Assembly (NCBI RefSeq): GCF_001766235.1
Contig: NZ_CP015164.1
Location: 248,001-312,000 of the forward strand
DNA from: Acetobacter ascendens
Lineage (GTDB): Bacteria; Pseudomonadota; Alphaproteobacteria; Acetobacterales; Acetobacteraceae
Reading direction: 5' to 3'
DNA length: 64,000 nucleotides
The position numbers and the translations under genes are program-made. Below are positions 1-64,000 of this stretch, one piece after another; the stretch's first letter is position 1; every line of letters starts with the position of its first letter. A model generated the notes under the pieces. It was not told where the DNA came from. It did no database searches and was given only the letters and a program-made list of their open reading frames with translations.

Positions 1-381
1 ATCCGCCGCCGCGCTGTGCGGCACATGGAAAAAGGGCGTGTGGTTATTTTTGCTGCGGGCACGGGCAACCCGTTCTTTACCACGGATACAGCCGCTGCCC
101 TGCGCGCTGCGGAAATGGAATGCGACATGCTGCTGAAAGGCACGCAGGTAGATGGCGTTTATTCCGCAGACCCCAAAAAAGATCCCTCCGCCAAGCGCTA
201 TGAAGAACTGACATACATGGACGTGCTGGCCAACCAGCTAAACGTGATGGATGCCGCCGCCATTAGCCTTGCGCGTGAAAACCGTCTGCCTATCATTGTT
301 TTCAATATTGGCGCGGAAGGGGCCTTCCCGCGTGTCATGCGCAATGAAGGGCCTTTCACACGGATTATCGAAGCCGCCTGA
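1..381 (+). CDS. pyrH: UMP kinase, 3' part (5' end outside the window)
   Basis: Uridylate kinase phosphorylates UMP to UDP with ATP in pyrimidine nucleotide synthesis; it is a cytosolic hexamer of the amino-acid-kinase fold. The reading frame is open from the first base and gives 126 residues up to TGA. The stretch [18 protein letters not shown], followed by the aspartate-rich K[12 protein letters not shown] region, is the conserved C-terminal half of bacterial PyrH. It ends in the usual F-x-x-G...GPFTRI region. It lies 106 bp before frr, the normal alphaproteobacterial order, and is probably cotranscribed with it. Only the N-terminal half is missing, because of the window edge. Confidence 0.96.
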
Positions 382-487
382 AAAGCGCCGCATCACTCTG
401 GTAAGCACAAGCCGCCAGAATGACCGACAAACTGAACGGGGCATGTAAGGCCATGCCCTGCTGTAGGATGCAACGGGAGAAAACACC

Positions 488-1051
488 GTGTCTGACTTGA
501 ATGCTCTGCTGGATGACCTGAAGCGCCGTATGGATGGCGCGCTGGATAGCCTGCGCCGTGATTTTTCTGGCCTGCGCTCTGGCCGCGCAAGCCCGGCTTT
601 GCTGGAACCTGTGCGGGTGGAAGCCTATGGCGGTGAAGTGCCGCTAACACAGGTTGGTTCCATTGCTGTGCCAGAAGCACGTATGATTACCGTACAGGTG
701 TGGGACCGCGCCTTGGCTGGTGCCGTAGAACGCGCCATCCGTGATTCCGGCCTTGGCCTGAACCCGGCGGGGGAAGGCCAGACCATTCGTGTGCCCATTC
801 CGCAGCTTACGGAAGAACGCCGTAACGAGCTGGCAAAAGCTGCTGCCCGTTATGCAGAGGGCGGTAAGGTAGCCGTGCGTGGCGTGCGCCGTGATGGCAT
901 GGACAAAGCCAAGGGTTTTGAAAAGAAAGGTGAAATCAGCCAGGACGACGTAAAAACCTGGTCTGACGCCATTCAGAAACTGACAGACCAGTATGTGAAA
1001 AAAATTGATGATATGCTGGCTGATAAAGATAAGGAAATCAAACAGGTCTGA
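488..1051 (+). CDS. frr: Ribosome recycling factor
   Basis: Together with EF-G, RRF splits the post-termination 70S ribosome so that subunits, mRNA and tRNA are released. The 187-residue product has the family's usual length of about 185. It shows the conserved region FSGLRSGRASPALLEPVRVEAYGG, and near its C-terminus the helical KGFEKKGEISQDDVK region. The start is GTG at 488, preceded by a GGGAGA ribosome binding site at about 475-480. It lies between pyrH and uppS, the classical order in proteobacteria. Nothing is unusual in the sequence. Confidence 0.97.
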   Translation: MSDLNALLDDLKRRMDGALDSLRRDFSGLRSGRASPALLEPVRVEAYGGEVPLTQVGSIAVPEARMITVQVWDRALAGAVERAIRDSGLGLNPAGEGQTIRVPIPQLTEERRNELAKAAARYAEGGKVAVRGVRRDGMDKAKGFEKKGEISQDDVKTWSDAIQKLTDQYVKKIDDMLADKDKEIKQV

Positions 1052-1113
1052 GGCAGTATTGGTGCTTCTTCGGATGTGTTTGTGCACGTTAATGGGGTGG
1101 AACCCTGCCTGTT

Positions 1114-1854
1114 ATGTCCACGCGGCTCGCTGATAAAAAACCGGCAATTCCAACCCATGTTGCTGTCATCATGGATGGAAACGGGCGCTGGGCGCGCGAA
1201 CGCGGTCTGCCGCGCCTTGCCGGGCACAGGGCAGGGGCGGAAGCCGTGGCCCGTTGTGTGCGTGCAGCCATGCAGCGTGGCGTGGCGTATTTAACGCTGT
1301 ATGCGTTTTCATCAGAAAACTGGGCACGCGGGCAGGAGGAGGTTTCAGACCTTACCGGCCTTTTGCGGTATTACCTGCGCCACAAGGTGCGGGAACTGCA
1401 TAAGGAAGGCGTGCGCCTGCGCTTTATTGGTGATCTCGCCCGCTTTGATGACAGCTTGCGAGAGGAACTCGCGCAGGCCGAATCCTTAACGCGTGGCAAT
1501 AGCAAGCTTACGCTTATTCTGGCGCTCTCTTACGGTGGGCGGTTGGATATTGTGCAGGCCGCGCAGCGTTTGGCGCAGGAGGTCAAGGATGGCCGCATTG
1601 CGCCAGAACAGATTACAGAAAGCGTATTCACCAACTTTTTGTGGACCAGCGGCGTGCCAGACCCCGATGTGGTGGTGCGTACCAGTGGTGAATGTCGGCT
1701 TTCCAACTTTCTGCTGTGGCAGAGCGCGTATGCTGAACTGGTGTTTTTAAACGTGTTCTGGCCCGATTTTAACGAACGACATTTTGCGATGGTGCTAGAC
1801 CAGTACGCCCAACGAGAACGGCGTTTTGGCGCGCGCCCTCAAGGCCCGGCATGA
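1114..1854 (+). CDS. uppS: Isoprenyl transferase (undecaprenyl diphosphate synthase)
   Basis: This cis-prenyltransferase condenses isopentenyl diphosphate onto farnesyl diphosphate to make C55 undecaprenyl diphosphate, the lipid carrier of peptidoglycan and O-polysaccharide. The 246-residue protein carries HVAVIMDGNGRWA at residues 15-27, in which D21 is the catalytic aspartate. The C-terminal DVVVRTSGECRLSNFLLWQSAYAE block binds the allylic substrate diphosphate. Start ATG 1114 has only a weak upstream purine stretch. The stop overlaps the cdsA start by 4 bp (ATGA), which implies translational coupling. It is followed downstream by dxr, which supplies its precursor pathway. Confidence 0.96.
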   Translation: MSTRLADKKPAIPTHVAVIMDGNGRWARERGLPRLAGHRAGAEAVARCVRAAMQRGVAYLTLYAFSSENWARGQEEVSDLTGLLRYYLRHKVRELHKEGVRLRFIGDLARFDDSLREELAQAESLTRGNSKLTLILALSYGGRLDIVQAAQRLAQEVKDGRIAPEQITESVFTNFLWTSGVPDPDVVVRTSGECRLSNFLLWQSAYAELVFLNVFWPDFNERHFAMVLDQYAQRERRFGARPQGPA

Positions 1855-2687
1855 GCGCGAACACGCAGGATACTTCGGCTTGGCGTGATTTGCGCCCGCG
1901 GCTGATGTCTGCCGCTGTGCTGGTGGCTGTAGCCGGTACGTGCATTGGCTTGGGCGGCTTGGCGTATGATGCTCTTATTCTGGGCATGATGGGCGGTATG
2001 GCGGTAGAGGCCGCAGCCCTGTTTGGGCTTTCCGTTAAAAGCTGGCGCGGCGTGTTGTATCTGCTGTGGGCTGTATGTGCGGGGCTTTCTGCCGCTACCG
2101 GGCATTGGGCTTATTTTGGTGTTTTCTGCATTAGCTCCTTAGTGTTTGGTGCCCCGCTTTGCGCCATTATGTGCGTGATTATTCTGGCAGGCACGGCGCT
2201 GCTATGGTTGCGGCAGGCTAGCTTTTGGCCCGTTCTGTTTGTGATTGCCGTTGTGGTGGCCAGTGATAGTTCGGCCTACGTGGCAGGGCGTATTTTTGGT
2301 GGCCCCAAGCTGGCTCCGCGTATCTCTCCGGGTAAAACACGTTCCGGCGCTGTTGGCGGCTTGGTCGGCGCTGTGGCTACCGGCGGTATTGTTGCCACAC
2401 TTTCCGGTTTAGGTGGCGTGGGTTCCGCACTGGTGTGGGGGGGTATCTTAGGTATTTCCGCCCAAACGGGGGATCTGGCCGAAAGCGCGATGAAGCGCGC
2501 CTTGGGTGTGAAGGATTCGGGCAAGCTGCTGCCGGGGCATGGTGGGCTACTGGATCGGTTTGATGGGCTGGTGGTGGCTGCGCCTGTGGCGGCACTGGTT
2601 TCTGTATGTGCGGGGGCATCCATGCCGTTTTGGGCAGCGGGCGCACGCACTATTTTAAGGGCTCTGGCAGGCCATCTGCCGAGGTAG
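1851..2687 (+). CDS. cdsA: Phosphatidate cytidylyltransferase
   Basis: CdsA makes CDP-diacylglycerol from phosphatidic acid and CTP at the inner membrane, the branch point for all phospholipids. The 278-residue protein is strongly hydrophobic with about eight predicted membrane segments. Near residues 213-238 it has the family signature S-x-x-K-R...GVKDSGKLLPGHGGLLDRFD, including the metal-binding aspartates. It overlaps uppS by 4 bp and is followed by dxr after about 75 bp, so it belongs to the same envelope/lipid operon. Length and signature agree with the family. Confidence 0.95.
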   Translation: MSANTQDTSAWRDLRPRLMSAAVLVAVAGTCIGLGGLAYDALILGMMGGMAVEAAALFGLSVKSWRGVLYLLWAVCAGLSAATGHWAYFGVFCISSLVFGAPLCAIMCVIILAGTALLWLRQASFWPVLFVIAVVVASDSSAYVAGRIFGGPKLAPRISPGKTRSGAVGGLVGAVATGGIVATLSGLGGVGSALVWGGILGISAQTGDLAESAMKRALGVKDSGKLLPGHGGLLDRFDGLVVAAPVAALVSVCAGASMPFWAAGARTILRALAGHLPR

Positions 2688-2763
2688 GGCCAATAGGTGG
2701 TGTGGCCGCCTGTTGGGGTGGTTTGCCGCCGTTTGTATTTTCAGGTTTGGAAAGACGTTAAGC

Positions 2764-3921
2764 ATGAGAACCGTAACCGTTCTGGGCAGCACAGGCAGCA
2801 TTGGCTGTTCAACCGTAGATCTGCTGGAGCAGGCGCGAGACCAGTTTCGGGTGCGGGCGCTTGTGGGGGGCAAAAACGCTGCCAAACTGGCAGAGCAGGC
2901 CCGTAGCCTAAAGGCAGAACTGGCCGTTCTGGCTGATGAAGGCGCGTTTGAAGAGCTAAAAACCCTGCTGGCAGGCAGCGGCACGAAAGTTGCCTGTGGC
3001 CGTCAGGCGGTTATTGATGCCGCAGCCCTTCCGGCAGATTGGACAATGGCCGCCATTACTGGTGCTGCGGGGCTGGAGCCTACGCTGGCAGCGGTAAAGA
3101 ACGGAAAAAGCATTGCGCTGGCCAACAAGGAAGCCTTGGTATGCGCAGGTGATGTAATGCTGCGTGCCGTAAAGGAAGCAGGTGCCACACTGCTGCCGGT
3201 GGATTCTGAGCACAACGCTGTTTTTCAGGCTATGGCCGACCGGCAGATTGATCAGGTTGAAAAAATTATTCTTACCGCATCGGGTGGACCGTTCCGCACC
3301 TCTACGCTGGAAGAAATGCGTGTGGTCACCCGTGCGCAGGCGCTTAAGCACCCAACGTGGAGCATGGGGGCTAAAATCAGCATCGATTCTGCCAGCATGT
3401 TCAATAAGGGGCTGGAAGTTATTGAGGCTGCCCGTATCTTTAATCTGCCAGAAGATAAGATTGATGTGCTGGTGCACCCGCAATCTGTTGTGCATGGCAT
3501 GGTGCAGTACACAGATGGCAGCCTGATTGCCCAGATGGGTTCTGCCGATATGCGTATCCCCATTGCACACACGCTCACATGGCCCAAGCGTATGGCCACC
3601 ACGTCTCCGCGTCTGGATCTGGCGGCTTTTGGTAAGCTGGAATTCTATGCACCGGATGAAGTGCGCTTTCCCGCACTGCGCCTTGCGCGTGAGGCGCTGC
3701 GCAAGGGGGGGGCGGCTTCTGCTATCCTTTCCGCTGCCAATGAAATTGCGGTTGATGCCTTCTTGCATGAACAGATCGGCTTTTTGGATATTTCCCGCAT
3801 TGTGGAAGAGGTGATGGTAGCCCTTGGCGCACCGTCAGCAGATACGCTGGATGCCGTGCTGCATTGGGATGCCGAGGCACGCCGTGCCGCACAGCGCCTG
3901 ATTCCCGCCCACGCGGCTTGA
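2764..3921 (+). CDS. dxr: 1-deoxy-D-xylulose 5-phosphate reductoisomerase
   Basis: Dxr converts DXP to 2-C-methyl-D-erythritol 4-phosphate with NADPH, the committed step of the non-mevalonate isoprenoid pathway that feeds uppS just upstream. I chose ATG 2764 rather than the longer reading from 2713 because the NADPH-binding motif VTVLGSTGSIG then begins at residue 4, as in the family, and a GGAAAG site precedes it. The metal-binding VDSEHNAVFQ motif (D147, E149) and the LANKEALV motif are present. The length is 385 residues, within the family range. Confidence 0.96.
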   Translation: MRTVTVLGSTGSIGCSTVDLLEQARDQFRVRALVGGKNAAKLAEQARSLKAELAVLADEGAFEELKTLLAGSGTKVACGRQAVIDAAALPADWTMAAITGAAGLEPTLAAVKNGKSIALANKEALVCAGDVMLRAVKEAGATLLPVDSEHNAVFQAMADRQIDQVEKIILTASGGPFRTSTLEEMRVVTRAQALKHPTWSMGAKISIDSASMFNKGLEVIEAARIFNLPEDKIDVLVHPQSVVHGMVQYTDGSLIAQMGSADMRIPIAHTLTWPKRMATTSPRLDLAAFGKLEFYAPDEVRFPALRLAREALRKGGAASAILSAANEIAVDAFLHEQIGFLDISRIVEEVMVALGAPSADTLDAVLHWDAEARRAAQRLIPAHAA

Positions 3922-3952
3922 GAAAACGCAGCCCCCAGCCGATATCGGAAGA

Positions 3953-5065
3953 ATGATGATACACGATTACCTGCGTACACTGCTTTCCTTCGTTTTCGTG
4001 CTGGGTGTGTTGGTGAGCTTTCACGAACTTGGCCACTATCTGGCGGCCAAGTGGCGCGGCGTGCATGTTGAGGTGTTTTCGCTCGGGTTTGGCCCGGCCC
4101 TGTTCCGCTGGCGCGATAAATCCGGCACGGAATGGCGTATCTGCCCCATTCCCTTGGGCGGTTACGTACGCCCCCACGGGTTTGAAGACCCCGAAGACGC
4201 CACGCCAGAGCAAAAAGCTGCGTGGATTAAAGGCCGCACCTTTCACGATAAATCGGTTTTTTCCCGCGCTATTGTTATTCTGGCGGGGCCGATTTTTAAC
4301 TTCATTCTGGCCTTTGCGCTGTTTGCGCTGTTGTTTGCCACAACGGGCCAGCCGCATGTGCGCGATCAGATTGCAACCGTTATGCCAAATGGCGCGGCGG
4401 CTGTGGCTGGCGTGCAACAGGGCGATGTCATTCAGCGTATCGGCAGCCATGACGTAACGGGTGTGGAGGATATTCAGGCCTCCATTTCCACGCAGGCTGG
4501 CGCACAAACCACGCTCACCGTCAAACGCGGTGAACAGAGCGTGACGTTGCCTATCACCATCGGCAAGGCCCCGGATTCGACTCCTCAAAAGCCGCACGGC
4601 CAGCTTGGCATTATTTTTGCCACGGAAGTGGGTAAACCATTGCCATTTCCGCAGGCTGTGGTGGCGGGCGTAAAAGCAACATGGAACGCTAGCGTGCAAA
4701 CGCTGGATGGCGTGTGGCAGATTCTAACCGGGCAGCATACAGCCAAAGATTTGGGCGGTCCGCTCAAGATTGCGCAACTTTCCGGGCAGGTGGCGCAGTA
4801 TGGGTTTGCCAGCCTGTTGTCCTTTATGGCGCTGCTTTCTGTTAACCTTGGGCTGATTAATCTCTTCCCCGTGCCGCTTCTTGATGGTGGACGTCTGGTT
4901 TTTTATGCCATAGAGGCAATAAGAGGCCGCCCGGTTTCCAAGCGGGTGCAAGAGATCAGTTTTCAGGTTGGTTTTGCATTGCTTGCAGGCCTGTTCCTGT
5001 TCTCCACGTTCAATGACCTTTCAGGTTTTGGCCTGTTCAGGTGGATTGCTTCGCTTGTAGGATGA
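3953..5065 (+). CDS. rseP: RIP-type site-2 protease, RseP family
   Basis: This is an intramembrane zinc metalloprotease that in other bacteria cleaves anti-sigma factors and leftover signal peptides. The 370-residue protein has HELGH at residues 24-28 in its first membrane helix (zinc ligands and catalytic Glu). A central PDZ domain follows (near VMPNGAAAVAGVQQGDVI), and the second zinc-binding motif NLFPVPLLDGG lies in a late helix. It seems to have one PDZ domain, fewer than the E. coli enzyme. ATG 3953 and ATG 3956 are adjacent; the GGAAGA site abuts 3953, so 3956 may be the real start. It precedes bamA, the standard order. Confidence 0.94.
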   Translation: MMIHDYLRTLLSFVFVLGVLVSFHELGHYLAAKWRGVHVEVFSLGFGPALFRWRDKSGTEWRICPIPLGGYVRPHGFEDPEDATPEQKAAWIKGRTFHDKSVFSRAIVILAGPIFNFILAFALFALLFATTGQPHVRDQIATVMPNGAAAVAGVQQGDVIQRIGSHDVTGVEDIQASISTQAGAQTTLTVKRGEQSVTLPITIGKAPDSTPQKPHGQLGIIFATEVGKPLPFPQAVVAGVKATWNASVQTLDGVWQILTGQHTAKDLGGPLKIAQLSGQVAQYGFASLLSFMALLSVNLGLINLFPVPLLDGGRLVFYAIEAIRGRPVSKRVQEISFQVGFALLAGLFLFSTFNDLSGFGLFRWIASLVG

Positions 5066-5150
5066 ATGACGGCGGGAACAGGAAGGGAAGTGCTTGCGTG
5101 ACAGGGGTGATTTCGGATACCTCCCGTTGCGGGCGGAATGAGAACGGAAG

Positions 5151-7655
5151 ATGGGCTTTCGTACGAAAAGCGACCCGGATGGAAGGAAGCAGATCTTGAC
5201 GGGTAAGCGTTCAGCCCTGTTCGTTTCTGTCTGTGTGCTACCTTTTGTGATGGTGGATGGCAGACAGGCATCCGCCGCATCAACAGAAGGTACAAATGCT
5301 GCCGCACCAGCGGCAGTGGTGGCGCCCTCCCGCGCGATACATGCGCGTACGCCGCGCCTTTCCGAATCCACATCATCTGTTGCGCCTACGGGCGGATATA
5401 TTGAAGATATCCGGGTATCGGGTAACACCCGTATCGAAACCAACACCGTATTGTCCTACATGGTTGCACGTGTGGGGGACCCGTTCAGCCAGGATGATCT
5501 GGACCGTTCGCTTAAGACCCTTTACGCCACCGGGCTATTTAAGGATGTGACGCTGCGCCGTGATGGCAACATCCTGCTGGTGCGCCTGAAGGAAAACCCC
5601 ATCGTCAACCGTATCGTGTTCGAGGGGAACCACGCGGCCAAGGATGAAGACCTGCGTAAGGTGCTGGCTCTGCGCCCGCGTGCGGTGTTCTCGGCCGAAA
5701 CCACGGCGGATGACCGCCAGCGTATTCTGGAAGTGTATGCCCAGAAGGCTCGCTTTGCTGCGGTGGTGACGCCCCAGATTATCAAGCTGGCCCATAACCG
5801 TGTGGATGTGGTTTTCCAGATTAACGAAGGGCCGCAGACACTCATCAGCAAGATCGCGTTTGTGGGCAACAAGGCTTACAGCGAATCCAGTCTGGCGGGT
5901 GTTGTTTCCTCCAAGGAAACAGCTTGGTACCACTTCCTGTCCTCATCCGATGAGTACAACCCCGAACGCATTAAATACGATGCGGAATTGCTGCGCCGGT
6001 TTTACCTGCGCAACGGGTTTGTGGATTTTCAGATCAAGGACGTAAAAGGCGAGCTCTCGCCGGATCGGAAGTCCTTCTACGTCACCTTCACCATGGATGA
6101 AGGTGTGCGCTACCGTTTGGGCAAGGTGGATATCCGCTCCAGCCTGCGCCATGTGCCAGCTAAATCTCTGCGTAAGTATGTCGAGCTGTTCCCGCACCAG
6201 TGGTACGATGGTAAGGCCGTGCAGGATAACGCCACGGATATGGAGGAAATCCTTCAGGCCGAAGGGCATCCGTTCGCGCAGGTACGTCCTACCATTGCCC
6301 GTAATCCAGAAAAGCGGATTGTAAACCTGCTGTTTGATGTGAGCGAAGGCCCACGCCATTACGTTGAGCGTATTGACGTCAACGGCAACACTATCACGCA
6401 GGATAATGTGGTGCGCCGCCAGTTGCCGTTTGCTGAGGGTGACCCCTACACAACCAGCTACAAGAAATACGCCAAGGAAGCAGTGCAGGATCTGGGCTTC
6501 TTTAAAAGCGTGGATGTTTCCACGGCCCAAGGCTCTGCGCCTGATCGCACCAACGTTGCAGTTAACGTGGTGGAAAAACCCACAGGGGAGTTCTCGCTTG
6601 GTGGCGGTTACTCAACCGACGTGGGCGTGATCGGTAACGTCGGGCTGAAGCAGCATAACCTGCTGGGCACCGGGGTTGATGCCGGGTTCTCGGGCACGGT
6701 TTCGCAGTGGCAGAAACAGGCAGATATCTCTATCACCAACCCTGCATTCATGGGGCGCAACCTTGTTGCCGGTGCGGATATCTTCTTTGTTGAAAACAAT
6801 TACCAGACCTATCAGAACTATTCTGAAGGACGTTACGGTATTACTCTGCGCATGGGGTATTCATACAACCGCTATCTGTCCCAGTCCTGGAACTATAGCC
6901 TGATCCGCCGTTGGGTGGGTGATACGTGGGATCAGTCCTCCTACTACGTGCTGGATCAGAAGGGTAAGTCTCTGCTCTCACAGCTTAGCACCACCCTTAT
7001 GTATGATACGCGTGATAACCGCATGGCACCGCATAGTGGGTACTATGTGTCTGTTGGTGGTGACTTTGCCGGTATTGGCGGCGATGAAAAATACGTCCGC
7101 GGTAAGGTTAACGGCGCGTACTATGTGCCGTTGGATGATATTACCAACAGCCATAGCTGGACGTTTATGGTGCGCGGTGGTGCCGGGTACATGGCCGACT
7201 GGGGCAATGGCCGCCACGATATTATCGATAACTTCTATCTGGGTGGTAACAACCTGCGCGGCTTCTTGGATGGTGGTGCCGGGCCGCGTAGTGTGGGTAT
7301 CCTGAACCATTCATCTGAAGATCTGTTGGGTGGGCGCTTTATGTATAACGCTTCCGCCCAGCTTAACTTCCCTATTCCGTTCCTGTCTGACATGGGTATT
7401 GGCGGGCGTGCGTTTGTGGATACAGGGAGTGTCGCTGGTTTGCGTGTGAAGCGCCTTTATACAAGCAAGGCGAATGATGGCAGCTATTACACGCCTGTCA
7501 GCGGTGATACATTGCGCCCACGTGTAAGTGCTGGTGCTGGTTTTTCATGGAAAAGTCCGTTTGGTCTGCTGAACATCGATCTGGGTGTGCCCGTTATGCG
7601 GAGCCATAATGACCGCACGCAGCTCCTTCGCTTTGGCTTCGGCCAGCAATTCTGA
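5151..7655 (+). CDS. bamA: Outer membrane protein assembly factor BamA
   Basis: BamA is the Omp85 insertase that folds beta-barrel proteins into the outer membrane. The 834-residue product has a basic N-terminus with a hydrophobic signal segment at about residues 20-40. A low-complexity Ala/Pro stretch follows, then POTRA domains (the first begins near YIEDIRVSGNTRIETNTVL), and a C-terminal 16-strand barrel. The conserved RGF motif of barrel loop L6 lies in NNLRGFLDGGAGPRS near residue 700. The protein ends in phenylalanine, as expected of a BAM substrate. A GGAAG site precedes ATG 5151. The skp gene follows within 10 bp, so the two are cotranscribed. Confidence 0.96.
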   Translation: MGFRTKSDPDGRKQILTGKRSALFVSVCVLPFVMVDGRQASAASTEGTNAAAPAAVVAPSRAIHARTPRLSESTSSVAPTGGYIEDIRVSGNTRIETNTVLSYMVARVGDPFSQDDLDRSLKTLYATGLFKDVTLRRDGNILLVRLKENPIVNRIVFEGNHAAKDEDLRKVLALRPRAVFSAETTADDRQRILEVYAQKARFAAVVTPQIIKLAHNRVDVVFQINEGPQTLISKIAFVGNKAYSESSLAGVVSSKETAWYHFLSSSDEYNPERIKYDAELLRRFYLRNGFVDFQIKDVKGELSPDRKSFYVTFTMDEGVRYRLGKVDIRSSLRHVPAKSLRKYVELFPHQWYDGKAVQDNATDMEEILQAEGHPFAQVRPTIARNPEKRIVNLLFDVSEGPRHYVERIDVNGNTITQDNVVRRQLPFAEGDPYTTSYKKYAKEAVQDLGFFKSVDVSTAQGSAPDRTNVAVNVVEKPTGEFSLGGGYSTDVGVIGNVGLKQHNLLGTGVDAGFSGTVSQWQKQADISITNPAFMGRNLVAGADIFFVENNYQTYQNYSEGRYGITLRMGYSYNRYLSQSWNYSLIRRWVGDTWDQSSYYVLDQKGKSLLSQLSTTLMYDTRDNRMAPHSGYYVSVGGDFAGIGGDEKYVRGKVNGAYYVPLDDITNSHSWTFMVRGGAGYMADWGNGRHDIIDNFYLGGNNLRGFLDGGAGPRSVGILNHSSEDLLGGRFMYNASAQLNFPIPFLSDMGIGGRAFVDTGSVAGLRVKRLYTSKANDGSYYTPVSGDTLRPRVSAGAGFSWKSPFGLLNIDLGVPVMRSHNDRTQLLRFGFGQQF

Positions 7656-7662
7656 GGTAATA

Positions 7663-8532
7663 ATGCGTTTTTCCACCAGAACTGCCCTGCTGGGGGCTGT
7701 TGTCCTGTCTTTCTCTTCGGCTTTTGTGCCATCTGCACAGGCGCAGAATGGGGGCGGGTGGTTTGTGCCCAAAACCCAGCAGCCTGCCGCACAGGCTCCA
7801 GCGCAGCATCCGGCTGCGGCCCGTCGTGCCCCGGCTCCGGTGCAGTTGCCCGCACCGCCGGCTGATAGCCAAGAAGCAGATCAGGCTCCGCCCGTACTGC
7901 CGCTGCCGCCTATTCCGTCTGCGCCAGAAGTTGCCAAGGAAGCGCCGCCGCCCACAACAGTTATTGGTGTGATCAGCGTTGGCGGCGTTATGCGTCAGTC
8001 TTCTGCTGTTATGCAGGTTGAACGTACTCTGGGTGGCCGTCGTGATGAACTGGCGCAGGACCTCCAGAAGGAACAGGCTGGCTGGCGTGATGAGCAGCAG
8101 AAGTTACAGGCGCAGGCCAAATCTCTGACATCCGAACAGATTCAGACGCGTGAACGCAGCCTTCAGGCCCGCGTGATGAAAGCCCAGCGCGATTTCCGTA
8201 ACCGTAACCGCATCATTCAGGAAGCGGCGCAGGTTTCTCTGGGGCAGATCGAACGTGAACTGGTGCAGGTTATCCAGAAAGTGGCTGCAGCCCATGGCAT
8301 GAACCTTGTTCTGCACAGCGAACAGGTGGCCCTGCATGTTGATGGGCAGGATATCACTAACGAAGTGGCCGTGCAGTTGAACAAGATTCTGCCATCCGTG
8401 TTCATTCCGGAAGCCAATGTTGACCCTGAAGAGCTGGCCAAATCTGGCAAGATGCCCACAACGGCAGATGCAGATCAGGGCCCACGCACAGGTCCGGCTC
8501 CAGTAGTGGCACCGGCAGCCGGGCAGCAGTAA
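7663..8532 (+). CDS. skp: OmpH/Skp-family periplasmic chaperone with proline-rich linker
   Basis: Skp holds unfolded outer-membrane proteins in the periplasm and hands them to BamA. ATG 7663 follows a GAGG site and gives a clear signal peptide (MRFSTRTALLGAVVLSFSSA... to AQAQ, about residues 1-28). Residues about 30-99 form an Ala/Pro/Gln-rich linker not found in classical Skp. The OmpH domain follows: a beta strand (IGVISVGGVMRQSS), then a long charged helical hairpin with many Q/E/R/K residues, then a return strand. At 289 residues it is well above the roughly 160 of E. coli Skp. It lies between bamA and lpxD, the conserved place. Confidence 0.9.
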   Translation: MRFSTRTALLGAVVLSFSSAFVPSAQAQNGGGWFVPKTQQPAAQAPAQHPAAARRAPAPVQLPAPPADSQEADQAPPVLPLPPIPSAPEVAKEAPPPTTVIGVISVGGVMRQSSAVMQVERTLGGRRDELAQDLQKEQAGWRDEQQKLQAQAKSLTSEQIQTRERSLQARVMKAQRDFRNRNRIIQEAAQVSLGQIERELVQVIQKVAAAHGMNLVLHSEQVALHVDGQDITNEVAVQLNKILPSVFIPEANVDPEELAKSGKMPTTADADQGPRTGPAPVVAPAAGQQ

Positions 8533-8534
8533 GC

Positions 8535-9620
8535 GTGGCTGAGGGTACAACATTTTCCGGGCCGGCAGACCCACGCTTTTTCACTCGTGCGGGGCCGTTT
8601 GATGCGGCCGCGCTGGCTGAAACCGCAGGGGCGGAACTGGTGCTGCCTAAAGCAGGCACCCTGCCAGCAGAAGGCTTTGTGGGTATTGCGCCCTTACAGG
8701 CCGCAGGCCCGCGTGATGTCAGCTTTCTGGATAACCGCCGGTATGCTCCTTTGCTGGAGCAAACCAAGGCCGGGCTGGTTATTGTTGCGCCCGCTTTTGC
8801 AGATAAAGTGCCTGCAGGGTGTGCCGCATTGGTAACGGGTACGCCGTATCTGGCGTGGTCTCGCGTTGCGCGGTTGTTCCACCCACGGGTGCCAGCGCGT
8901 GCGGGCGTGCATCCTTCTGCATGTATTGATCCTACTGCCAGCATAGATTCCACGGCAGAAATTGGGCCGTTTGTGGTGGTTGGGGCTAAGGCGGAAATTG
9001 GGCCGGGCTGCATTATTGGTTCCCACGCAGTGGTGGGCGATGGTGTGCAGCTTGCGCAGGATTGCCGTATTGGCAGCCATGTTACGCTTTCTCATGCGGT
9101 GTTGGGTGAGCGGGTGATTATTCTGCCCGGTTCACGCATTGGGCAGGATGGATTTGGTTTTGCGGTTGGCCCGCAAGGGTTTGAAACCGTGCCTCAGCTT
9201 GGCCGCGTGGTGCTGGAAAACGATGTAGAAATTGGCGCCAACAGCACAATTGACCGTGGTTCGGTGAATGATACGGTTATTGGTGCAGGATCACGTCTCG
9301 ACAATTTGGTGCAGATCGGCCACAACGCCCGTCTGGGGCGGTGTTGTATTGTGGTTTCACAGGCCGGGATATCTGGCTCCACCGTGCTGGAAGACTATGT
9401 AACTATTGCCGCGCAGGCTGGCCTTATCGGGCATATTCGCATTGGTGCAAAAGCGCGTATTGGCGCGCAATGTGGCGTAATGTCGGATATAGAAGGCGGC
9501 GCGGATGTAATTGGCAGCCCGGCTATGCCGTTCAGGGAGTTTTTCCGGAACGTAGCGGTATTGCGCAAGCTGGCAAAAAAGGCGTCTGGATCGACCAAGA
9601 CCGGTTCGGACAAGGGATAA
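8535..9620 (+). CDS. lpxD: UDP-3-O-(3-hydroxyacyl)glucosamine N-acyltransferase
   Basis: LpxD adds the second hydroxyacyl chain from acyl-ACP to UDP-3-O-acyl-glucosamine in lipid A synthesis. The 361-residue protein has an N-terminal uridine-binding domain, with GIAPLQAAGPRDVSFLDNRRY in its first 75 residues. A long left-handed beta helix of hexapeptide repeats follows, with the [IV]G-rich spacing obvious from about residue 115 to 330. The conserved HNARLGRCCIVVSQAGISG region holds the catalytic histidine. The start is GTG 8535, only 2 bp after the skp stop, which suggests coupling. The fabZ and lpxA genes follow, as in most Gram-negative bacteria. Confidence 0.95.
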   Translation: MAEGTTFSGPADPRFFTRAGPFDAAALAETAGAELVLPKAGTLPAEGFVGIAPLQAAGPRDVSFLDNRRYAPLLEQTKAGLVIVAPAFADKVPAGCAALVTGTPYLAWSRVARLFHPRVPARAGVHPSACIDPTASIDSTAEIGPFVVVGAKAEIGPGCIIGSHAVVGDGVQLAQDCRIGSHVTLSHAVLGERVIILPGSRIGQDGFGFAVGPQGFETVPQLGRVVLENDVEIGANSTIDRGSVNDTVIGAGSRLDNLVQIGHNARLGRCCIVVSQAGISGSTVLEDYVTIAAQAGLIGHIRIGAKARIGAQCGVMSDIEGGADVIGSPAMPFREFFRNVAVLRKLAKKASGSTKTGSDKG

Positions 9621-9630
9621 ACTAAGGTCG

Positions 9631-10143
9631 GTGCTTGATACCGGCGCAAAGGGTGGTTTCGGGGACGTGGAGACGAAACAAGAATCGCAGCAGGACGCTC
9701 AGACGATCGATAAAATTGACGTCAACCGTATTATGCAGGCGATTCCGCACAGATATCCTTTTCTTCTGATCGACCGGATGGAAGATATCGTCCAGGGAGA
9801 AGAGGCAACAGGTATCAAGAATGTTTCGGTCAATGAACCATTCTTTCAAGGGCACTTTCCTGCACGCCCTGTTATGCCGGGTGTGTTGCTGGTTGAAGCT
9901 ATGGCGCAAACCGCCGCAACTTTGGTTGTGCTGACACTGGGCAAGGATTTTGAGGGCAAGCTGGTCTATTTCATGACTATTGAAGGTGCAAAGTTCCGCC
10001 GCCCGGTAGAGCCGGGGGATCAGGTGCGCATTCATGTTGCCAAGGAACGCCACCGCTCCAATGTGTGGAAATTTCGCGGTGAAGCCCGCGTAGAAGGCAC
10101 TGTGGTGGCGGAAGCCACATTCAGCGCCATGATTATGGGCTGA
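9631..10143 (+). CDS. fabZ: 3-hydroxyacyl-ACP dehydratase FabZ
   Basis: FabZ dehydrates 3-hydroxyacyl-ACP in fatty-acid elongation and so competes with LpxA/LpxD for hydroxyacyl-ACP. The hot-dog fold protein has the active-site FFQGHFPARPVMPGV (H75) and LLVEAMAQ (E89), and the N-terminal RIMQAIPHRYPFLLIDR motif. The start is uncertain: GTG 9631 gives 170 residues, whereas GTG 9667 (158 residues) removes an N-terminal stretch that is not usual for FabZ. It sits between lpxD and lpxA, the conserved arrangement. Confidence 0.94.
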   Translation: MLDTGAKGGFGDVETKQESQQDAQTIDKIDVNRIMQAIPHRYPFLLIDRMEDIVQGEEATGIKNVSVNEPFFQGHFPARPVMPGVLLVEAMAQTAATLVVLTLGKDFEGKLVYFMTIEGAKFRRPVEPGDQVRIHVAKERHRSNVWKFRGEARVEGTVVAEATFSAMIMG

Positions 10144-10180
10144 AAACCCGGCCTGTTCACATCATTCTGTTAAGGCAAGT

Positions 10181-10239
10181 CAGGTTTGCCCCTAAACTGC
10201 CCAGATTTTTTGCAAAAGGGTAAGGGTAGGGCAAATCTG
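10181..10239. promoter_or_regulatory. Long inverted repeat between fabZ and lpxA
   Basis: CAGGTTTGCCC at 10181-10191 pairs with GGGCAAATCTG at 10229-10239 with one G-U pair, and further GC pairing inside extends the stem. It lies in the 130 bp gap between fabZ and lpxA, upstream of the AAGGA ribosome binding site. There is no T-run after the stem. It could be an mRNA processing or attenuation structure, or a protein-binding site. Confidence 0.4.
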
Positions 10240-10273
10240 CCCGGCCAACGGTGAACGGAAATAAGGAACTGAA

Positions 10274-11134
10274 TTGGTGCACGCTGCAGAGGAAGCCAGA
10301 TCAACCGTTGTCCACCCAACGGCTCTTGTTGCTCTCGGTGCGCGGCTTGGGCAGGGGGTGGTTATCGGCCCTTGGTGTTCTGTCGGGCCAGATGTCACGA
10401 TTGAAGACGGGGTTGAGCTGATCTCTCATGTGGTGGTCGATGGCCACACGCGCTTGGGGGCGGGTTCACGCTATTTTCCGTTTTGCACCGTGGGCATGGC
10501 CCCGCAGGATCTAAAGTATAAAGGTGAGCCAACCCGGTGCGAGATCGGGGCAGACACAGTGGTGCGTGAACACGTTACCATCCATCGTGGCACGGCCACG
10601 GGTTCTGGCCTTACCAAGGTGGGCCAGAATGTGCTGATCATGGCCAACGCCCATGTGGCGCATGATTGCGTGCTGGGTGACCGCGTTATTATCGTGAATA
10701 ACGTGGTGATGGGCGGCCATGTTACCATTGAGGATGATGCCCGTATTATGGGCTCTGCTGCCATTCATCAATTTGTCCGCATCGGGCATGCGGCCCTTGT
10801 AGGCGGTGTGGCTGGGGTGGAGGCCGATGTTATCCCTTACGGCAGTGTGCTGGGCAACCGTGCGCGGCTGATTGGCCTGCATTGGATCTGGCTGCGCCGG
10901 AATGGCGTGCAGTCTGATGAAATCCATCGGATGCGTAAGGCATTTCTCACGCTGTACCCTAAAAATGGCTGTGCGGAAGATCCTTTCTCTGTGCGTCTGG
11001 AACGTGTGCGTGCAGAATTTGGTGATAACCCACGTGTGCGCGAAATTCTGGACTTTATAGATGCTCCGAGCCGGCGCGGCCTTGTGCGTCCCGCACGGCA
11101 AGATTTGGAGCGCGCAGAAACCGAGGGCGCGTGA
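10274..11134 (+). CDS. lpxA: UDP-N-acetylglucosamine acyltransferase
   Basis: LpxA catalyses the first step of lipid A synthesis, transferring a 3-hydroxyacyl chain from ACP to UDP-GlcNAc. The 286-residue product is a trimeric left-handed beta helix of hexapeptide repeats. NAHVAHDC contains H130, which matches the catalytic His125 of E. coli LpxA. A helical C-terminal domain follows (RKAFLTLYPKNG). The start is TTG 10274 or GTG 10277, both served by AAGGA at 10263-10267; GTG 10277 has the better spacing. Its stop overlaps the lpxI start by 4 bp. Confidence 0.95.
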   Translation: MVHAAEEARSTVVHPTALVALGARLGQGVVIGPWCSVGPDVTIEDGVELISHVVVDGHTRLGAGSRYFPFCTVGMAPQDLKYKGEPTRCEIGADTVVREHVTIHRGTATGSGLTKVGQNVLIMANAHVAHDCVLGDRVIIVNNVVMGGHVTIEDDARIMGSAAIHQFVRIGHAALVGGVAGVEADVIPYGSVLGNRARLIGLHWIWLRRNGVQSDEIHRMRKAFLTLYPKNGCAEDPFSVRLERVRAEFGDNPRVREILDFIDAPSRRGLVRPARQDLERAETEGA

Positions 11135-11988
11135 GCACACCCTCTGCTGTTGGTATTCTTGCAGGCGGAGGCCCTCTGCCGGGCAAAGTAGCAGAAGCGG
11201 CCACAGCCGCCGGGCGGCCTGTTTTTATTCTCGGGTTTGAAGGTTTTGCCGAACCCGATGTGATAGGCCCTTGGCCGCACGAATTTGTCCGGCTGGGTGC
11301 AGCCGGGCGTATGCTCTCCCTTTTACGGCAACATAATTGTTCGGATCTGGTTCTTATCGGGCCAATCCGTCGGCCTTCCTTGCGTAATCTGCGGCCAGAT
11401 GCCGAAGGTGCGCGTATTCTGGCGCGCTTGGGCCGCGCCCTGTTTGCTGGGGATGATGGCCTGTTGGGTGCCCTTGTGCGTATTCTGGGTGAGGAAGGCT
11501 TTCACATTCGTGGGGCGCATGAATTTCTCACGCAGGATGTGGCACAACCCGGCGTGTTGGGGTGTGTGCAACCAGATGCGCAGGCACAAGCAGATATTCA
11601 GCGCGGCATAACTGTGGTGCAGGCACTGGGCCGGTTGGACATAGGGCAGGGCTGCGTGGTGCAGAATGGCGTGGTGCTCACGGTGGAAGCCATGGAAGGC
11701 ACAGACCGTATGCTGGCCCGCGCAGGAGAATGCAGGCAGCCGGGTGAAGGTGGCGTTCTGGTAAAAATGCTTAAGCCGGGGCAGGAAAAACGGGCTGATA
11801 TGCCTACAATAGGGCCGGTAACGGTGCAGAATGCCCATGCGGCAGGCTTGCGCGGTATTGCGTTTGAGGCCGCCCACACACTGCTGACAGACAGGCAGCG
11901 CTGTATAGAGGAAGCGGACAGGCTTGGCCTGTTTCTTCTGGCCTTTCACCCTGTTGAAGGTGCAGGAATAAGCACACAGTCTGCCTGA
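11131..11988 (+). CDS. lpxI: UDP-2,3-diacylglucosamine pyrophosphatase, LpxI type
   Basis: LpxI (formerly DUF1009) cleaves UDP-2,3-diacylglucosamine to lipid X and UMP. It is the alphaproteobacterial replacement for LpxH. The 285-residue protein starts with VGILAGGGPLPGKVAEAA and has the family's DLVLIGPIRRPSLRNL and late GTDRMLARAG...GVLVKMLKPGQEKRADMPTIGP regions. GTG 11131 overlaps the lpxA stop (GTGA). LpxB, often the next gene, is not here. The product works in the cytosol at the inner membrane face. Confidence 0.93.
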   Translation: MSTPSAVGILAGGGPLPGKVAEAATAAGRPVFILGFEGFAEPDVIGPWPHEFVRLGAAGRMLSLLRQHNCSDLVLIGPIRRPSLRNLRPDAEGARILARLGRALFAGDDGLLGALVRILGEEGFHIRGAHEFLTQDVAQPGVLGCVQPDAQAQADIQRGITVVQALGRLDIGQGCVVQNGVVLTVEAMEGTDRMLARAGECRQPGEGGVLVKMLKPGQEKRADMPTIGPVTVQNAHAAGLRGIAFEAAHTLLTDRQRCIEEADRLGLFLLAFHPVEGAGISTQSA

Positions 11989-12012
11989 TACTTCAAAATA
12001 AGGAGCAAACAG

Positions 12013-12405
12013 ATGGCAAGTTTTCTGCACACCATGGTGCGGGTTCGCAATCTGGAGAAAAGTCTGGCGTTTTATAAGCTGCTGGGCATGCATGAACTCC
12101 GTCGGCGCGAGGTGCCAGAAGGGCGTTATACGCTGGTGTTTATTGGCTATGCAGATAATGCCGCCGGACAGGCTGAAATTGAGCTGACCTATAACTGGGG
12201 CGAAGATGATGGCTATGAACTGGGCACCGGGTTTGGCCATTTTGCCGTAGGCGTGCCTAATGTGGCGGAAATGGTTGCGCGCGTGCGGGCCGGTGGTGGC
12301 AAGGTAACGCGAGAAGCTGGGCCAGTAAAATTTGGCACCACCGTGATTGCCTTTGTTGAAGACCCCGATGGCTACAAGGTGGAGCTGATCGAACGCGCTG
12401 AATAA
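12013..12405 (+). CDS. gloA: Lactoylglutathione lyase (glyoxalase I)
   Basis: GloA isomerises the methylglyoxal-glutathione hemithioacetal to S-lactoylglutathione, detoxifying methylglyoxal. The 130-residue protein aligns well with E. coli GloA. Four metal ligands can be placed at H6, E57, H76 and E124, close to the E. coli positions 5, 56, 74 and 122. AAGGAG at 11999-12004 gives a strong ribosome binding site for ATG 12013. It follows lpxI by 24 bp and may be read from the same transcript, but it has no obvious link to lipid A. Confidence 0.95.
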
Positions 12406-12412
12406 AAGCTGC

Positions 12413-12796
12413 TCAGCTTTGTGGGCGCTGCTTTAGCCGTGCAGTCAGGCGGTCTAGCGAATCATTGATGGTTTTTGCGGCTTTCTGCACGGCTGGGTCG
12501 GAGGATGTATCAAGCTGTTCTGCCGCCAGCATGGCGGGGGAAACAATACCCCGAATATCATGCCGCAATTTGGAATCCGCTGTAGGGGCAGATGCTTGAG
12601 GTGCAGCTACCGGACTAGGCACCGCTGCATGAGGCTGAAGCTTTATGCCTAACCATGCGCCCAAAGCGGCGGCGCAAATAATAGGCCCTAACGCTGCGGG
12701 AAAAGGCAGCCCCAGCACTCCGGCCAGCACAGCGCCCGCTACAGGTAAGCAAAAAATAACGGCTGCGGCACGGATAGGAAAGGGCATGTTGTTCAT
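12413..12796 (-). CDS. Small membrane protein with a histidine-kinase-like helix
   Basis: The function is not known. ATG 12796 was chosen because GGAGA lies 5 bases upstream; earlier in-frame starts add a non-conserved tail. The 127-residue product has two hydrophobic segments in its first about 55 residues (AAAVIFCLPVAGAVLAGVLG and PAALGPIICAAALGAWLGIK). An Ala/Pro/Ser linker follows, then a helical tail with LRHDIRGIVSPAMLAAEQL. That last segment resembles the H-box of the HisKA dimerisation domain, including an HD pair, but no ATPase domain follows. The similarity is my reading by eye. It lies convergently 7 bp after gloA. Confidence 0.6.
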   Translation of the reverse strand: MNNMPFPIRAAAVIFCLPVAGAVLAGVLGLPFPAALGPIICAAALGAWLGIKLQPHAAVPSPVAAPQASAPTADSKLRHDIRGIVSPAMLAAEQLDTSSDPAVQKAAKTINDSLDRLTARLKQRPQS

Positions 12797-12858
12797 GTTT
12801 TTCTCCATCTTGCGGGGGATTCTGCCGCAAGGCTGCATTCACGACTCTACGGTATAGA

Positions 12859-12887
12859 TTGACGGTTCCTTATCTGAACTCTATAAG
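12859..12887 (+). promoter_or_regulatory. Sigma-70-type promoter upstream of rpmH
   Basis: TTGACG at 12859-12864 and TATAAG at 12882-12887 are separated by exactly 17 bases and lie 72 bp before the rpmH start. This matches the housekeeping consensus well and fits strong expression of the ribosomal protein gene. Recognition is by eye only. Confidence 0.6.
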
Positions 12888-12959
12888 CCGCAGCTTCAAG
12901 AGGCGTGGTCTTTCACAGGCCACCGGATAACCGTATTCAAATAGTAAGGGAGTGCCGCC

Positions 12960-13094
12960 ATGAAGCGCACTTATCAACCGTCCCGGCTGGTTCGCAAGCG
13001 TCGTCACGGGTTCCGCGCGCGTATGGCAACCGTTGGTGGCCGCAAGATCATCGGCAACCGTCGTTCCAAGGGCCGTAAGCGCCTTTCCGCGTAA
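12960..13094 (+). CDS. rpmH: Large ribosomal subunit protein bL34
   Basis: This 44-residue basic protein of the 50S subunit begins [20 protein letters not shown] and ends GRKRLSA, the nearly invariant L34 sequence. ATG 12960 follows AAGGGAG. It is directly upstream of rnpA, the order found in almost all bacteria. Confidence 0.98.
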
Positions 13095-13117
13095 GAACTG
13101 TCCGGCAGTCCGGCTTG

Positions 13118-13498
13118 ATGGACGGGCCTGCAGCGCAGGAGCAGCCAGCGGCGGAGTCTGCACGATCTCTGCGGCTTAAAAAGAGGAAGCAATTCCTCTT
13201 TCTGGCTTCTCGCGGGCGTAAAGCGCCTGTGCCGGGGCTTGTTTTGCAGCTTTTCCGGCGTCCGGATACGGATGTCGCGCGTGTAGGCTTTACGGTTACC
13301 AAAAAGGTCGGCAACTCCGTGGTGCGTAACCGCGTGCGCCGCAGGTTGCGCGAAGTTGTGCGTATTGTAGAAGCCGATATGCCGCTAAACGGTCTGGACC
13401 TTGTTCTTATAGGCCGTGGTGCCACCATAAATCGCCCATTTGCGGCGCTGGTGGCTGATTTCCGTAAAGCATTAGCGTTGTGCCAGCGGGATTCCTGA
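13118..13498 (+). CDS. rnpA: Ribonuclease P protein component
   Basis: RnpA is the protein cofactor of the RNase P ribozyme that matures tRNA 5' ends. The 126-residue product is basic and contains the RNR signature in VGNSVVRNRVRRRLRE, preceded by RVGFTVTKKVG. ATG 13118 is preceded directly by an in-frame TTG at 13115; either could be used, but ATG is preferred. It follows rpmH after 23 bp and is part of the rpmH-rnpA-yidC-engB block. The yidD gene often found between rnpA and yidC is not present. Confidence 0.95.
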   Translation: MDGPAAQEQPAAESARSLRLKKRKQFLFLASRGRKAPVPGLVLQLFRRPDTDVARVGFTVTKKVGNSVVRNRVRRRLREVVRIVEADMPLNGLDLVLIGRGATINRPFAALVADFRKALALCQRDS

Positions 13499-13620
13499 TA
13501 TCCTGCCTTGCATTCGTGCTCGTCCTGCGCTGGAACCTGTATGCCGTTTAAGACTCCGGGTTTTTTACGGGTGTTAAGTTTTCCAATTTGTATGTGCAGG
13601 GGGCCGCAAGGCCGGAGCTT

Positions 13621-15372
13621 ATGGATCCAAAACGTCTAATACTGGCAACAGCGCTGTCAGCTCTGGTACTTATCGGGTATGACTATCTTTTCCCGCAGCA
13701 TCAGCCCGTGCCACCGCCGCAGCAGGGTGTGCATGCTGTAGCGCCCCCGGTACCTGCTTCTTCTGGTGCGGTCGCTCCGGCTGAAAATACGCAGGCAGAA
13801 GCCGCGGCCCCGGTAAAGGATGGCCCGGAAACCCGTGTGGCCATTAACGCCCCCGCCGTACAGGGCACGCTCAACCTGCGTGGCGCACGGTTGGATGATC
13901 TGGTGCTTAAGCATTATCGGGAAACCATAAAGCCAGATAGCCCGGATGTGCGTGTTCTTAATTCCGCTTCCACTCATGCAGATTATGTAGATTTCGGTTG
14001 GCGTGCGCCGTCCGATGTTTCTGTGCGTCTACCTGATGCCAACACATTGTGGAAAGCCTCTGGCACCCAGATGGATGCCGAACATCCGCTAACCCTTTCT
14101 TGGGATAACGGGCAGGGCCTGACCTTTGATATCCGCTTGTCGGTAGATCAGAACTACATGTTCACCATCAGCCAGCAGGTGCATAACAGCACCGGGCAGG
14201 CTGTGGCGCTGTATCCTTTCTACCGCGTGAACCGTGGCTACACGCCGGAAGAAACCGGTGGCATGTTGGTACATGAAGGCCCGATCTCGGTTATTGATGG
14301 CCGCCTGAACGAAGGTTCCTACAAAACGGTACGCACCGGTGGCGTGCCGCCAGACAACATTGCATGGAGCCATCAGGGCACCGGCGGTTGGGCTGGTATT
14401 ACAGACAAATACTGGCTTATGGCCGTGCTGCCAGACCAGAACGCCAACGTGATTGGCACCTATGGTTTTCAGGCAGCTCAAGGCGCGTATCAAGTTGGCT
14501 TTACAGCTACGGCACCTGTGCAGGTGGCTGCGGGGCAAACCGCTTCTACCGAGGCCCACGTGTTTGCGGGCGCCAAGGAAGTACGCCTGCTTGAGCAGTA
14601 TGAAAAAGATCTGCACGCACCTATGTTCTGGAAAGCCGTGGATTTTGGCTGGCTTTCCTTCCTGACCCGTCCTGTGTTGTTTGTGCTGGATTGGCTGAAC
14701 GAACATTTGGGCAGCTTTGGTCTGGCCTTGCTGACGTTCACCGTGATTGTGAAAGTGGCCTTCCTGCCGCTCACCATCAAGCAGATGCGTATGACATGGA
14801 AAACAGCGCGCCTGAAGCCGCAAGTAGACCTCATCCGCTCCCGCCTGAAGGATGACCCGATGGCCATGCAGCAGCAGATTATGGCGCTGTATCGGCAGGA
14901 AAACGTCAATCTGTTCGGGGGCTTTCTGCCGCTGCTTATTCAGGCCCCTGTGTTCTGGTGCTTGTATAAAGATCTGTATGTCACCATCGAAATGCGGCAC
15001 GCACCGTTTGTGGGCTGGGTGAAAGATCTTTCTGCGCCAGACCCCACCAACCTGTTCAATCTGTTTGGCCTTGTGCCGTTTGATCCTACCCACATCACGC
15101 CTTTCTTGGCGCTGGGTGCTTGGCCGATCATGTATGGGGCCACACTGTTCCTGATGCAGAAGGTGAGTTCCAGCTCTGCCAACATGGACCCAGCACAGCA
15201 GAAAATGATGATGTTCATTCCGCTGCTGTTCACGTTCTTTATGGCGCGGCAGCCGGTCGGGCTGGTGATTTACTACTGCTGGAGCAACATCCTTACGGCT
15301 GTGCAGCAGGTTGTCATCATCTCCCGTTTGAAAGCGGCAGATGCCAAACCCCAACTGGTTAAGCCCAAATGA
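13621..15372 (+). CDS. yidC: Membrane protein insertase YidC
   Basis: YidC inserts and folds inner-membrane proteins, alone or with SecYEG. The 583-residue product starts MDPKRLILATALSALVLIGYDYLF, the first membrane segment. A Pro/Ala-rich stretch and a large periplasmic beta domain follow (about residues 70-340). The conserved 60KD_IMP core with five more helices comes last (from about 360), including KMMMFIPLLFTFFM and PVGLVIYYCWSN. ATG 13621 follows GGAG at 13613-13616; an upstream in-frame start at 13588 is less likely. Its stop overlaps engB by 4 bp. Confidence 0.96.
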   Translation: MDPKRLILATALSALVLIGYDYLFPQHQPVPPPQQGVHAVAPPVPASSGAVAPAENTQAEAAAPVKDGPETRVAINAPAVQGTLNLRGARLDDLVLKHYRETIKPDSPDVRVLNSASTHADYVDFGWRAPSDVSVRLPDANTLWKASGTQMDAEHPLTLSWDNGQGLTFDIRLSVDQNYMFTISQQVHNSTGQAVALYPFYRVNRGYTPEETGGMLVHEGPISVIDGRLNEGSYKTVRTGGVPPDNIAWSHQGTGGWAGITDKYWLMAVLPDQNANVIGTYGFQAAQGAYQVGFTATAPVQVAAGQTASTEAHVFAGAKEVRLLEQYEKDLHAPMFWKAVDFGWLSFLTRPVLFVLDWLNEHLGSFGLALLTFTVIVKVAFLPLTIKQMRMTWKTARLKPQVDLIRSRLKDDPMAMQQQIMALYRQENVNLFGGFLPLLIQAPVFWCLYKDLYVTIEMRHAPFVGWVKDLSAPDPTNLFNLFGLVPFDPTHITPFLALGAWPIMYGATLFLMQKVSSSSANMDPAQQKMMMFIPLLFTFFMARQPVGLVIYYCWSNILTAVQQVVIISRLKAADAKPQLVKPK

Positions 15373-16052
15373 CAGATGATGCCGCATCCTCTTTCCGAGA
15401 ATTAAAGGATGAAGCCCGTATTGCCGCCGCCCTGGAAGAAGGGCGGCGGCTTTTTGCGGGTTCATGCGAATTTGTGTTTGGCGCGCAAAAGCTGGGGCAA
15501 CTGCCGCCGCAAACTCTGCCGGAAATTGCTTTTGCCGGGCGCTCCAATGTGGGTAAGTCCAGCTTGGTGAACGCGCTTACAGGCCGCAAAACGCTAGCGC
15601 GCGCTTCTTCCGAACCGGGGCGCACCAAGCAGCTCAACTTCTTCAATCTGGCAGACCGGCTGATGCTGGTGGATATGCCGGGTTATGGCTACGCAAAGGC
15701 TGCCAAATCCGTAAAGGAAGACTGGCAGGATATGATGTTTGATTACCTGCGTGGTCGGCCCAGTTTGCAGCGTGTTGTGCTGCTGCTTGATGCGCGGGTG
15801 GAAATGAAAGCGCATGATCTGGAAGTAATGGACCTGCTGGATAAAGCAGCCGTCAGCTTTCAGGTGGTGCTCACCAAGTGCGATAGCGTTAAACCCGGCC
15901 CGCTGGCACGCAAGCAGGCAGAAGTTGAAGTGGAAATTCGCCGCCACCCTGCGGCTTTTCCCTACCTGTCTTTAACAAGCAGCCAGACAGGTGAAGGTAT
16001 TGAGGGCTTGCGGGCGGAACTGGCAGAATTTGCCCTGCCCAAGGCGCCATGA
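15369..16052 (+). CDS. engB: Ribosome biogenesis GTPase YihA/YsxC (EngB)
   Basis: EngB is an essential GTPase that takes part in late assembly of the 50S subunit. The 227-residue protein has the P-loop GRSNVGKS at 57-64, a G2 region near [13 protein letters not shown]3 DMPG at 102-105, and the G4 motif in VVLTKCDSV. The start overlaps the yidC stop (ATGA), so the two are translationally coupled; this pairing is common in alphaproteobacteria. Nothing unusual was seen. Confidence 0.95.
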
Positions 16053-16083
16053 TCTGATTGATGATAAGCAGGAAGTGCAGAGC

Positions 16084-17001
16084 ATGACAGAACCACGGGT
16101 TCCTTCTTCCCATTCCCATCATGATGCGGCGCAGGAAGCCGCCATTCTGGCCGGAGCCCTGCCGTATCTGCGCCGCTATGCGGGGGATACCATTGTGGTC
16201 AAGTATGGTGGCCACGCTATGGGTAATGCAGATCTGGCCAAAACCTTTGGGCGGGATATTGCGCTGCTTAAGCTGGTGGGTATCAACCCGGTTGTGGTGC
16301 ATGGCGGTGGCCCGCAGATTAACCAGATGCTCAAGCGGCTGGAAATTCCTTCTACCTTTGTGGATGGCCTGCGCGTAACAGACGCCAATATGGTGGATGT
16401 TATCGAGATGGTTCTGGCTGGTTCCGTGAACAAGGAAGTGGCGGAACTTATCAGCCGTGAAGGCGCGCTGGCCGTTGGTATTTCTGGCAAGGACGGTAAA
16501 ATGATTACCGCCCGCAAATTGCAGCGTAAAGTGCGGGATACGGAAAGCCAGATTGAACGCGTGCTGGATCTGGGCTTTGTGGGTGAACCCATAAAGGTGG
16601 ACCCGCGCGTGATTTATGCGCTTTCTGGTTCTGGCCTTATTCCGGTTATTGCGCCGGTGGGTTTTGGGGAAGATGGCGCCACCTACAACATCAATGCCGA
16701 TACGGCTGCCGGTGCTGTAGCTGGTGCGGTGCATGCCACCCGCCTGCTGATGTTAACAGACGTGCCCGGCGTGCTGGATGCCGATGGCAAGCTGATACCA
16801 GAACTTACAGCCGCGCAGGCCATGCAGGCTATTGAGGATGGTGTGATTACCGGCGGTATGATCCCCAAGGTGGAAACCTGCATTCAGGCCGTGCAGGCCG
16901 GTGCACGTGCCGCCGTGATTATTGATGGCCGTATGCCCCATGCCTGCCTGCTGGAACTGTTTACGGCATCTGGCTCCGGCACCATGATCCGGGCGGAATA
17001 A
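16084..17001 (+). CDS. argB: Acetylglutamate kinase
   Basis: ArgB phosphorylates N-acetyl-L-glutamate, the second step of arginine synthesis, and is often feedback-inhibited by arginine. The start ATG 16084 is preceded by AGGAAG and gives 305 residues; a longer reading from 15991 would overlap engB and is not supported. The substrate and ATP sites of the amino-acid-kinase fold are visible in [23 protein letters not shown], and the late [12 protein letters not shown] motif. The His-rich N-terminal VPSSHSHHD stretch is not conserved in the family. Confidence 0.96.
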
Positions 17002-17136
17002 CGCCGCGGTTGCTAGCCATTTTCCGGGGTGCCATGCGTTGACACGCCGCGTGTGTGTCCGCATGGTCGCTCTGTATTTTTTTGCCGGGGCTGTGGTGCA
17101 GGCCCGGTGTTTGTCCATCCTGTCTGACGGTGTGTT

Positions 17137-17985
17137 ATGACCAACGAAACTTTGCGCGCGCATATTGAAGCCCTGTGGGAAAAGCGGGATCAGATTTCCT
17201 CCGCTACAACGGGAGAAGACCGCAAAACCATTGAAACGGCTCTGGAAGCTCTGGATTCTGGCGCGCTGCGTGTGGCCGAACCCAAGGAAGATGGCTGGCA
17301 GGTGAACGAATGGCTGAAAAAAGCTGTTCTGCTTTCCTTCCGCCTGAACGATAGCGTGGCCATTCCCGGTGGCGCAGCCGGTGCCCCGGCATATGATAAA
17401 GTGCCGCTTAAGTTTGCTGGCTGGGATCAGGCCCGTTTTGATAAGGCAGGCTTCCGCGTGGTGCCGGGCGCTGTTGTGCGTCGCTCCGCCTTTATTGCTC
17501 CCGGCGCTGTGCTGATGCCCAGCTTCGTAAACGTGGGTGCACGCGTAGATAGCGGCACTATGGTGGACACATGGGCCACTGTTGGTAGCTGTGCCCAGAT
17601 TGGCAAAAACTGCCATATCAGTGGTGGTGCAGGTATTGGCGGCGTTCTGGAACCGCTGCAGGCTGCTCCGGTGATTATTGAAGACAACTGCTTTATTGGC
17701 GCACGTTCCGAAGTGGCAGAGGGCGTGATTGTGGAACGCGGCTCCGTGCTTTCCATGGGTGTGTTCCTTGGTGCTTCCACCAAGATTGTGGATCGTGCAA
17801 CGGGTGAAATCTACATGGGCCGCGTGCCGGCTTATTCCGTTGTTGTGCCGGGCACCATGCCATCTTCCAAGCCGGTTGGGCCAGATGGTCGCCCCAATCC
17901 TGCTCTGGCTTGCGCTGTTATTGTGAAGCGGGTGGACGAACGCACACGTTCCAAAACCTCCATTAACGATCTGCTGCGTGACTGA
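17137..17985 (+). CDS. dapD: Tetrahydrodipicolinate N-succinyltransferase
   Basis: DapD transfers succinyl from succinyl-CoA to tetrahydrodipicolinate in the lysine/meso-diaminopimelate pathway, needed for both protein and peptidoglycan. The 282-residue protein has an N-terminal helical domain, then hexapeptide repeats ([40 protein letters not shown]), which form the trimeric beta helix. A 135 bp gap separates it from argB and contains TTGACA at 17040-17045, a possible -35 element without a clear -10. The dapE gene follows after 37 bp. Confidence 0.96.
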
Positions 17986-18022
17986 TCAGGCAGACTAAAA
18001 AGCGAAAAAGAGGCAGAAAAGC

Positions 18023-19198
18023 ATGGCGGACGCAGCGCAGGTGAATATTCCGGCCAATCTGGCACTGACAGATCCGGTTGGAGTGGCGCAGGCGCTTATC
18101 CGTCTGCCTTCTGTCTCGCCAGATCCGGGCGCATCACAGCATCTGCTTGCAGCCATGCTGGAGCGCTTGGGGTTTGAGGTCACGCACCTTCCGTTTGGTG
18201 AAGGTGCTGAGCGCACGCCCAATTTCTTTGCTCGTCTGGGCACGGGTAGCCCCCATATCTGCTACGCTGGCCATACCGATGTGGTGCCGCCGGGGAATGA
18301 GGCCGATTGGTCTCATCCCCCATATGCGGCGGATATTGTGGATGGTGTGCTGTATGGCCGTGGCGCATGTGACATGAAGGGCGGCATTGCGGCTTTTGTG
18401 TCTGCCGTAGCACGGCATGTAGCCACTGGGCTGGGCAAAGGCTCTATCAGTTTTCTGATAACCGGGGATGAAGAGGGCCCCGCCACCTACGGCACGGTAA
18501 AGGTGCTGGAATGGATGGCGGAGCACAATCAAATCCCGGATTATTGTCTGGTAGGTGAGCCCACCAACCCCAAAGTATTGGGCGAGATGGTGAAGGTTGG
18601 CCGCCGTGGCAGCTTAAACGCGCATATTGTGGTGGAAGGCACGCAAGGCCATGTGGCCTATCCCCACCGGGCAGATAACCCGGTGCATCGCCTATTGGCG
18701 GTGCTGGCAGCTTTACGCGGTACACCGCTAGATAACGGCACCGAGTATTTTGAACCCTCCAGCCTTCAGGTCACCAGTGTGGATGTGGGCAACGGGGCTA
18801 CAAACGTTATTCCCGCACGGGCCGAAGCACGGCTGAACATTCGGTTTAATGATTTGCATACAGGTGCTGCGCTGAAGGGCTGGGTAGAAACCATTTGCCG
18901 CCAGCATGCCCCGCGTTCGCGCGTGGAGATCAAGATCAGCGGTGAATCTTTTCTGACGTCCCCCACGCAGGAAACCACGGCTCTTGTAGAGGCCATCAAG
19001 CAGATTACGGGCCGCACGCCCAAGTTGGATACCGGGGGCGGCACATCGGATGCACGCTTTATCAGCCGGTATTGTGCGGTTTCTGAATTCGGGCTGGTAG
19101 GCGCGAGTATTCACAAAGTTGATGAACACACGGATGTTGCGGATCTGGAAATGCTGACACGGATCTATCAGACTTTTCTGGAAGGAGCGCAGGCATGA
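18023..19198 (+). CDS. dapE: Succinyl-diaminopimelate desuccinylase
   Basis: DapE hydrolyses N-succinyl-LL-diaminopimelate to LL-diaminopimelate and succinate, acting after DapD. The 391-residue M20 metallopeptidase has the zinc ligands and catalytic residues H84 and D86 (YAGHTDVVPPG), D117 (GRGACDMKGG) and E150-E151 (ITGDEEGPA). A dimerisation domain is inserted at about residues 180-290. The gene follows dapD, and its stop overlaps the next membrane-protein gene by 4 bp. Confidence 0.96.
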   Translation: MADAAQVNIPANLALTDPVGVAQALIRLPSVSPDPGASQHLLAAMLERLGFEVTHLPFGEGAERTPNFFARLGTGSPHICYAGHTDVVPPGNEADWSHPPYAADIVDGVLYGRGACDMKGGIAAFVSAVARHVATGLGKGSISFLITGDEEGPATYGTVKVLEWMAEHNQIPDYCLVGEPTNPKVLGEMVKVGRRGSLNAHIVVEGTQGHVAYPHRADNPVHRLLAVLAALRGTPLDNGTEYFEPSSLQVTSVDVGNGATNVIPARAEARLNIRFNDLHTGAALKGWVETICRQHAPRSRVEIKISGESFLTSPTQETTALVEAIKQITGRTPKLDTGGGTSDARFISRYCAVSEFGLVGASIHKVDEHTDVADLEMLTRIYQTFLEGAQA

Positions 19199-19818
19199 TT
19201 CCCGATACCAGCAAGCCCGGTGTTATCCGGCGTACATTGCAGGGCATGTTGCTGCTGGCCAGCGGGCGCCGGGATGGCATGGCGTGTTTTGATGGCACGC
19301 TAGATGCCTTTGGCGCAGCGCTTGCGCCGCAGTTGGCGTTTCTGGTGGTAGGGCTGATGCAGGTCTTCCTCCAGACTGACAAGATCATGGCGCTTATCAA
19401 GGTTCTGCTTTCCTTGTGCGTTACTTTGCTGCCTGCTGTTGTGTCTCATTTTTACGCCCAGCGTTGGGGCCGTGGGGCGCTATGGCTGCGCTATATTACG
19501 GCAGCCACATGGTGCAACTGGGTGGTGGTGCTGATTTCTCTGGCTGCCACGCTACTGGCTGCACTGCTGTTTCCCGCCATTGCACAACAGCCGGGCTTTA
19601 TGGCCGCATTGGTGATGACAGCCGCTGTGTATGAACTCTGGCTGCAATGGTTTGTGGCCCGCGTGGGCTTAAGCATCAGCGGTGGGCGTGCCTTTGTGCT
19701 GTATGCCTCTGTGCTGCTGGCTACGCTGGCGCTGTATGGTTTGGCTGCGCTGCTACCGCCCCATTACAAGGTGCTGACAGATCTGCTTCAGCCCATGATT
19801 GTGATGAACAATTCCTGA
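19195..19818 (+). CDS. Putative inner-membrane protein of unknown function
   Basis: The family is not recognised. The 207-residue product has about four to five hydrophobic segments (around residues 45-60, 65-85, 100-130, 135-150 and 165-185) and short charged loops. An N-terminal amphipathic region (IRRTLQGMLLLASGRRDGMACF) precedes them. ATGA overlap with dapE implies coupled translation, but nothing in its sequence points to lysine synthesis. It ends about 25 bp before the convergent truA gene. Confidence 0.7.
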   Translation: MIPDTSKPGVIRRTLQGMLLLASGRRDGMACFDGTLDAFGAALAPQLAFLVVGLMQVFLQTDKIMALIKVLLSLCVTLLPAVVSHFYAQRWGRGALWLRYITAATWCNWVVVLISLAATLLAALLFPAIAQQPGFMAALVMTAAVYELWLQWFVARVGLSISGGRAFVLYASVLLATLALYGLAALLPPHYKVLTDLLQPMIVMNNS

Positions 19819-19842
19819 AGAAAGTTTTGTGCCAGACCCGTT

Positions 19843-20631
19843 TTAGTCAAACGGGTCTGGATCATACCCCACGCCGTTCAGGTAAAGCCCCTCTGGCGGG
19901 GCAGTAGGGCCTGCGGCGCAGCGGTTGCGGGCCTCTAGGGCTTGGGCAACACGCTCTGGCTGCCAAGCCCCAATTCCTACAAGTTTAAGCGTGCCCACCA
20001 TGTTCCGCACCTGATGGTGCAAGAAGGAGCGGGCCTTGGCAAAAACAATCACCTCATCCCCGTGGCGAGAAACTTCTAGTTGGTCCAGCGTGCGCATAGG
20101 GCTATGGGCTTGGCAGGCCACGGCGCGGAAAGACGTGAAATCATGCGGACCGACCAGAATATTGGCGGCTTCCTGCATTTTTTCCACATCCAGCGTGCTT
20201 TTAACGTGCCACACCTGCCCGGCCAGCAAGGTAGGGCGTGAGCGACGGTTGAGAATACGATACTGGTATGAGCGCCATATGGCGGAAAAGCGTGCGCTCC
20301 AGTCTGTATCAACCTGCGCAGCATCCAGCACCACCACGTTATGTGGTTTAAGGTGATAGCTCAGCCCCTCCCGCACAGAATGGCGGGAGAAACGCACATC
20401 AGCAGGAAAATCCAGATGTGCCACCTGTGCCAGCGCATGCACGCCGGAATCCGTGCGTCCGGCGGTAATGCTGCTTACGGGGCGGTTGTTGGCCAGCCGT
20501 GCGGCAGCTTCTTCCAGCAAAGACTGCACGGAGAGGTCGGATTTTTGGCGCTGCCAGCCTACAAGGCCAGTGCCATCATATTCCAGTTTAACGGCCCAAC
20601 GCTGAACGGGGGCAAGTTCTTCTTCCATCAT
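19843..20631 (-). CDS. truA: tRNA pseudouridine(38-40) synthase
   Basis: TruA isomerises uridines 38-40 in the anticodon arm of many tRNAs. The 262-residue protein carries [20 protein letters not shown] with D61 as the catalytic aspartate, and the [15 protein letters not shown] motif late in the chain. The start overlaps the fmt stop by 4 bp, so def-fmt-truA reads as one reverse-strand operon of translation genes. Confidence 0.95.
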
Positions 20632-21566
20632 GCGGGGTCTGGCTGCTCGGCCCCTAAAAGCGCGCCAGTGGCCAATGGCTGACCACGCAAAAAGGCATCG
20701 GCATCCATCATGCCCCGGCCGGGCTTTTGCAAGCGGGTAAGCCGCACAGCACCGCTGCCACAGGCAATGGTGAGGGCATCATCCAGCACTGTGCCGGGTT
20801 GGGCGGTGTGTTTGGTATCGGGCAGTGGGGTGGCAGCGCCAATTTTCAGCACCGTGTCATCGGGTAGGGTGGTAAAAGTGCCGGGCCACGGGGTGAGTGC
20901 ACGAATCTGGCGGTCTATTTCCGTGGCAGTTTTGGCCCAGTCTATGCGTCCATCTTCACGCGTCAGGCGCGGGGCGTAGGTGACGCCTTCTTCTGGCTGC
21001 GGCGTGGGTGTGGGCATATCGGCCAGCACACGCAGCGCCATATCTGCCCCCAATGCGCTGAGGGCATCGTGCAGGCTGGTGGCCGTTGTGGTGGCGGTAA
21101 TGGGCACGGCTTCACGCAGCAGCATGGGGCCTGTATCCAGCCCGGCTTCCATCTGCATAATGGTGACGCCGCTTTGGGTATCTCCGGCCAGAATGGCGCT
21201 CTGGATGGGGGAGGCACCGCGCCAGCGTGGTAGCAGGCTGGCATGAATATTCAGGCAGCCAAGGCGCGGGGCATCCAGCATGGCTTGGGGCAGAATAAGC
21301 CCATAGGCGGCCACAATGGCGGCATCGGCCCGGAGTGCTGCAAAATCTGCCCATTCGGGCTCATTTTTGCGCAGTGAGAGGGGGTGGCGCACCAGTAGCC
21401 CCAGTTTTTCCGCCGCCTGTTGCACGGGGGAAGCCTGAAGCTTTTTGCCGCGTCCTGCGGGGCGCGGGGGCTGACAGTACACAGCAACAATTTCGTGCCC
21501 CGCAGCATGGAGCGCACGCAGCGCCGGAACTGAAAAGTCCGGCGTGCCCATAAAGACAAGACGCAT
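20628..21566 (-). CDS. fmt: Methionyl-tRNA formyltransferase
   Basis: Fmt formylates initiator Met-tRNA with 10-formyltetrahydrofolate. The 312-residue protein starts [16 protein letters not shown]. It shows the catalytic N106, H108 and S110 in [16 protein letters not shown], and D144 in the [12 protein letters not shown] motif. A C-terminal tRNA-binding OB domain follows. It is 19 bp downstream of def, the enzyme that later removes the formyl group, and overlaps truA by 4 bp. Confidence 0.96.
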
Positions 21567-21585
21567 GGTTGGCGGCCCCTTAGGC

Positions 21586-22146
21586 TTATTTACGCTTTAG
21601 TTCCTTGGCCAGACGGCGCAGGATCATGTTGCGGCGCAGGGCGGAAAGGTGATCCACAAACAGCACGCCTTCCAGATGGTCTATTTCGTGCTGGATGCAG
21701 GTGGCCAGCAGGCCCTCGGCTTCGCGCTCCACCACATCACCATTCACGTTGTTCCAGCGTACGCGAATCTTTTCCGGGCGCACAACTTCCGCATACTGGT
21801 TGGGCAGGGAAAGGCAGCCTTCTTCCCGCACGGCCATATCTTCGGTTTCTGCAATCACTTCGGGGTTGATCATGACAATCGGGTCCCGCGCGTCTTTTTC
21901 TCCCAGATCAACCAGAATAAAGCGCTGGCTCAGGCCTACCTGCGGTGCCGCAAGCCCAATGCCGGGGGCCTGATACATGGCCGAGAACATGTTGGGCAGA
22001 ATCTTGCGAATTTCTGCCACGTCCTCTGGCTTCACCAGCCGCGCCTTCTGGCGCAGCACGGGGTGCGGCGGCGTAAGGATATGAAGGGGTGCTGCGCCAT
22101 CCGATGCAGCAGAAAAAGAGATGTCTGTATTGGCTGCGTGTGTCAT
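21586..22146 (-). CDS. def: Peptide deformylase
   Basis: Def removes the N-formyl group from nascent proteins. The metal-binding residues are C111 in EEGCLSLP, and H153 and H157 with catalytic E154 in QHEIDHLEG; the [10 protein letters not shown] motif is at 62-71. The start ATG 22146 gives 186 residues, a normal length. The frame stays open upstream, but that extension does not look like deformylase. No clear ribosome binding site is visible before this start. Confidence 0.95.
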
Positions 22147-22384
22147 ACTGCGGGATGTAGCGTTCCGCCGCGCCTGATGCCAGAGAAAAACACAGGGAAA
22201 ATCTGCCTCTGGCCTTAAAACCTGTTGCTTGTGCGCCACAGTGTGTTGTCCAATACCCCCATATGGCCGGATACAGGCATGGGGGCGGGGTTGCGTGTCA
22301 GCGGGCCTATCCCATATCGTGATAAGATCAGATGCCGTAACGGGTCTGATTTTTCTGTCTCGCTCAAGGAAGGAGGAGGCTTGG

Positions 22385-22894
22385 ATGTCTGGAAGACTGT
22401 TTGGCTCACCCATGTTTTTAGGGTTTGATCATCTTGAGCAGATGCTCGAACGCGCCAGCAAGGGATCGGGCGATGGATATCCGCCCTATAACATTGAGCA
22501 AATTGCCCCCAATGGCTTGCGGATCACTTTGGCCGTAGCAGGCTTTAAAATGGATGACTTGCAGATTACGCAGGAAGATAATCAGCTTGTTATTCGTGGT
22601 CGGCAGATGGAAGACGGAGAAGAACGCGTTTTTCTGCACCGGGGCATTGCCTCTCGCCAGTTTCAGAAAGCTTTTGTGCTGGCGGAAGGGATAGAAATTG
22701 GCGGGGCGTGGCTAGATAACGGTCTGTTGCATATAGACCTGTTTCGCCCCCAGCCGGAGGTGCGTGTGAAACGCATTGAAATTGTGCAGGGTGGGCAAAA
22801 AAATGGCCGCGCGCCTGCTGCCGGTAGCGGCAGTGTGCTGAAAGCCCGCTCATCGCGCATGCTGCGCCCAGTGATGGACGTGGATGAAAGCTGA
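22385..22894 (+). CDS. Small heat shock protein, Hsp20/IbpA type
   Basis: This holdase chaperone binds unfolding proteins and passes them to the DnaK/ClpB system. The 169-residue protein has the IbpA-like start (SPMFLGFDHLEQMLERASK), then an alpha-crystallin domain (PPYNIEQIAPNGLRITLAVAGF through GVWLDNG-like GGAWLDNGLLHIDL). A basic tail of about 35 residues follows. The ATG 22385 start is preceded by GGAGGAGG, a very strong ribosome binding site. The sequence CCCCATAT at 22257-22264 matches a sigma-32 type -10 element, although no -35 is found at normal spacing. A DUF1150 gene follows. Confidence 0.92.
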   Translation: MSGRLFGSPMFLGFDHLEQMLERASKGSGDGYPPYNIEQIAPNGLRITLAVAGFKMDDLQITQEDNQLVIRGRQMEDGEERVFLHRGIASRQFQKAFVLAEGIEIGGAWLDNGLLHIDLFRPQPEVRVKRIEIVQGGQKNGRAPAAGSGSVLKARSSRMLRPVMDVDES

Positions 22895-22912
22895 CCCAAT
22901 AAGGAGGACGCC

Positions 22913-23179
22913 ATGAAAAGTTCCATCTACAACGGTAGCGCCCCCGTTATGCCGCATGCGGCTGAACGCCCAGCAAAAGTTCGCCAGCTTTCAGAAAGCC
23001 AGTTCCGCTCCCTTGGGCTGCGGGAAGTTGCCTATACGCGCCCTGCGCTGATGGAAGATGATGAAATTGGTTGCGCCATTTACGCGGCTGACGGGTCTTT
23101 GCTGGCCGTAGTGGAAGATATTGAAACCGCATGGGGCGCAATTGTGCAGAATGATATGATCCCCGCCAGCTTGCAGTAA
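22913..23179 (+). CDS. DUF1150 family protein
   Basis: This is an 88-residue protein of unknown role. The core VRQLSESQFRSLGLREVAYTRPAL, ending in GCAIYAADGSLLAVVEDIETAWGAIVQND, is typical of DUF1150, which occurs mainly in alphaproteobacteria next to an Hsp20 gene, as here. ATG 22913 follows AAGGAGGACG. The gap to hsp20 is 18 bp, so the two are probably cotranscribed, and a role in stress or protein quality control is inferred from that alone. Confidence 0.88.
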   Translation: MKSSIYNGSAPVMPHAAERPAKVRQLSESQFRSLGLREVAYTRPALMEDDEIGCAIYAADGSLLAVVEDIETAWGAIVQNDMIPASLQ

Positions 23180-23215
23180 CGGCGGCGGCCCAAGGGCCAT
23201 TCAGCTTTGCCAGAC

Positions 23216-23248
23216 AGAAAAAGGATCGGCCAGTGCCGATCCTTTTTT
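23216..23248. terminator. Bidirectional rho-independent terminator
   Basis: The stem AAGGATCGGC (23221-23230) and GCCGATCCTT (23235-23244) encloses a 4-base loop. It has T's on the right and A's on the left. It lies between the convergent DUF1150 and hpf genes and can serve both. Confidence 0.9.
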
Positions 23249-23268
23249 ATGCGCATAACGCTATTGGC

Positions 23269-23889
23269 TTAGCGTGGGTTGGTGTCAATCCAGCCGATAT
23301 TGCCGTCATTTCGCCGATAAACCAGGCTTACCTGCTCATTGGCCGCATTGCGGAACAGCAGGAAAGAAATGCCTGCCAGATCAAGCCGCATAACGGCTTC
23401 ACCAACACTTAGTAGGGGAATATCCGTGGGCTGTTCAGCAATAATGGCGGCAAAGGTTTCTGTATCTGTGCCTTCCGGCTGTGTGGCAAGCACGGGTTTT
23501 TCCGTGTTGGCGCCCGAGGGTAGCGGATCTTCATTAAGCGGTTGCAGCACATAGGTGCGGCCACTTTGTGCTGCGGCCTGCCTTTGTGCGCCACGTGCAT
23601 GAGATGTTACCCGGCGGTTATATCGGCGCAGGCGTTTGGCAATGTGTTCAGCGGCATCATCAAATGCACCATTGGCATCTGCGGCTTCGCCTTCACCCCG
23701 CAATACAAGGCCACTGCCTGTGCGCACATTGATATCGCAGGTAAAGAACGAACGCGCCTTGCTGAAGGTCACCTGTGCTTGCAGGGCTTTGTCAAAATAT
23801 CGTTCCGCTAGGTTGCCAAGGTGGGAATTGACCCTGTGCTTCAGAGCATCGGACAGATCAATTTGTTTACCTGAAACCTGAATATGCAT
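23269..23889 (-). CDS. hpf: Ribosome hibernation-promoting factor, long form
   Basis: Long HPF dimerises 70S ribosomes into inactive 100S particles in starvation. The 206-residue product has the N-terminal S30AE/YfiA domain (MHIQVSGKQIDLSDALKHRVNSHL to about residue 100). A variable linker follows, then the C-terminal dimerisation domain (EAVMRLDLAGISFLLFRNAANEQVSLVYRRNDGNIGWIDTN). In many proteobacteria hpf follows lptB and rpoN; here it is separated from lptB by forward genes, and rpoN is absent. Confidence 0.94.
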   Translation of the reverse strand: MHIQVSGKQIDLSDALKHRVNSHLGNLAERYFDKALQAQVTFSKARSFFTCDINVRTGSGLVLRGEGEAADANGAFDDAAEHIAKRLRRYNRRVTSHARGAQRQAAAQSGRTYVLQPLNEDPLPSGANTEKPVLATQPEGTDTETFAAIIAEQPTDIPLLSVGEAVMRLDLAGISFLLFRNAANEQVSLVYRRNDGNIGWIDTNPR

Positions 23890-24236
23890 AGAACGTCGTT
23901 CCTTGCTGCTAAGTGGCAGAATCTCCAGATCTGAATAAACACCGGTGCCATACCAGAACCGGGTTTTTTCAGGTTCAACTGGCTAGCCTTGTTACGTTAC
24001 GCGAAGTGTCTGTAACGCTTCTTTCATATTTGGGCATGGGTGACGGTTGGTGTCCATGCCTTTGTTTCAAATATAATGCAGGGCTGGGCTTCTCGGTTGC
24101 ATGGCTAGGTAAAAAGCACCTAGCAGGCTTGCCGTGGGCAAACAGGCGTGCCTAACAATAAACAATACAGCCAGAATGGTACGGGGCAGCCTGTCTGCCG
24201 GAACGATGTTTTTTCTGACAGGAGAGTATATTTTCC
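23890..24236. other. 347 bp intergenic region with promoter-like and hairpin elements
   Basis: No gene is seen. It holds a short GC stem followed by T's (CCGGT...ACCGG then GTTTTTT, about 23942-23970). TATAAT at 24072-24077 has only a distant -35 candidate TTGGTG. A perfect hairpin GCTAGGT...ACCTAGC lies at about 24104-24124. An AGGAG box stands about 12 bases before ATG 24237. It may be the leader of the following small gene or an untranslated RNA. Confidence 0.4.
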
Positions 24237-24539
24237 ATGCTGCTGCGCTCTGCTTCGCCGGTTGAAATGCCTAAAATGCCACGTGGGCAGATGGTGCGCG
24301 TTAAGCTGGGCTGCATGGCTGGGCTTGGCCTGCTGTACGGTGCGTTTGTATGGCATCTGGCGCATGAAAAAATAGCCCCACGGCCCAATCCGGCAGCACG
24401 CATTTCTATCCGGTTTATCAAGGTGCCAATGGTGCTTCCGCCTGCGCCACCATCTGTTGAACCTGTGCTTGTGCAGCCTACGCCGGTTTTGTTCCCGCCT
24501 CCAAAACTGGTGCTGCGCCATGTGGGACATCACCGTTAA
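24237..24539 (+). CDS. Small single-pass membrane protein, proline-rich tail
   Basis: The family is not recognised. The 100-residue product has one membrane segment (LGCMAGLGLLYGAFVWHLA, about residues 23-41) after a short basic N-terminus. The outer part is proline- and valine-rich (VPMVLPPAPPSVEPVLVQPT), somewhat like the stalk of TonB-type proteins but without their C-terminal domain. AGGAG at about 24220 is a little far from ATG 24237. It precedes the MOSC gene by 34 bp. A real gene is likely but not certain. Confidence 0.5.
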   Translation: MLLRSASPVEMPKMPRGQMVRVKLGCMAGLGLLYGAFVWHLAHEKIAPRPNPAARISIRFIKVPMVLPPAPPSVEPVLVQPTPVLFPPPKLVLRHVGHHR

Positions 24540-24573
24540 AATAGAGTTCCGCTACCTGTAGGGAGTTTGCCGC

Positions 24574-25422
24574 ATGACAGGCCTAAGCGTTGCCAGCGTG
24601 CATGTTTACCCTGTTAAGGGGTTACGGGGGCTTTCTCCCGCCCAGGCCAGGCTATGGCCTTGGGGGCTGGAGGCAGATCGGCGGTGGATGATTACAGACC
24701 CGCAAGGCCGGTTTATCACCCAAAGAACCTGCCGAAATATGGCGCTAATAAACGCTTTGCCCACGCCAGAAGGGCTGGAACTGGGCAAGGCCAATATGCC
24801 CCTGTGTTCCGTGAAATTTCCAGATGCCAGCGCGCCCATGCGCTCTGTGACCGTATGGAAAGATACAGTGCAGGCGCGGGATGCGGGGGAAGAAGCCGCC
24901 CTGTGGCTGACCGAGGCTTTGGCGCAACCGTGCAAGTTGGTGTGGATGGATACACCCCAGAAAGCACGCCTGCGCCACTTGGATCAGGCAGACGTTCCGG
25001 TTTCTTTTGCCGATGGATACCCGCTGCTGGTGGCCACTACGGCATCTTTGGCGGATTTAAACGCACGTTTGCCGGTGGGGCAGGCTGTGCCTATGGCGCG
25101 GTTTCGGCCCAATATTGTAGTGCAGGATGCCGCACCGTGGGCCGAGGATAGCTGGCTACGCATACGTGTTGGCACGGCCATTTTGCGTATTCTGGCCCCA
25201 TGCTCACGCTGTGTGGTGACAACGATTGATCAGACCACAGCAGAAGTACCCAACCCCAAGGAGCCTCTGGCCACGCTGGCATCATTCCACCGCACGTCCA
25301 AAGGGGTGATGTTTGCGCAAAACGCAATGGTGGAGCAGCCCGGCATAATAGAGGTAGGCGCGCCTGTAACTGTATTGGACTCCGGGCCATCCAACCTGTT
25401 GGCGCAGATGACCAAAGCCTAG
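24574..25422 (+). CDS. MOSC domain protein (YcbX-like)
   Basis: The 282-residue protein has an N-terminal MOSC beta-barrel domain (VASVHVYPVKGLRGLSPAQA, GLEADRRWMITDPQGRFITQR) and a C-terminal MOSC domain with the PCSRC cysteine motif near residue 210. MOSC proteins bind or use molybdenum cofactor; E. coli YcbX reduces N-hydroxylated bases. The substrate here is unknown. Its end overlaps the end of the convergent lptB by 4 bp. Confidence 0.88.
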   Translation: MTGLSVASVHVYPVKGLRGLSPAQARLWPWGLEADRRWMITDPQGRFITQRTCRNMALINALPTPEGLELGKANMPLCSVKFPDASAPMRSVTVWKDTVQARDAGEEAALWLTEALAQPCKLVWMDTPQKARLRHLDQADVPVSFADGYPLLVATTASLADLNARLPVGQAVPMARFRPNIVVQDAAPWAEDSWLRIRVGTAILRILAPCSRCVVTTIDQTTAEVPNPKEPLATLASFHRTSKGVMFAQNAMVEQPGIIEVGAPVTVLDSGPSNLLAQMTKA

Positions 25423-26240
25423 AGTGAGAAGCTTTCACCCAGATACACGCGGCGCACATCTTCATGGGCCACAATTTCTTCCGGCACGCCCTGCATCAGC
25501 ACCTGGCCACTATGCATGATATAGGCGCGGTCAATCACTTCCAGCGTTTCACGCACGTTATGGTCTGTAATCAGCACGCCAATGCCGCGATCTTTGAGGT
25601 GAGACACCAGATCACGAATTTCCCCCACCGCAATGGGGTCAATCCCGGCCAGTGGTTCATCCAGCAGAATGTAATGGGGCTGGCTGGCCAGTGCGCGGGC
25701 AATTTCCAAACGACGACGTTCCCCCCCTGAAAGAGCAAGGGAGGGTGAGCGGCGCAGATGGCCGATACCAAATTCGCTCAACAGGCCATCCAGCATGACC
25801 TGCCGCTGGTCTGGGTCTGATTCCACCACTTCCAAGGCGGCCAGAATGTTTTGCTCCACATTCAGGCCACGGAAAATACTGGCTTCCTGCGGTAGATACC
25901 CAATGCCAAGCCGGGCGCGCCGATACATAGGCAACTGCGTAATATCCGCACCATCCAGCGTGATGGAGCCGGTATCGGGCTGCACAAGGCCCACAATCAT
26001 ATAAAAGCTGGTGGTTTTACCCGCACCGTTTGGCCCCAGTAGGCCAACCGCTTCCCCCCGATGCACTTCGATGGAAACATTTTTCACCACCTCGCGCTTT
26101 TTGTAGCTTTTGCCAATGCCACGTGCGTACAGGCCGTGGCCGGGGCGACGCGGGGCATGAATGTCTGTAGGTTCCGGCCCAACGCCTACAACTTCTTCAC
26201 GAACCGTTTCTTCCGACGTCCAGGTGACTTCCTGATTCAT
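25419..26240 (-). CDS. lptB: LPS export ABC transporter ATP-binding protein
   Basis: LptB powers LptFG to lift LPS from the inner membrane into the LptCAD bridge. The 273-residue ATPase has Walker A GPNGAGKTT at 69-77, the signature LSGGERRRLEIARAL, Walker B YILLDEPLAGID, and the switch histidine in LITDHNVRETL. An N-terminal extension of about 35 residues (acidic, then RRPGHG) precedes the usual LptB start. It lies 2 bp downstream of lptA in the kdsD-lptC-lptA-lptB operon. Confidence 0.95.
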   Translation of the reverse strand: MNQEVTWTSEETVREEVVGVGPEPTDIHAPRRPGHGLYARGIGKSYKKREVVKNVSIEVHRGEAVGLLGPNGAGKTTSFYMIVGLVQPDTGSITLDGADITQLPMYRRARLGIGYLPQEASIFRGLNVEQNILAALEVVESDPDQRQVMLDGLLSEFGIGHLRRSPSLALSGGERRRLEIARALASQPHYILLDEPLAGIDPIAVGEIRDLVSHLKDRGIGVLITDHNVRETLEVIDRAYIMHSGQVLMQGVPEEIVAHEDVRRVYLGESFSL

Positions 26241-26242
26241 GC

Positions 26243-27349
26243 TTATTTCCTGTCCGACGTATCGCCGTTATTGGGCACAACCAACCCACTTACCCGGCTG
26301 CCGGGGCGTTCTGTCATGGTGGCTATGCCTGTGTGCATGTTGATAATGGCGGCAGCGCCCTGAATCTGGTTTGGCCCACGGGTGATATGGACATTGCCAA
26401 CAATGCGGGCAATGCCGGTATCAGGCACATACACCCCGCGTTCCCCCGTTACGATTTCTGTTTGCGTATGCACCCATACATGGCCAAAAGCGTTTACCTT
26501 TTCCAGCTTGCCCGAACCACTGCTAAGCGGATCTGAACTGCTGCTGTTAGTGGTGTTGGCCTGCTGCTGTGGCTGGGCGTTCTGATCTGGCGGGGCGCTG
26601 TAGCCCACCAGCACATCAGCCCGGATCTGGCGCTGATCATTGGTGGTGACAGTGGCGTTGCCACGCCCGATGGAAATACGCTGCTGCGAATAATATTCCA
26701 TCGAATCCCGCGCCGTCAGCACATCCTGCGGGGTGGTCAGCTTCATGGCCTTGCCGGTCATGACAAGCACGGCCTGATCCATGTCGTACACGGCTTTATC
26801 ACCCCATGCCTGATCGGTTTGGGTGAAGATATGCACGTGGCCTATGGCTTCAAGTCGGAAAATTTCGTTAGCGCCGGAATCCTGATCATCCCCTCCGGCG
26901 GCTTTCTGGCCACCTGCATCTGCACTGCCATTGGTGGCGGGTGCTGGTGGCGGCTGATCTGTGCTGGCCGGAGGTGTGGCCGGTGTGGTGCCGTTGGCTG
27001 CCGGAGCCTGCACGCTTGCTGGTTTTGTACCATCTGCCCCAGCCGGAGCATTGCCATCTGGCATGCCGGGGGCAGGGGCTTTTTTGCGGTAATAGGCAAT
27101 CAGCTTGTCTGCCGTAACCGTAACATCCCCACGGATGGCTTTTGCCTGATCGTAGGCGGTGACTTTTTTCTGGTTCTGGTCCCAGTCAAATCCACCGGCG
27201 GCGGTAACGGTAATCTGCCCCCCGTGGGACATATCAATGGCCTGCGCCAGCGCTGTGCCAGAAAGGGCCAGCAGGGCACATGGCAGTGCCGCCATAACAG
27301 CAGAGGCAACACGCAGGGCAGGGCGAGGGCGAGAAAAAAGGCGGCGCAT
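26243..27349 (-). CDS. lptA: LPS transport periplasmic protein LptA with low-complexity inserts
   Basis: LptA polymers bridge the periplasm and carry LPS from LptC to LptD. I prefer ATG 27349, one base after the lptC stop, because it gives a clean signal peptide (MRRLFSRPR...ALSGTALAQ, about residues 1-36). A start at 27397 would overlap lptC by 47 bp. The OstA-like beta-jellyroll is split: residues about 91-162 are an Ala/Pro/Gly/Thr-rich disordered insert, and about 251-281 a Gln/Asn/Ser-rich one. Between and after them are matching strands (HVHIFTQTDQAWGDKAVYDM and HVWVHTQTEIVTGERGVYV). At 368 residues it is about twice the size of E. coli LptA. Confidence 0.88.
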   Translation of the reverse strand: MRRLFSRPRPALRVASAVMAALPCALLALSGTALAQAIDMSHGGQITVTAAGGFDWDQNQKKVTAYDQAKAIRGDVTVTADKLIAYYRKKAPAPGMPDGNAPAGADGTKPASVQAPAANGTTPATPPASTDQPPPAPATNGSADAGGQKAAGGDDQDSGANEIFRLEAIGHVHIFTQTDQAWGDKAVYDMDQAVLVMTGKAMKLTTPQDVLTARDSMEYYSQQRISIGRGNATVTTNDQRQIRADVLVGYSAPPDQNAQPQQQANTTNSSSSDPLSSGSGKLEKVNAFGHVWVHTQTEIVTGERGVYVPDTGIARIVGNVHITRGPNQIQGAAAIINMHTGIATMTERPGSRVSGLVVPNNGDTSDRK

Positions 27350-27350
27350 A

Positions 27351-28088
27351 TCAGGAAGCCTTGCCTTTGGGGGCTGAATCACTGTGGCGGTCATCATTTA
27401 GGATCAACTGGCCGGGGCCACGGAACTGGGCAATACCCTCATGCTGGGCCAGCAGATAACCCTTGGCATCAAGCGAGCCAAAAGGCCCTTCTGCCCGCAC
27501 CCATGAATCGGAGGCAATAATGCCGCGTTTAACATCAATATCGGCTACGGGGCTGTGCATCATCAGGCCATCATCGCGGTACAGGGTCACTTCTCCGGTC
27601 AGGTCGAGAATCTGTGCGTGCTGCATGTAAACGCCTTTTTCCGATTCAACCCAAAGCCAGCTTCCGCCTTGTGTCAGCAGGTCTGCCTTGGGGCGGATCA
27701 GATCCATACGGTTGTCATTAACCTGATGCGCACTGTCCGCCGTAATCATGAACGGGCGGTTGTGTTCATCCACCCCACGATACGTGGCGCCTATCAGGTT
27801 GCCGCTTTCAATCTTAACCTTGGCCAGTTCCTTGATGGTGGTCTGGTTGGCACTTAGCAACCGGTCTACTTCTGGCCATACGGCAATAGTGACCAATAAC
27901 AGCAGGGCTGTTGCAGGCAGCCCCCACTTGGCCCAGCGCAGCATAGTGCGGCGGCGTGCCAGCTTGGCGGCATCCGGTAGTTTGCGCAACTGGGCAGAAG
28001 GTGCAAGCCGTTCGCGCTGGCGACGCGTGGTTTCTTCCGACCGGGCAAAATCGGCTCGTTGCGGGCGTTTGTCTTCCGGGCTGGTCAT
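27351..28088 (-). CDS. lptC: LPS export protein LptC
   Basis: LptC is anchored in the inner membrane and passes LPS from LptB2FG to LptA. The 245-residue protein has a charged cytoplasmic tail of about 50 residues, unusually long, then one membrane helix (about 54-73). A periplasmic OstA-like domain follows (MITADSAHQVNDNRMDLIRPKADL to GVYMQHAQILDLTGEVTLYRDDGLMMHSP). Start and stop are tightly packed: it overlaps kdsD by 4 bp and touches lptA. Confidence 0.9.
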   Translation of the reverse strand: MTSPEDKRPQRADFARSEETTRRQRERLAPSAQLRKLPDAAKLARRRTMLRWAKWGLPATALLLLVTIAVWPEVDRLLSANQTTIKELAKVKIESGNLIGATYRGVDEHNRPFMITADSAHQVNDNRMDLIRPKADLLTQGGSWLWVESEKGVYMQHAQILDLTGEVTLYRDDGLMMHSPVADIDVKRGIIASDSWVRAEGPFGSLDAKGYLLAQHEGIAQFRGPGQLILNDDRHSDSAPKGKAS

Positions 28089-29098
28089 CCAACCCCGGCT
28101 CGGATCAGGTCATGCACATGCACAACGCCTATGGGTTTGCGTTCATCATCCAACACAAACAGGGATGTAATGGGCCTTTTGCGCTCGTTCATCAGCCGCA
28201 GGGCTTCAGAAGCAAAAATTCCCGGCCCTATGGTTAGCGGTGAATCGTTCATGACATCTTTCGCCAGCGTGGTCGTCAGGTCGTGATCAAGCGCGCGGCG
28301 CAGGTCACCATCTGTGATCAGCCCCGCCAAGGTACCATTCTCGCCCAGAATGGCCACGCATCCTAGCGCCTTGTGCGTCATTTCCACAATAACGTCCCGC
28401 ATGGGGGTATTGGGGGTGGCCAATGGCATAGCGTTATCTGTGCGCATCAGTTCCCGCACGGTGCGCAGGCGCGCGCCAAGGCGACCGCCGGGGTGGTAGG
28501 TGCCAAAATCCGTGGCGGTAAAACCGCGCTGGCGTAGCAGGGCCACGGCCAAGGCATCACCAAATGCAAGCTGAGTAAGGGTGCTGGTGGTGGGGGCCAG
28601 CCCCATGGGGCAGGATTCCGGCAAGGATGGCAGCGTAAGCGCCACTGTGGCCGCAGATGCCAAAGTGGAATGGGCCCGGCTGGTAACGGCCAGCAGCGGC
28701 AGGCCCGTGCGGCGGGCATGGGCGGCAATGTCTCCCAGTTCTGTTGTTTCCCCAGAATTGGAAAAAGCCAGAACGGCATCCCCTTTCTGCACCATTCCCA
28801 GATCACCGTGCGAGGCTTCTGCCGGGTGCACAAATATGGCGGGCGTGCCGGTGCTGGCCAGCGTGGCCTGCACCTTGCGGGCAATATGGCCGGATTTGCC
28901 AATGCCGGTTACAACCACACGGCCCGGCAGCGCCAGAATAATTTCTACCGCCTCTGCAAAGGCACCGCCCAACCCTACGGGGTTTTCCAGTGCTTCTGCC
29001 AGTGCATCCAGCCCTGCACGTTCCGTGCGCACAACGTCAGCCGCCTCTACGCCGGGGGAAGAGGAAGCCTGCGAGCTGATATGGGTGGACATGTTCAT
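28085..29098 (-). CDS. kdsD: D-arabinose 5-phosphate isomerase (KpsF/GutQ family)
   Basis: KdsD converts ribulose 5-phosphate to arabinose 5-phosphate, the precursor of KDO in the LPS core. The 337-residue product has a SIS domain (GRVVVTGIGKSGHIARK, HPAEASHGDLGM, FSNSGETTELG). Two CBS domains follow (from about 210, including AILGENGTLAGLITDGDLRRAL). ATG 29098 (MNMST) gives the family length; the longer open frame to 29350 runs antisense-like into the rnd region and is rejected. It heads kdsD-lptC-lptA-lptB, with kdsC absent. Confidence 0.93.
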   Translation of the reverse strand: MNMSTHISSQASSSPGVEAADVVRTERAGLDALAEALENPVGLGGAFAEAVEIILALPGRVVVTGIGKSGHIARKVQATLASTGTPAIFVHPAEASHGDLGMVQKGDAVLAFSNSGETTELGDIAAHARRTGLPLLAVTSRAHSTLASAATVALTLPSLPESCPMGLAPTTSTLTQLAFGDALAVALLRQRGFTATDFGTYHPGGRLGARLRTVRELMRTDNAMPLATPNTPMRDVIVEMTHKALGCVAILGENGTLAGLITDGDLRRALDHDLTTTLAKDVMNDSPLTIGPGIFASEALRLMNERKRPITSLFVLDDERKPIGVVHVHDLIRAGVG

Positions 29099-29144
29099 GC
29101 CGAGCCGATCCGGTTGATCAGAAAAAGGATGCGAGGGCGCGTGT

Positions 29145-29798
29145 TTACGCGCGGTGAGAGAAAATATCCGGGTCTTCATACCCAAGCAGGTCCAACCGGG
29201 CGCGGGCGGGCAGGAAGTCATAACAGGCCTGTGCCAGTTCACGCCGGCCTTCACGGTCCAGCAGGGCGGACATTTTATCCCACAATGCGTGCAGATACAG
29301 CACATCAGATGCAGCATAAGCCAACTGTTCGGGCTTAAGTTCCAGCGCACCCCAGTCTGATGTCTGCTGCTGTTTGCTCAGTTCCACGCCCAGCATATCC
29401 CGGCACAGGGCGGCAAGGCCGTGGCGGTCTGTAAAGGTGCGCACAAGGCGGGCGGCAATTTTGGTGCACACCACCGGGCTTACGGTAATGCCCAGCGCGT
29501 GCTGCAGAATTGCCACGTCAAACCGTGCAAAGTGCATGATTTTAGTAATGGACGGGTCTGCCATAACACGCTTGAGGTTGGGGCAATCATACCCTTTGCC
29601 CCCCAGGGAGGTGGGGATGATCTGCACCAGATGTGCTGTGCCATCACCGGCAGAAAGCTGCACAAGGCATAGTCTGTCCCGGTGCGGGTTCAGGCCCATT
29701 GTTTCCGTATCCACGGCCACGGACCCACTAAAGGTCACGTTGTCTGGAAGATCGTTCCGGTGCAGTGTAATGGCACCTTCGGATGGGGCAGAGGTCAT
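29145..29798 (-). CDS. rnd: Ribonuclease D-like 3'-5' exonuclease
   Basis: This is a DEDD-type exonuclease acting in RNA 3'-end trimming. ATG 29798 is preceded by a GCAGGAG site and gives 217 residues. The catalytic acidic residues can be seen in AVDTETMGL (D30, E32), HFARFDVAIL, and YAASDVLYL. The HRDC domains of E. coli RNase D are absent; this short form is common in alphaproteobacteria. It is 46 bp upstream of kdsD on the same strand, so it may be the first gene of that operon. Confidence 0.9.
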   Translation of the reverse strand: MTSAPSEGAITLHRNDLPDNVTFSGSVAVDTETMGLNPHRDRLCLVQLSAGDGTAHLVQIIPTSLGGKGYDCPNLKRVMADPSITKIMHFARFDVAILQHALGITVSPVVCTKIAARLVRTFTDRHGLAALCRDMLGVELSKQQQTSDWGALELKPEQLAYAASDVLYLHALWDKMSALLDREGRRELAQACYDFLPARARLDLLGYEDPDIFSHRA

Positions 29799-30002
29799 AA
29801 CCCGCTCCTGCGTGTTTTGTTGCTGTATGCTGTTGTGTTTCAGACCGATACAGCCGGCGTGATGGAATGTCCATTCCTGCACGCTGTGTATGGCGCTGTT
29901 ATGGCGGCGGCGCACATTTATATGCGGGATAGGCGCAGGCAGGCGGAATGCGCTAGAAGGGCCTCATCTGTTACACCCTTAATAACCCGGAACTGTGTGT
30001 TT

Positions 30003-30845
30003 ATGCGTCAACCTCGTCATGGCCGTCCTGCGCGGCGCCCTCGTGTTTCTTCTGCTGGTGGGCGGGAAGGCGCGCCTTCGGCTCCGGCGGGTACATGCTG
30101 GCTGTTTGGCACGCACGCAGTGGCTGCGGCACTTAATAATCCGCGCCGCGTGTATGAACGCCTGCTGGTAACGGAAGAAAATCATCCCGCGCTGGAAGAG
30201 GCCACACGCTCTGGCCGCGCTGTGCGCGTGGCGCCAGAACTTGTGCAGCGTCAGCGGTTGGATGATCTGCTGGGGCCGGATGCGGTGCATCAGGGCGTGG
30301 CACTGCTGGCACGTGTATTGCCGCCCATGCCGCTGGATGAAGCGCTAGAACGCCCCGGCCCGGTGCTGGTGCTGGATCAGGTAACAGACCCACGTAATAT
30401 TGGGGCTATTCTGCGTTCAGCAGCAGCGTTTGGTGCTGCCTGCCTTGTGGTGCAGGACCGCAACGCGCCGGAAGAAACCGCAGTGCTGGCCAAGGCGGCA
30501 TCTGGCGCGCTGGAAACCGTGCCCATGGTGCGCGAAGTCAACCTTTCCCGCGCGATCGAGCAATTGCAGAAAAGCGGGTGCTGGACAGTAGGGCTAGATG
30601 CAGGCGGCACCACGCTGGATGGCGCAAGTTTTGATGGCCGCCGCGTAGCCCTTGTGCTGGGCGCAGAAGGCAAGGGCCTGCGCCGTCTAACGCGGGAAAG
30701 CTGTGATGAAATTGCCGGGCTTTACATGCCCGGAGAAATGGAAAGCCTGAACGTATCCGTGGCTGCTGCTGTTGGGCTTTATGAACTGGTGCGCCGAGGC
30801 ATGCCCAGCGCATACCAAAAAGCAGCGGCAAAAAAGCCCACGTAA
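30003..30845 (+). CDS. rlmB: 23S rRNA (guanosine-2'-O-) methyltransferase RlmB / TrmH family
   Basis: SPOUT-class methyltransferase, probably acting on G2251 of 23S rRNA. From ATG 30003 it has 280 residues: a basic N-terminal tail, the substrate-binding domain (CWLFGTHAVAAALNNPRRVYERLLV), and the knotted catalytic domain. The catalytic domain shows the motifs LVLDQVTDPRNIGAILRSAAAFG, ALVLGAEGKGLRRL and PGEMESLNVSVAAAVGLYE. Its last 67 bp overlap the end of the convergent permease gene. Confidence 0.92.
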   Translation: MRQPRHGRPARRPRVSSAGGREGAPSAPAGTCWLFGTHAVAAALNNPRRVYERLLVTEENHPALEEATRSGRAVRVAPELVQRQRLDDLLGPDAVHQGVALLARVLPPMPLDEALERPGPVLVLDQVTDPRNIGAILRSAAAFGAACLVVQDRNAPEETAVLAKAASGALETVPMVREVNLSRAIEQLQKSGCWTVGLDAGGTTLDGASFDGRRVALVLGAEGKGLRRLTRESCDEIAGLYMPGEMESLNVSVAAAVGLYELVRRGMPSAYQKAAAKKPT

Positions 30846-32131
30846 TATCCAATATCGGCCCCGCCCAGCCAGCGCGCCACGGGGCCGGTATACAGGCTGC
30901 TGGTTGAAAACAGCGCAATGGTCAGCACGGATGTGACGGCAAAAATAGTGGCCCCACGTGTCCAGCCCGGTGGAATGGGGTGCACTGTGCGGTCTCCAAA
31001 ATACCAGTCTGCCAGCACAATGCCGATCCACGGGGCAATCCAGTACATGGTAACCAGCAGGTAATCTGTATAAAGCGTGGTGTAACGGCCTGCACCAGCC
31101 ACAGCCAGCACATAGCCAAGGCTGGCTGTAAGAATGGCCGCGGCAATGCGGGGCACATGCAGCCCAGCGGAAATAAGGCTGTAGCTGGCGGTATTATCGT
31201 TAAACGAATTGCTGGTAATGGATGAAAGCGCAATAGCCCCAAGGGCCACGGCCCCAAGCGGCCCCATAGCCTGCTGGAGCGAGGCAATAACCGCCGTGGG
31301 TGAGGCCTCTGCCACAGATCCGGCAGAAATAAGCCCCAGAATCTGGAACGGAATGGCCGAACCCAAAAGCCCCGCCAAAGCCAGCAACACCACCTTTTTA
31401 GGGCTGGTATTGGCAGGCAAATACCGCGTGTAATCTGAGGAATACGAGGCCCAGGATAAATTGAAGCTGACCAACACACCAGTTGCCAGCAAAAAGGTGG
31501 AAAAACTGACAGCATGATGCGCTGCCAGCGGGGCCTGCCCTTTTAGCGCAAACACAATGCCAATAAGCGTGAACACCACCAGCAGCACTGTGCCCAGATA
31601 TTTCTGCAAGGCCTGCACCACATGGTGCCCGTAAATGGAAGCCACCATCTGAATACTGGCCAGTATGCCCAAAGCTAGCCAGAACGGCATGGAAAGTCCT
31701 GCCAAAAGCAGCAGCGCCATAAGGGCGGTAGCGGCGGGCACGTTATTTACGGCATCCCACCCTACGCAATAAATCCAGTTCAGAAACGCCGGAGGGCGCA
31801 GGCCTTTTTGCCCTAAGGCCCGGCGAGATGCCTCCATTTGCGTAAGCCCGGTTTTGGGGCCAATGGCGGCCGCAAGGGCTACGGGCAGCGCGCCTATTAC
31901 GTTACCAATAATAATAGCGGCCACGCCTGTCCGAAAATCCAGCCCCATGCCCGTAAGCAATGCCCCCGTTACCCAGCCGCCGGGGCCAAGATTGGGGGAA
32001 AAGTGGCTCCAGAACACCCGGTCTGTTGGCATGGTTTTTAGCGTTGCCGGAACGGGTTCTCTTACAGATGCGGCGGAAAGATCCTCCATCAGGCCACCGG
32101 TTTGAGGGGCTGAAGGGGGTTTTTGTATCAT
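30779..32131 (-). CDS. NCS1-family purine/cytosine permease
   Basis: This 450-residue inner-membrane protein is a nucleobase:cation symporter-1 type transporter with about 12 helices. Typical are FSPNLGPGGWVTGALLTGMGLDFRTGVAAIIIGN at the start, FLNWIYCVGWDAVNNVPAA, and SYSSDYTRYLP in the middle. The last resembles the substrate-site region of cytosine permease CodB and CytX. The exact substrate (cytosine, hydroxymethylpyrimidine or another) cannot be told. It is monocistronic and convergent with rlmB, with overlapping 3' ends. Confidence 0.88.
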   Translation of the reverse strand: MIQKPPSAPQTGGLMEDLSAASVREPVPATLKTMPTDRVFWSHFSPNLGPGGWVTGALLTGMGLDFRTGVAAIIIGNVIGALPVALAAAIGPKTGLTQMEASRRALGQKGLRPPAFLNWIYCVGWDAVNNVPAATALMALLLLAGLSMPFWLALGILASIQMVASIYGHHVVQALQKYLGTVLLVVFTLIGIVFALKGQAPLAAHHAVSFSTFLLATGVLVSFNLSWASYSSDYTRYLPANTSPKKVVLLALAGLLGSAIPFQILGLISAGSVAEASPTAVIASLQQAMGPLGAVALGAIALSSITSNSFNDNTASYSLISAGLHVPRIAAAILTASLGYVLAVAGAGRYTTLYTDYLLVTMYWIAPWIGIVLADWYFGDRTVHPIPPGWTRGATIFAVTSVLTIALFSTSSLYTGPVARWLGGADIGYYVGFFAAAFWYALGMPRRTSS

Positions 32132-32182
32132 GGATAGCGTGTTCCTGCGGCGTGGGGCGTGGTTGGGGTTAGCGCTACAGTA

Positions 32183-33001
32183 TCATGAAAGATCGGGTTC
32201 GGGCATGGAACCTGCGGCCCCTGAGGGCTGATTGTTGTAATAGAACTCTGCCAGTCGGATGGGCAGCAGATCCATAAAGCGGGAACCAGCAACCAGCCAT
32301 AGCGGAAAGATAATGCGCCGTTCGTTCCGGCTTAGCCCGCGCAAAATACGGCGGCAAGCGCTGTTCACATCTGTCAGCCCCGGCATGGGGAAGGCGTTTT
32401 TGGCCACCATGGGGGTATCTAAAAACCCGCACACAACAGAGCTTAATAAAATACCTACCTTTTTGGCATCTCCCCCAGTAGCCACCATAAATCTGTCCAC
32501 CGCCGCCTTGGCTGCGGAATAAGAGGGCGTGCCGGGGTAAGACACCACGCCCGCAACGGAAGAAATGGCGCAGATACGCCCACGCACGCCATCTGCCCCA
32601 CGTGGCTGATGCTGCATCATATCCAGCGCGGGCAGCACGGTGTTGAGCACGCCCATCATGTCTGTTTCAAAAATACGATAAATTTGTGCCGCCGGTTCAT
32701 ACGGTGCGCCATCGGGCGTTTGCGGCTTGCGGGTGCCGCCCGTTATGCCTGCGCATGCCAAAACCAGATCCAGCCCATGTGTGCTGCGGATCCATGTATC
32801 CATTTCTGCACGGTCTGCCACATCACCTACATGCAAATGTACAGATGCCCCTCGGCTAATGCAGGCTTTGGCAGTTTCTTCCAGACGCTGTACGTTGCGC
32901 CCGCCCAGATACAGGGTGCGCCCGGGCCGGGCCAGCGTTTGGGCCAATGTTTGCCCAAGGCCGGAGGATGCGCCAGTAATCAGAACGGTATCATGCTTCA
33001 T
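32183..33001 (-). CDS. Short-chain dehydrogenase/reductase
   Basis: An NAD(P)-dependent oxidoreductase of unknown substrate, 272 residues. It has the cofactor motif TGASSGLGQTLA near the N-terminus, LACAGITGG (NNAG-like), a catalytic serine in CAISSVAG, and the YSAAKAAVD active-site YxxxK motif. The start ATG 33001 is supported by the motif lying at residue 9. A C-terminal extension with FPLWLVAGSRFMDLLPIRLAEFYY could sit at the membrane. It diverges from gmk. Confidence 0.9.
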   Translation of the reverse strand: MKHDTVLITGASSGLGQTLAQTLARPGRTLYLGGRNVQRLEETAKACISRGASVHLHVGDVADRAEMDTWIRSTHGLDLVLACAGITGGTRKPQTPDGAPYEPAAQIYRIFETDMMGVLNTVLPALDMMQHQPRGADGVRGRICAISSVAGVVSYPGTPSYSAAKAAVDRFMVATGGDAKKVGILLSSVVCGFLDTPMVAKNAFPMPGLTDVNSACRRILRGLSRNERRIIFPLWLVAGSRFMDLLPIRLAEFYYNNQPSGAAGSMPEPDLS

Positions 33002-33100
33002 ATTACAGATCGGCCTTTGCTTATGGTGGTTATGGCATAGCATGGCGGCTTCTGGCATGAAGGCGCAAGACGGATAGATAGAACACGCAGGGAAGGCAGC

Positions 33101-33754
33101 ATGGCGCACAACGCACAGGGTAACCATAACGGAGCAGAACGGCGGCGCGGTGTGTGCCTGGTTATTTCTGCGCCATCTGGGGCGGGTAAGTCTACCATTG
33201 CCAATGCACTGCGTGCTTCCGAGTCCGCGCTCAAACACTCGGTTTCTGTGACCACCCGCCAACCAAGGCCGGGGGAAAAGGAAGGCGTGCATTACCACTT
33301 CCGCACCATGGAAGATTTTGAGCACATGGCCGCAAATGGGGAGCTGCTGGAATGGGCCACCGTGTTTGGCCGTGGTTACGGCACGCCCCGCGCCCCGGTA
33401 GAGGCCGCACTGGCTGCTGGGCACGATATGGTGTTCGACATAGACTGGCAGGGCCACCAGCAAATCCGCCATGCATTGCCTGATGATGTGGTGAGCCTGT
33501 TTGTGCTGCCGCCATCATTGGAAGAGCTGGAACGCCGCCTGCGTGGCCGAGCATCAGACCATCCGGATGAAATTGCCCGCCGCATGGCCGCCGCGCGGGA
33601 TGAAATCTCGCATTGGCGGGAATTTGACCACGTTATTATCAATACAGAGCTAGACCGTGCCATTACAGAAGCCCGCTCTGTGCTAACGGCGGCACGTTTG
33701 CAAACCCGTCGGCGCACGGGGTTGTTGGATTTTGTTGCCAGCTTTGGAGCCTGA
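33101..33754 (+). CDS. gmk: Guanylate kinase
   Basis: Gmk phosphorylates GMP to GDP. The 217-residue protein has the P-loop SAPSGAGKST at 23-32, the GMP-binding VTTRQPRPGEKEGVHYHF, and the lid region. It is followed at 6 bp by hldE, so both are probably cotranscribed. The start ATG 33101 has GGAAGG upstream. Confidence 0.96.
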   Translation: MAHNAQGNHNGAERRRGVCLVISAPSGAGKSTIANALRASESALKHSVSVTTRQPRPGEKEGVHYHFRTMEDFEHMAANGELLEWATVFGRGYGTPRAPVEAALAAGHDMVFDIDWQGHQQIRHALPDDVVSLFVLPPSLEELERRLRGRASDHPDEIARRMAAARDEISHWREFDHVIINTELDRAITEARSVLTAARLQTRRRTGLLDFVASFGA

Positions 33755-33759
33755 ACGGC

Positions 33760-35193
33760 ATGGATTTTTCTGCCATTACCGTGCTGTGCTTGGGTGATGT
33801 GATGCTGGACCGTTTTTTATACGGCAGCATGGATCGTATCTCGCCCGAAGCACCGGTGCCTGTGTTGTTGCTCGATTCCCGGCGCGAAATGCCCGGAGGG
33901 GCCGGTAATGTGGCCAGCAACATTATCTCACTTGGGGGGCGTGCCGTTCTGGTGGGGCTGAGCGGTCAGGATGAGGCCGGTGCCTGTTTGCGCGCCACAT
34001 TGGCAGAAAAAAAACGGCTGGTGGATGCTACGGTGCAAAGTGCGGCCCGGCCCACAATTTGCAAAACACGCTTTATTGCCGCGCATCAGCAGGTGGTGCG
34101 GGTGGATGAAGAAAGCCACGCTCCAATTGCAGAACCCGAGCAAGAGGCCCTGTGCCGCCAGATTGATGCGCATATTGGGGCTTGTCAGGCAGTTGTGGTG
34201 TCTGATTACGGGAAAGGTGTGTGCACTCCGGCTGTGCTGGCACATTTGTTCCGCGTGGCGCGGCAAGCTGGCGTGCCTGCTTTTGTAGACCCAAAATCTA
34301 CCGATTACACGCGCTACAAAGGCGCTACCTGCATTACCCCCAATGCCAAGGAACTGGCCGCAGCTTCCGGTATGCCAGTGGATACTGCAGCCCATGTAGA
34401 AGCCGCCGCCAGCAAGGTGATGGCACAGGCCGATGCACAAGCCATTCTGGCTACCAGATCGGAAAAAGGCATGATGCTGGTGCAGCGTGAGGGCAAGGTG
34501 CTGGCAGTGCCTGCCCGTGCGCGGGAAGTGTTTGATGTATCTGGCGCGGGAGATACCGTTATTGCCACCATGGCGCTGGCCGTTGGGGCGGGGATGTCCT
34601 TCGAACAAGGCATGCGCGTTGCCAATGCGGCGGCTGGCGTGGTGGTGGGCAAGCTGGGCACGGCCACGGCTGATATTCAGGAAGTTCTGCACGAGTTGGA
34701 AGAACAATCCGGCCCGGATGAAGTGCCGCACCTGCTGCCTTTGTCTGCCGCATGTGCGCAGGTGGCACGTTGGCAGGCACGCGGCCTGCGTGTTGGCTTT
34801 ACCAATGGGTGTTTTGATATCATCCACCCCGGCCATATCAGCCTGTTGGCAGAAGCCCGCAGCGCGTGTGACAGATTGGTGGTGGCGCTGAACACAGATG
34901 CCAGCGTGCGCCGCATGAAAGGTGACACACGGCCTGTAAATTCACTGGAATCTCGGGCTGCTGTTATGGCGGCCATCCGTTACGTAGATGCTGTGGTGGC
35001 GTTTGATGAAGATACGCCGCGGGAGCTTATTTGTGCCCTAATGCCAGATGTGCTGGTGAAAGGGGCAGATTACCGGCCCGAACAGGTTGTGGGGGCGGAT
35101 GTTGTGCAGGCCGCCGGGGGCAGGCTGGTGCTGGCCAATTTGCAGCAGGGGCATTCCACCACGTCTACAATCGGGCGGATTCGGAATACATGA
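33760..35193 (+). CDS. hldE: Bifunctional heptose 7-phosphate kinase / heptose 1-phosphate adenylyltransferase
   Basis: HldE makes ADP-D-glycero-D-manno-heptose for the LPS inner core. The 477-residue protein has an N-terminal ribokinase-like domain (about 1-320). That domain shows CLGDVMLDRFLYGSMDRISPEAPVPV, VSDYGKGV, and the catalytic VSGAGDTVIA. A C-terminal nucleotidyltransferase domain (about 340-477) has VGFTNGCFDIIHPGHISLL with the HxGH motif. Both halves are complete. Its stop overlaps the next gene by 4 bp (ATGA). Confidence 0.96.
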   Translation: MDFSAITVLCLGDVMLDRFLYGSMDRISPEAPVPVLLLDSRREMPGGAGNVASNIISLGGRAVLVGLSGQDEAGACLRATLAEKKRLVDATVQSAARPTICKTRFIAAHQQVVRVDEESHAPIAEPEQEALCRQIDAHIGACQAVVVSDYGKGVCTPAVLAHLFRVARQAGVPAFVDPKSTDYTRYKGATCITPNAKELAAASGMPVDTAAHVEAAASKVMAQADAQAILATRSEKGMMLVQREGKVLAVPARAREVFDVSGAGDTVIATMALAVGAGMSFEQGMRVANAAAGVVVGKLGTATADIQEVLHELEEQSGPDEVPHLLPLSAACAQVARWQARGLRVGFTNGCFDIIHPGHISLLAEARSACDRLVVALNTDASVRRMKGDTRPVNSLESRAAVMAAIRYVDAVVAFDEDTPRELICALMPDVLVKGADYRPEQVVGADVVQAAGGRLVLANLQQGHSTTSTIGRIRNT

Positions 35194-36374
35194 CGGTGCA
35201 TAATCTGCCTGGCGCAGAAAACCTGCCACTTATTGCCGTGCGCAACCGCTTTGCGCGCTGGTTGTTTGATGATGCCTTGCCATTTTGGGCCAGCACAGGG
35301 TGCGATGGTACAGCCCAAAATCCGGCCGCTTTGGGGGCGCAGGAGTGCCTGACCTTACAGGGCACGCCAGCCTTGCCACCATTTAAGCGCGTAAGGGTGC
35401 AGGCGCGGCAGCTTTTTGTGTTTTCTTGGGCGGCGTTAAAAGGCTGGCACCCAGCGGCGCAACGGGCGGAAAGTATATTCAAGTTTTTGCTGCACGCTCA
35501 TAGGCCAGATGGCGGCTGGGTTAAGCTGCTAGCGCGTGATGGCGCCGTGTTGGATGACAGTGCAGATTTGTATGATATCGCGTTCGTGCTGTTTGCTCTG
35601 GCATGGTATGGCCGTGTGGAACGCACAGGCCAAGCGGTAGAACTGGCGCGGCAAACGCTTGCGTGGCTGGGGCAGGCAATGGCCCTGCCCAATGGTGGGT
35701 TTATGAACACTCTGCCAGCCAATAATGCGTGGCGGCAGCAAAACCCCCATATGCACTTGCTGGAAGCTGTTCTTGCCCTGCATGAAACAACGGGCGATGC
35801 AGCAGATATGGCGCAAGCTCATGCGTTATATGCACTATTCAGCCAACGCTTTATGGATGAACGCACCGGCACGTTGGGCGAATATTTTGGGCCAGACTGG
35901 CAACCCGCAGCAGGGCCAGAAGGCCAGTGGTGTGAGCCGGGGCATCATTTTGAATGGGTTTGGTTGTTGCAGGCTTATGCGCGCCAAAGCGGGGTGGATA
36001 CCGCAGCCCAAGCTGCGCGCTTATACCATTTTGCACATCTGTATGGCGTAGATACCCAAACGGCATTGGTGCGCGATGCCGTTGCACGGAATGGGCAGGT
36101 GCTTAAACCCACTTTTCGCTTATGGGTGCAAGGTGAGGCTCTGCGTGGCGCGCTGTGTCATGATCCGCAAGATAAAGCAGGCTGGGCCACGCGCATGGCC
36201 ACCAATCTGCTTGATCGGTATTTTACGGACTGCCCCACAGGCACATGGGTAGATCAACTGGATGCACAGGGCATACCCGCTGCTTCACAAATACCAAGTA
36301 GCTCGCTTTATCATATCGTAACGGCGTATGATGCGCTGGATCAGGCTGCGCGGGCCTGCGTGCCATCTGCATAA
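35190..36374 (+). CDS. AGE-family sugar epimerase/isomerase
   Basis: N-acylglucosamine 2-epimerase superfamily, 394 residues, an (alpha/alpha)6 barrel. RQLFVFSWA, KFLLHAHRPDGGWVK, LYDIAFVLFALAWYGR, PHMHLLEAVLAL and GHHFEWVWLL fit the family, which includes GlcNAc 2-epimerases and mannose or cellobiose isomerases. The conserved barrel histidines are in PHMHLLE and PGHHFEW. The ATGA overlap with hldE suggests a role in sugar supply for LPS or another glycan; the substrate is unknown. Confidence 0.88.
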   Translation: MTVHNLPGAENLPLIAVRNRFARWLFDDALPFWASTGCDGTAQNPAALGAQECLTLQGTPALPPFKRVRVQARQLFVFSWAALKGWHPAAQRAESIFKFLLHAHRPDGGWVKLLARDGAVLDDSADLYDIAFVLFALAWYGRVERTGQAVELARQTLAWLGQAMALPNGGFMNTLPANNAWRQQNPHMHLLEAVLALHETTGDAADMAQAHALYALFSQRFMDERTGTLGEYFGPDWQPAAGPEGQWCEPGHHFEWVWLLQAYARQSGVDTAAQAARLYHFAHLYGVDTQTALVRDAVARNGQVLKPTFRLWVQGEALRGALCHDPQDKAGWATRMATNLLDRYFTDCPTGTWVDQLDAQGIPAASQIPSSSLYHIVTAYDALDQAARACVPSA

Positions 36375-36446
36375 AAAACGCTGTGCGGAAATGTGCCTGT
36401 AAGCAGGACGTGGCAGCGCGAATCTGATACAAGCGGTGTTGTGAGC

Positions 36447-37949
36447 ATGACAACAACAGATACCCCCAACCAGAAGGACGAAAGCCTTCTGGCCCTTACC
36501 CTTCGGCAGCCCCCAGCCAATGTGGAGGCCGAACAGGCGCTGCTTGGCGCGTTGCTGACCAACAACCGCGCCTATGATCGTGTTTCGGACTTTTTGGCCG
36601 GTGAGCATTTTGCCAACCGTGTAAATGGCCAGATTTATGAAGCCATTGCCCGGCGCATAGAAAACGGCCAGTTGGCAGACCCCGTAACCATGCGGGCCGA
36701 GCTGGAACATTCCGGCATTTTGGCGAGTGTTGGCGGCATGGCCTATATGGCCAAGCTGCTGTCCTCCATGGTCGGGATTATCAACGCTGGGGATTACGGA
36801 CGCACCATTCATGATGCGTGGATCCGCCGCCAGCTAATTGATATTGGTGAAAACGTGGTGAACAGCGCGTTTGGCACCACCATGGGCCTTTCCGGGCAGG
36901 ACCAGATTGAAGCAGGGGAAGAAGCCCTGTTCAAACTGGCGACGGAAAAAGGCAATGAAGGGGATTTTGTTTCCTTCAATAAGGCGCTGAGCGGGGCCAT
37001 TTCTGTTGCGGCCCAAGCCTTCCAGAACGAAGGGCACGTTACGGGCCTGACATCCGGCCTGCGTGATCTGGATAAAAAAACAGGTGGGCTGCATCCGTCG
37101 GACTTGCTGATTCTGGCGGGGCGTCCGGCTATGGGTAAAACGGCGCTGGCCACCAAAATGGCTTTTTCCGCCGCCCGCGCCATTATGGATGAGGCCGAGG
37201 AAACGGGAGAAAAGCCCAAAGGGGCTGTGGCTATTTTCTCGCTCGAAATGTCGGCAGAACAGTTGGCCACACGTATTCTGTCTGAACAGGCAGAGGTTTC
37301 GGGCGAGCGTATCCGCCGTGGTGATATTGGGCAGAAGGAGTTTGACCGCTTTGTGCGTGTCAGCCACGAACTGGCCCGCCTGCCATTGGTGATTGATGAT
37401 ACGCCAGCTATTTCCCTTTCCGCCATGCGCACACGCTGCCGTAGGTTAAAGCGTACGCAGGGCCTATGCCTTGTGGTGGTGGATTACCTCCAGCTTATGC
37501 GGCCATCTGTTGGCACCCGCCCAGAAAGCCGCGTGTTGGAAATTTCCATGATTACGCAGGGCCTTAAAGCCATTGCCAAGGAATTGGAAGTGCCCGTTAT
37601 TGCGCTTTCCCAGCTTTCCCGTCAGGTGGAAAGCCGAGAAGACAAGCGGCCTATGCTATCGGATTTGCGTGAATCTGGCTCCATTGAGCAGGACGCCGAT
37701 GCGGTGATGTTTGTGTACCGTGATGAATATTACCTGCAACAGCGTATGCCCAAGGAAACAGCTTTTGAATCCATGGAGAAATACTCTATGGCGATGGATG
37801 AATGGCAGCGCAAGATGAGCCTGGTGCATAATAAGGCCGAGCTTATTTTGGAAAAGCAGCGTCATGGCCCCACGGGCACTATCAATCTGTTTTTCGAAGG
37901 CGAATACACACGCTTTGCAGATTTGGATACCATTCATCAGGATCAGTAA
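36447..37949 (+). CDS. dnaB: Replicative DNA helicase
   Basis: DnaB is the hexameric 5'-3' helicase that unwinds the fork and binds primase. The 500-residue product has the N-terminal helical domain (PPANVEAEQALLGALLTNNRAYDRVSDFL) and a RecA-like motor. The motor carries Walker A GRPAMGKTALA near residue 227, VVVDYLQLM (Walker B), and the DLRESGSIEQDADAVMFVYRDE segment. ATG 36447 gives the normal length. No intein is present. A strong terminator follows. Confidence 0.96.
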   Translation: MTTTDTPNQKDESLLALTLRQPPANVEAEQALLGALLTNNRAYDRVSDFLAGEHFANRVNGQIYEAIARRIENGQLADPVTMRAELEHSGILASVGGMAYMAKLLSSMVGIINAGDYGRTIHDAWIRRQLIDIGENVVNSAFGTTMGLSGQDQIEAGEEALFKLATEKGNEGDFVSFNKALSGAISVAAQAFQNEGHVTGLTSGLRDLDKKTGGLHPSDLLILAGRPAMGKTALATKMAFSAARAIMDEAEETGEKPKGAVAIFSLEMSAEQLATRILSEQAEVSGERIRRGDIGQKEFDRFVRVSHELARLPLVIDDTPAISLSAMRTRCRRLKRTQGLCLVVVDYLQLMRPSVGTRPESRVLEISMITQGLKAIAKELEVPVIALSQLSRQVESREDKRPMLSDLRESGSIEQDADAVMFVYRDEYYLQQRMPKETAFESMEKYSMAMDEWQRKMSLVHNKAELILEKQRHGPTGTINLFFEGEYTRFADLDTIHQDQ

Positions 37950-37956
37950 ACCTGTT

Positions 37957-37988
37957 AAAAAGGCCCCACATGTTGGGGCCTTTTTTTT
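37957..37988 (+). terminator. Rho-independent terminator after dnaB
   Basis: GGCCCCA pairs with TGGGGCC around a short loop, followed directly by eight T's at 37981-37988 and preceded by A's. It ends the gmk-hldE-AGE-dnaB transcript. Confidence 0.92.
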
Positions 37989-38302
37989 GGTAAAAACCAT
38001 CTGATATCCACGCAAATTTGAAAAGTGGTGCAGCTTGCCGTAAGGCGCTGTATGTGCCACTGCATGTACGTGCAAGAACAGCCTGTAAGCTGAATGCCAA
38101 AAAACAATAAGATCGGGCAGATTTTTTAATGAATAAACTTGGTGCCATTATTGCAGTGGCAGTGTGCGTTCTTGTCTTGCTGAATATTTCAACTGTTTTT
38201 GCGTTCTTGTTCCTGCTTCTAAAAATTGCTTTGGTTGTTGGGCTTCTTGCTCTGGCAGGGTTTCTGGTTTTTGGTTTTATTGAAAAACCAGAAACGCGCT
38301 TA

Positions 38303-39207
38303 GAGCCCTTTTGGAAATTCACGGATGAGCGTTTCGGCGTAGCATGAGGCTTCCCATGGCGATGTGGATCATGGCCTCTGCGACGTCGATCCGCTGTTCG
38401 TAGTCCTTCACAAGGCGACGCCAGCGGATCATCCAACCGAAGGTCCGTTCCACAACCCACCGACGCGGCAGGATTTCAAACCCTTTTGCTGTCTCTGACC
38501 GCCGGATGATCTCGACTGTGAAGTCGAGAAAAGTGGCCTTATCCATCAACTGGAGGCGGTCATAGGCTCCATCGGCAAACAGGTGCTTCACCCAAAGCCA
38601 GCGTTTACGAATGGCATCAAGGATCATCTGTCCTCCTGCACTGTCCGAAATATCGGCTGTTGTCAGCTGGACCAGGAGAAGGCGGCCATCCGTATCAACT
38701 GCGATGTGACGTTTCCGACCGACGATCTTCTTGCCTGCGTCATAACCACGTGTCTTTGCGTGGGGTGCCTTGATACTCTGGCTATCAATGACACCACCCG
38801 ATGGACTGGTTTCGCGTCCTGTCGCTTCACGATCGAGCATCAGACAGACATCATGAATGGTCTGGAACAGGAAACGGCGCATCAGCCTGCGGAACCACCA
38901 GTAAACCGTTTGACATGGGCCAAAATGAACCGGAAGCATCTCCCAACCGCAGCCTGAGCGCACGAGATAGCGCAGAGCATTGATGATCTCACGGAAATCG
39001 GTTGTCCGTTTCCGACCACGCCGGTTCGCAGGGGGCATCAGAGGCGCTATGCGCTCCCATTCCTCATCTGTCAGATCAGACGGATAGCGTTTCGTCTTGC
39101 GTGTAATTCCGGCCATGCGACCTCGTTGTGCTGGCGTCCACATCCTGCCTTTGAATCACGCTCAAAACCTCTTGAAAACCTATCATAGCGAATTTCCAAA
39201 AGGGCTC
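38303..39207 (-). mobile_element. IS5-family (IS1031-like) insertion sequence, copy 1
   Basis: This 905 bp element has perfect terminal inverted repeats, GAGCCCTTTTGGAAATTC at 38303-38320 against its complement at 39190-39207. It is flanked by a 3 bp TTA target duplication (38300-38302 and 39208-39210). It carries one transposase gene on the reverse strand and is inserted in codon 58 of the NERD gene. A second copy of identical length lies at 50613-51517 in the other orientation. Confidence 0.93.
38319..39143 (-). CDS. IS5-family transposase, copy 1
   Basis: The 274-residue DDE transposase fills the element. The N-terminal region has YPSDLTDEEWERIAPLMPP. The catalytic residues are probably the D in GGVIDSQSIKAPH, the D in LFADGAYDRL, and the E in VVERTFGWMIRWRR. 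It differs from the second copy in two residues (FGPC for FGPW, WLWV for WPWV). The first of these replaces a tryptophan, which might weaken this copy. Confidence 0.93.
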   Translation of the reverse strand: MWTPAQRGRMAGITRKTKRYPSDLTDEEWERIAPLMPPANRRGRKRTTDFREIINALRYLVRSGCGWEMLPVHFGPCQTVYWWFRRLMRRFLFQTIHDVCLMLDREATGRETSPSGGVIDSQSIKAPHAKTRGYDAGKKIVGRKRHIAVDTDGRLLLVQLTTADISDSAGGQMILDAIRKRWLWVKHLFADGAYDRLQLMDKATFLDFTVEIIRRSETAKGFEILPRRWVVERTFGWMIRWRRLVKDYEQRIDVAEAMIHIAMGSLMLRRNAHP

Positions 39208-39369
39208 TTACCTCCGGCCCCAACACCTAAGGGGGAAGCCCCCACAGAGCCGGTTTTTGAGAAACCGTATTTTGATGCTCATGAAAAGGGGCGGGAAGGG
39301 GAAGAAAAAGTAAGCGCAATTCTCCAGCATATGGGCTGGCCAGCCTTGCATAATGTTATTCTGGAAGAT

Positions 39370-40659
39370 GGAGGGTTCGAAGAACCGTTGATTGATTTCC
39401 CTTCTGCCTGATTTCAGGTTTTTAGCGAGTTGATTGCTGGTTCGTGGACCTGATTTTCACTCTGCGTATTGAGCAGAGAGAGGGTCTCATGCCCTGAATT
39501 GCTACGCGCTCGCGTTAATCCGCTCCAGGAGGAGAAAGCGGCGCATATTATAGACGATATTGGCCAGCCCGATCCTCATGGTGGCTCGGGTTATCCCTAC
39601 GGTTCGTATGAACAGTCCTGTCTGCGATTTCTGATCGGCAAAAACATGCTCGACACGCGACCGAATAACGGACTTTCCGGCGTTGGATCTCTGGATATGT
39701 CGTGGCATCGGCTTGAGATGAGGCTTTTTCCTGTGAACCTTCGAGACAAAGCCATGCTTGTCCATGAAGTCCTCATTGGCTTTTGAGCGGTAGGCTGTAT
39801 CCGCCCAGACTGTTGATGCCATATTGGTTTTATCCAGCAGGCCCTCGCGTAGTCTGGCACCATCGCTGGCCGCTGCATCGGTCGCTTTCCATTTGCGGAT
39901 CAGCCGAAATTTCCGGTCGATGGAAACATGCGATTTATAGCCAAAGAAAGGGATGGCCAGATCTGTTGCGGGCATACTCCCGTCATCCTGACGCTTTGCT
40001 TTCGTGAACTTCAATGTCCATCGGGCATGACGATCTTTATGGGACAGCTTTGAGGGCTTGTCCTGCCAATCCTGCGGGATCCGTCCTTCGCGCAGATCGG
40101 CCTTCTCTTCATTGGTATTGCGCTGCTTTGGGGCCGCTACCAGTGTAGCATCCAGGATCTGACCTGACATGGGGAGATAACCGGCATTCCGCAGGGTCGC
40201 ATCAAAGCGGTTGAACAAAACATCAATTGCTCCCGCCTGTGTCAGACGCTCACGAAACAGCCAGACGGTCTTGGCATCAGGCACGCGGTCAGACAGCCCC
40301 AGACCAAGAAAGCGCATGAAGGACAGGCGGTCGTTGATCAGGTATTCCGTCCGTTCGTCGGACAAATTGTTCAGCGTCTGGATGACCAGAATTTTGAACA
40401 TTAGCACTGGATCAAACGGAGGACGCCCGCCTTTGCTTCTGTCTGAATAGGCCAACGCCTTGTTCAGCTCCGGACGGAATACCTCAAAATCCACAGTCTG
40501 GGAAAATGCTTCAAGTTGGTCACCAAGCCCACTCAACCGAGCAAGCCGCTCTTCAACATCAAAGAAACCAGACTGCGTCATCAGCCACTCCTCCAGTCAT
40601 CACACAAGAGAGGGAATCACACAGAGAGACCTAAAACCAGAGGGTTTTTCGAACCCTCC
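39370..40659 (-). mobile_element. IS5-family insertion sequence of a second type
   Basis: This 1290 bp element has terminal repeats that begin GGAGGGTTCGAA at both ends, with 16 of 17 bases matching when extended. It is flanked by a 4 bp AGAT duplication (39366-39369 and 40660-40663). It has a single transposase gene on the reverse strand and is unrelated in its ends to the 905 bp element. It interrupts the NERD gene after residue 111 of the reconstructed protein. Confidence 0.92.
39502..40581 (-). CDS. IS5-group transposase
   Basis: The 359-residue DDE transposase has the N-terminal SKGGRPPFDPVLMFKILVIQ, the catalytic D in ILDATLVAAPKQRN, the second D in TVWADTAYRSKANED, and the E in SRVEHVFADQK. 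It ends with NIVYNMRRFLLLE. The pattern is that of the IS5 group. The gene looks intact, so the element may be active. Confidence 0.93.
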   Translation of the reverse strand: MTQSGFFDVEERLARLSGLGDQLEAFSQTVDFEVFRPELNKALAYSDRSKGGRPPFDPVLMFKILVIQTLNNLSDERTEYLINDRLSFMRFLGLGLSDRVPDAKTVWLFRERLTQAGAIDVLFNRFDATLRNAGYLPMSGQILDATLVAAPKQRNTNEEKADLREGRIPQDWQDKPSKLSHKDRHARWTLKFTKAKRQDDGSMPATDLAIPFFGYKSHVSIDRKFRLIRKWKATDAAASDGARLREGLLDKTNMASTVWADTAYRSKANEDFMDKHGFVSKVHRKKPHLKPMPRHIQRSNAGKSVIRSRVEHVFADQKSQTGLFIRTVGITRATMRIGLANIVYNMRRFLLLERINASA

Positions 40660-41136
40660 AGATGATAGAGGGCTGACAGAAATAGATCATCTTGTAAAAG
40701 CCCCGTGGGGCATTGTGGTTATTGAAACCAAAAATTACGATGGCTTTATTTCTGGTTCATCTACGCCGGGTGTTTGGAAACAGAGTTTTCCAAATTCTTC
40801 CGGGGTAAGCTACCGGCTGTTTATGGACCCCGTGCATCAGAACTATCGGCATGTTTGTGCTGTAAAATATTTGACCGAGATGGAAAACGTGCAATCTGTA
40901 GTGGTGTTTGCCGGGCGTGCCTATGCCAGCCCGTTTGTGCATCATCAGGTGGTGCGGCTGAAAAATCTGGAGCGCGTTTTACGTAAGCGGCCAGAAAGTT
41001 TTGCCCATGTTGATAAGCGCGAATTAGAAAAGGCATGGTACATTCTGCAACAGGCGTATATTGCCAATGCTGGGCGTGCGCGTGAACATATAGATGAATT
41101 GCGCCAGCGTTTTTCCTAAAAAAGAGCGGGGCCGGG

Positions 41137-41168
41137 TTTCTGCGGGCCATACAGGTAGCCCGCAGAAA
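41137..41168. terminator. Strong stem between convergent genes
   Basis: TTTCTGCGGGC at 41137-41147 pairs perfectly with GCCCGCAGAAA at 41158-41168. It lies between the NERD gene end and the convergent channel gene and probably ends transcription from both. The T-run on either side is poor. Confidence 0.6.
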
Positions 41169-41182
41169 TTAAAGTGTGTTGG

Positions 41183-43600
41183 TTAAACGGTTATCAGGTT
41201 TTGCCGCACCGTAACCGGTATTTTGTTTTCCTGAAACGCCTTCCAGATTTCAAAAAGTGCGGCACTACGCACGGCTGTAAGGTCCGTGCCACTTACGGCC
41301 TTGGCAGATCCAATCAGCAGGGCAGAGCCATCAGATACGGAAGACATGCTGACACTTGGCTGCACGGTTGCATCCACATCCTTACAGGCGGCAAGGGTGC
41401 GCGCCATAACATCCATGGCTTTATCCAGATCAGATGCAAAAGGTAGATTGAGTTCTATGGTGAACACACCGGGCTTTTGTGCCCGTGTAGCATTTTTGAC
41501 AGCCGAGGTAATGAACTGCGAGTTGGGGACAATCATGGTGGATTTATCATCTAGCCGGATATCGGTAGAGCGCACGCTAATGCGTTCTACCGTGCCGGTA
41601 ACACCTGCAATGGTCACAACATCCCCAATGGAAACCGGGCGTTCAGCCATAAGAATAATGCCAGAAACAAAGTTTTGCACAATGGATTGCAAGCCAAAGC
41701 CAATACCCACAGAAAGCGCGCTAACAACCCATGTCATGCTTTTAACGGTAACGCCTAGCACCGCCAGCATGCTTAGCCCCACCAAAATCCAAGCCGCATA
41801 GCTTAGAATACTCAGGATGGAGGCCTGCGCCCCGATATCTAACCGCGTGGTGGGGAAAAACCTTTGCTTGAACCAAGATTTTAAAATGCTGATGGTGTAA
41901 TAGCCCGCAACCGGCAACACGGCGCACAGCAAAATGGCATCCAGAGAGATATGGGAGCCATCGGTACTGGCTTGGCCATGAAACAACCAGTAAAGCTGGT
42001 GCCAGATTTGCTGCGGGTCAAACCCATCGCCACTGGTGGCAACAGCATAAGCTACGGCCAGCAGCAGCACATTTACAATACCGGGTACCACCACACACAT
42101 CTGGTTTACAAGCCGCGGGGGCAGCCCCAGCTCAACCAGATGCCGCCCCAAAGGCGCACTGGCCGGGAAAAGCGTGCTGGCCATAACCGTAACCAAAAGG
42201 GAAAGCAGCAAAAGGCCAGTCATGCTAATGGCCATCATGCTCAACCATGAGATGATGGTGTAAGCCAGCGGAATATAGCCTGAAAAAACAGCCAGCCAGC
42301 AGACAATGGAAATTCCCATAGCCAGACTGATTAAAAACTGTGTGCGCGAGGGTTGGCTGGGTGTGTTTTCTGCTTGGTCGGAAATGCGCAATTCCTGCGG
42401 GATAACAAACAGCAAAGGGCTTACCGCCAGCACATACAGGCCATCCATAAACTGTACGGACAGCATGGAAATGCCGCTTTGCGTATCAATATAACGCAGG
42501 AACCCACGCATAATAAGCGCTGCCGCCAACCAGAGCGGAAACAGCCGTAAATTGCGCGCAATGGTGTCCGACATCGGAAAGATACGCCATTCTGGATGGC
42601 GTGAAAGCAGGCAAAACCCCAACTCAATAACAAGCCCGCAAAGTGGAAACTGCGCGCCCATCATGCTGCCAAGGGTGGTTAAATCTTCATCCAGCGCAGA
42701 GTTATCAAAGGCCAGAACGCTCCACAAAATCTGGAAGGAAAAGCCCCATGCCAACAGGCTAAGCACACCACAAATAAGAGTTGCGATAATGGGGCGGATA
42801 CGTCCTGCAGGTAAAATACGCACCACCACCCGGCGAATAATGCCGTGTGAGAAAAACCACCCCACCAAAAGCAAGGCGGAAAGTGCTAGACCGCCGAGCG
42901 AAATAAAGATGCGCTTGCCAGCAAAAGCTACGCCCAGCACCCCAAGGGCTTCTCCCCCCAAAGCGCTGAGCCGTGTGGTGTCTGCACGGAAATTGCTGGT
43001 AAACTGAGACCAGAAATTAACACCCAGAGGTGAGGGAAAACGCTGCCACAAGGTAGCCTGCTGTATGGCGGTGCCATGCTGGCGCAGTTCATTAACAAGC
43101 TGCTGGGCTTCTACCTGATACAGCTTAAGCCGCGTCATGCGGGAATTGATATCCTGCTGTTTGGTCAGCAGGAGTTTGCGCTGCTCGGTAATGGAGGCCG
43201 CTTCTGCCGGTTCATCTTTGCCCGGCGGCTTGCCCAGAATATCTAAAAAGTTTTGATAAACCGCTTGGTAGGGTTTTAGGCGGGCTTGCAGGGTATCTGT
43301 TTGTGTAGCTACAGCATTGGCGCGGCGCAGCAAGGTGGCCAGTTCTGTTGTGCTTTGGGCGTTGCTTCTTTCTTGCTGACTGCTTTGGTAAATGGCGCTT
43401 ATTTCTGTGCCAATACTTTCCAGCGTGCTGTTACTGACAATATCAGCAGTATTGGTAATAAGGGTTGTTGGGGCCGGTTCCGTAACCTGTGTGTTTTCTG
43501 TGGTGGCTGCCAAAAGGGGGGAGCTGGTTGCAAAAAACAGGGCACCCTGCGTAAGCACAAAGCACGATAGAAAAAGAGAACAGAACCGCTTCAAACGCAT
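41183..43600 (-). CDS. DUF3772 / MscS-family mechanosensitive channel
   Basis: This large mechanosensitive channel of the inner membrane has 805 residues from ATG 43600. There is a signal peptide (MRLKRFCSLFLSCFVLTQGALFF...), then a periplasmic coiled-coil-like region to about 230 (many Q, T and R residues, DUF3772). About ten membrane helices follow, with the MscS core at the end. The core shows VVSALSVGIGFGLQSIVQNFVSGIILMAERPVSIGDVVTI and VPNSQFITSAVKN. Related proteins protect cells from osmotic downshock. An upstream in-frame start at 43681 adds a non-signal sequence and is less likely. Confidence 0.9.
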   Translation of the reverse strand: MRLKRFCSLFLSCFVLTQGALFFATSSPLLAATTENTQVTEPAPTTLITNTADIVSNSTLESIGTEISAIYQSSQQERSNAQSTTELATLLRRANAVATQTDTLQARLKPYQAVYQNFLDILGKPPGKDEPAEAASITEQRKLLLTKQQDINSRMTRLKLYQVEAQQLVNELRQHGTAIQQATLWQRFPSPLGVNFWSQFTSNFRADTTRLSALGGEALGVLGVAFAGKRIFISLGGLALSALLLVGWFFSHGIIRRVVVRILPAGRIRPIIATLICGVLSLLAWGFSFQILWSVLAFDNSALDEDLTTLGSMMGAQFPLCGLVIELGFCLLSRHPEWRIFPMSDTIARNLRLFPLWLAAALIMRGFLRYIDTQSGISMLSVQFMDGLYVLAVSPLLFVIPQELRISDQAENTPSQPSRTQFLISLAMGISIVCWLAVFSGYIPLAYTIISWLSMMAISMTGLLLLSLLVTVMASTLFPASAPLGRHLVELGLPPRLVNQMCVVVPGIVNVLLLAVAYAVATSGDGFDPQQIWHQLYWLFHGQASTDGSHISLDAILLCAVLPVAGYYTISILKSWFKQRFFPTTRLDIGAQASILSILSYAAWILVGLSMLAVLGVTVKSMTWVVSALSVGIGFGLQSIVQNFVSGIILMAERPVSIGDVVTIAGVTGTVERISVRSTDIRLDDKSTMIVPNSQFITSAVKNATRAQKPGVFTIELNLPFASDLDKAMDVMARTLAACKDVDATVQPSVSMSSVSDGSALLIGSAKAVSGTDLTAVRSAALFEIWKAFQENKIPVTVRQNLITV

Positions 43601-43770
43601 CAGAAAACCTTGTGTTTCAGGTGTCTGGAAAAAATAACACTTATATCCGTAACGTAGCGGCGTAAGAGGGGGTTGCGCCACTATTAAGCCAGCGGCTTAG
43701 TGTTATTGGGCGCGTGCGCAAGTTTCTGTTTTGTGCAGGCGGCGTATACGCTGTGCACATTCAAACAGAT

Positions 43771-43800
43771 AAAGCCCTGCCATCAAATAGTGGCAGGGGT
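43771..43800 (-). terminator. Terminator-like hairpin after the small lipoprotein gene
   Basis: On the reverse strand CCCTGCCA at 43798-43791 pairs with TGGCAGGG at 43782-43775 around an 8-base loop, followed by CTTTAT. The T-run is weak. It would end the lipoprotein transcript. Confidence 0.55.
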
Positions 43801-43830
43801 AGAAATTAACGTATGGGAAAAGTGATGGAG

Positions 43831-43980
43831 TTAGTCGTCATCACCTGTTTTGAGGTGATCATGATACCCGTATTTTTCCCACTGGGCGGCTGTGGTCAGA
43901 TGTTTCGGTTCACTGGAGCTAAACATGCCACAGGCGGATAGTCCCAAGGTGCAGGCCAGCAGCAGAACCGCGCGTTTCAT
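43831..43980 (-). CDS. Small lipoprotein
   Basis: This is a 49-residue protein too short to be seen in most gene calls. It starts MKRAVLLLACTLGLSACGMF, with a lipobox LSAC ending at C17. A Ser-rich spacer and a short charged tail follow (AAQWEKYGYHDHLKTGDDD). The S18-like position is glycine, so outer-membrane sorting is likely by the Lol rules. No family is recognised. It is 88 bp downstream of mlaF on the same strand, so it may be the last gene of that operon. It has a hairpin after it. Confidence 0.75.
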   Translation of the reverse strand: MKRAVLLLACTLGLSACGMFSSSEPKHLTTAAQWEKYGYHDHLKTGDDD

Positions 43981-44068
43981 CTTACCGAATATCCCTTACC
44001 CGTTTTGTCTGCTTTTTCTATCTCATTGCAGGGCATCGTGGGCAAGTGGAGATTGCAGGCAAGAGTGA

Positions 44069-44857
44069 TTAACGCCGCAATTCCATGCTGATGGGGCCTT
44101 CACGCCGCCCATGTGTAAACTGATCTACATACGGGTTACCACTGTTCATAAGGGAGGCTGCTGCTCCCTGCCAGATCAGCTTGCCTTTGTAGAGCATGGC
44201 GGCTTCATCCCCAATGCGCTGGGCGGATGCCATATCATGCGTAATGGCAATGGCGGTGGAGCCCAGCTTTTTCACGCAATCTACAATCAGCCCATCAATC
44301 ACCGCCCCCATAATGGGGTCCAGCCCGGTGGTGGGTTCATCAAAAAACAAAATATCCGGCTGGGCAGCAATGGCACGGGCCAAGCCCACACGCTTTTGCA
44401 TGCCGCCAGAAAGTTCAGATGGGTATAAATCCCCCACAGAAGGATCAAGCCCCACCTGCGCCAGAATGGTGCCAGCATGGTTGCGGGCATTTTTGCGGGT
44501 GATTTTATGAAGCGCCAGCAGGCCGAAGGTGACGTTTTCCCATACGGTTAAACTGTCAAACAGGGCGGCGTTCTGGAACAGCATGCCAATTTCACTGCGC
44601 CGTTTTTCACGCCGCTTTTCCGAGGCTTCCAGAACGTTTTCGCCATCAATTTCAATAATGCCGGAATCTGGCGTAATCAGCCCCAGAATGCAGCGTAACA
44701 GCACGGATTTGCCCGAGCCAGACCCGCCGATAACAACAAAGGATGTGCCCTGTGCAACATCCATGGAAACACCATCCAGCACCTTTTTGGTGCCGAAGGA
44801 TTTGTGCAGGTCCCGAATACGGATTTTAGGCGTGGTGCCTGTCATGGTCTGGCTCAT
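44069..44857 (-). CDS. mlaF: Phospholipid ABC transporter ATP-binding protein MlaF
   Basis: The ATPase of the MlaFEDB-type lipid transporter, which moves phospholipids between the two membranes and keeps outer-leaflet asymmetry. The 262-residue protein has Walker A GGSGSGKS at 44-51, the signature LSGGMQKRVGLARA, and Walker B ILFFDEPTTGLDP. It overlaps mlaE by 4 bp. MlaD, MlaC and MlaB genes are not next to it. Confidence 0.92.
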   Translation of the reverse strand: MSQTMTGTTPKIRIRDLHKSFGTKKVLDGVSMDVAQGTSFVVIGGSGSGKSVLLRCILGLITPDSGIIEIDGENVLEASEKRREKRRSEIGMLFQNAALFDSLTVWENVTFGLLALHKITRKNARNHAGTILAQVGLDPSVGDLYPSELSGGMQKRVGLARAIAAQPDILFFDEPTTGLDPIMGAVIDGLIVDCVKKLGSTAIAITHDMASAQRIGDEAAMLYKGKLIWQGAAASLMNSGNPYVDQFTHGRREGPISMELRR

Positions 44858-45639
44858 TGTGAAAAGAACAGGTCTGTCAGCAGGTAATCAAAGGCCAGCA
44901 GCATGATGGAAGCGGCCACCACGGCGGCTGTTGTGGCAGAGCCCACACCTTCTGCTCCACCTTTACTGTTATAGCCGTAGTAGCAGCCCATCAGCGCAAT
45001 AAGGAACCCAAACAGCGCGGCCTTTACCAACCCTACAGTCACATCAATGGCCTTGAGGGAGTTCAGCGTGGCCGTAATGTAAGCGGGTGCAGAAAAGCCC
45101 AACTTTACCACCGCTACGGTAAAGCCACCTGCAACACCCAATATGTCTGCCACCAGCACCAGCAGGGGCAGGGCAATAAGCCCGGCCAGCAAGCGCGGGG
45201 CTACCAGATACTTCATGGGGTTGGTGGAAAGGGTGGTGAGCGCATCTATCTGGTCTGTTACGCGCATGGTGCCAATCTGGGCAGCCATGGCAGCACCCAC
45301 GCGGCCAGCCACCATAAGGCCAGCCAGCACCGGCCCCAGTTCACGCGTAACGGCCAGCACCACAATTCCGGCAATAGCACTTTGGGCATGGTATTGTGCA
45401 AACCCGGTATAGGATTGCAGCGCAATCACCCCGCCAGAAAACAGCGCCGTAAGCGCCACCACAGGCAAAGAGAAAAAGCCTGTTTCTAAAAAGGTGGATA
45501 AAAATACCCGCCCATAAAACGGAGGGCGCACAATGTGCGAAAGCCCAGAAGCCGCAAACAGGGCCAAAGCCCCCGCCGCGCGAATAAGGGAAAGTGTAGC
45601 GCGGCCAAGGTGGGCCACAAGATTAAGCACCATGTCCAT
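44854..45639 (-). CDS. mlaE: Phospholipid ABC transporter permease MlaE
   Basis: The permease partner of MlaF. From ATG 45639 (MDMVLNL) it is 261 residues, the family length; the longer reading to 45843 adds a non-conserved tail. MlaE features include the N-terminal amphipathic helix with PPFYGRVFLSTF. The conserved GVIALQSYTGFAQYHAQSAI, VTRELGPVLAGLMVAGRVGAAMAAQIGTMRVTDQIDAL and MGCYYGYNSKGGAEGVG regions follow. The ATGA overlap couples it to mlaF. Confidence 0.92.
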   Translation of the reverse strand: MDMVLNLVAHLGRATLSLIRAAGALALFAASGLSHIVRPPFYGRVFLSTFLETGFFSLPVVALTALFSGGVIALQSYTGFAQYHAQSAIAGIVVLAVTRELGPVLAGLMVAGRVGAAMAAQIGTMRVTDQIDALTTLSTNPMKYLVAPRLLAGLIALPLLVLVADILGVAGGFTVAVVKLGFSAPAYITATLNSLKAIDVTVGLVKAALFGFLIALMGCYYGYNSKGGAEGVGSATTAAVVAASIMLLAFDYLLTDLFFSQ

Positions 45640-45845
45640 GAGTGTGGACTGTCCGTTCCTGCTGAAGTGTGAAAAGGCAGTTCCAGCAGCCGTAACCTGT
45701 GCGAGCGGGTTCGTCAAAGCATCGTTGCGTGGTGGGGGAGGTGGTATTGCCCTTTCAAATAATAAAATTTGTTTAAATTTTTGAACAGAGGTGGCAAAGA
45801 GCGCCCAGCCATTTTGCGAAATGGCACTATATGGGGTGTTCAATT

Positions 45846-46877
45846 ATGAATGATGTTTCCCGTTCTGTTTTTGTGTTTGGGTCTCCTTGCAATAATAATT
45901 ACGGCAAGGTGGTCTTTCTGCCCAACGGCCAGCTTTATGGGTATCAGCACGAAAACGAACATACATGGTGTATGGATGGGGAAGAACTGTGCCTGTTAAA
46001 TATTCAGGGGCAGGTGAGCAGTCGGTATCATCGTACGGGAAACGGGTGGGCAGGCACGGTAGAAGGCCGCAGATACCCACTTTATCTCAATACCCTGATA
46101 ACAACAGATATATGTGAAACACCGGGCCTGCCGCCTGTTATGGTTAACACCATTCCCAAGGCTGGCACCTATTATGTAGAAGCTGCGCTAAAGGCAGCGG
46201 GCTGTCCTTCCCATCGTCTGCATCTGGGGGGTGAGGATGTGGTGGATGATTACCGCGGCCTGCCGGATGAGCGTGTGCACATTATGCCTGAAACACTGCG
46301 GTTATATTGCCCGCTGGATCTGGTAACCGCCACGCTGCAAGGTGGCCATGTTGTGGCGCATTGTGATTTTCAGCACGTTATAGACCATGTGCGCAGCCAG
46401 GGCGTGGTGGTGCTTTCTGTTGTGCGCAACCTGCGTGACATCATGAAAAGCATGTTCCGCTTTTTGCTGTATATGATCCCGCCGGAGCCAGATGATTTTC
46501 TGGGCCAGTTCTGGCGTGAGCAGGAAGGCGATGCCCGCGTAACAGCTTTTCTGGCCGTAGAGCATGAACGTGGGCTGGAACATGTGCGCCAGATGGCCCG
46601 TATGATGCTTGCTGATACATCGCCCCAAAGCATCGTGCTGCGTTATGAAAGCCTGAAACAGGGTGATTTGCAGCCGCATAACATTGAAAAATTGCAGGCT
46701 ATCAACCCGGAATTTACACAGCGTTTGTCTGATGCGTTTGTGCAGACATATGGCGTGCGCACCCCTACATTTTCGGGCGAAGCCCGGCAGCAGCCAGACC
46801 CGTGGTGTGATGTGTTTGAGGCGTATTTCCATAAATCCGGCATGGCCGATCTGAACGCGCAATTGGGTTACGCGTAA
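45846..46877 (+). CDS. Sulfotransferase-like protein with a beta-rich N-terminal module
   Basis: 343 residues from ATG 45846 (ATG 45831 also possible). Residues about 100-110 (VMVNTIPKAGTYY) match the 5'-phosphosulfate-binding loop, and VLSVVRNLRDIMKSMFR (about 189-205) matches the 3'-phosphate site of PAPS-dependent sulfotransferases. The enzyme would therefore transfer sulfate from PAPS to a sugar, lipid or protein. The first about 85 residues (FLPNGQLYGYQHENEHTWCM...) are a separate module rich in Gly, Trp and Tyr. The acceptor is unknown. It diverges from mlaE across 206 bp. Confidence 0.75.
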   Translation: MNDVSRSVFVFGSPCNNNYGKVVFLPNGQLYGYQHENEHTWCMDGEELCLLNIQGQVSSRYHRTGNGWAGTVEGRRYPLYLNTLITTDICETPGLPPVMVNTIPKAGTYYVEAALKAAGCPSHRLHLGGEDVVDDYRGLPDERVHIMPETLRLYCPLDLVTATLQGGHVVAHCDFQHVIDHVRSQGVVVLSVVRNLRDIMKSMFRFLLYMIPPEPDDFLGQFWREQEGDARVTAFLAVEHERGLEHVRQMARMMLADTSPQSIVLRYESLKQGDLQPHNIEKLQAINPEFTQRLSDAFVQTYGVRTPTFSGEARQQPDPWCDVFEAYFHKSGMADLNAQLGYA

Positions 46878-46961
46878 AAACAGTTCAGGCGAGCCCTTGA
46901 GTTTGTTCCTGTTTTATTCCACATCAGGGGGGATGAACCAGACAGCAAAAGAGCTTGCCTG

Positions 46962-48353
46962 ATGGCTAAAAAACTTTCCCGCACCTATGTTTGCCGCAAC
47001 TGTGGCGCTGTACATGCCAAATGGGCCGGGCAATGCGATGCCTGCGGTGAATGGAACACGCTGGAAGAAATGGCTGTGGAACCCTTGGCCGCATCCTCTG
47101 CCGCGGTGCGCGGCGGCAAGGGGCGGCGTGTAGCGCTACAGGCGCTGGAAGGGGAAATCAAACTTCCACCACGCACCCAAACTGGCATTGCAGAACTTGA
47201 TCGGGTTCTGGGCGGTGGCCTTGTGCCTGCCTCTGTTGTGTTGGTGGGGGGGGACCCCGGCATAGGTAAATCTACTCTGCTGCTTCAGGCCGCCAGCAAG
47301 CTGGCAGGTAAGGGCGAGCGGGTGCTGTATATTTCTGGTGAAGAAGCGGTGGATCAGATCCGCCTGCGCGCCCAGAGATTAGAGGTGGCCGGGGCCAAGC
47401 TGGATCTGGCGGCATCCATTAACGTGGCGGATATTGTGGCCACGCTGGAAGCCGAACCCGACGTGCGGGCGGTGGTGATTGATTCCATCCAGACCATGTG
47501 GCTTGAAACCATAGATAGCGCACCGGGCACGGTCTCTCAGGTGCGGGCCTGTGCGTTTGAGTTGATACGTGCAGCCAAGCGCCGGGGCTTCAGCCTTATT
47601 CTGGTGGGGCACGTTACCAAGGAGGGCGCATTGGCAGGCCCGCGTGTGCTGGAGCACATGGTGGATGCCGTGATGTATTTTGAAGGTGATAGGGGCCACC
47701 AGTTCCGTATCTTGCGTGCCGCCAAAAACCGTTACGGCGCAACGGATGAAATTGGCGTGTTTGCCATGACAGATCGCGGGCTGGAGGAAGTTAGCAACCC
47801 ATCAGCTCTGTTTCTGGCCGAACGGCGGGGGAATATTGCCGGGTCTGCCGTATTTGCTGGGTTGGAAGGTACGCGCCCCGTTTTGCTGGAAGTGCAGGCT
47901 TTACTGGCCCCCAAAGGCGGAGATGGCGCACCGCGCCGCGCCGTGGTGGGGTGGGATACAGGCCGCCTTTCCATGTTGCTGGCTGTGCTGGAAACACGTT
48001 GCGGGCTTAAACTTTCTAGCATGGATGTGTATCTGAACGTGGCCGGCGGCCTGAAAGTGGCGGAGCCTGCGGCAGATCTGGCTGTGGCTGCGGCGCTGGT
48101 TTCTGCCGCCAGCGGCGTGCCCACCAGCCCCGGAGAGGTTTATTTTGGCGAAGTAGGTCTTTCAGGCGAGGTGCGGCAAGTGGCACAGGCCGATGCCCGT
48201 TTGAAGGAAGCTGCCAAGCTGGGGTTTGACCGAGCCGTGCTGCCCCGGCGCATTGCACGGGGCAATACGCGCTCTCGCCCGCCGGAGGGGCTGCATCTGC
48301 GAGAAATCGGGCATATTTCTGATTTGGTGAGTGCAGAAATGGAAGCCGAGTAA
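46962..48353 (+). CDS. radA: DNA repair protein RadA
   Basis: RadA is a RecA-like, DnaB-type helicase that drives branch migration in recombination repair. The 463-residue protein has a C4 zinc finger at C11, C14, C25 and C28 (YVCRNCGAVHAKWAGQCDACG). Walker A is GGDPGIGKS at 97-105, the RadA-specific KNRYG motif lies in AAKNRYGATDE, and a C-terminal Lon-protease-like domain follows. It is complete. The tRNA-Gly gene follows 54 bp later. Confidence 0.96.
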   Translation: MAKKLSRTYVCRNCGAVHAKWAGQCDACGEWNTLEEMAVEPLAASSAAVRGGKGRRVALQALEGEIKLPPRTQTGIAELDRVLGGGLVPASVVLVGGDPGIGKSTLLLQAASKLAGKGERVLYISGEEAVDQIRLRAQRLEVAGAKLDLAASINVADIVATLEAEPDVRAVVIDSIQTMWLETIDSAPGTVSQVRACAFELIRAAKRRGFSLILVGHVTKEGALAGPRVLEHMVDAVMYFEGDRGHQFRILRAAKNRYGATDEIGVFAMTDRGLEEVSNPSALFLAERRGNIAGSAVFAGLEGTRPVLLEVQALLAPKGGDGAPRRAVVGWDTGRLSMLLAVLETRCGLKLSSMDVYLNVAGGLKVAEPAADLAVAAALVSAASGVPTSPGEVYFGEVGLSGEVRQVAQADARLKEAAKLGFDRAVLPRRIARGNTRSRPPEGLHLREIGHISDLVSAEMEAE

Positions 48354-48407
48354 AACTGATACGTTGCTTTTTGCGCGATGTATCGGTATAGTGCGCCCCA
48401 CAAAGAT

Positions 48408-48481
48408 GCGGATGTAGTTCAATGGTAGAACGGCAGCTTCCCAAGCTGCATACGAGGGTTCGATTCCCTTCATCCGCTCCA
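48408..48481 (+). tRNA. tRNA-Gly (anticodon CCC), 3' CCA encoded
   Basis: The acceptor arm GCGGATG (48408-48414) pairs with CATCCGC (48471-48477), followed by T and CCA. The D arm is GTTC...GAAC. The anticodon stem GCAGC/GCTGC encloses TTCCCAA, so the anticodon is CCC. The T arm has GGTTCGATTCC. The last 19 bases of the gene and 2 bases beyond it recur at 49894-49914, which makes it the integration site of the element that follows. Confidence 0.95.
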
Positions 48482-48483
48482 AT
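48463..48483 (+). repeat. Attachment-site repeat at the tRNA-Gly 3' end
   Basis: This 21 bp sequence covers the 3' end of the tRNA plus two bases and is exactly repeated at 49894-49914. Direct repeats of a tRNA 3' end flanking an integrase gene are the usual product of tyrosine-integrase insertion. Confidence 0.85.
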
Positions 48484-48573
48484 GTGCATTTTCCCAATGA
48501 AATCAATGACTTATGAACATCACCCAGCAGCACGATATACCGTGTTGGTAGTGGGTCAGCGGTAGTTCTTCCT

Positions 48574-49014
48574 ATGGGTATGAAGAAGGATGCCGAGAAG
48601 ATGTTTGGATTGAGAAGGGCTGCAAGTGGCTTGTGGTCTGCCCGCCTGTCTATTCCAAGAAACCGCTGGAAGGACGTGGGGCAGGCTTTCCAGACCAAGT
48701 CGGGCATCCGGCAAGACTTCGTGAAGTCACTCCAGACCAAGGACAAGCAGGAAGCTATCCAGCGCCGTGATGCCGCTCTTGCTGCCCTCCGTTCTGTGGT
48801 CAATGAGAAGCTCAGAGAGATAGGCAAGCCGCCCCTTGGTGGTGAGTGGGAAGCCTCTTGCATGGGCATAGCTGAGAAGGCTGTGGTGGATGCCTTGTCG
48901 GCAAGGAAGCAGATAGACCAAGCCTCAGACGCCTATGAGCCAGTCCAAGACGCCTATGGGAATGTGAATGAGAACATACCGGCCACTGAGCAAGGTCTAT
49001 CGGAACATAATTGA
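48574..49014 (+). pseudogene. Truncated tyrosine integrase, N-terminal part
   Basis: The 146-residue product begins MGMKKDAEKMFGLRRAASGLWSARLSIPR and continues with DFVKSLQTKDKQEAIQRRDAAL. This is the pattern of the N-terminal domain (DUF6538-like) of many site-specific integrases. The core-binding and catalytic domains with the R...HxxR...Y residues are missing; the frame closes soon after an acidic stretch (NENIPATEQGLSEHN). Its place 90 bp after the tRNA 3' end is the usual integrase position. The catalytic domain was probably lost by deletion. Confidence 0.65.
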
Positions 49015-49088
49015 TGGAACACTTTTCCGTTCCAATAGGGTTGACTTTATGTGTTTTGGAACACTATCTGTTCAGGGTCTAGGCCCTA
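49015..49088. promoter_or_regulatory. Candidate res site and promoter before the serine recombinase
   Basis: Three inverted repeats stand in a row: TGGAAC/GTTCCA (49015-49034), GAAC/GTTC around 49058-49072, and AGGGTCTAGGCCCT (49074-49087). A possible promoter, TTGACT (49041-49046) and CTATCT (49064-49069) with 17 bp between, overlaps them. Resolvases usually bind several such subsites next to their own gene and repress it. Confidence 0.4.
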
Positions 49089-49103
49089 ATGGAACAGAAC
49101 GTC

Positions 49104-49670
49104 ATGAAGATTGGTTATGCCCGCACCAGCACCACAGAACAGCTTGCAGGATTGGAAGCACAGGTCAGAGACTTGTGGGCGGCTGGGTGTGAGAAGGTCT
49201 TTCAGGAGCAGGTGAGCGGAGCCAGCACAGACAGGCCACAGCTTGCTGCTGCATTGGAACACATGCGCCAAGGTGATGTCTTGATGGTCATGAAGCCAGA
49301 TAGGCTTGCACGTTCAACCGCTGATCTTCTTGGTTATGTGAAGGCCATTCAGGCCAAAGGGTGCCGCCTGATTGTTCAGAGCATGGGCGGGCAGACTCTG
49401 GACACCAGCAACCCGACAAGCAAACTGATGCTCACCATGCTGGGTGCTGTGGCTGAGTTTGAACGTGATCTGATGAAAGAGCGACAAGCAGAAGGCATTG
49501 CCAAGGCCAAGGCGGAGGGCAAATACAAGGGCCGCAAACCCACAGCACGGAGCCAAGCCCATGAAGTCAGCAAGCTGCATGAGCAAGGCATGACACCCAC
49601 AGAAATCGCCAAGAAGCTCGGCATGGGTCGCACAAGTGTCTATCGGTGCCTTTCTTCTCTAACTAATTGA
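49104..49670 (+). CDS. Serine recombinase (resolvase/invertase family)
   Basis: From ATG 49104 it has 188 residues; ATG 49089 adds five. The catalytic domain starts MKIGYARTSTTEQLAGLEAQ, with the nucleophile serine at position 8 or 9 replaced by the RTST run (a serine is present). It continues to DRLARSTADLLGYVK and AEFERDLMKERQAEGIAKAKAEGKYKGRKP. A C-terminal helix-turn-helix follows (GMTPTEIAKKLGMGRTSVYRCL). It appears intact and is of the Tn3 resolvase/Hin size class. Confidence 0.88.
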   Translation: MKIGYARTSTTEQLAGLEAQVRDLWAAGCEKVFQEQVSGASTDRPQLAAALEHMRQGDVLMVMKPDRLARSTADLLGYVKAIQAKGCRLIVQSMGGQTLDTSNPTSKLMLTMLGAVAEFERDLMKERQAEGIAKAKAEGKYKGRKPTARSQAHEVSKLHEQGMTPTEIAKKLGMGRTSVYRCLSSLTN

Positions 49671-49893
49671 TATATAGCACTCTTCGGTCATTGGCTTCTG
49701 ATGAATGAAGCAAACAAGAAGAAAACGGCTCTCTTGCAGGCTTCGTGTGGATGCTGATATGACGCCATGCAACTGAATTGCTTGCTGATAATCGTGCAAG
49801 GCTCTGGTGCTACCAGTCTGGTGGTTTATGTGTTGGTAGCTGTTTTTCTTTGAGAAACTGCCATTTATCGAGTGTTTCGAATGGGTCTGTGAC

Positions 49894-49914
49894 ATTCCCT
49901 TCATCCGCTCCAAT
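49894..49914 (+). repeat. Second copy of the tRNA-Gly attachment repeat
   Basis: This is an exact 21 bp copy of 48463-48483. Its upstream neighbourhood does not fold into a tRNA, so it is only the 3' fragment and marks the right end of the element. Confidence 0.85.
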
Positions 49915-49996
49915 TTCCTAAAAATTTAGAAATTTCAATTGGTTGCAATATGCTTCTGCTGTTGGCGCTGTAAGTCTGCGTTATAGGTTAGGTGTT

Positions 49997-50039
49997 ACAT
50001 ATTTTGCGGATGGAAAAGCATTGAATCCGCAAAATATGT
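49997..50039. ncRNA. Candidate structured RNA: perfect 15 bp inverted repeat
   Basis: ACATATTTTGCGGAT (49997-50011) is an exact complement of ATCCGCAAAATATGT (50025-50039), with a 13-base loop. A strong rho-independent terminator follows 25 bases later. Such a pair is typical of a small RNA, an attenuator, or a binding site upstream of a terminator. No promoter is clear. Confidence 0.45.
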
Positions 50040-50064
50040 TCTTCACACAAGATAAATCCTGCGC

Positions 50065-50094
50065 AAGGAACCCGTTTTTGGGGTTCCTTTTTTT
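50065..50094 (+). terminator. Rho-independent terminator
   Basis: AAGGAACCC (50065-50073) pairs with GGGTTCCTT (50081-50089), followed by a T-run to 50094. There is no protein gene directly before it, so it probably ends an RNA transcript or the original tRNA-Gly transcript. Confidence 0.88.
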
Positions 50095-50253
50095 ATGGCC
50101 ACATTGCTGTCCAGATGCCCGGAGCATGTGTTGGGCTGTTCACGATGATTGCTTTTTAAAGAGCAGACATACGGAGAATGCACAGTCCTCGTGTTGAAAA
50201 TAAACAAATAAGAAATACATCCTGTTACAGTTTTGTTAAACGAGGAGAGAAAA

Positions 50254-50526
50254 ATGAAAAAGACACTTTATATGTGTGTCGCTGTTCTTGGCCTCGGGTT
50301 TGTACAGAGTGCTTCTGCTGCCACATGGGATGGTGGTGTTTCCAGGCATGTTGAGGTTAAGAATCCGGATCAGCCCGATACAACCAAAGGGGGTGTATGG
50401 GATGGCGGGGAAGCCGAGAAGGTAAAGGTGGAAGACCGGGATACACCGGATACCACTAAAGGCGGTGTGTGGGACGGCGGTATATCTGAGCACGTGCCCG
50501 TAAAATACCCCAGTATGCCGCAGTAA
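50254..50526 (+). CDS. Exported protein of three 24-residue WDGG repeats
   Basis: The family is not recognised. The 90-residue product starts MKKTLYMCVAVLGLGFVQSASA, a signal peptide cut after about residue 22 (ASA-A). The mature part consists of three imperfect repeats with W-D-G-G at 25, 49 and 73. V-x-V lies 9-10 residues later (HVEV, KVKV, HVPV) and the linker PDTTKGGV occurs between them, an exact 24-residue period. GAGGAGA precedes ATG 50254. The mature protein is about 68 residues, hydrophilic and probably periplasmic or secreted. The IS copy inserts 86 bp after its stop. Confidence 0.75.
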   Translation: MKKTLYMCVAVLGLGFVQSASAATWDGGVSRHVEVKNPDQPDTTKGGVWDGGEAEKVKVEDRDTPDTTKGGVWDGGISEHVPVKYPSMPQ

Positions 50527-50612
50527 TGCGGGATAGCCCTGTTTCAATGTTGTTATGATGCGTTCATACAATATAGGAACAGGGCATAGCTTCTTTTTCA
50601 TTCCAACACTAA

Positions 50613-51517
50613 GAGCCCTTTTGGAAATTCGCTATGATAGGTTTTCAAGAGGTTTTGAGCGTGATTCAAAGGCAGGATGTGGACGCCAGCACAACGAGGC
50701 CGCATGGCCGGAATTACACGCAAGACGAAACGCTATCCGTCTGATCTGACAGATGAGGAATGGGAGCGCATAGCGCCTCTGATGCCCCCTGCGAACCGGC
50801 GTGGTCGGAAACGGACAACCGATTTCCGTGAGATCATCAATGCTCTGCGCTATCTCGTGCGCTCAGGCTGCGGTTGGGAGATGCTTCCGGTTCATTTTGG
50901 CCCATGGCAAACGGTTTACTGGTGGTTCCGCAGGCTGATGCGCCGTTTCCTGTTCCAGACCATTCATGATGTCTGTCTGATGCTCGATCGTGAAGCGACA
51001 GGACGCGAAACCAGTCCATCGGGTGGTGTCATTGATAGCCAGAGTATCAAGGCACCCCACGCAAAGACACGTGGTTATGACGCAGGCAAGAAGATCGTCG
51101 GTCGGAAACGTCACATCGCAGTTGATACGGATGGCCGCCTTCTCCTGGTCCAGCTGACAACAGCCGATATTTCGGACAGTGCAGGAGGACAGATGATCCT
51201 TGATGCCATTCGTAAACGCTGGCCTTGGGTGAAGCACCTGTTTGCCGATGGAGCCTATGACCGCCTCCAGTTGATGGATAAGGCCACTTTTCTCGACTTC
51301 ACAGTCGAGATCATCCGGCGGTCAGAGACAGCAAAAGGGTTTGAAATCCTGCCGCGTCGGTGGGTTGTGGAACGGACCTTCGGTTGGATGATCCGCTGGC
51401 GTCGCCTTGTGAAGGACTACGAACAGCGGATCGACGTCGCAGAGGCCATGATCCACATCGCCATGGGAAGCCTCATGCTACGCCGAAACGCTCATCCGTG
51501 AATTTCCAAAAGGGCTC
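50613..51517 (+). mobile_element. IS5-family (IS1031-like) insertion sequence, copy 2
   Basis: 905 bp, the same ends as copy 1 (GAGCCCTTTTGGAAATTC and its complement), flanked by a TAA duplication (50610-50612 and 51518-51520). The orientation is opposite to copy 1. TAA here and TTA there are complementary, so the target choice is the same. The copy is intact. Confidence 0.93.
50677..51501 (+). CDS. IS5-family transposase, copy 2
   Basis: 274 residues, intact. It differs from copy 1 in two residues, W for C in HFGPWQTVY and P for L in KRWPWVKH. The DDE residues match those of copy 1. An internal start at MAGITRKTKRY is possible. Confidence 0.93.
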   Translation: MWTPAQRGRMAGITRKTKRYPSDLTDEEWERIAPLMPPANRRGRKRTTDFREIINALRYLVRSGCGWEMLPVHFGPWQTVYWWFRRLMRRFLFQTIHDVCLMLDREATGRETSPSGGVIDSQSIKAPHAKTRGYDAGKKIVGRKRHIAVDTDGRLLLVQLTTADISDSAGGQMILDAIRKRWPWVKHLFADGAYDRLQLMDKATFLDFTVEIIRRSETAKGFEILPRRWVVERTFGWMIRWRRLVKDYEQRIDVAEAMIHIAMGSLMLRRNAHP

Positions 51518-52085
51518 TAATAAGCTTTTGAGGTATGGAAACGTATGCGGCGTTTTCTGTCTCGCTGATTTAGTATTTAAATAAACTGTATATATGAATG
51601 TATATAGACCTGCTATATCATTTGAAGTTTATATTAAATGAGTGATTTTTATGGGGTGTATAAAAATATATACAGGATAATAACCATAATACAGAAAATT
51701 TTATAATGATATATGTTGAATATTTAGTTTGCATAAAAAGAATTATACATATCACGCATAAAATCAGAACTCCTAAAAGGCAGATGCGCACCTGAAGGCA
51801 TGTACATTGTGCATGCGGCAAGATAATTTTTCATGAAATTATTGTTTCACATCCGATATGGTAAGCATTCTTTGTTTTGGAATACATGAAAGAAATACAA
51901 AATACTCTTTTTATTATTTAACAATACATCTTGATTATACAAAATATAGAAGTAAAAAAGATTCAGAATTTTTTATTATAATCTCTTGAATATCATATAT
52001 TGTTGTGTGATGATTATAAAAAGAGATGTGTATATGCAATACATATCTGTCCCGTAACAGATTGCAACAAGGAGATCCTCTGCAC
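51518..52085. other. AT-rich intergenic tract
   Basis: About 570 bp, clearly richer in A and T than the rest of the window, with many TATA-like and poly-A/T runs. I see no supportable gene; a 67-codon reverse frame (51618-51821) is low-complexity and hydrophobic. Near the right end is the inverted repeat ATCTGT-CCCGTA-ACAGAT (52045-52062). It may be a foreign fragment or the regulatory region of the outer-membrane gene downstream. Confidence 0.6.
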
Positions 52086-52187
52086 GTGGCATATCTGATG
52101 CAGGATATCATTTTTGTACAGAAACAGCTTTACCGCTTTTTTTGTACGTGTGCGTCTGGGTTTCAACTTCATGCAGACGCGGGCTGA
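52086..52187 (+). CDS. Possible 33-residue leader peptide before the barrel gene
   Basis: GTG 52086 follows AAGGAG at about 52069-52074 and opens a 33-codon frame. It closes with TGA two bases before the ATG of the outer-membrane gene. The barrel gene itself has almost no ribosome binding site, so translation may be coupled through this frame. The sequence has no recognised motif. The call is tentative. Confidence 0.3.
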   Translation: MAYLMQDIIFVQKQLYRFFCTCASGFQLHADAG

Positions 52188-52189
52188 TT

Positions 52190-53785
52190 ATGAGTAATTC
52201 CTTTGTCCGGCATGCGCGTTCTCATGCCTCTTCAGTGTGCCGCGGGTCTCGCGGGTTTGTTAAGGCAAGCTGTTCTTTAGTCGCGCTCGGTCTGGCCGCG
52301 TTTGTAGCGCCAGAAGAGGTGCGGGCAGAACAAACGCTCGTTTCCATTAAGGGGATCACCCTTCAGGGCGCGCTGGATATTGGTGGGTCTGCTTTTTTCC
52401 TGCCCAATACCAACTTTGGCGCTGGGTCTTACGGCACTAAATCCTCTGGCGCTCTGGTGCGGCATAAAAACAGCACATATGGCGAATTTTACGGCAAGCC
52501 CATGCTTATGGGGTCTTGGCAAACGGGCTGGGGCTTTACCGTTATTGGCAAGGCTTCTGCCATTGGTGCCACCACGCTGGGTGATGGTGATGCGGAGGAA
52601 GTTTCTCAAACATCTGGCACGCCGCGCTCCATTTATTTGGAAGAAGCCAATCTGGGCGTAGAAGTGCCGCTCAAGATGGCAGGCGGCAACCAGGTTCTTA
52701 CGGTGCAGGGCGGCAGACAGGCCTTTGCGGTGGATGATGGCTTTCTGATTGGTAAAGGCACCTACAGCGCGGGTGATAGAGGCGCATGGTGGTATGCACC
52801 GCGATATGCGTTTTCTGGCCCAGGCGTGATCAAGCTGGAAGGTGATTCCGTGCGTGGGGATGTCTTTATGTTGGAAAGCAATTCCGACAACGACATTGAC
52901 CGCGGGTATGATCGCCCCAAAACCAAGTTTGTCGGGTTTGATGTATCCTGGTTTAAAAACAAACCCGGTGGGCATGGTGGGTCTACATATGCAGATCGTG
53001 CGGCGTATGTAACGTTAACCTACTTCCATGTGCGTGATGCAGATGGGTCATCTCATTACGATTATTCCACACGTGCAGATCGTAACGGCATGAACGTAGC
53101 AGCCCTGAGCTGGGGTGGCACACTGTTTCCCATCAAGGCGTTGGGAATTTCAAAAAACTTTACGTTCTACGGCAACTTTGTATCCGAACAGAACAGCCAC
53201 GCAGGCAATGGCTACAAATCAGTAGAAGCCTACGGTATGTTTTTCGAACCCGGCTATACGTTCTCCATGCTGCCGTGGAAACCACACCTGTTTTATCGGT
53301 ACACGCGTTTTGGTGGCGGCAAAAATGCCGAAGGTTCGGTCAAGCGCAATTACGATACGTTCTTCCTGTATGATGGTAAACGCTACACCTATGGCGGTTA
53401 CTGGCCGGGTGAAATTGTGGGCATGTATCTTGCCCCGCTTTCTGATTTGGAAGTGCATCAGTTTGACCTTACCGGCACGCCGCCTGTGCACCTGTTCCGT
53501 AAAAAGGATGAGCTTAAGCTGGGTGTGCATTTTTACGATCTCTCCCTGCTGTATCCCTCCGGTATGGGGCTGAAGAACGTGGGCCGCCATGTTTCAAACG
53601 AAGTGGATTTTACGGCCGAATATATGCTGGACGAAACCACATCAGCCGCGGTTGCCGCAGGCACAGCCTTTAGTGGCCCGGCAGGGCGGGCGCTTTCACG
53701 CGCAGGGGTGCCAACGGGGTATCGTATGCACAATATCGGGCGGCATGCAGGCGTGCTGGAAGCCTATTTTTACAAGCATTTCTAA
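52190..53785 (+). CDS. Outer-membrane beta-barrel protein (porin/AlgE-like)
   Basis: 531 residues from ATG 52190. A signal peptide (about residues 1-46, ending EVRA) precedes a mature chain with alternating hydrophobic strands and aromatic girdles. It ends in phenylalanine (EAYFYKHF), as BAM substrates do. Turns rich in G, D, N and S, and strands such as YAFSGPGVIKLEGDSVRGDVFML and AYVTLTYFHVRDADG, suggest a large barrel like alginate-export or carbohydrate-selective porins. The substrate is unknown. It follows an AT-rich control region and precedes an amino-acid permease. Confidence 0.75.
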   Translation: MSNSFVRHARSHASSVCRGSRGFVKASCSLVALGLAAFVAPEEVRAEQTLVSIKGITLQGALDIGGSAFFLPNTNFGAGSYGTKSSGALVRHKNSTYGEFYGKPMLMGSWQTGWGFTVIGKASAIGATTLGDGDAEEVSQTSGTPRSIYLEEANLGVEVPLKMAGGNQVLTVQGGRQAFAVDDGFLIGKGTYSAGDRGAWWYAPRYAFSGPGVIKLEGDSVRGDVFMLESNSDNDIDRGYDRPKTKFVGFDVSWFKNKPGGHGGSTYADRAAYVTLTYFHVRDADGSSHYDYSTRADRNGMNVAALSWGGTLFPIKALGISKNFTFYGNFVSEQNSHAGNGYKSVEAYGMFFEPGYTFSMLPWKPHLFYRYTRFGGGKNAEGSVKRNYDTFFLYDGKRYTYGGYWPGEIVGMYLAPLSDLEVHQFDLTGTPPVHLFRKKDELKLGVHFYDLSLLYPSGMGLKNVGRHVSNEVDFTAEYMLDETTSAAVAAGTAFSGPAGRALSRAGVPTGYRMHNIGRHAGVLEAYFYKHF

Positions 53786-53794
53786 CGAGAATTT

Positions 53795-53815
53795 CCCAAA
53801 ACGTTTCGTTTTGGG
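53795..53815. terminator. Hairpin between barrel gene and permease
   Basis: CCCAAAACG pairs perfectly with CGTTTTGGG around a 3-base loop, but no T-run follows. It may be a weak terminator or mRNA-stabilising structure. Confidence 0.5.
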
Positions 53816-53854
53816 GTAGAAACTTGCAGGACAACAAGAATAAAGGATTTCCTG

Positions 53855-55225
53855 ATGCCCGAACCGACAACCCTTCCTGCGGAAAAACCCGCAGACGGGC
53901 TGCGTAATCGCCACATAGCTATGATCGCTCTGGGCGGCACTATTGGGGCTGGCCTGTTTGTTGGCAGTGGCGCTGCCATTGCAGCAACGGGGCCTGCGGT
54001 TCTGCTGGCGTTTCTGCTGGTAGGATTTCTGGTTATCCTGGTGATGCGCATGCTGGGGGAAATGGTTGTGGCGGACCCCGGGCGCGGGTCCTTTGTAGAA
54101 TACATTCGCGCTGCACATGGAGATAAAGTGGGCTTTACCGCAGGGTGGCTTTACTGGTTCTTCTGGGTGGTGGTGTTGGGAAGTGAGGCCATAGCCGGCG
54201 CCATTCTGTTACAAGATTGGGTGCATCTGCCAGTTTGGCTGCTTTCTGTTGTGCTTATTCTTGTTCTTAAACTTATTAACTTTGCAGCCCCACGCGTTTT
54301 TGGTGAATGTGAATTCTGGCTTTCTGCCATTAAAGTTTTCAGCATTATCGCCTTTATTGCTATTTCCCTTTTATATGCGGCGCATGTGTTTGGGCCGGGC
54401 GTTTCTGTAAAGGAAAATCTGCTGGGGCATGGTGGGCTTTTCCCGCATGGTGTTGTGGCGCTGCTTTCTATTATTCCCACCATTTTGTTCACCATGATGG
54501 GTTCAGAAATTGCCACAGTAGCCGCTGCTGAATCTCCAGAGCCGGGTAAAAATGTGGCCCGTGTAACCCGCAGCCTTGGCCGCCGTATTACACTGTTTTA
54601 CGTGGCCGCCGTGGGTATGATCCTGATTGTGGTGCCGTGGACAAACATTGTCGCCGGTAAATCGCCTTTTGTGGCGGCTATGGATGTTATGGGCGTGCCC
54701 GGTGCAGGGTTGCTGATGCGTATTGTGGTGCTGAGCGCCATTCTCTCCTGCCTGAACTCCGCCATGTATATTACATCGCGCATTCTTACAGAGCTGGCTG
54801 CTCAGGGGGATGCTCCGGGCTTTTTGGCGCGTAGCTCTGCCGCTGTTGTGCCGCGTAAGGCCATTATTGTTAGCAGCCTTGCGGGCACGTTGGTGGCTTT
54901 CTCATCCATTCTGGCACCGGGCACCATCTTTGCCTTTCTGCTAAGCTGTAGTGGTGGCGTTATCCTGCTGATCTACAGCCTGATTGTAACATCTTACATT
55001 GTTACGCGCCGTGCAGCGCGGAAGGCTGGCACAGAGGCAGAAAATTACACGCTGCCGCTTTTCCCGCTGTGCAATTACGTAACACTTGCTGGTGTGGTGC
55101 TGGTGTTTGTGGCCATGTTGCTGAACCCATCCGAACGGATGACGGCTCTGGCAACCATGGGCAGCTCGGTGGTGTGCTACCTTATGGCTGTTTACTTTGC
55201 CACCAATAACAAAAAAGCTGGCTGA
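53855..55225 (+). CDS. Amino-acid permease (APC superfamily)
   Basis: The 456-residue inner-membrane transporter has about 12 helices. The N-terminal LRNRHIAMIALGGTIGAGLFVGSG is the signature of the amino-acid transporter (AAT) family, which includes proline, GABA and aromatic permeases. GRGSFVEYIRAAHG and TMMGSEIATVAAAESPEPGKNVARVTRSL also fit. Its nearness to putA makes proline or a related amino acid a possible substrate, by inference only. A terminator at 55239-55268 ends it. Confidence 0.88.
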   Translation: MPEPTTLPAEKPADGLRNRHIAMIALGGTIGAGLFVGSGAAIAATGPAVLLAFLLVGFLVILVMRMLGEMVVADPGRGSFVEYIRAAHGDKVGFTAGWLYWFFWVVVLGSEAIAGAILLQDWVHLPVWLLSVVLILVLKLINFAAPRVFGECEFWLSAIKVFSIIAFIAISLLYAAHVFGPGVSVKENLLGHGGLFPHGVVALLSIIPTILFTMMGSEIATVAAAESPEPGKNVARVTRSLGRRITLFYVAAVGMILIVVPWTNIVAGKSPFVAAMDVMGVPGAGLLMRIVVLSAILSCLNSAMYITSRILTELAAQGDAPGFLARSSAAVVPRKAIIVSSLAGTLVAFSSILAPGTIFAFLLSCSGGVILLIYSLIVTSYIVTRRAARKAGTEAENYTLPLFPLCNYVTLAGVVLVFVAMLLNPSERMTALATMGSSVVCYLMAVYFATNNKKAG

Positions 55226-55238
55226 GCTTTGTATTTAC

Positions 55239-55268
55239 TGAGTATTCCCGTTGTTTAGGGAATACTCA
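55239..55268. terminator. Bidirectional terminator between permease and DUF1275 gene
   Basis: TGAGTATTCCC (55239-55249) pairs with GGGAATACTCA (55258-55268), followed by TTTTG on the forward strand. On the reverse strand the stem includes the last codons of the DUF1275 gene. Confidence 0.75.
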
Positions 55269-55939
55269 TTTTGTCCAGATGCAGGGCAAGAGGGTGGCGG
55301 CGCCAATGCAGCAGGCCACCCGCCGCAAAAACGGTAGCACCCGCAGCGGCAATACCAATTCCAACATTTTTATCAGAAACCAGAGTGCCAATAACGGCCC
55401 CCACAAACAGGCTGGCAATAGCGGCTAATCTGCGCCAAGTGCCAGAGTTTGTGCCCCCAGCCACTGTGCTGTTATGGGCCAGCCCGTGCAGCACCATAGT
55501 GGCGGCAGGCAGCACCATATCCGGCAGTTTGGCATGGCGCGTGGCAGAAGTTTGCAGCCCCATGGCTAGCGAGAGCATGCCCAGCGTAATGTAAATGCTG
55601 CCTCTAAGCTGTGCACACCACACAAACGCGGCCAGCCCCACAAGGCAGCCAACACCCAGCAGGATATCTCCCACTACAAGGCGTGTATGGCGTTCACGCC
55701 GTACAAGGCGTGCCACCAATAATGGCCCCCGTAAAGTAACAGGCAATGGCTTCTAGGCCAGAAAGAACAATGGCCTGAGAAGTGGCAATGTTAACAGCCA
55801 TAAGAATAATGGTGGCTGTCATATATCCTGCAAAAATTTTCAGATGCAGTAGGGATATGGCATCCAGCATGCCCATTGCCATTGTAACCAGCAGAATGGC
55901 AATAACCAGCTTGGCATCATGTCCCGTACGGGCTGTCAT
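55255..55939 (-). pseudogene. DUF1275 (YoaK-like) membrane protein, frameshifted
   Basis: Two overlapping frames on the reverse strand together make one protein. The first (from ATG 55939) has AMGMLDAISLLHLKIFAGYMTATIILMA and YFTGAIIGG, which fits the N-terminal half of DUF1275. It then runs into a stop at 55694. The other frame continues from about 55720 with ARLVRRERHTRLVVGDILLGVG and several more membrane segments. The break lies at about 55710-55725. The protein would have about 225 residues and six helices. It could be a real mutation or a sequencing error. Confidence 0.8.
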
Positions 55940-56094
55940 AATTTCTCCTCTAAAGAAAAAGAATGAAAAGAGAGGTTTTATGCGCGTTTTGTAATAGAAG
56001 GATGCGCGTTATATCACCATCTCTGCTCACGAAAAGATGATCTCTTGTAAGATGAGCCATGCCCCACGCAGGAGGCACAGCCGTACAAACAAAA

Positions 56095-56128
56095 CCCCCG
56101 GCGCACAAAAACGCCGAGGGCTTGGTTC
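56095..56128 (-). terminator. Rho-independent terminator after putA
   Basis: On the reverse strand the GC-rich stem CCCTCGGCG...CGCCGGGGG is followed by TTTTGTTTGT. It starts 17 bases after the putA stop. Confidence 0.8.
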
Positions 56129-56144
56129 ATACCGTGCTGGCTGG

Positions 56145-59100
56145 TTAGTTCAGTGTCATCAGGCTGGCATTGCCACCCGCTGCGGTGGTGTTGATGCTGC
56201 GAGACTGCTCTTCCAGCACCACTTCAACACCAGGCAATGTTGCGCCCGTTACAAAGGCAGAAACAATGGGGCCATTGGCTTCTGCTAGTGTTTTGCGTGC
56301 ACTGCGGAAGATGGCGTTATCATCTTCACCCAGCAGGATAGAGCAGGGCAGGGCCGTTGCGCTGACAACTGGGCGAATGGCCTGACGCAGAATATCTGGC
56401 AGTCTATCCAGCCATTCTGTCAGGTTTTCTTCTGCCAGCACCAGTGCGGTGTTGCCCCCAGCCAGTGCCAGAGAAACCTGATCATACAGCCCTGCCAGCG
56501 TGATGGGCACGCACAGCACGTTGCCGCGCGCGCTCAGGCGGTAGATGTTCTGCTCACCCACAGGGCCGGGGAGGGTGATTTCTCCGCCCACCAGCGGCAG
56601 GCGTGCCAGATTGCCAGCAATCTGCGCGGCTTTGCTTTCACCTTTTTCACGCAGCCAGTCTGTCCACTGCGCCATTTCTGGCGTGGTGCGGCCCCGCACA
56701 ATCTGCGCCACTGTTGGAGCTTCGGACAGCAGACGGCGCAGAATAAGCGGGCCACCTGCCTTGGGGCCGGTGCCAGAAAGGCCACGCCCACCAAAGGGCT
56801 GTACACCCACCACCGCGCCAATGGTGTTGCGGTTGACGTAAAGATTGCCTGCCTCAACCTGTGAGAGCACGCTTTTGATTGTGGAATCCAACCGGGTATG
56901 CAGGCCGAATGTTAGCCCGTAGCCGGTATCGTTAATTTCCAGCAGCAGTTCTTCCAGCTTGTCACGCTGGAAGCGCAGAACATGCAGCACGGGGCCAAAT
57001 ACTTCCGGCCCGATTTCCCGAATGTTCAGCACTTCAATCAATGTGGGCGGCACGTAACTGCCATTGGCGCAGGCTTCTGGCACAGGCAGCGCCATAACCG
57101 GAGCCTTGCGCGCTTTAAAGGCATTAACATGCGCCGTAATGTTTGCAGCGGCTTCCTCGGTAATCACCGGGCCCACATCGCAGGAAAGATGCGCGGGGTT
57201 GCCAATACGCAGTTCACGCATAGCGCCGCGCAGCATAGCCAGAACGTGGTCTGCACAATCTTCCTGCACACACAGAACGCGCAGGGCGGAGCAGCGCTGG
57301 CCTGCACTATCAAAGGCAGAGGCCAGAACATCAGCCACAACCTGTTCTGCCAGTGCGGAGGAATCCACAATCATGGCATTCTGGCCGCCGGTTTCGGCCA
57401 CAAATGGCACGGGCTGGCCGGTAGCTGTGCGGCGTTCCAGAAGCTGGTGGTTGATAATTTGCGCCACGGTGGTGGAGCCAGTGAACATCACACCCATGAC
57501 GCGCTCATCCGCCACGGCAGCAGCGCCTACGTCACCTTCACCTGTCAGCAGTTGCAGGGCTGCGGGGGGCACGCCTGCTTCTTGCAAAATGCCCACGGCC
57601 ACGGCCGCAACAAGGGGTGTTTCTTCTGCTGGTTTGGCCAGAACAACGTTACCGGCCGCAAGGGCTGCGGCAATCTGGCCGATAAAGATGGCCAGCGGGA
57701 AGTTCCACGGGCTAATGCAGGTGACAATCCCCAGTGGCTTGTGGGTGGTATTATCAAAATCCCGCCGGATGGTGGCTCCGTAATAGCGCAGGAAGTCTAC
57801 AGCCTCACGCACTTCTGCCACGGCGTTGGGGAGGGATTTTCCGGCTTCACGCCCCAGAAGTGCCAGAAGATCATCTGTGCGTTCTTCCAGAATGTCAGAG
57901 GCTTTTTGCAGAATATCTGCACGTTCTGCCGGGCTGCGGTTGGCCCAATCCTGCTGGCCTTTTTGTGCGGCATCTACAGCTTTTGTCACCACATCTGGCG
58001 TGGCGTAAGAGACCTTGCCCACCACATCGCGCCGGTCTGCCGGGTTGGTAACGGGGCGGAAAGCGCCTTTCTTTTTCACACCCACAACCATGGGGCTGGC
58101 TTCCCACGTTTGCGGGGCATCTTTAATGCCGATTGCCAGTGCGGACAGAACTTTGTCATCCGCCAGATCCACCCCTGCGGAGTTGATGCGTTCTGGCGCA
58201 AACAGATCTCGCGGGTTGCGGATTTCTGTGTGCGGTGCGCCATAGGGTGCGTAACGGTGGGCCACATCAATGGGGTTTTCAATCAGGGATGAAAGCGGAA
58301 TGGCGCTATCCCCAATCTGATTGACGAAGGAGGAATTAGCCCCGTTTTCCAGCAGGCGGCGCACAAGGTAGGCCAGCAGGGTTTCATGCGTGCCAACAGG
58401 TGCATAAATGCGGCACGGACGGTTGAACTTATCCGCCCCCACAACCTGTTTGTACAGCGGTTCGCCCATACCGTGCAGGCACTGGAATTCGTAAGAGCCA
58501 AGCTCGAACTTTTCACCTGCCAAAGTGTAAATGGTGGAAAGCGTGCGGGCGTTGTGCGTGGCAAATTGCGGGAAAATGACATCACGCGCGTTCAGCAATT
58601 TGCGGGCGCAGGCAATGTAGCTGATATCTGTGTGGCACTTGCGGGTATAAACGGGAAAATCCGCCATGCCCTCAACCTGTGCTTTCTTGATTTCGCTATC
58701 CCAGTAAGCGCCTTTTACCAAGCGCACCATAATGCGGCGGTTGGTGCGCTTGGCCAGATCAATAATGTAATCCAGCACATAGGGGCAGCGCTTGCCGTAA
58801 GCCTGCACCACAAAACCGATGCCGTTCCAGCCTTCCAGCCCCGGCGTGGCGCACAGGGCTTCCAGAATATCTAAAGAGACATCCAGACGTTCTGTTTCTT
58901 CCGCATCAATATTCAGGCCGATATCGTATTTGCGGGCCAGCAGCGTAAGTTCCTGCACAACCGGCAGCAGTTCCCCCATTACACGGTCATACTGCGCGCG
59001 GGCATAGCGTGGGTGCAGAGCGGAAAGTTTGATGGAAATGCCGGGCCGGTCATACACATTGTTGCCGGTTGCGCTGCGGCCAATGGTGTTGATGGCGTTG

Positions 59101-59780
59101 ATATAATCCTGCCGGTAGCGTTCTGCATCGTGCGCGGTAAACGCGGCCTCGCCCAGCATATCGTAGGAATAGGAAAAACCGTCAGCTTCCAGCTTGGCGC
59201 TGTTCTTGCGGGCCTGATCAATGGTCTGGCCCAGCACAAACTGTTCGCCCATCAGGCGCATGGCGGCATCTACGGCCTTGCGGATAATGGGTTTAGATGT
59301 GCGTTCGGCAAAGTTGAGCAAATAGCTGGCAATCGTGCCTTCATCATGATCGGTTACCAGTTTGCCGGTAAGCGCCAGCCCCCATGCGGCGGCGTTGGCA
59401 AACAAAGGCTTGCCGCGCGCAACATGAGAAAGCCAGTTGCTTTCACCAATCTTGTCCTGAATTAGCGCATCGCGCGTGGCAACGTCTGGAATACGCAGCA
59501 GCGCTTCGGCCAGACACATTAGGGCCACGCCCTCGGTGGAGGAAAGCGAGAACTCCTGCACCAGTGTTTCCACCAGCCCCGGGCTGCGGCGCGCGCGCAG
59601 GGCTTCGGCCAGTTTGGCAGCCATAGTGGCAACAGAGCCGTTTTCTGCCTCTGTTAATGTGGCGTCTGGTGTCAGGGTTTCCACGCACTGGGCTTCGGGG
59701 CGGCGCATGGCTTCAATAATGGCCTGCCGAAGTGGTGTGCGGGATGCAAAATCAGGAGCGAACGTGTCTGTGGATGACAT
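56145..59780 (-). CDS. putA: Bifunctional proline dehydrogenase / delta-1-pyrroline-5-carboxylate dehydrogenase
   Basis: PutA oxidises proline to glutamate in two steps, passing electrons to the quinone pool and to NAD. From ATG 59780 it has 1211 residues. The proline dehydrogenase half (about 1-500) has ISIKLSALHPRYARAQYD, NIDAEETERLDVSLD and RMLVKGAYWD-like RLVKGAYWDSEIKKAQ. The aldehyde dehydrogenase half has the catalytic Glu in FVAETGGQN (about 796) and Cys in AGQRCSALR (about 829). The N-terminal ribbon-helix-helix DNA-binding domain of trifunctional PutA is absent, so another regulator is needed; a GntR gene lies just upstream. Confidence 0.95.
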   Translation of the reverse strand: MSSTDTFAPDFASRTPLRQAIIEAMRRPEAQCVETLTPDATLTEAENGSVATMAAKLAEALRARRSPGLVETLVQEFSLSSTEGVALMCLAEALLRIPDVATRDALIQDKIGESNWLSHVARGKPLFANAAAWGLALTGKLVTDHDEGTIASYLLNFAERTSKPIIRKAVDAAMRLMGEQFVLGQTIDQARKNSAKLEADGFSYSYDMLGEAAFTAHDAERYRQDYINAINTIGRSATGNNVYDRPGISIKLSALHPRYARAQYDRVMGELLPVVQELTLLARKYDIGLNIDAEETERLDVSLDILEALCATPGLEGWNGIGFVVQAYGKRCPYVLDYIIDLAKRTNRRIMVRLVKGAYWDSEIKKAQVEGMADFPVYTRKCHTDISYIACARKLLNARDVIFPQFATHNARTLSTIYTLAGEKFELGSYEFQCLHGMGEPLYKQVVGADKFNRPCRIYAPVGTHETLLAYLVRRLLENGANSSFVNQIGDSAIPLSSLIENPIDVAHRYAPYGAPHTEIRNPRDLFAPERINSAGVDLADDKVLSALAIGIKDAPQTWEASPMVVGVKKKGAFRPVTNPADRRDVVGKVSYATPDVVTKAVDAAQKGQQDWANRSPAERADILQKASDILEERTDDLLALLGREAGKSLPNAVAEVREAVDFLRYYGATIRRDFDNTTHKPLGIVTCISPWNFPLAIFIGQIAAALAAGNVVLAKPAEETPLVAAVAVGILQEAGVPPAALQLLTGEGDVGAAAVADERVMGVMFTGSTTVAQIINHQLLERRTATGQPVPFVAETGGQNAMIVDSSALAEQVVADVLASAFDSAGQRCSALRVLCVQEDCADHVLAMLRGAMRELRIGNPAHLSCDVGPVITEEAAANITAHVNAFKARKAPVMALPVPEACANGSYVPPTLIEVLNIREIGPEVFGPVLHVLRFQRDKLEELLLEINDTGYGLTFGLHTRLDSTIKSVLSQVEAGNLYVNRNTIGAVVGVQPFGGRGLSGTGPKAGGPLILRRLLSEAPTVAQIVRGRTTPEMAQWTDWLREKGESKAAQIAGNLARLPLVGGEITLPGPVGEQNIYRLSARGNVLCVPITLAGLYDQVSLALAGGNTALVLAEENLTEWLDRLPDILRQAIRPVVSATALPCSILLGEDDNAIFRSARKTLAEANGPIVSAFVTGATLPGVEVVLEEQSRSINTTAAGGNASLMTLN

Positions 59781-59870
59781 GGGCTTTTCATTCCGGATTG
59801 GTGAGCCATAACCGGGCCTGCCGTGTGTGCAGGTAGTTTTGGCTTCATAATGATTATTCCCTCCTGACAT

Positions 59871-59903
59871 GATAATATATGATTTGCAACATAATATATT
59901 ATC
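59871..59903. promoter_or_regulatory. Inverted repeat between gntR and putA
   Basis: GATAATATAT (59871-59880) is an exact complement of ATATATTATC (59894-59903), with a 13-base spacer. It is AT-rich and lies 90 bp upstream of the putA start, the right place for an operator or the -10 zone of a promoter. Confidence 0.55.
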
Positions 59904-59979
59904 CAGAAATGCAGAGGTGTTCCGCTCTTTAAACCCTACCTGTAGCGCTAGGGTTTTTGTGAATTTCCATAAGGGGAAA

Positions 59980-60693
59980 TCAGGTGCCTGTTCTGGCGGT
60001 TTTTGCAGCTTTTCTGCTGCGGAACACATCTATGGAAATAGTCGCCGCTTCCAGAATATGCGTGCGCGTGAGATGCGCGCATAAATCGGCATCGCGGTTG
60101 CGGCAGGCATCTAGAATCGCCTTGTGTTCCAGATCTGTAATATCCTTGCGGCCCTCTATCACCAGATGCCCACGAATATAGCGATCAAGCCGCACGTGCA
60201 GGTCTTCTATCATTTCAAGCAAGCGCGGGCTGCGGGCCGATGCGTAAATGGAATTATGAAAAGCCCGGTTGAGCGCGCCAGAGCGGATACGCCCAGAAGG
60301 GCCATGCACACCCTCTACAAAGGCTTCATACGCATCTTCCACGCGGGCAAAATCAACGCGTGTCATGTTGCGTACACCTTCTGCGGCGGCGCGTTCCTCT
60401 AAAATGGCGCGGATCTGGGAGTATTCCAGAATATCCGCCTCATTCATGCCAATCACCATCGCCCCTTTATTGGGCATGAAGGTGACAAGCCCTTCAGCTT
60501 CCAGATGTTTCAGGGCCTCGCGCACAGGAATAATGCTGACACCAAAGCCGCTGGCCAGTTCAGATTGCGGTAGCGGTTGGCCGGGCTGAATCTGGTCTTC
60601 AAGAATGGCGCGGCGCAAGGCGTCGCATATGGCTTCAGAAGCGGTGCCATGGCCTGTTATTTCTGTTTTTGCAAAAAGGCTGGCTGGCAGCAT
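59980..60693 (-). CDS. GntR-family (FCD) transcriptional regulator
   Basis: The 237-residue protein has a winged helix-turn-helix at about residues 18-80 (ICDALRRAILEDQIQPGQPLPQSELASGFGVSIIPVREALKHLEAEGLV). An FCD ligand domain follows with the conserved histidines and D/E (ALNRAFHNSIYASARSPRLLEMIEDLHVRL...EHKAILDA), which bind a metal and an organic acid. It sits 199 bp upstream of putA on the same strand and is the likely regulator of proline breakdown, which fits the lack of a DNA-binding domain in PutA. Confidence 0.85.
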   Translation of the reverse strand: MLPASLFAKTEITGHGTASEAICDALRRAILEDQIQPGQPLPQSELASGFGVSIIPVREALKHLEAEGLVTFMPNKGAMVIGMNEADILEYSQIRAILEERAAAEGVRNMTRVDFARVEDAYEAFVEGVHGPSGRIRSGALNRAFHNSIYASARSPRLLEMIEDLHVRLDRYIRGHLVIEGRKDITDLEHKAILDACRNRDADLCAHLTRTHILEAATISIDVFRSRKAAKTARTGT

Positions 60694-61234
60694 GCCTTGT
60701 ATTCCCGCTCGTCGTTTCTTTTTCGATACAAGTTAACGTTGTACCCTGCTGGTTGGCTGGCTGTCCAATTTTCGGTGGAGGTTAAGCGTATATTTGGGTG
60801 GAACGCCCAGCTTCGCCCATACACTCACTAGATCGTGATCTAGCACGAGGAAGGAAAGAAGACACGAATAACACCTGTAGGACACTTTGTTATAACATAG
60901 AGGGATTGCTCAGGACTACCTACACATCTCAGATAGGTGCAACAGGGAAGTTCACAAAAAACTGGCTTTTTGTGTTGCGGCTGAATTGAGAAAAGTGAGG
61001 CAGATTCATCAATATTCGTATCTTTGCCACGCAAAAGCAGGCTGGCTGGGCTTGGGCTGCTGGTGCTGCGCAAGGGCAGGCACGGGCCATGCACACAGCA
61101 AGGCTTGGGGTCAGGCTTATAGAAAAACCCTGATATATCTGTGGTCTGCCATGTGCGGGGTGCGCAATGGGGCTGCTTGATCTTTCAGGCAGATACAGGG
61201 CAGTTTGAGGCATATTCCGCTAGGGAGATTCTGA
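60694..61234. other. 541 bp intergenic region, no gene seen
   Basis: This is the divergent region between gntR and the DUF2501 gene. It contains the near-palindrome CTAGATC-GT-GATCTAG (60828-60843), a candidate operator. TAGGGAG serves ATG 61235. Open frames here are short and do not look coding. Confidence 0.5.
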
Positions 61235-61669
61235 ATGAAACTGATTGCCGTACGTGCCCTGTCGGCGCTTGCCCTCACCACATCTCTGCTGGCAGGGGCT
61301 GCTGTGTCTGCCCATGCGCAGGAAAACACAGATGCGCCCGTAACACGCGCCGGAGATACATCCCGCCTGACAGATGTAGATCCGTCTGGCTTTGTTGGTT
61401 CCATTGATCCGGCAGAAAATGCTGGCCTGCTGAACTACTGTGTGCAGAACGAATACGTTGATTACGACGACGGCTGGCGCACGCTGCAGGAATACAACAA
61501 AAAGACCAACGCCGTACCAGAAGGGCAGGAAGGCAGCATGCCTTACGCCAATGGTTCTGCTGGTCTGCTGCATGCCAACAACCACACCTACACCATTGCC
61601 ATGGCTGTTCTGCCAGTGCGCCAGAAAACCTGTAAGGCTGTTCTGGAACGGGCCAAGGCTTCTCTGTAA
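61235..61669 (+). CDS. Exported DUF2501 protein (YjjA-like)
   Basis: 144 residues. A signal peptide (MKLIAVRALSALALTTSLLA...SAHAQ, about 1-29) is followed by LLNYCVQNEYVDYDDGWRTL and a C-terminal TCKAVLERAKASL. The paired cysteines (about C69 and C133), the Tyr-rich centre and the helical end match DUF2501, whose E. coli member YjjA has no known activity. A disulphide between the two cysteines is likely. GGGAG precedes the start, and a strong terminator follows. Confidence 0.8.
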   Translation: MKLIAVRALSALALTTSLLAGAAVSAHAQENTDAPVTRAGDTSRLTDVDPSGFVGSIDPAENAGLLNYCVQNEYVDYDDGWRTLQEYNKKTNAVPEGQEGSMPYANGSAGLLHANNHTYTIAMAVLPVRQKTCKAVLERAKASL

Positions 61670-61732
61670 GCACAAGGCTGTTATTCCGGTTTTGTTGATA
61701 AGGCCGGATCACGCTGAACACGGCATGATGGA

Positions 61733-61765
61733 AGGGTCAGTCACACAGGTGGCTGGCCCTTTTTC
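61733..61765 (+). terminator. Rho-independent terminator after the DUF2501 gene
   Basis: AGGGTCAGTCAC (61733-61744) pairs with GTGGCTGGCCCT (61749-61760), allowing G-U pairs, followed by TTTTTC. Confidence 0.85.
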
Positions 61766-61885
61766 TGTATGAACGCACTTTATTTAGTGTTCATGCGGTG
61801 CAGGGTCTTTCATGCAGGCGTGCAATATGGTCAAACCAGTTCTGTTTCGTAACAAGAACAACAGAAGCCGAAAGGGCCAGACAGA

Positions 61886-63808
61886 GTGGTAGATGCGTTT
61901 TTCCCCGCAACGGATAACCCCGTTTCTGATCGGTATCAGGATCTTGTGCAGCGGGCGCAACGTGATCCGGAGGAATTCTGGCTTGCTCAGGCGCAAAGGC
62001 TTGCATGGCATACGCAACCCATGCACGCATCCCGCTCTGACTTTACCGGCGATGTGCGGATTTCTTGGTATGAAGACGGGCGGCTGAATGCGGCTGAAAA
62101 CTGTCTGGACCGCCATGTTCTGTATCAGCCCGATAATGCTGCTCTGATCTGGCAGGGGCAGGAAGACGGCCACCGCGAGGTGCTCTCATACCGTGAGCTA
62201 CATGCCCGTGTATGCCGTTTGGGTAATGTGCTGCGCCGCTTGGGCGTAAAAAAAGGAGACCGCGTGGCCATCCATCTGCCTATGGTGGCAGAGGGTGTTA
62301 TTTCCATGCTGGCCTGCGCCCGTATTGGGGCGGTACACGTGGTGCTGTTTGGTGGTTTTTCTGCCGAGGGTCTGGCCGAACGTCTGACGGATAGCGGCGC
62401 TGTGGTGGTGATTACCGCAGACGTGGCGCGCCGTGGGCCTAAGAAAATCCCCAGCAAGACCACAATGGATGAGGCCATAAAGCTGTGTGGGGCACAAAGT
62501 GCCGTGCGCAATGTGTTGGTGGTGCCTGTAACGGGTGCTGATGTGCCCATGCAAAAAGGGCGGGATCTGTCTTACACAGCAGAAGTGGCGCTTGAAATAC
62601 CGGATTGCCCGCCAGAAGTTATGAATGCGTGTGATCCGTTGTTTCTGCTTTACACATCTGGCAGCACAGGCCGCCCCAAAGGGCTGGTGCACAGCACGGG
62701 CGGGTATCTGGTGTGGGCATCTTTCACGCATGAACTGGTGTTTGATGCCAAACCCAATGATGTGTTCTGGTGCACGGCGGATACAAGCTGGATTACCGGA
62801 CACACCTATGTGGTGTACGGGCCATTGGTAAATGGTGGCACCATTCTTGTGTATGAAGGCCTGCCATCATGGCCGCAGCCGGGCCGCTGGTGGGATGTAA
62901 TAGACCAGAATCAGGTTTCGGTTTTCTATACCTCTCCCACAGTTATTCGCGCTGCCATGCGTGAGGATGATTCTGTGGTGCAAAGCCGTTCTCTGTCCAG
63001 CTTGCGCGTGTTGGGCACGGTGGGTGAGCCTATCAGCCCAGAAGCATGGAAGTGGTTTTATGCAGAAGTGGGGCGCAATGCCTGCCCGGTGGTGGATACA
63101 TGGTGGCAGACAGAAACCGGCGGCGTGATGATTACAGCCTGCGCCCAGAATGTTGCAGGCAAACCGGGGGCTGCTGGGCTGCCGCTGCCAGGTGTGGCTG
63201 TTACACTTACAGATGCCAAAGGGCAGGATATTGAAGGCGAGGGCGAAGGCCTGTTGAGTCTTGCGCAATCATGGCCCGGACAGGCCATGACGCTGTGGCA
63301 GGACCATGAACGGTTCTGCAAAACCTATTTCACCACATGCCCGGGCCATTATTTCTCTGGTGATGGCGCGCGGCGGGATGCTGCCGGCTATTACTGGATT
63401 ACCGGCCGTGTGGATGATGTAGTCAACGTATCTGGCCACCGCATTGGCACGGCAGAAATTGAAGATGCCGTGGCCGAAGATCATGCCGCAGTGGAAAGTG
63501 CGGCCGTTGGCGTGCCGCATGATCTGAAAGGGCAGGCCCTTGTGGTGTTTGTGGTGCCCAAGGCGGAGGGCACGTTTGATGCTACAGCCGTAAACAAGGC
63601 CGTGGCCGCAGGCGTGGGCCGCTATGCTGTGCCAGAAAAAATTTACGTTGTGCCGGATCTGCCTAAAACACGTTCGGGCAAAATTGTGCGGCGTTTGCTG
63701 CGCAAGATTGCAGCGAATGATCTGGAAAATATGGGTGATCTGTCTACTCTGGCAGATCCGGATATTGTGGCCGAACTGATAAAGCTGGTTGCCCAGCAGA
63801 ACGGCTGA
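61886..63808 (+). CDS. acs: Acetyl-CoA synthetase (AMP-forming)
   Basis: Acs activates acetate to acetyl-CoA through acetyl-AMP. It lets the cell reuse acetate, and in acetic acid bacteria it takes part in acetate over-oxidation and resistance. The 640-residue protein has the P-loop YTSGSTGRPKG near residue 255, WWQTETGG near 406, GRVDDVVNVSGHRIGTAEIE, and the catalytic lysine in TRSGKIVRR near 599, the site of regulatory acetylation in the family. The start is GTG 61886. A GC-rich terminator follows. Confidence 0.93.
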   Translation: MVDAFFPATDNPVSDRYQDLVQRAQRDPEEFWLAQAQRLAWHTQPMHASRSDFTGDVRISWYEDGRLNAAENCLDRHVLYQPDNAALIWQGQEDGHREVLSYRELHARVCRLGNVLRRLGVKKGDRVAIHLPMVAEGVISMLACARIGAVHVVLFGGFSAEGLAERLTDSGAVVVITADVARRGPKKIPSKTTMDEAIKLCGAQSAVRNVLVVPVTGADVPMQKGRDLSYTAEVALEIPDCPPEVMNACDPLFLLYTSGSTGRPKGLVHSTGGYLVWASFTHELVFDAKPNDVFWCTADTSWITGHTYVVYGPLVNGGTILVYEGLPSWPQPGRWWDVIDQNQVSVFYTSPTVIRAAMREDDSVVQSRSLSSLRVLGTVGEPISPEAWKWFYAEVGRNACPVVDTWWQTETGGVMITACAQNVAGKPGAAGLPLPGVAVTLTDAKGQDIEGEGEGLLSLAQSWPGQAMTLWQDHERFCKTYFTTCPGHYFSGDGARRDAAGYYWITGRVDDVVNVSGHRIGTAEIEDAVAEDHAAVESAAVGVPHDLKGQALVVFVVPKAEGTFDATAVNKAVAAGVGRYAVPEKIYVVPDLPKTRSGKIVRRLLRKIAANDLENMGDLSTLADPDIVAELIKLVAQQNG

Positions 63809-63834
63809 GTAACCAAGCTACATATATATAAAGG

Positions 63835-63857
63835 CCGGGGCGCTTATGCCCCGGTTT
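63835..63857. terminator. Terminator between acs and the DUF1653 gene
   Basis: CCGGGGC (63835-63841) pairs with GCCCCGG (63848-63854), followed by TTTC on the forward strand and a run of A/T on the other. It overlaps the stop codon of the convergent gene. Confidence 0.75.
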
Positions 63858-64000
63858 CTGCCGCATTGGCGGCTTTTAGCAACGCAAAGCGTGGTACGCC
63901 GTTTACACTTTCTTGCCACATGGCAAGGGGGCGCACCCAGTAATCTCCCCGCGCTTCACTGCGGTACGTTACAAGCCATTCTTCGGTTTCACTGTGGCGG
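63844..64000 (-). CDS. DUF1653 family protein, 3' part (5' end outside the window)
   Basis: The reverse frame is open from the window edge to TAA at 63846-63844 and encodes 51 residues. The stretch HSETEEWLVTYRSEARGDYWVRPLAMW, ending in GVPRFALLK, matches DUF1653, a small family of unknown function. Too short to appear as a complete gene here. The last residues (AANAAETGA) are a nonconserved tail. Confidence 0.8.
   Translation of the reverse strand, partial: RHSETEEWLVTYRSEARGDYWVRPLAMWQESVNGVPRFALLKAANAAETGA

What the first reader, a model, noticed from the sequence alone, without database searches (positions are those of the whole stretch)
38129..41119. NERD-domain gene knocked out twice by two different insertion sequences
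Removing each IS with one copy of its duplication (TTA, AGAT) rejoins three pieces into one clean frame of 262 residues, with two N-terminal membrane helices and a NERD domain. NERD domains are nuclease-related and some are found in phage defence or plasmid contexts. Two independent hits in one 789 bp gene suggest its loss was favoured or that it was free to decay.
Basis: partly seen in the sequence, partly recalled or inferred. Interest (0 to 1): 0.55.

Follow-up and report, generated by a model that had tools for sequence, protein, structure and literature searches.

The report
Membrane nuclease-like gene broken by transposons
In this vinegar-type bacterium a gene for a membrane-anchored, nuclease-like protein has been cut into three pieces by two ordinary jumping elements; close relatives keep it whole and one has deleted it, so it looks like a dispensable gene recently lost rather than anything extraordinary.

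Summary
An IS12528 copy (38303-39207, duplication TTA) and a second IS5-family element (39370-40659, duplication AGAT) split a 789-bp gene between dnaB and a convergent MscS-type channel gene. Read across both junctions it gives 262 residues and 86.6 bits for Pfam NERD (cut-off 22.1). dN/dS is 0.14-0.22; E89, D119, E132 and K134 are kept in 29 of 29 NERD proteins aligned. Two hits in one gene do not show that loss was favoured: at least 70 pieces of these two IS groups lie in the genome, another pair sits 166 bp apart, and 0.29 doubly hit genes are expected from 46 full-length copies alone. "Free to be lost" fits better: the gene adjoins dnaB in 7 of 47 genomes of the genus read there (own included), and the near relative G025 deleted it separately, leaving a 3' scar. 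Function is inferred: a membrane-anchored nuclease acting on DNA near the membrane, possibly an entry barrier. An ordinary pseudogene; low interest.

The parts
38129..38302 (+). Piece 1 of the broken NERD gene: start codon and hydrophobic N-terminal segment (residues 1-58), ending in the TTA duplication
   Evidence: aligned with intact orthologues; hydropathy
38303..39207 (-). IS12528 (IS5 family), 905 bp, transposase ORF 38319-39143 (-); flanked by TTA
   Evidence: NF033580, 239.1 bits, cut-off 110; 99.4% to a copy annotated IS12528 on a Gluconobacter oxydans 621H plasmid
39208..39210 (.). second copy of the TTA target duplication
39211..39369 (+). Piece 2 of the broken gene: residues 59-111, proline-rich linker and first NERD segment with G85, G88, E89; ends in AGAT
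39370..40659 (-). Second IS5-family element, 1290 bp, transposase ORF 39502-40581 (-); flanked by AGAT
   Evidence: NF033581, 208.3 bits, cut-off 140; 100% to an element on Acetobacter ascendens plasmid NZ_CP015169.1
40660..40663 (.). second copy of the AGAT target duplication
40664..41119 (+). Piece 3 of the broken gene: residues 112-262 and stop, with D119 and E132-x-K134 of NERD
   Evidence: (67.1 bits on NERD positions 31-110)
36393..37949 (+). dnaB (upstream neighbour; likelier start ATG at 36447)
   Evidence: in G025 the longer frame has a stop at codon 7
37957..37985 (+). 12-bp perfect hairpin running into a T tract: possible dnaB terminator, which would leave the NERD gene transcribed alone
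   Evidence: I12. Not listed by the terminator scan; its A and T tracts pair with each other, leaving few T after the stem (my reading of why)
41183..43681 (-). MscS-type mechanosensitive channel gene, convergent downstream neighbour

Best explanation
Shown: this is a pseudogene. A chromosomal gene for a NERD protein with a hydrophobic N-terminal segment, in the dnaB-MscS interval, was inactivated by two independent insertions of common acetic-acid-bacterial IS5-family elements; the second insertion separates the E89 segment from the D119/ExK core. Inferred: both insertions are fairly recent, since the frame is still free of stops and frameshifts; and, with a possible dnaB terminator before it and a convergent gene after it, insertions there should have little polar cost. 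Inferred and less sure (about 0.35): the intact protein is held at the inner membrane, with a PD-(D/E)XK-like NERD domain in the cytoplasm that cuts or binds DNA near the membrane, most likely incoming DNA; such conditional usefulness would explain constraint where it is kept and easy loss where it is not needed. The confidence below is for the pseudogene reading.
For: Junctions, duplications and open frame; NERD hit of the joined frame; by family search the own genome has one NERD match, the C-terminal piece. Intact orthologues between dnaB and MscS in G026, G028 (the same gene as L092 of Acetobacter pasteurianus LMG 1262) and G031. dN/dS 0.169, 0.167 and 0.192 against them. E89, D119, E132, K134 in 29 of 29 aligned NERD proteins. 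The second IS is identical to two other copies in the genome, as a recent insertion would be; the IS12528 copy has two private differences in 905 bp among 28 copies, which suggests, no more, that it is the older of the two. Separate deletion in G025 with a 3' scar.
Against: No same-species strain was at hand, so fixation is unknown. The window copy shows mild relaxation (23 non-synonymous to 33 synonymous changes on its side, an internal branch included, against 4 to 22 on the G026 and G028 tips, Fisher p 0.024; 3 of 70 otherwise invariant residues changed, against 1 of 71 for the G031 orthologue), so function may have weakened before the insertions. For the functional part: no usable structure (mean pLDDT 45.8), no solved relative below E 0.2, no good defence-model match, and in the distant dnaB-linked orthologues only short hydrophobic stretches (two of these rows were cut at the N-terminus by my coordinates).
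Confidence: 0.85

Rival explanations
1. Loss was positively selected (for instance the gene was costly in fermentation conditions), so inactivating insertions were enriched.
For: Two insertions in one 789-bp gene; independent deletion in the near relative G025.
Against: After the first insertion a second gives no further gain, so a second hit says nothing about selection. IS load makes coincidence ordinary: 70 matched pieces, a lower bound; chance 0.11 of at least one pair within 163 bp among 46 random sites, and another pair at 166 bp observed. The gene was constrained in the lineage for most of its history. Against this argument: 0.11 and 0.29 are not large, and the true number of IS insertions in this genome was not counted.
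Confidence: 0.1
2. The protein is a cell-morphology or envelope factor like staphylococcal SmdA (N-terminal membrane helix plus NERD-like part), not a nuclease.
For: Similar architecture; PMC9040797 (passages; Discussion) describes SmdA with one N-terminal helix, a cytoplasmic NERD-like part and a monocistronic gene.
Against: SmdA is reported as essential in transposon screens and lacking several of the most conserved NERD residues, while here E89/D119/E132/K134 are kept and 30 of 49 genomes of the genus have no match.
Confidence: 0.2
3. A piece still works: the N-terminal segment, or the C-terminal D/ExK piece expressed from within the second IS.
For: A 219-codon TTG-started frame (40460-41119) runs from inside the IS into piece 3.
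Against: That piece lacks E89 and the anchor; no promoter-like site in 37900-41250 (0 found against a mean of 2.8 in shuffles, a weak test).
Confidence: 0.05
4. The insertions are a reversible on/off state in a mixed population.
For: Substrains of A. pasteurianus IFO 3283 are reported to differ by transposon insertions (PMC4686929, passages).
Against: Both insertions would have to leave precisely; the assembly holds no second NERD match.
Confidence: 0.04

Closest known systems
NERD domain, PF08378
   Same: Joined frame scores 86.6 bits over positions 1-110 of 111; conserved G..GE, D, ExK
   Different: Here the gene is broken; the hydrophobic N-terminal segment lies outside the Pfam domain
SmdA of Staphylococcus aureus (PMC9040797)
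   Same: N-terminal membrane helix plus NERD-like cytoplasmic part; gene standing alone
   Different: SmdA is reported conserved in its family, essential in transposon screens and without several conserved NERD residues; here patchy, lost, residues kept. Sequences were not compared
SNIPE membrane-bound anti-phage nuclease (PMC13190303)
   Same: Works-like model only: nuclease tethered to the inner membrane and facing the cytoplasm (passages)
   Different: [quoted passage not shown] the joined frame has NERD only
NERD parts of PglW (BREX/Pgl) and MAD6 kinases
   Same: Weak matches confined to the NERD stretch (PADLOC PglW 16.7 bits; NCBIfam MAD6 20.2 and PglW 15.3 bits)
   Different: NCBIfam cut-offs are 460 and 990; the protein is 262 aa with no kinase domain found
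Gene inactivation by IS12528 in acetic acid bacteria (recalled; papers seen as a listing only)
   Same: Same element; about 270 transposases reported for A. pasteurianus IFO 3283 substrains, though only 49 for 386B and no more than 80 for CICC 20001 (PMC4686929, passages)
   Different: Only the target gene is new to me

Membership tests
NERD (PF08378) | Pfam gathering score 22.1 | tested here: met
   86.6 bits joined; 67.1 bits for the C-terminal piece alone
NERD (PF08378) | PD-(D/E)XK-like residues E, D, ExK (motif recalled) | tested here: met
   E89, D119, E132, K134 in 29 of 29 aligned proteins; 11 further hit loci (fragments, duplicates, some distant ones) were not put into that alignment
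NERD (PF08378) | nuclease fold | tested here: inconclusive
   single-sequence model pLDDT 45.8, no fold search made; no solved relative below E 0.2 by sequence
NERD (PF08378) | nuclease activity | not testable with these tools
   needs an assay
IS12528 / IS5 family | transposase family, 905-bp length, TTA or TAA duplication | tested here: met
   8 of 28 full-length copies have unlike flanks
IS5 family, second element | IS5 transposase model over cut-off; terminal repeats; 4-bp duplication | tested here: met
   NF033581 208.3 bits, cut-off 140. It also matches IS1182 model at 134 bits, under its cut-off 270
Known anti-phage system | match to a PADLOC or NCBIfam defence model at its level | tested here: not met
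   only weak local PglW and MAD6 matches for intact orthologues; the joined window protein itself was not scanned there
SNIPE | DUF4041 plus GIY-YIG nuclease | tested here: not met
   Pfam scan at E up to 1 shows NERD only
SmdA | sequence relationship to staphylococcal SmdA | not tested
   SmdA sequence not fetched; architecture compared from the paper

The most novel reading that the evidence does not exclude
A dnaB-linked, membrane-anchored NERD protein is an undescribed single-gene barrier of Acetobacter against incoming DNA, and its repeated loss (two insertions in one lineage, deletion in a near relative) opened those genomes to mobile elements.
Probability: 0.1. Interest if true: 0.5.

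Novelty: new member of a known kind. Interest (0 to 1): 0.17.

Why it matters
As a pseudogene it is one more case of IS-driven gene loss in acetic acid bacteria. Its use is that it points to an intact, constrained NERD gene with a hydrophobic N-terminus in A. pasteurianus and relatives, where a domain with little tested bacterial function (so PMC9040797) could be studied in a food bacterium with natural null lineages.

Tried and rejected
Favoured loss from the double hit: rejected as evidence after counting IS copies, close pairs and chance. Ancestral absence in G025: rejected, since a 3' remnant of the gene is left and G026, G028 and G031 have the gene. Phage-borne origin: the viral-contig scan with the alignment (two peptide patterns) gave 18 pattern matches, none a relative. 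Plasmid origin: 121 plasmid records hold a match, all under 60% identity and none covering 80% of the query; the tree sets the dnaB-linked proteins with a few others (0.993) apart from a group that includes L028, which lies on a contig of the same length as plasmid NZ_CP042809.1; nodes joining the two dnaB-linked groups are weak (0.476, 0.277, 0.000), so whether they share one ancestor at this site is open. Structure: the single-sequence model was too poor for a fold search, and none was made. A dN/dS table had wrong dnaB values for G025 because a stop shifted the codons; distances and trees were redone. Residue E87, first thought catalytic, is not conserved outside the close group; E89 is. 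Stretch L158 was fetched but not analysed. The passage on a NERD gene in Acidithiobacillus plasmids (PMC10322971) did not help.

Full report
Observation. The interval 38129-41119 holds three pieces of one gene and two insertion sequences, exactly as described. IS 1 (38303-39207) has perfect 18-bp ends and a TTA duplication; IS 2 (39370-40659) has near-perfect ends (one mismatch in 17 bp) and an AGAT duplication. Without each IS and one duplication copy the pieces (174, 159, 456 nt) form a 789-nt frame of 262 codons and a stop. Pfam finds one family at E up to 1, NERD, 86.6 bits. In the genome 20 of 28 full-length copies of IS 1 have matching TTA or TAA duplications and 13 of 16 full-length copies of the IS 2 group have matching ANNT ones, so the junction reading is sound.

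The elements. IS 1 is IS12528: 99.4% to a copy annotated so on a Gluconobacter oxydans 621H plasmid. IS 2 is another IS5-family element (NF033581), 100% identical to one on an Acetobacter ascendens plasmid. IS 1 has 40 matches in the genome, 28 of them full length at 99% or more; only 40 of 63 candidates were scored, so this is a lower bound. IS 2 has 30 matches (40 of 42 candidates scored), 6 at about 100% and the rest 76-83% apart from one short 96% piece. The window IS12528 copy has three differences from the consensus of the 28, two of them private.

Orthologues. Of 49 genomes of the genus, the own one included, 19 have any match of the joined protein at E up to 0.001. Intact close orthologues lie between dnaB and the MscS gene in G026 (89%), G028 (88%; the same gene in the named record L092 of A. 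pasteurianus LMG 1262) and G031 (79%). More distant ones adjoin dnaB in G034, G005 and G040, without the MscS gene in the stretches read. The downstream side of dnaB was read in 47 of 49 genomes, in part over only about 1.5 kb; 7 of 47 have the gene there, this broken one included. G038 and G039 were not read but have no match anywhere. One weak match in G020 (24.5%, E 0.014) and one in G010 (E 0.51, upstream side) were not counted. Of 150 genomes drawn from the family, own included, 11 match the alignment at E up to 1e-12.

Loss in a near relative. G025 lacks the gene: about 0.8 kb is missing between a point upstream of the start and the last dozen codons, which remain. With G012 and G014 as outgroup, dnaB (0.943), MscS (0.796) and the concatenation (0.999) set G000 and G025 against the rest, with G026 and G028 together and G031 nearest the outgroup. 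Plain distances do not all agree: G000 is nearer to G028 than to G025 in dnaB (0.0402 against 0.0469) and in the gene upstream of dnaB (0.0852 against 0.1049), so G025 is a probable rather than certain sister. Either way two lineages lost the gene by different events while three relatives keep it.

Selection. dN/dS is 0.169, 0.167 and 0.192 for the joined frame against the three orthologues and 0.139 to 0.216 among these; for the MscS end it is 0.05-0.13 and for the gene upstream of dnaB 0.10-0.16. On the window side 23 non-synonymous and 33 synonymous changes stand against 4 and 22 on the G026 and G028 tips (Fisher p 0.024); this side includes an internal branch. Three of 70 otherwise invariant residues differ in the window copy; leave-one-out gives 0 of 70, 0 of 70 and 1 of 71 for the orthologues, the first two being near relatives of each other. 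The gene was constrained for most of its history and is at most mildly decayed.

Do two hits mean selected loss? Not by themselves. A uniform model (genes of 950 bp, 88% coding) expects 0.29 genes hit twice for 46 insertions, 1.36 for 100 and 3.04 for 150. Among 46 random sites the chance of at least one pair within 163 bp is 0.11. Seven neighbouring pairs of pieces lie within 1 kb, among them a second IS12528/second-IS pair 166 bp apart and some that are fragments of one element; 28 of 70 pieces crowd in 0.95-1.30 Mb. Of copies with matching duplications, 8 of 20 IS12528 and 6 of 13 of the second group (this one included) lie in joined open frames of 200 codons or more, a loose measure. Once the first hit had inactivated the gene, a second was free. 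Related strains are reported with about 270 transposases in IFO 3283 substrains, but 49 in 386B and no more than 80 in CICC 20001 (PMC4686929, passages); the total in this genome was not counted.

What the protein may do. Residues 1-54 are strongly hydrophobic, then a proline-rich linker, then NERD with E89, D119, E132, K134 kept in 29 of 29 proteins; that these are the PD-(D/E)XK residues is recalled. Membrane anchoring resembles SmdA (PMC9040797, passages and Discussion) and, as a working model only, SNIPE (PMC13190303, passages). PMC10952713 lists NERD in Mokosh type I and Nhi-like systems (one passage). Intact orthologues give only weak local PglW and MAD6 matches in PADLOC (3 of 4 proteins) and NCBIfam (one protein). 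A membrane-tethered nuclease acting on incoming DNA is the reading I favour, at about 0.35; an SmdA-like role at 0.2.

Print. Searches for NERD terms (listing), for Acetobacter with NERD terms and for IS12528 with Acetobacter showed in their listings no paper on this gene; none of the five papers holds the word Acetobacter. Most subscription papers are not held.

Noticed in passing
window 50613-51517: A second IS12528 copy (G000:C1:298613-299517) with matching TAA duplication and no frame found across its empty site.
   Followed up: partly
window 36393-36447: The listed GTG start of dnaB is probably too early: in G025 the extended frame has a stop at codon 7, so ATG at 36447 is the likelier start.
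   Followed up: partly
L033, L036, L039, L044, L046, L049, L050, L051: 8 of 28 full-length IS12528 copies have unlike flanking triplets, as recombination between copies would leave.
   Followed up: no
G000:C1:950000-1300000 (outside the window): 28 of 70 listed pieces of the two IS groups crowd into this stretch, including IS12528 pieces abutting second-group pieces.
   Followed up: no
L010 and L027 (G017:C15): A NERD homologue on another contig than dnaB matches in two separate frames, possibly another broken copy or a sequencing error.
   Followed up: no
hits H5-H30: More distant NERD proteins occur on Acetobacter, Komagataeibacter and Gluconobacter plasmids (18, 8 and 4 of 121 records with a match).
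   Followed up: partly
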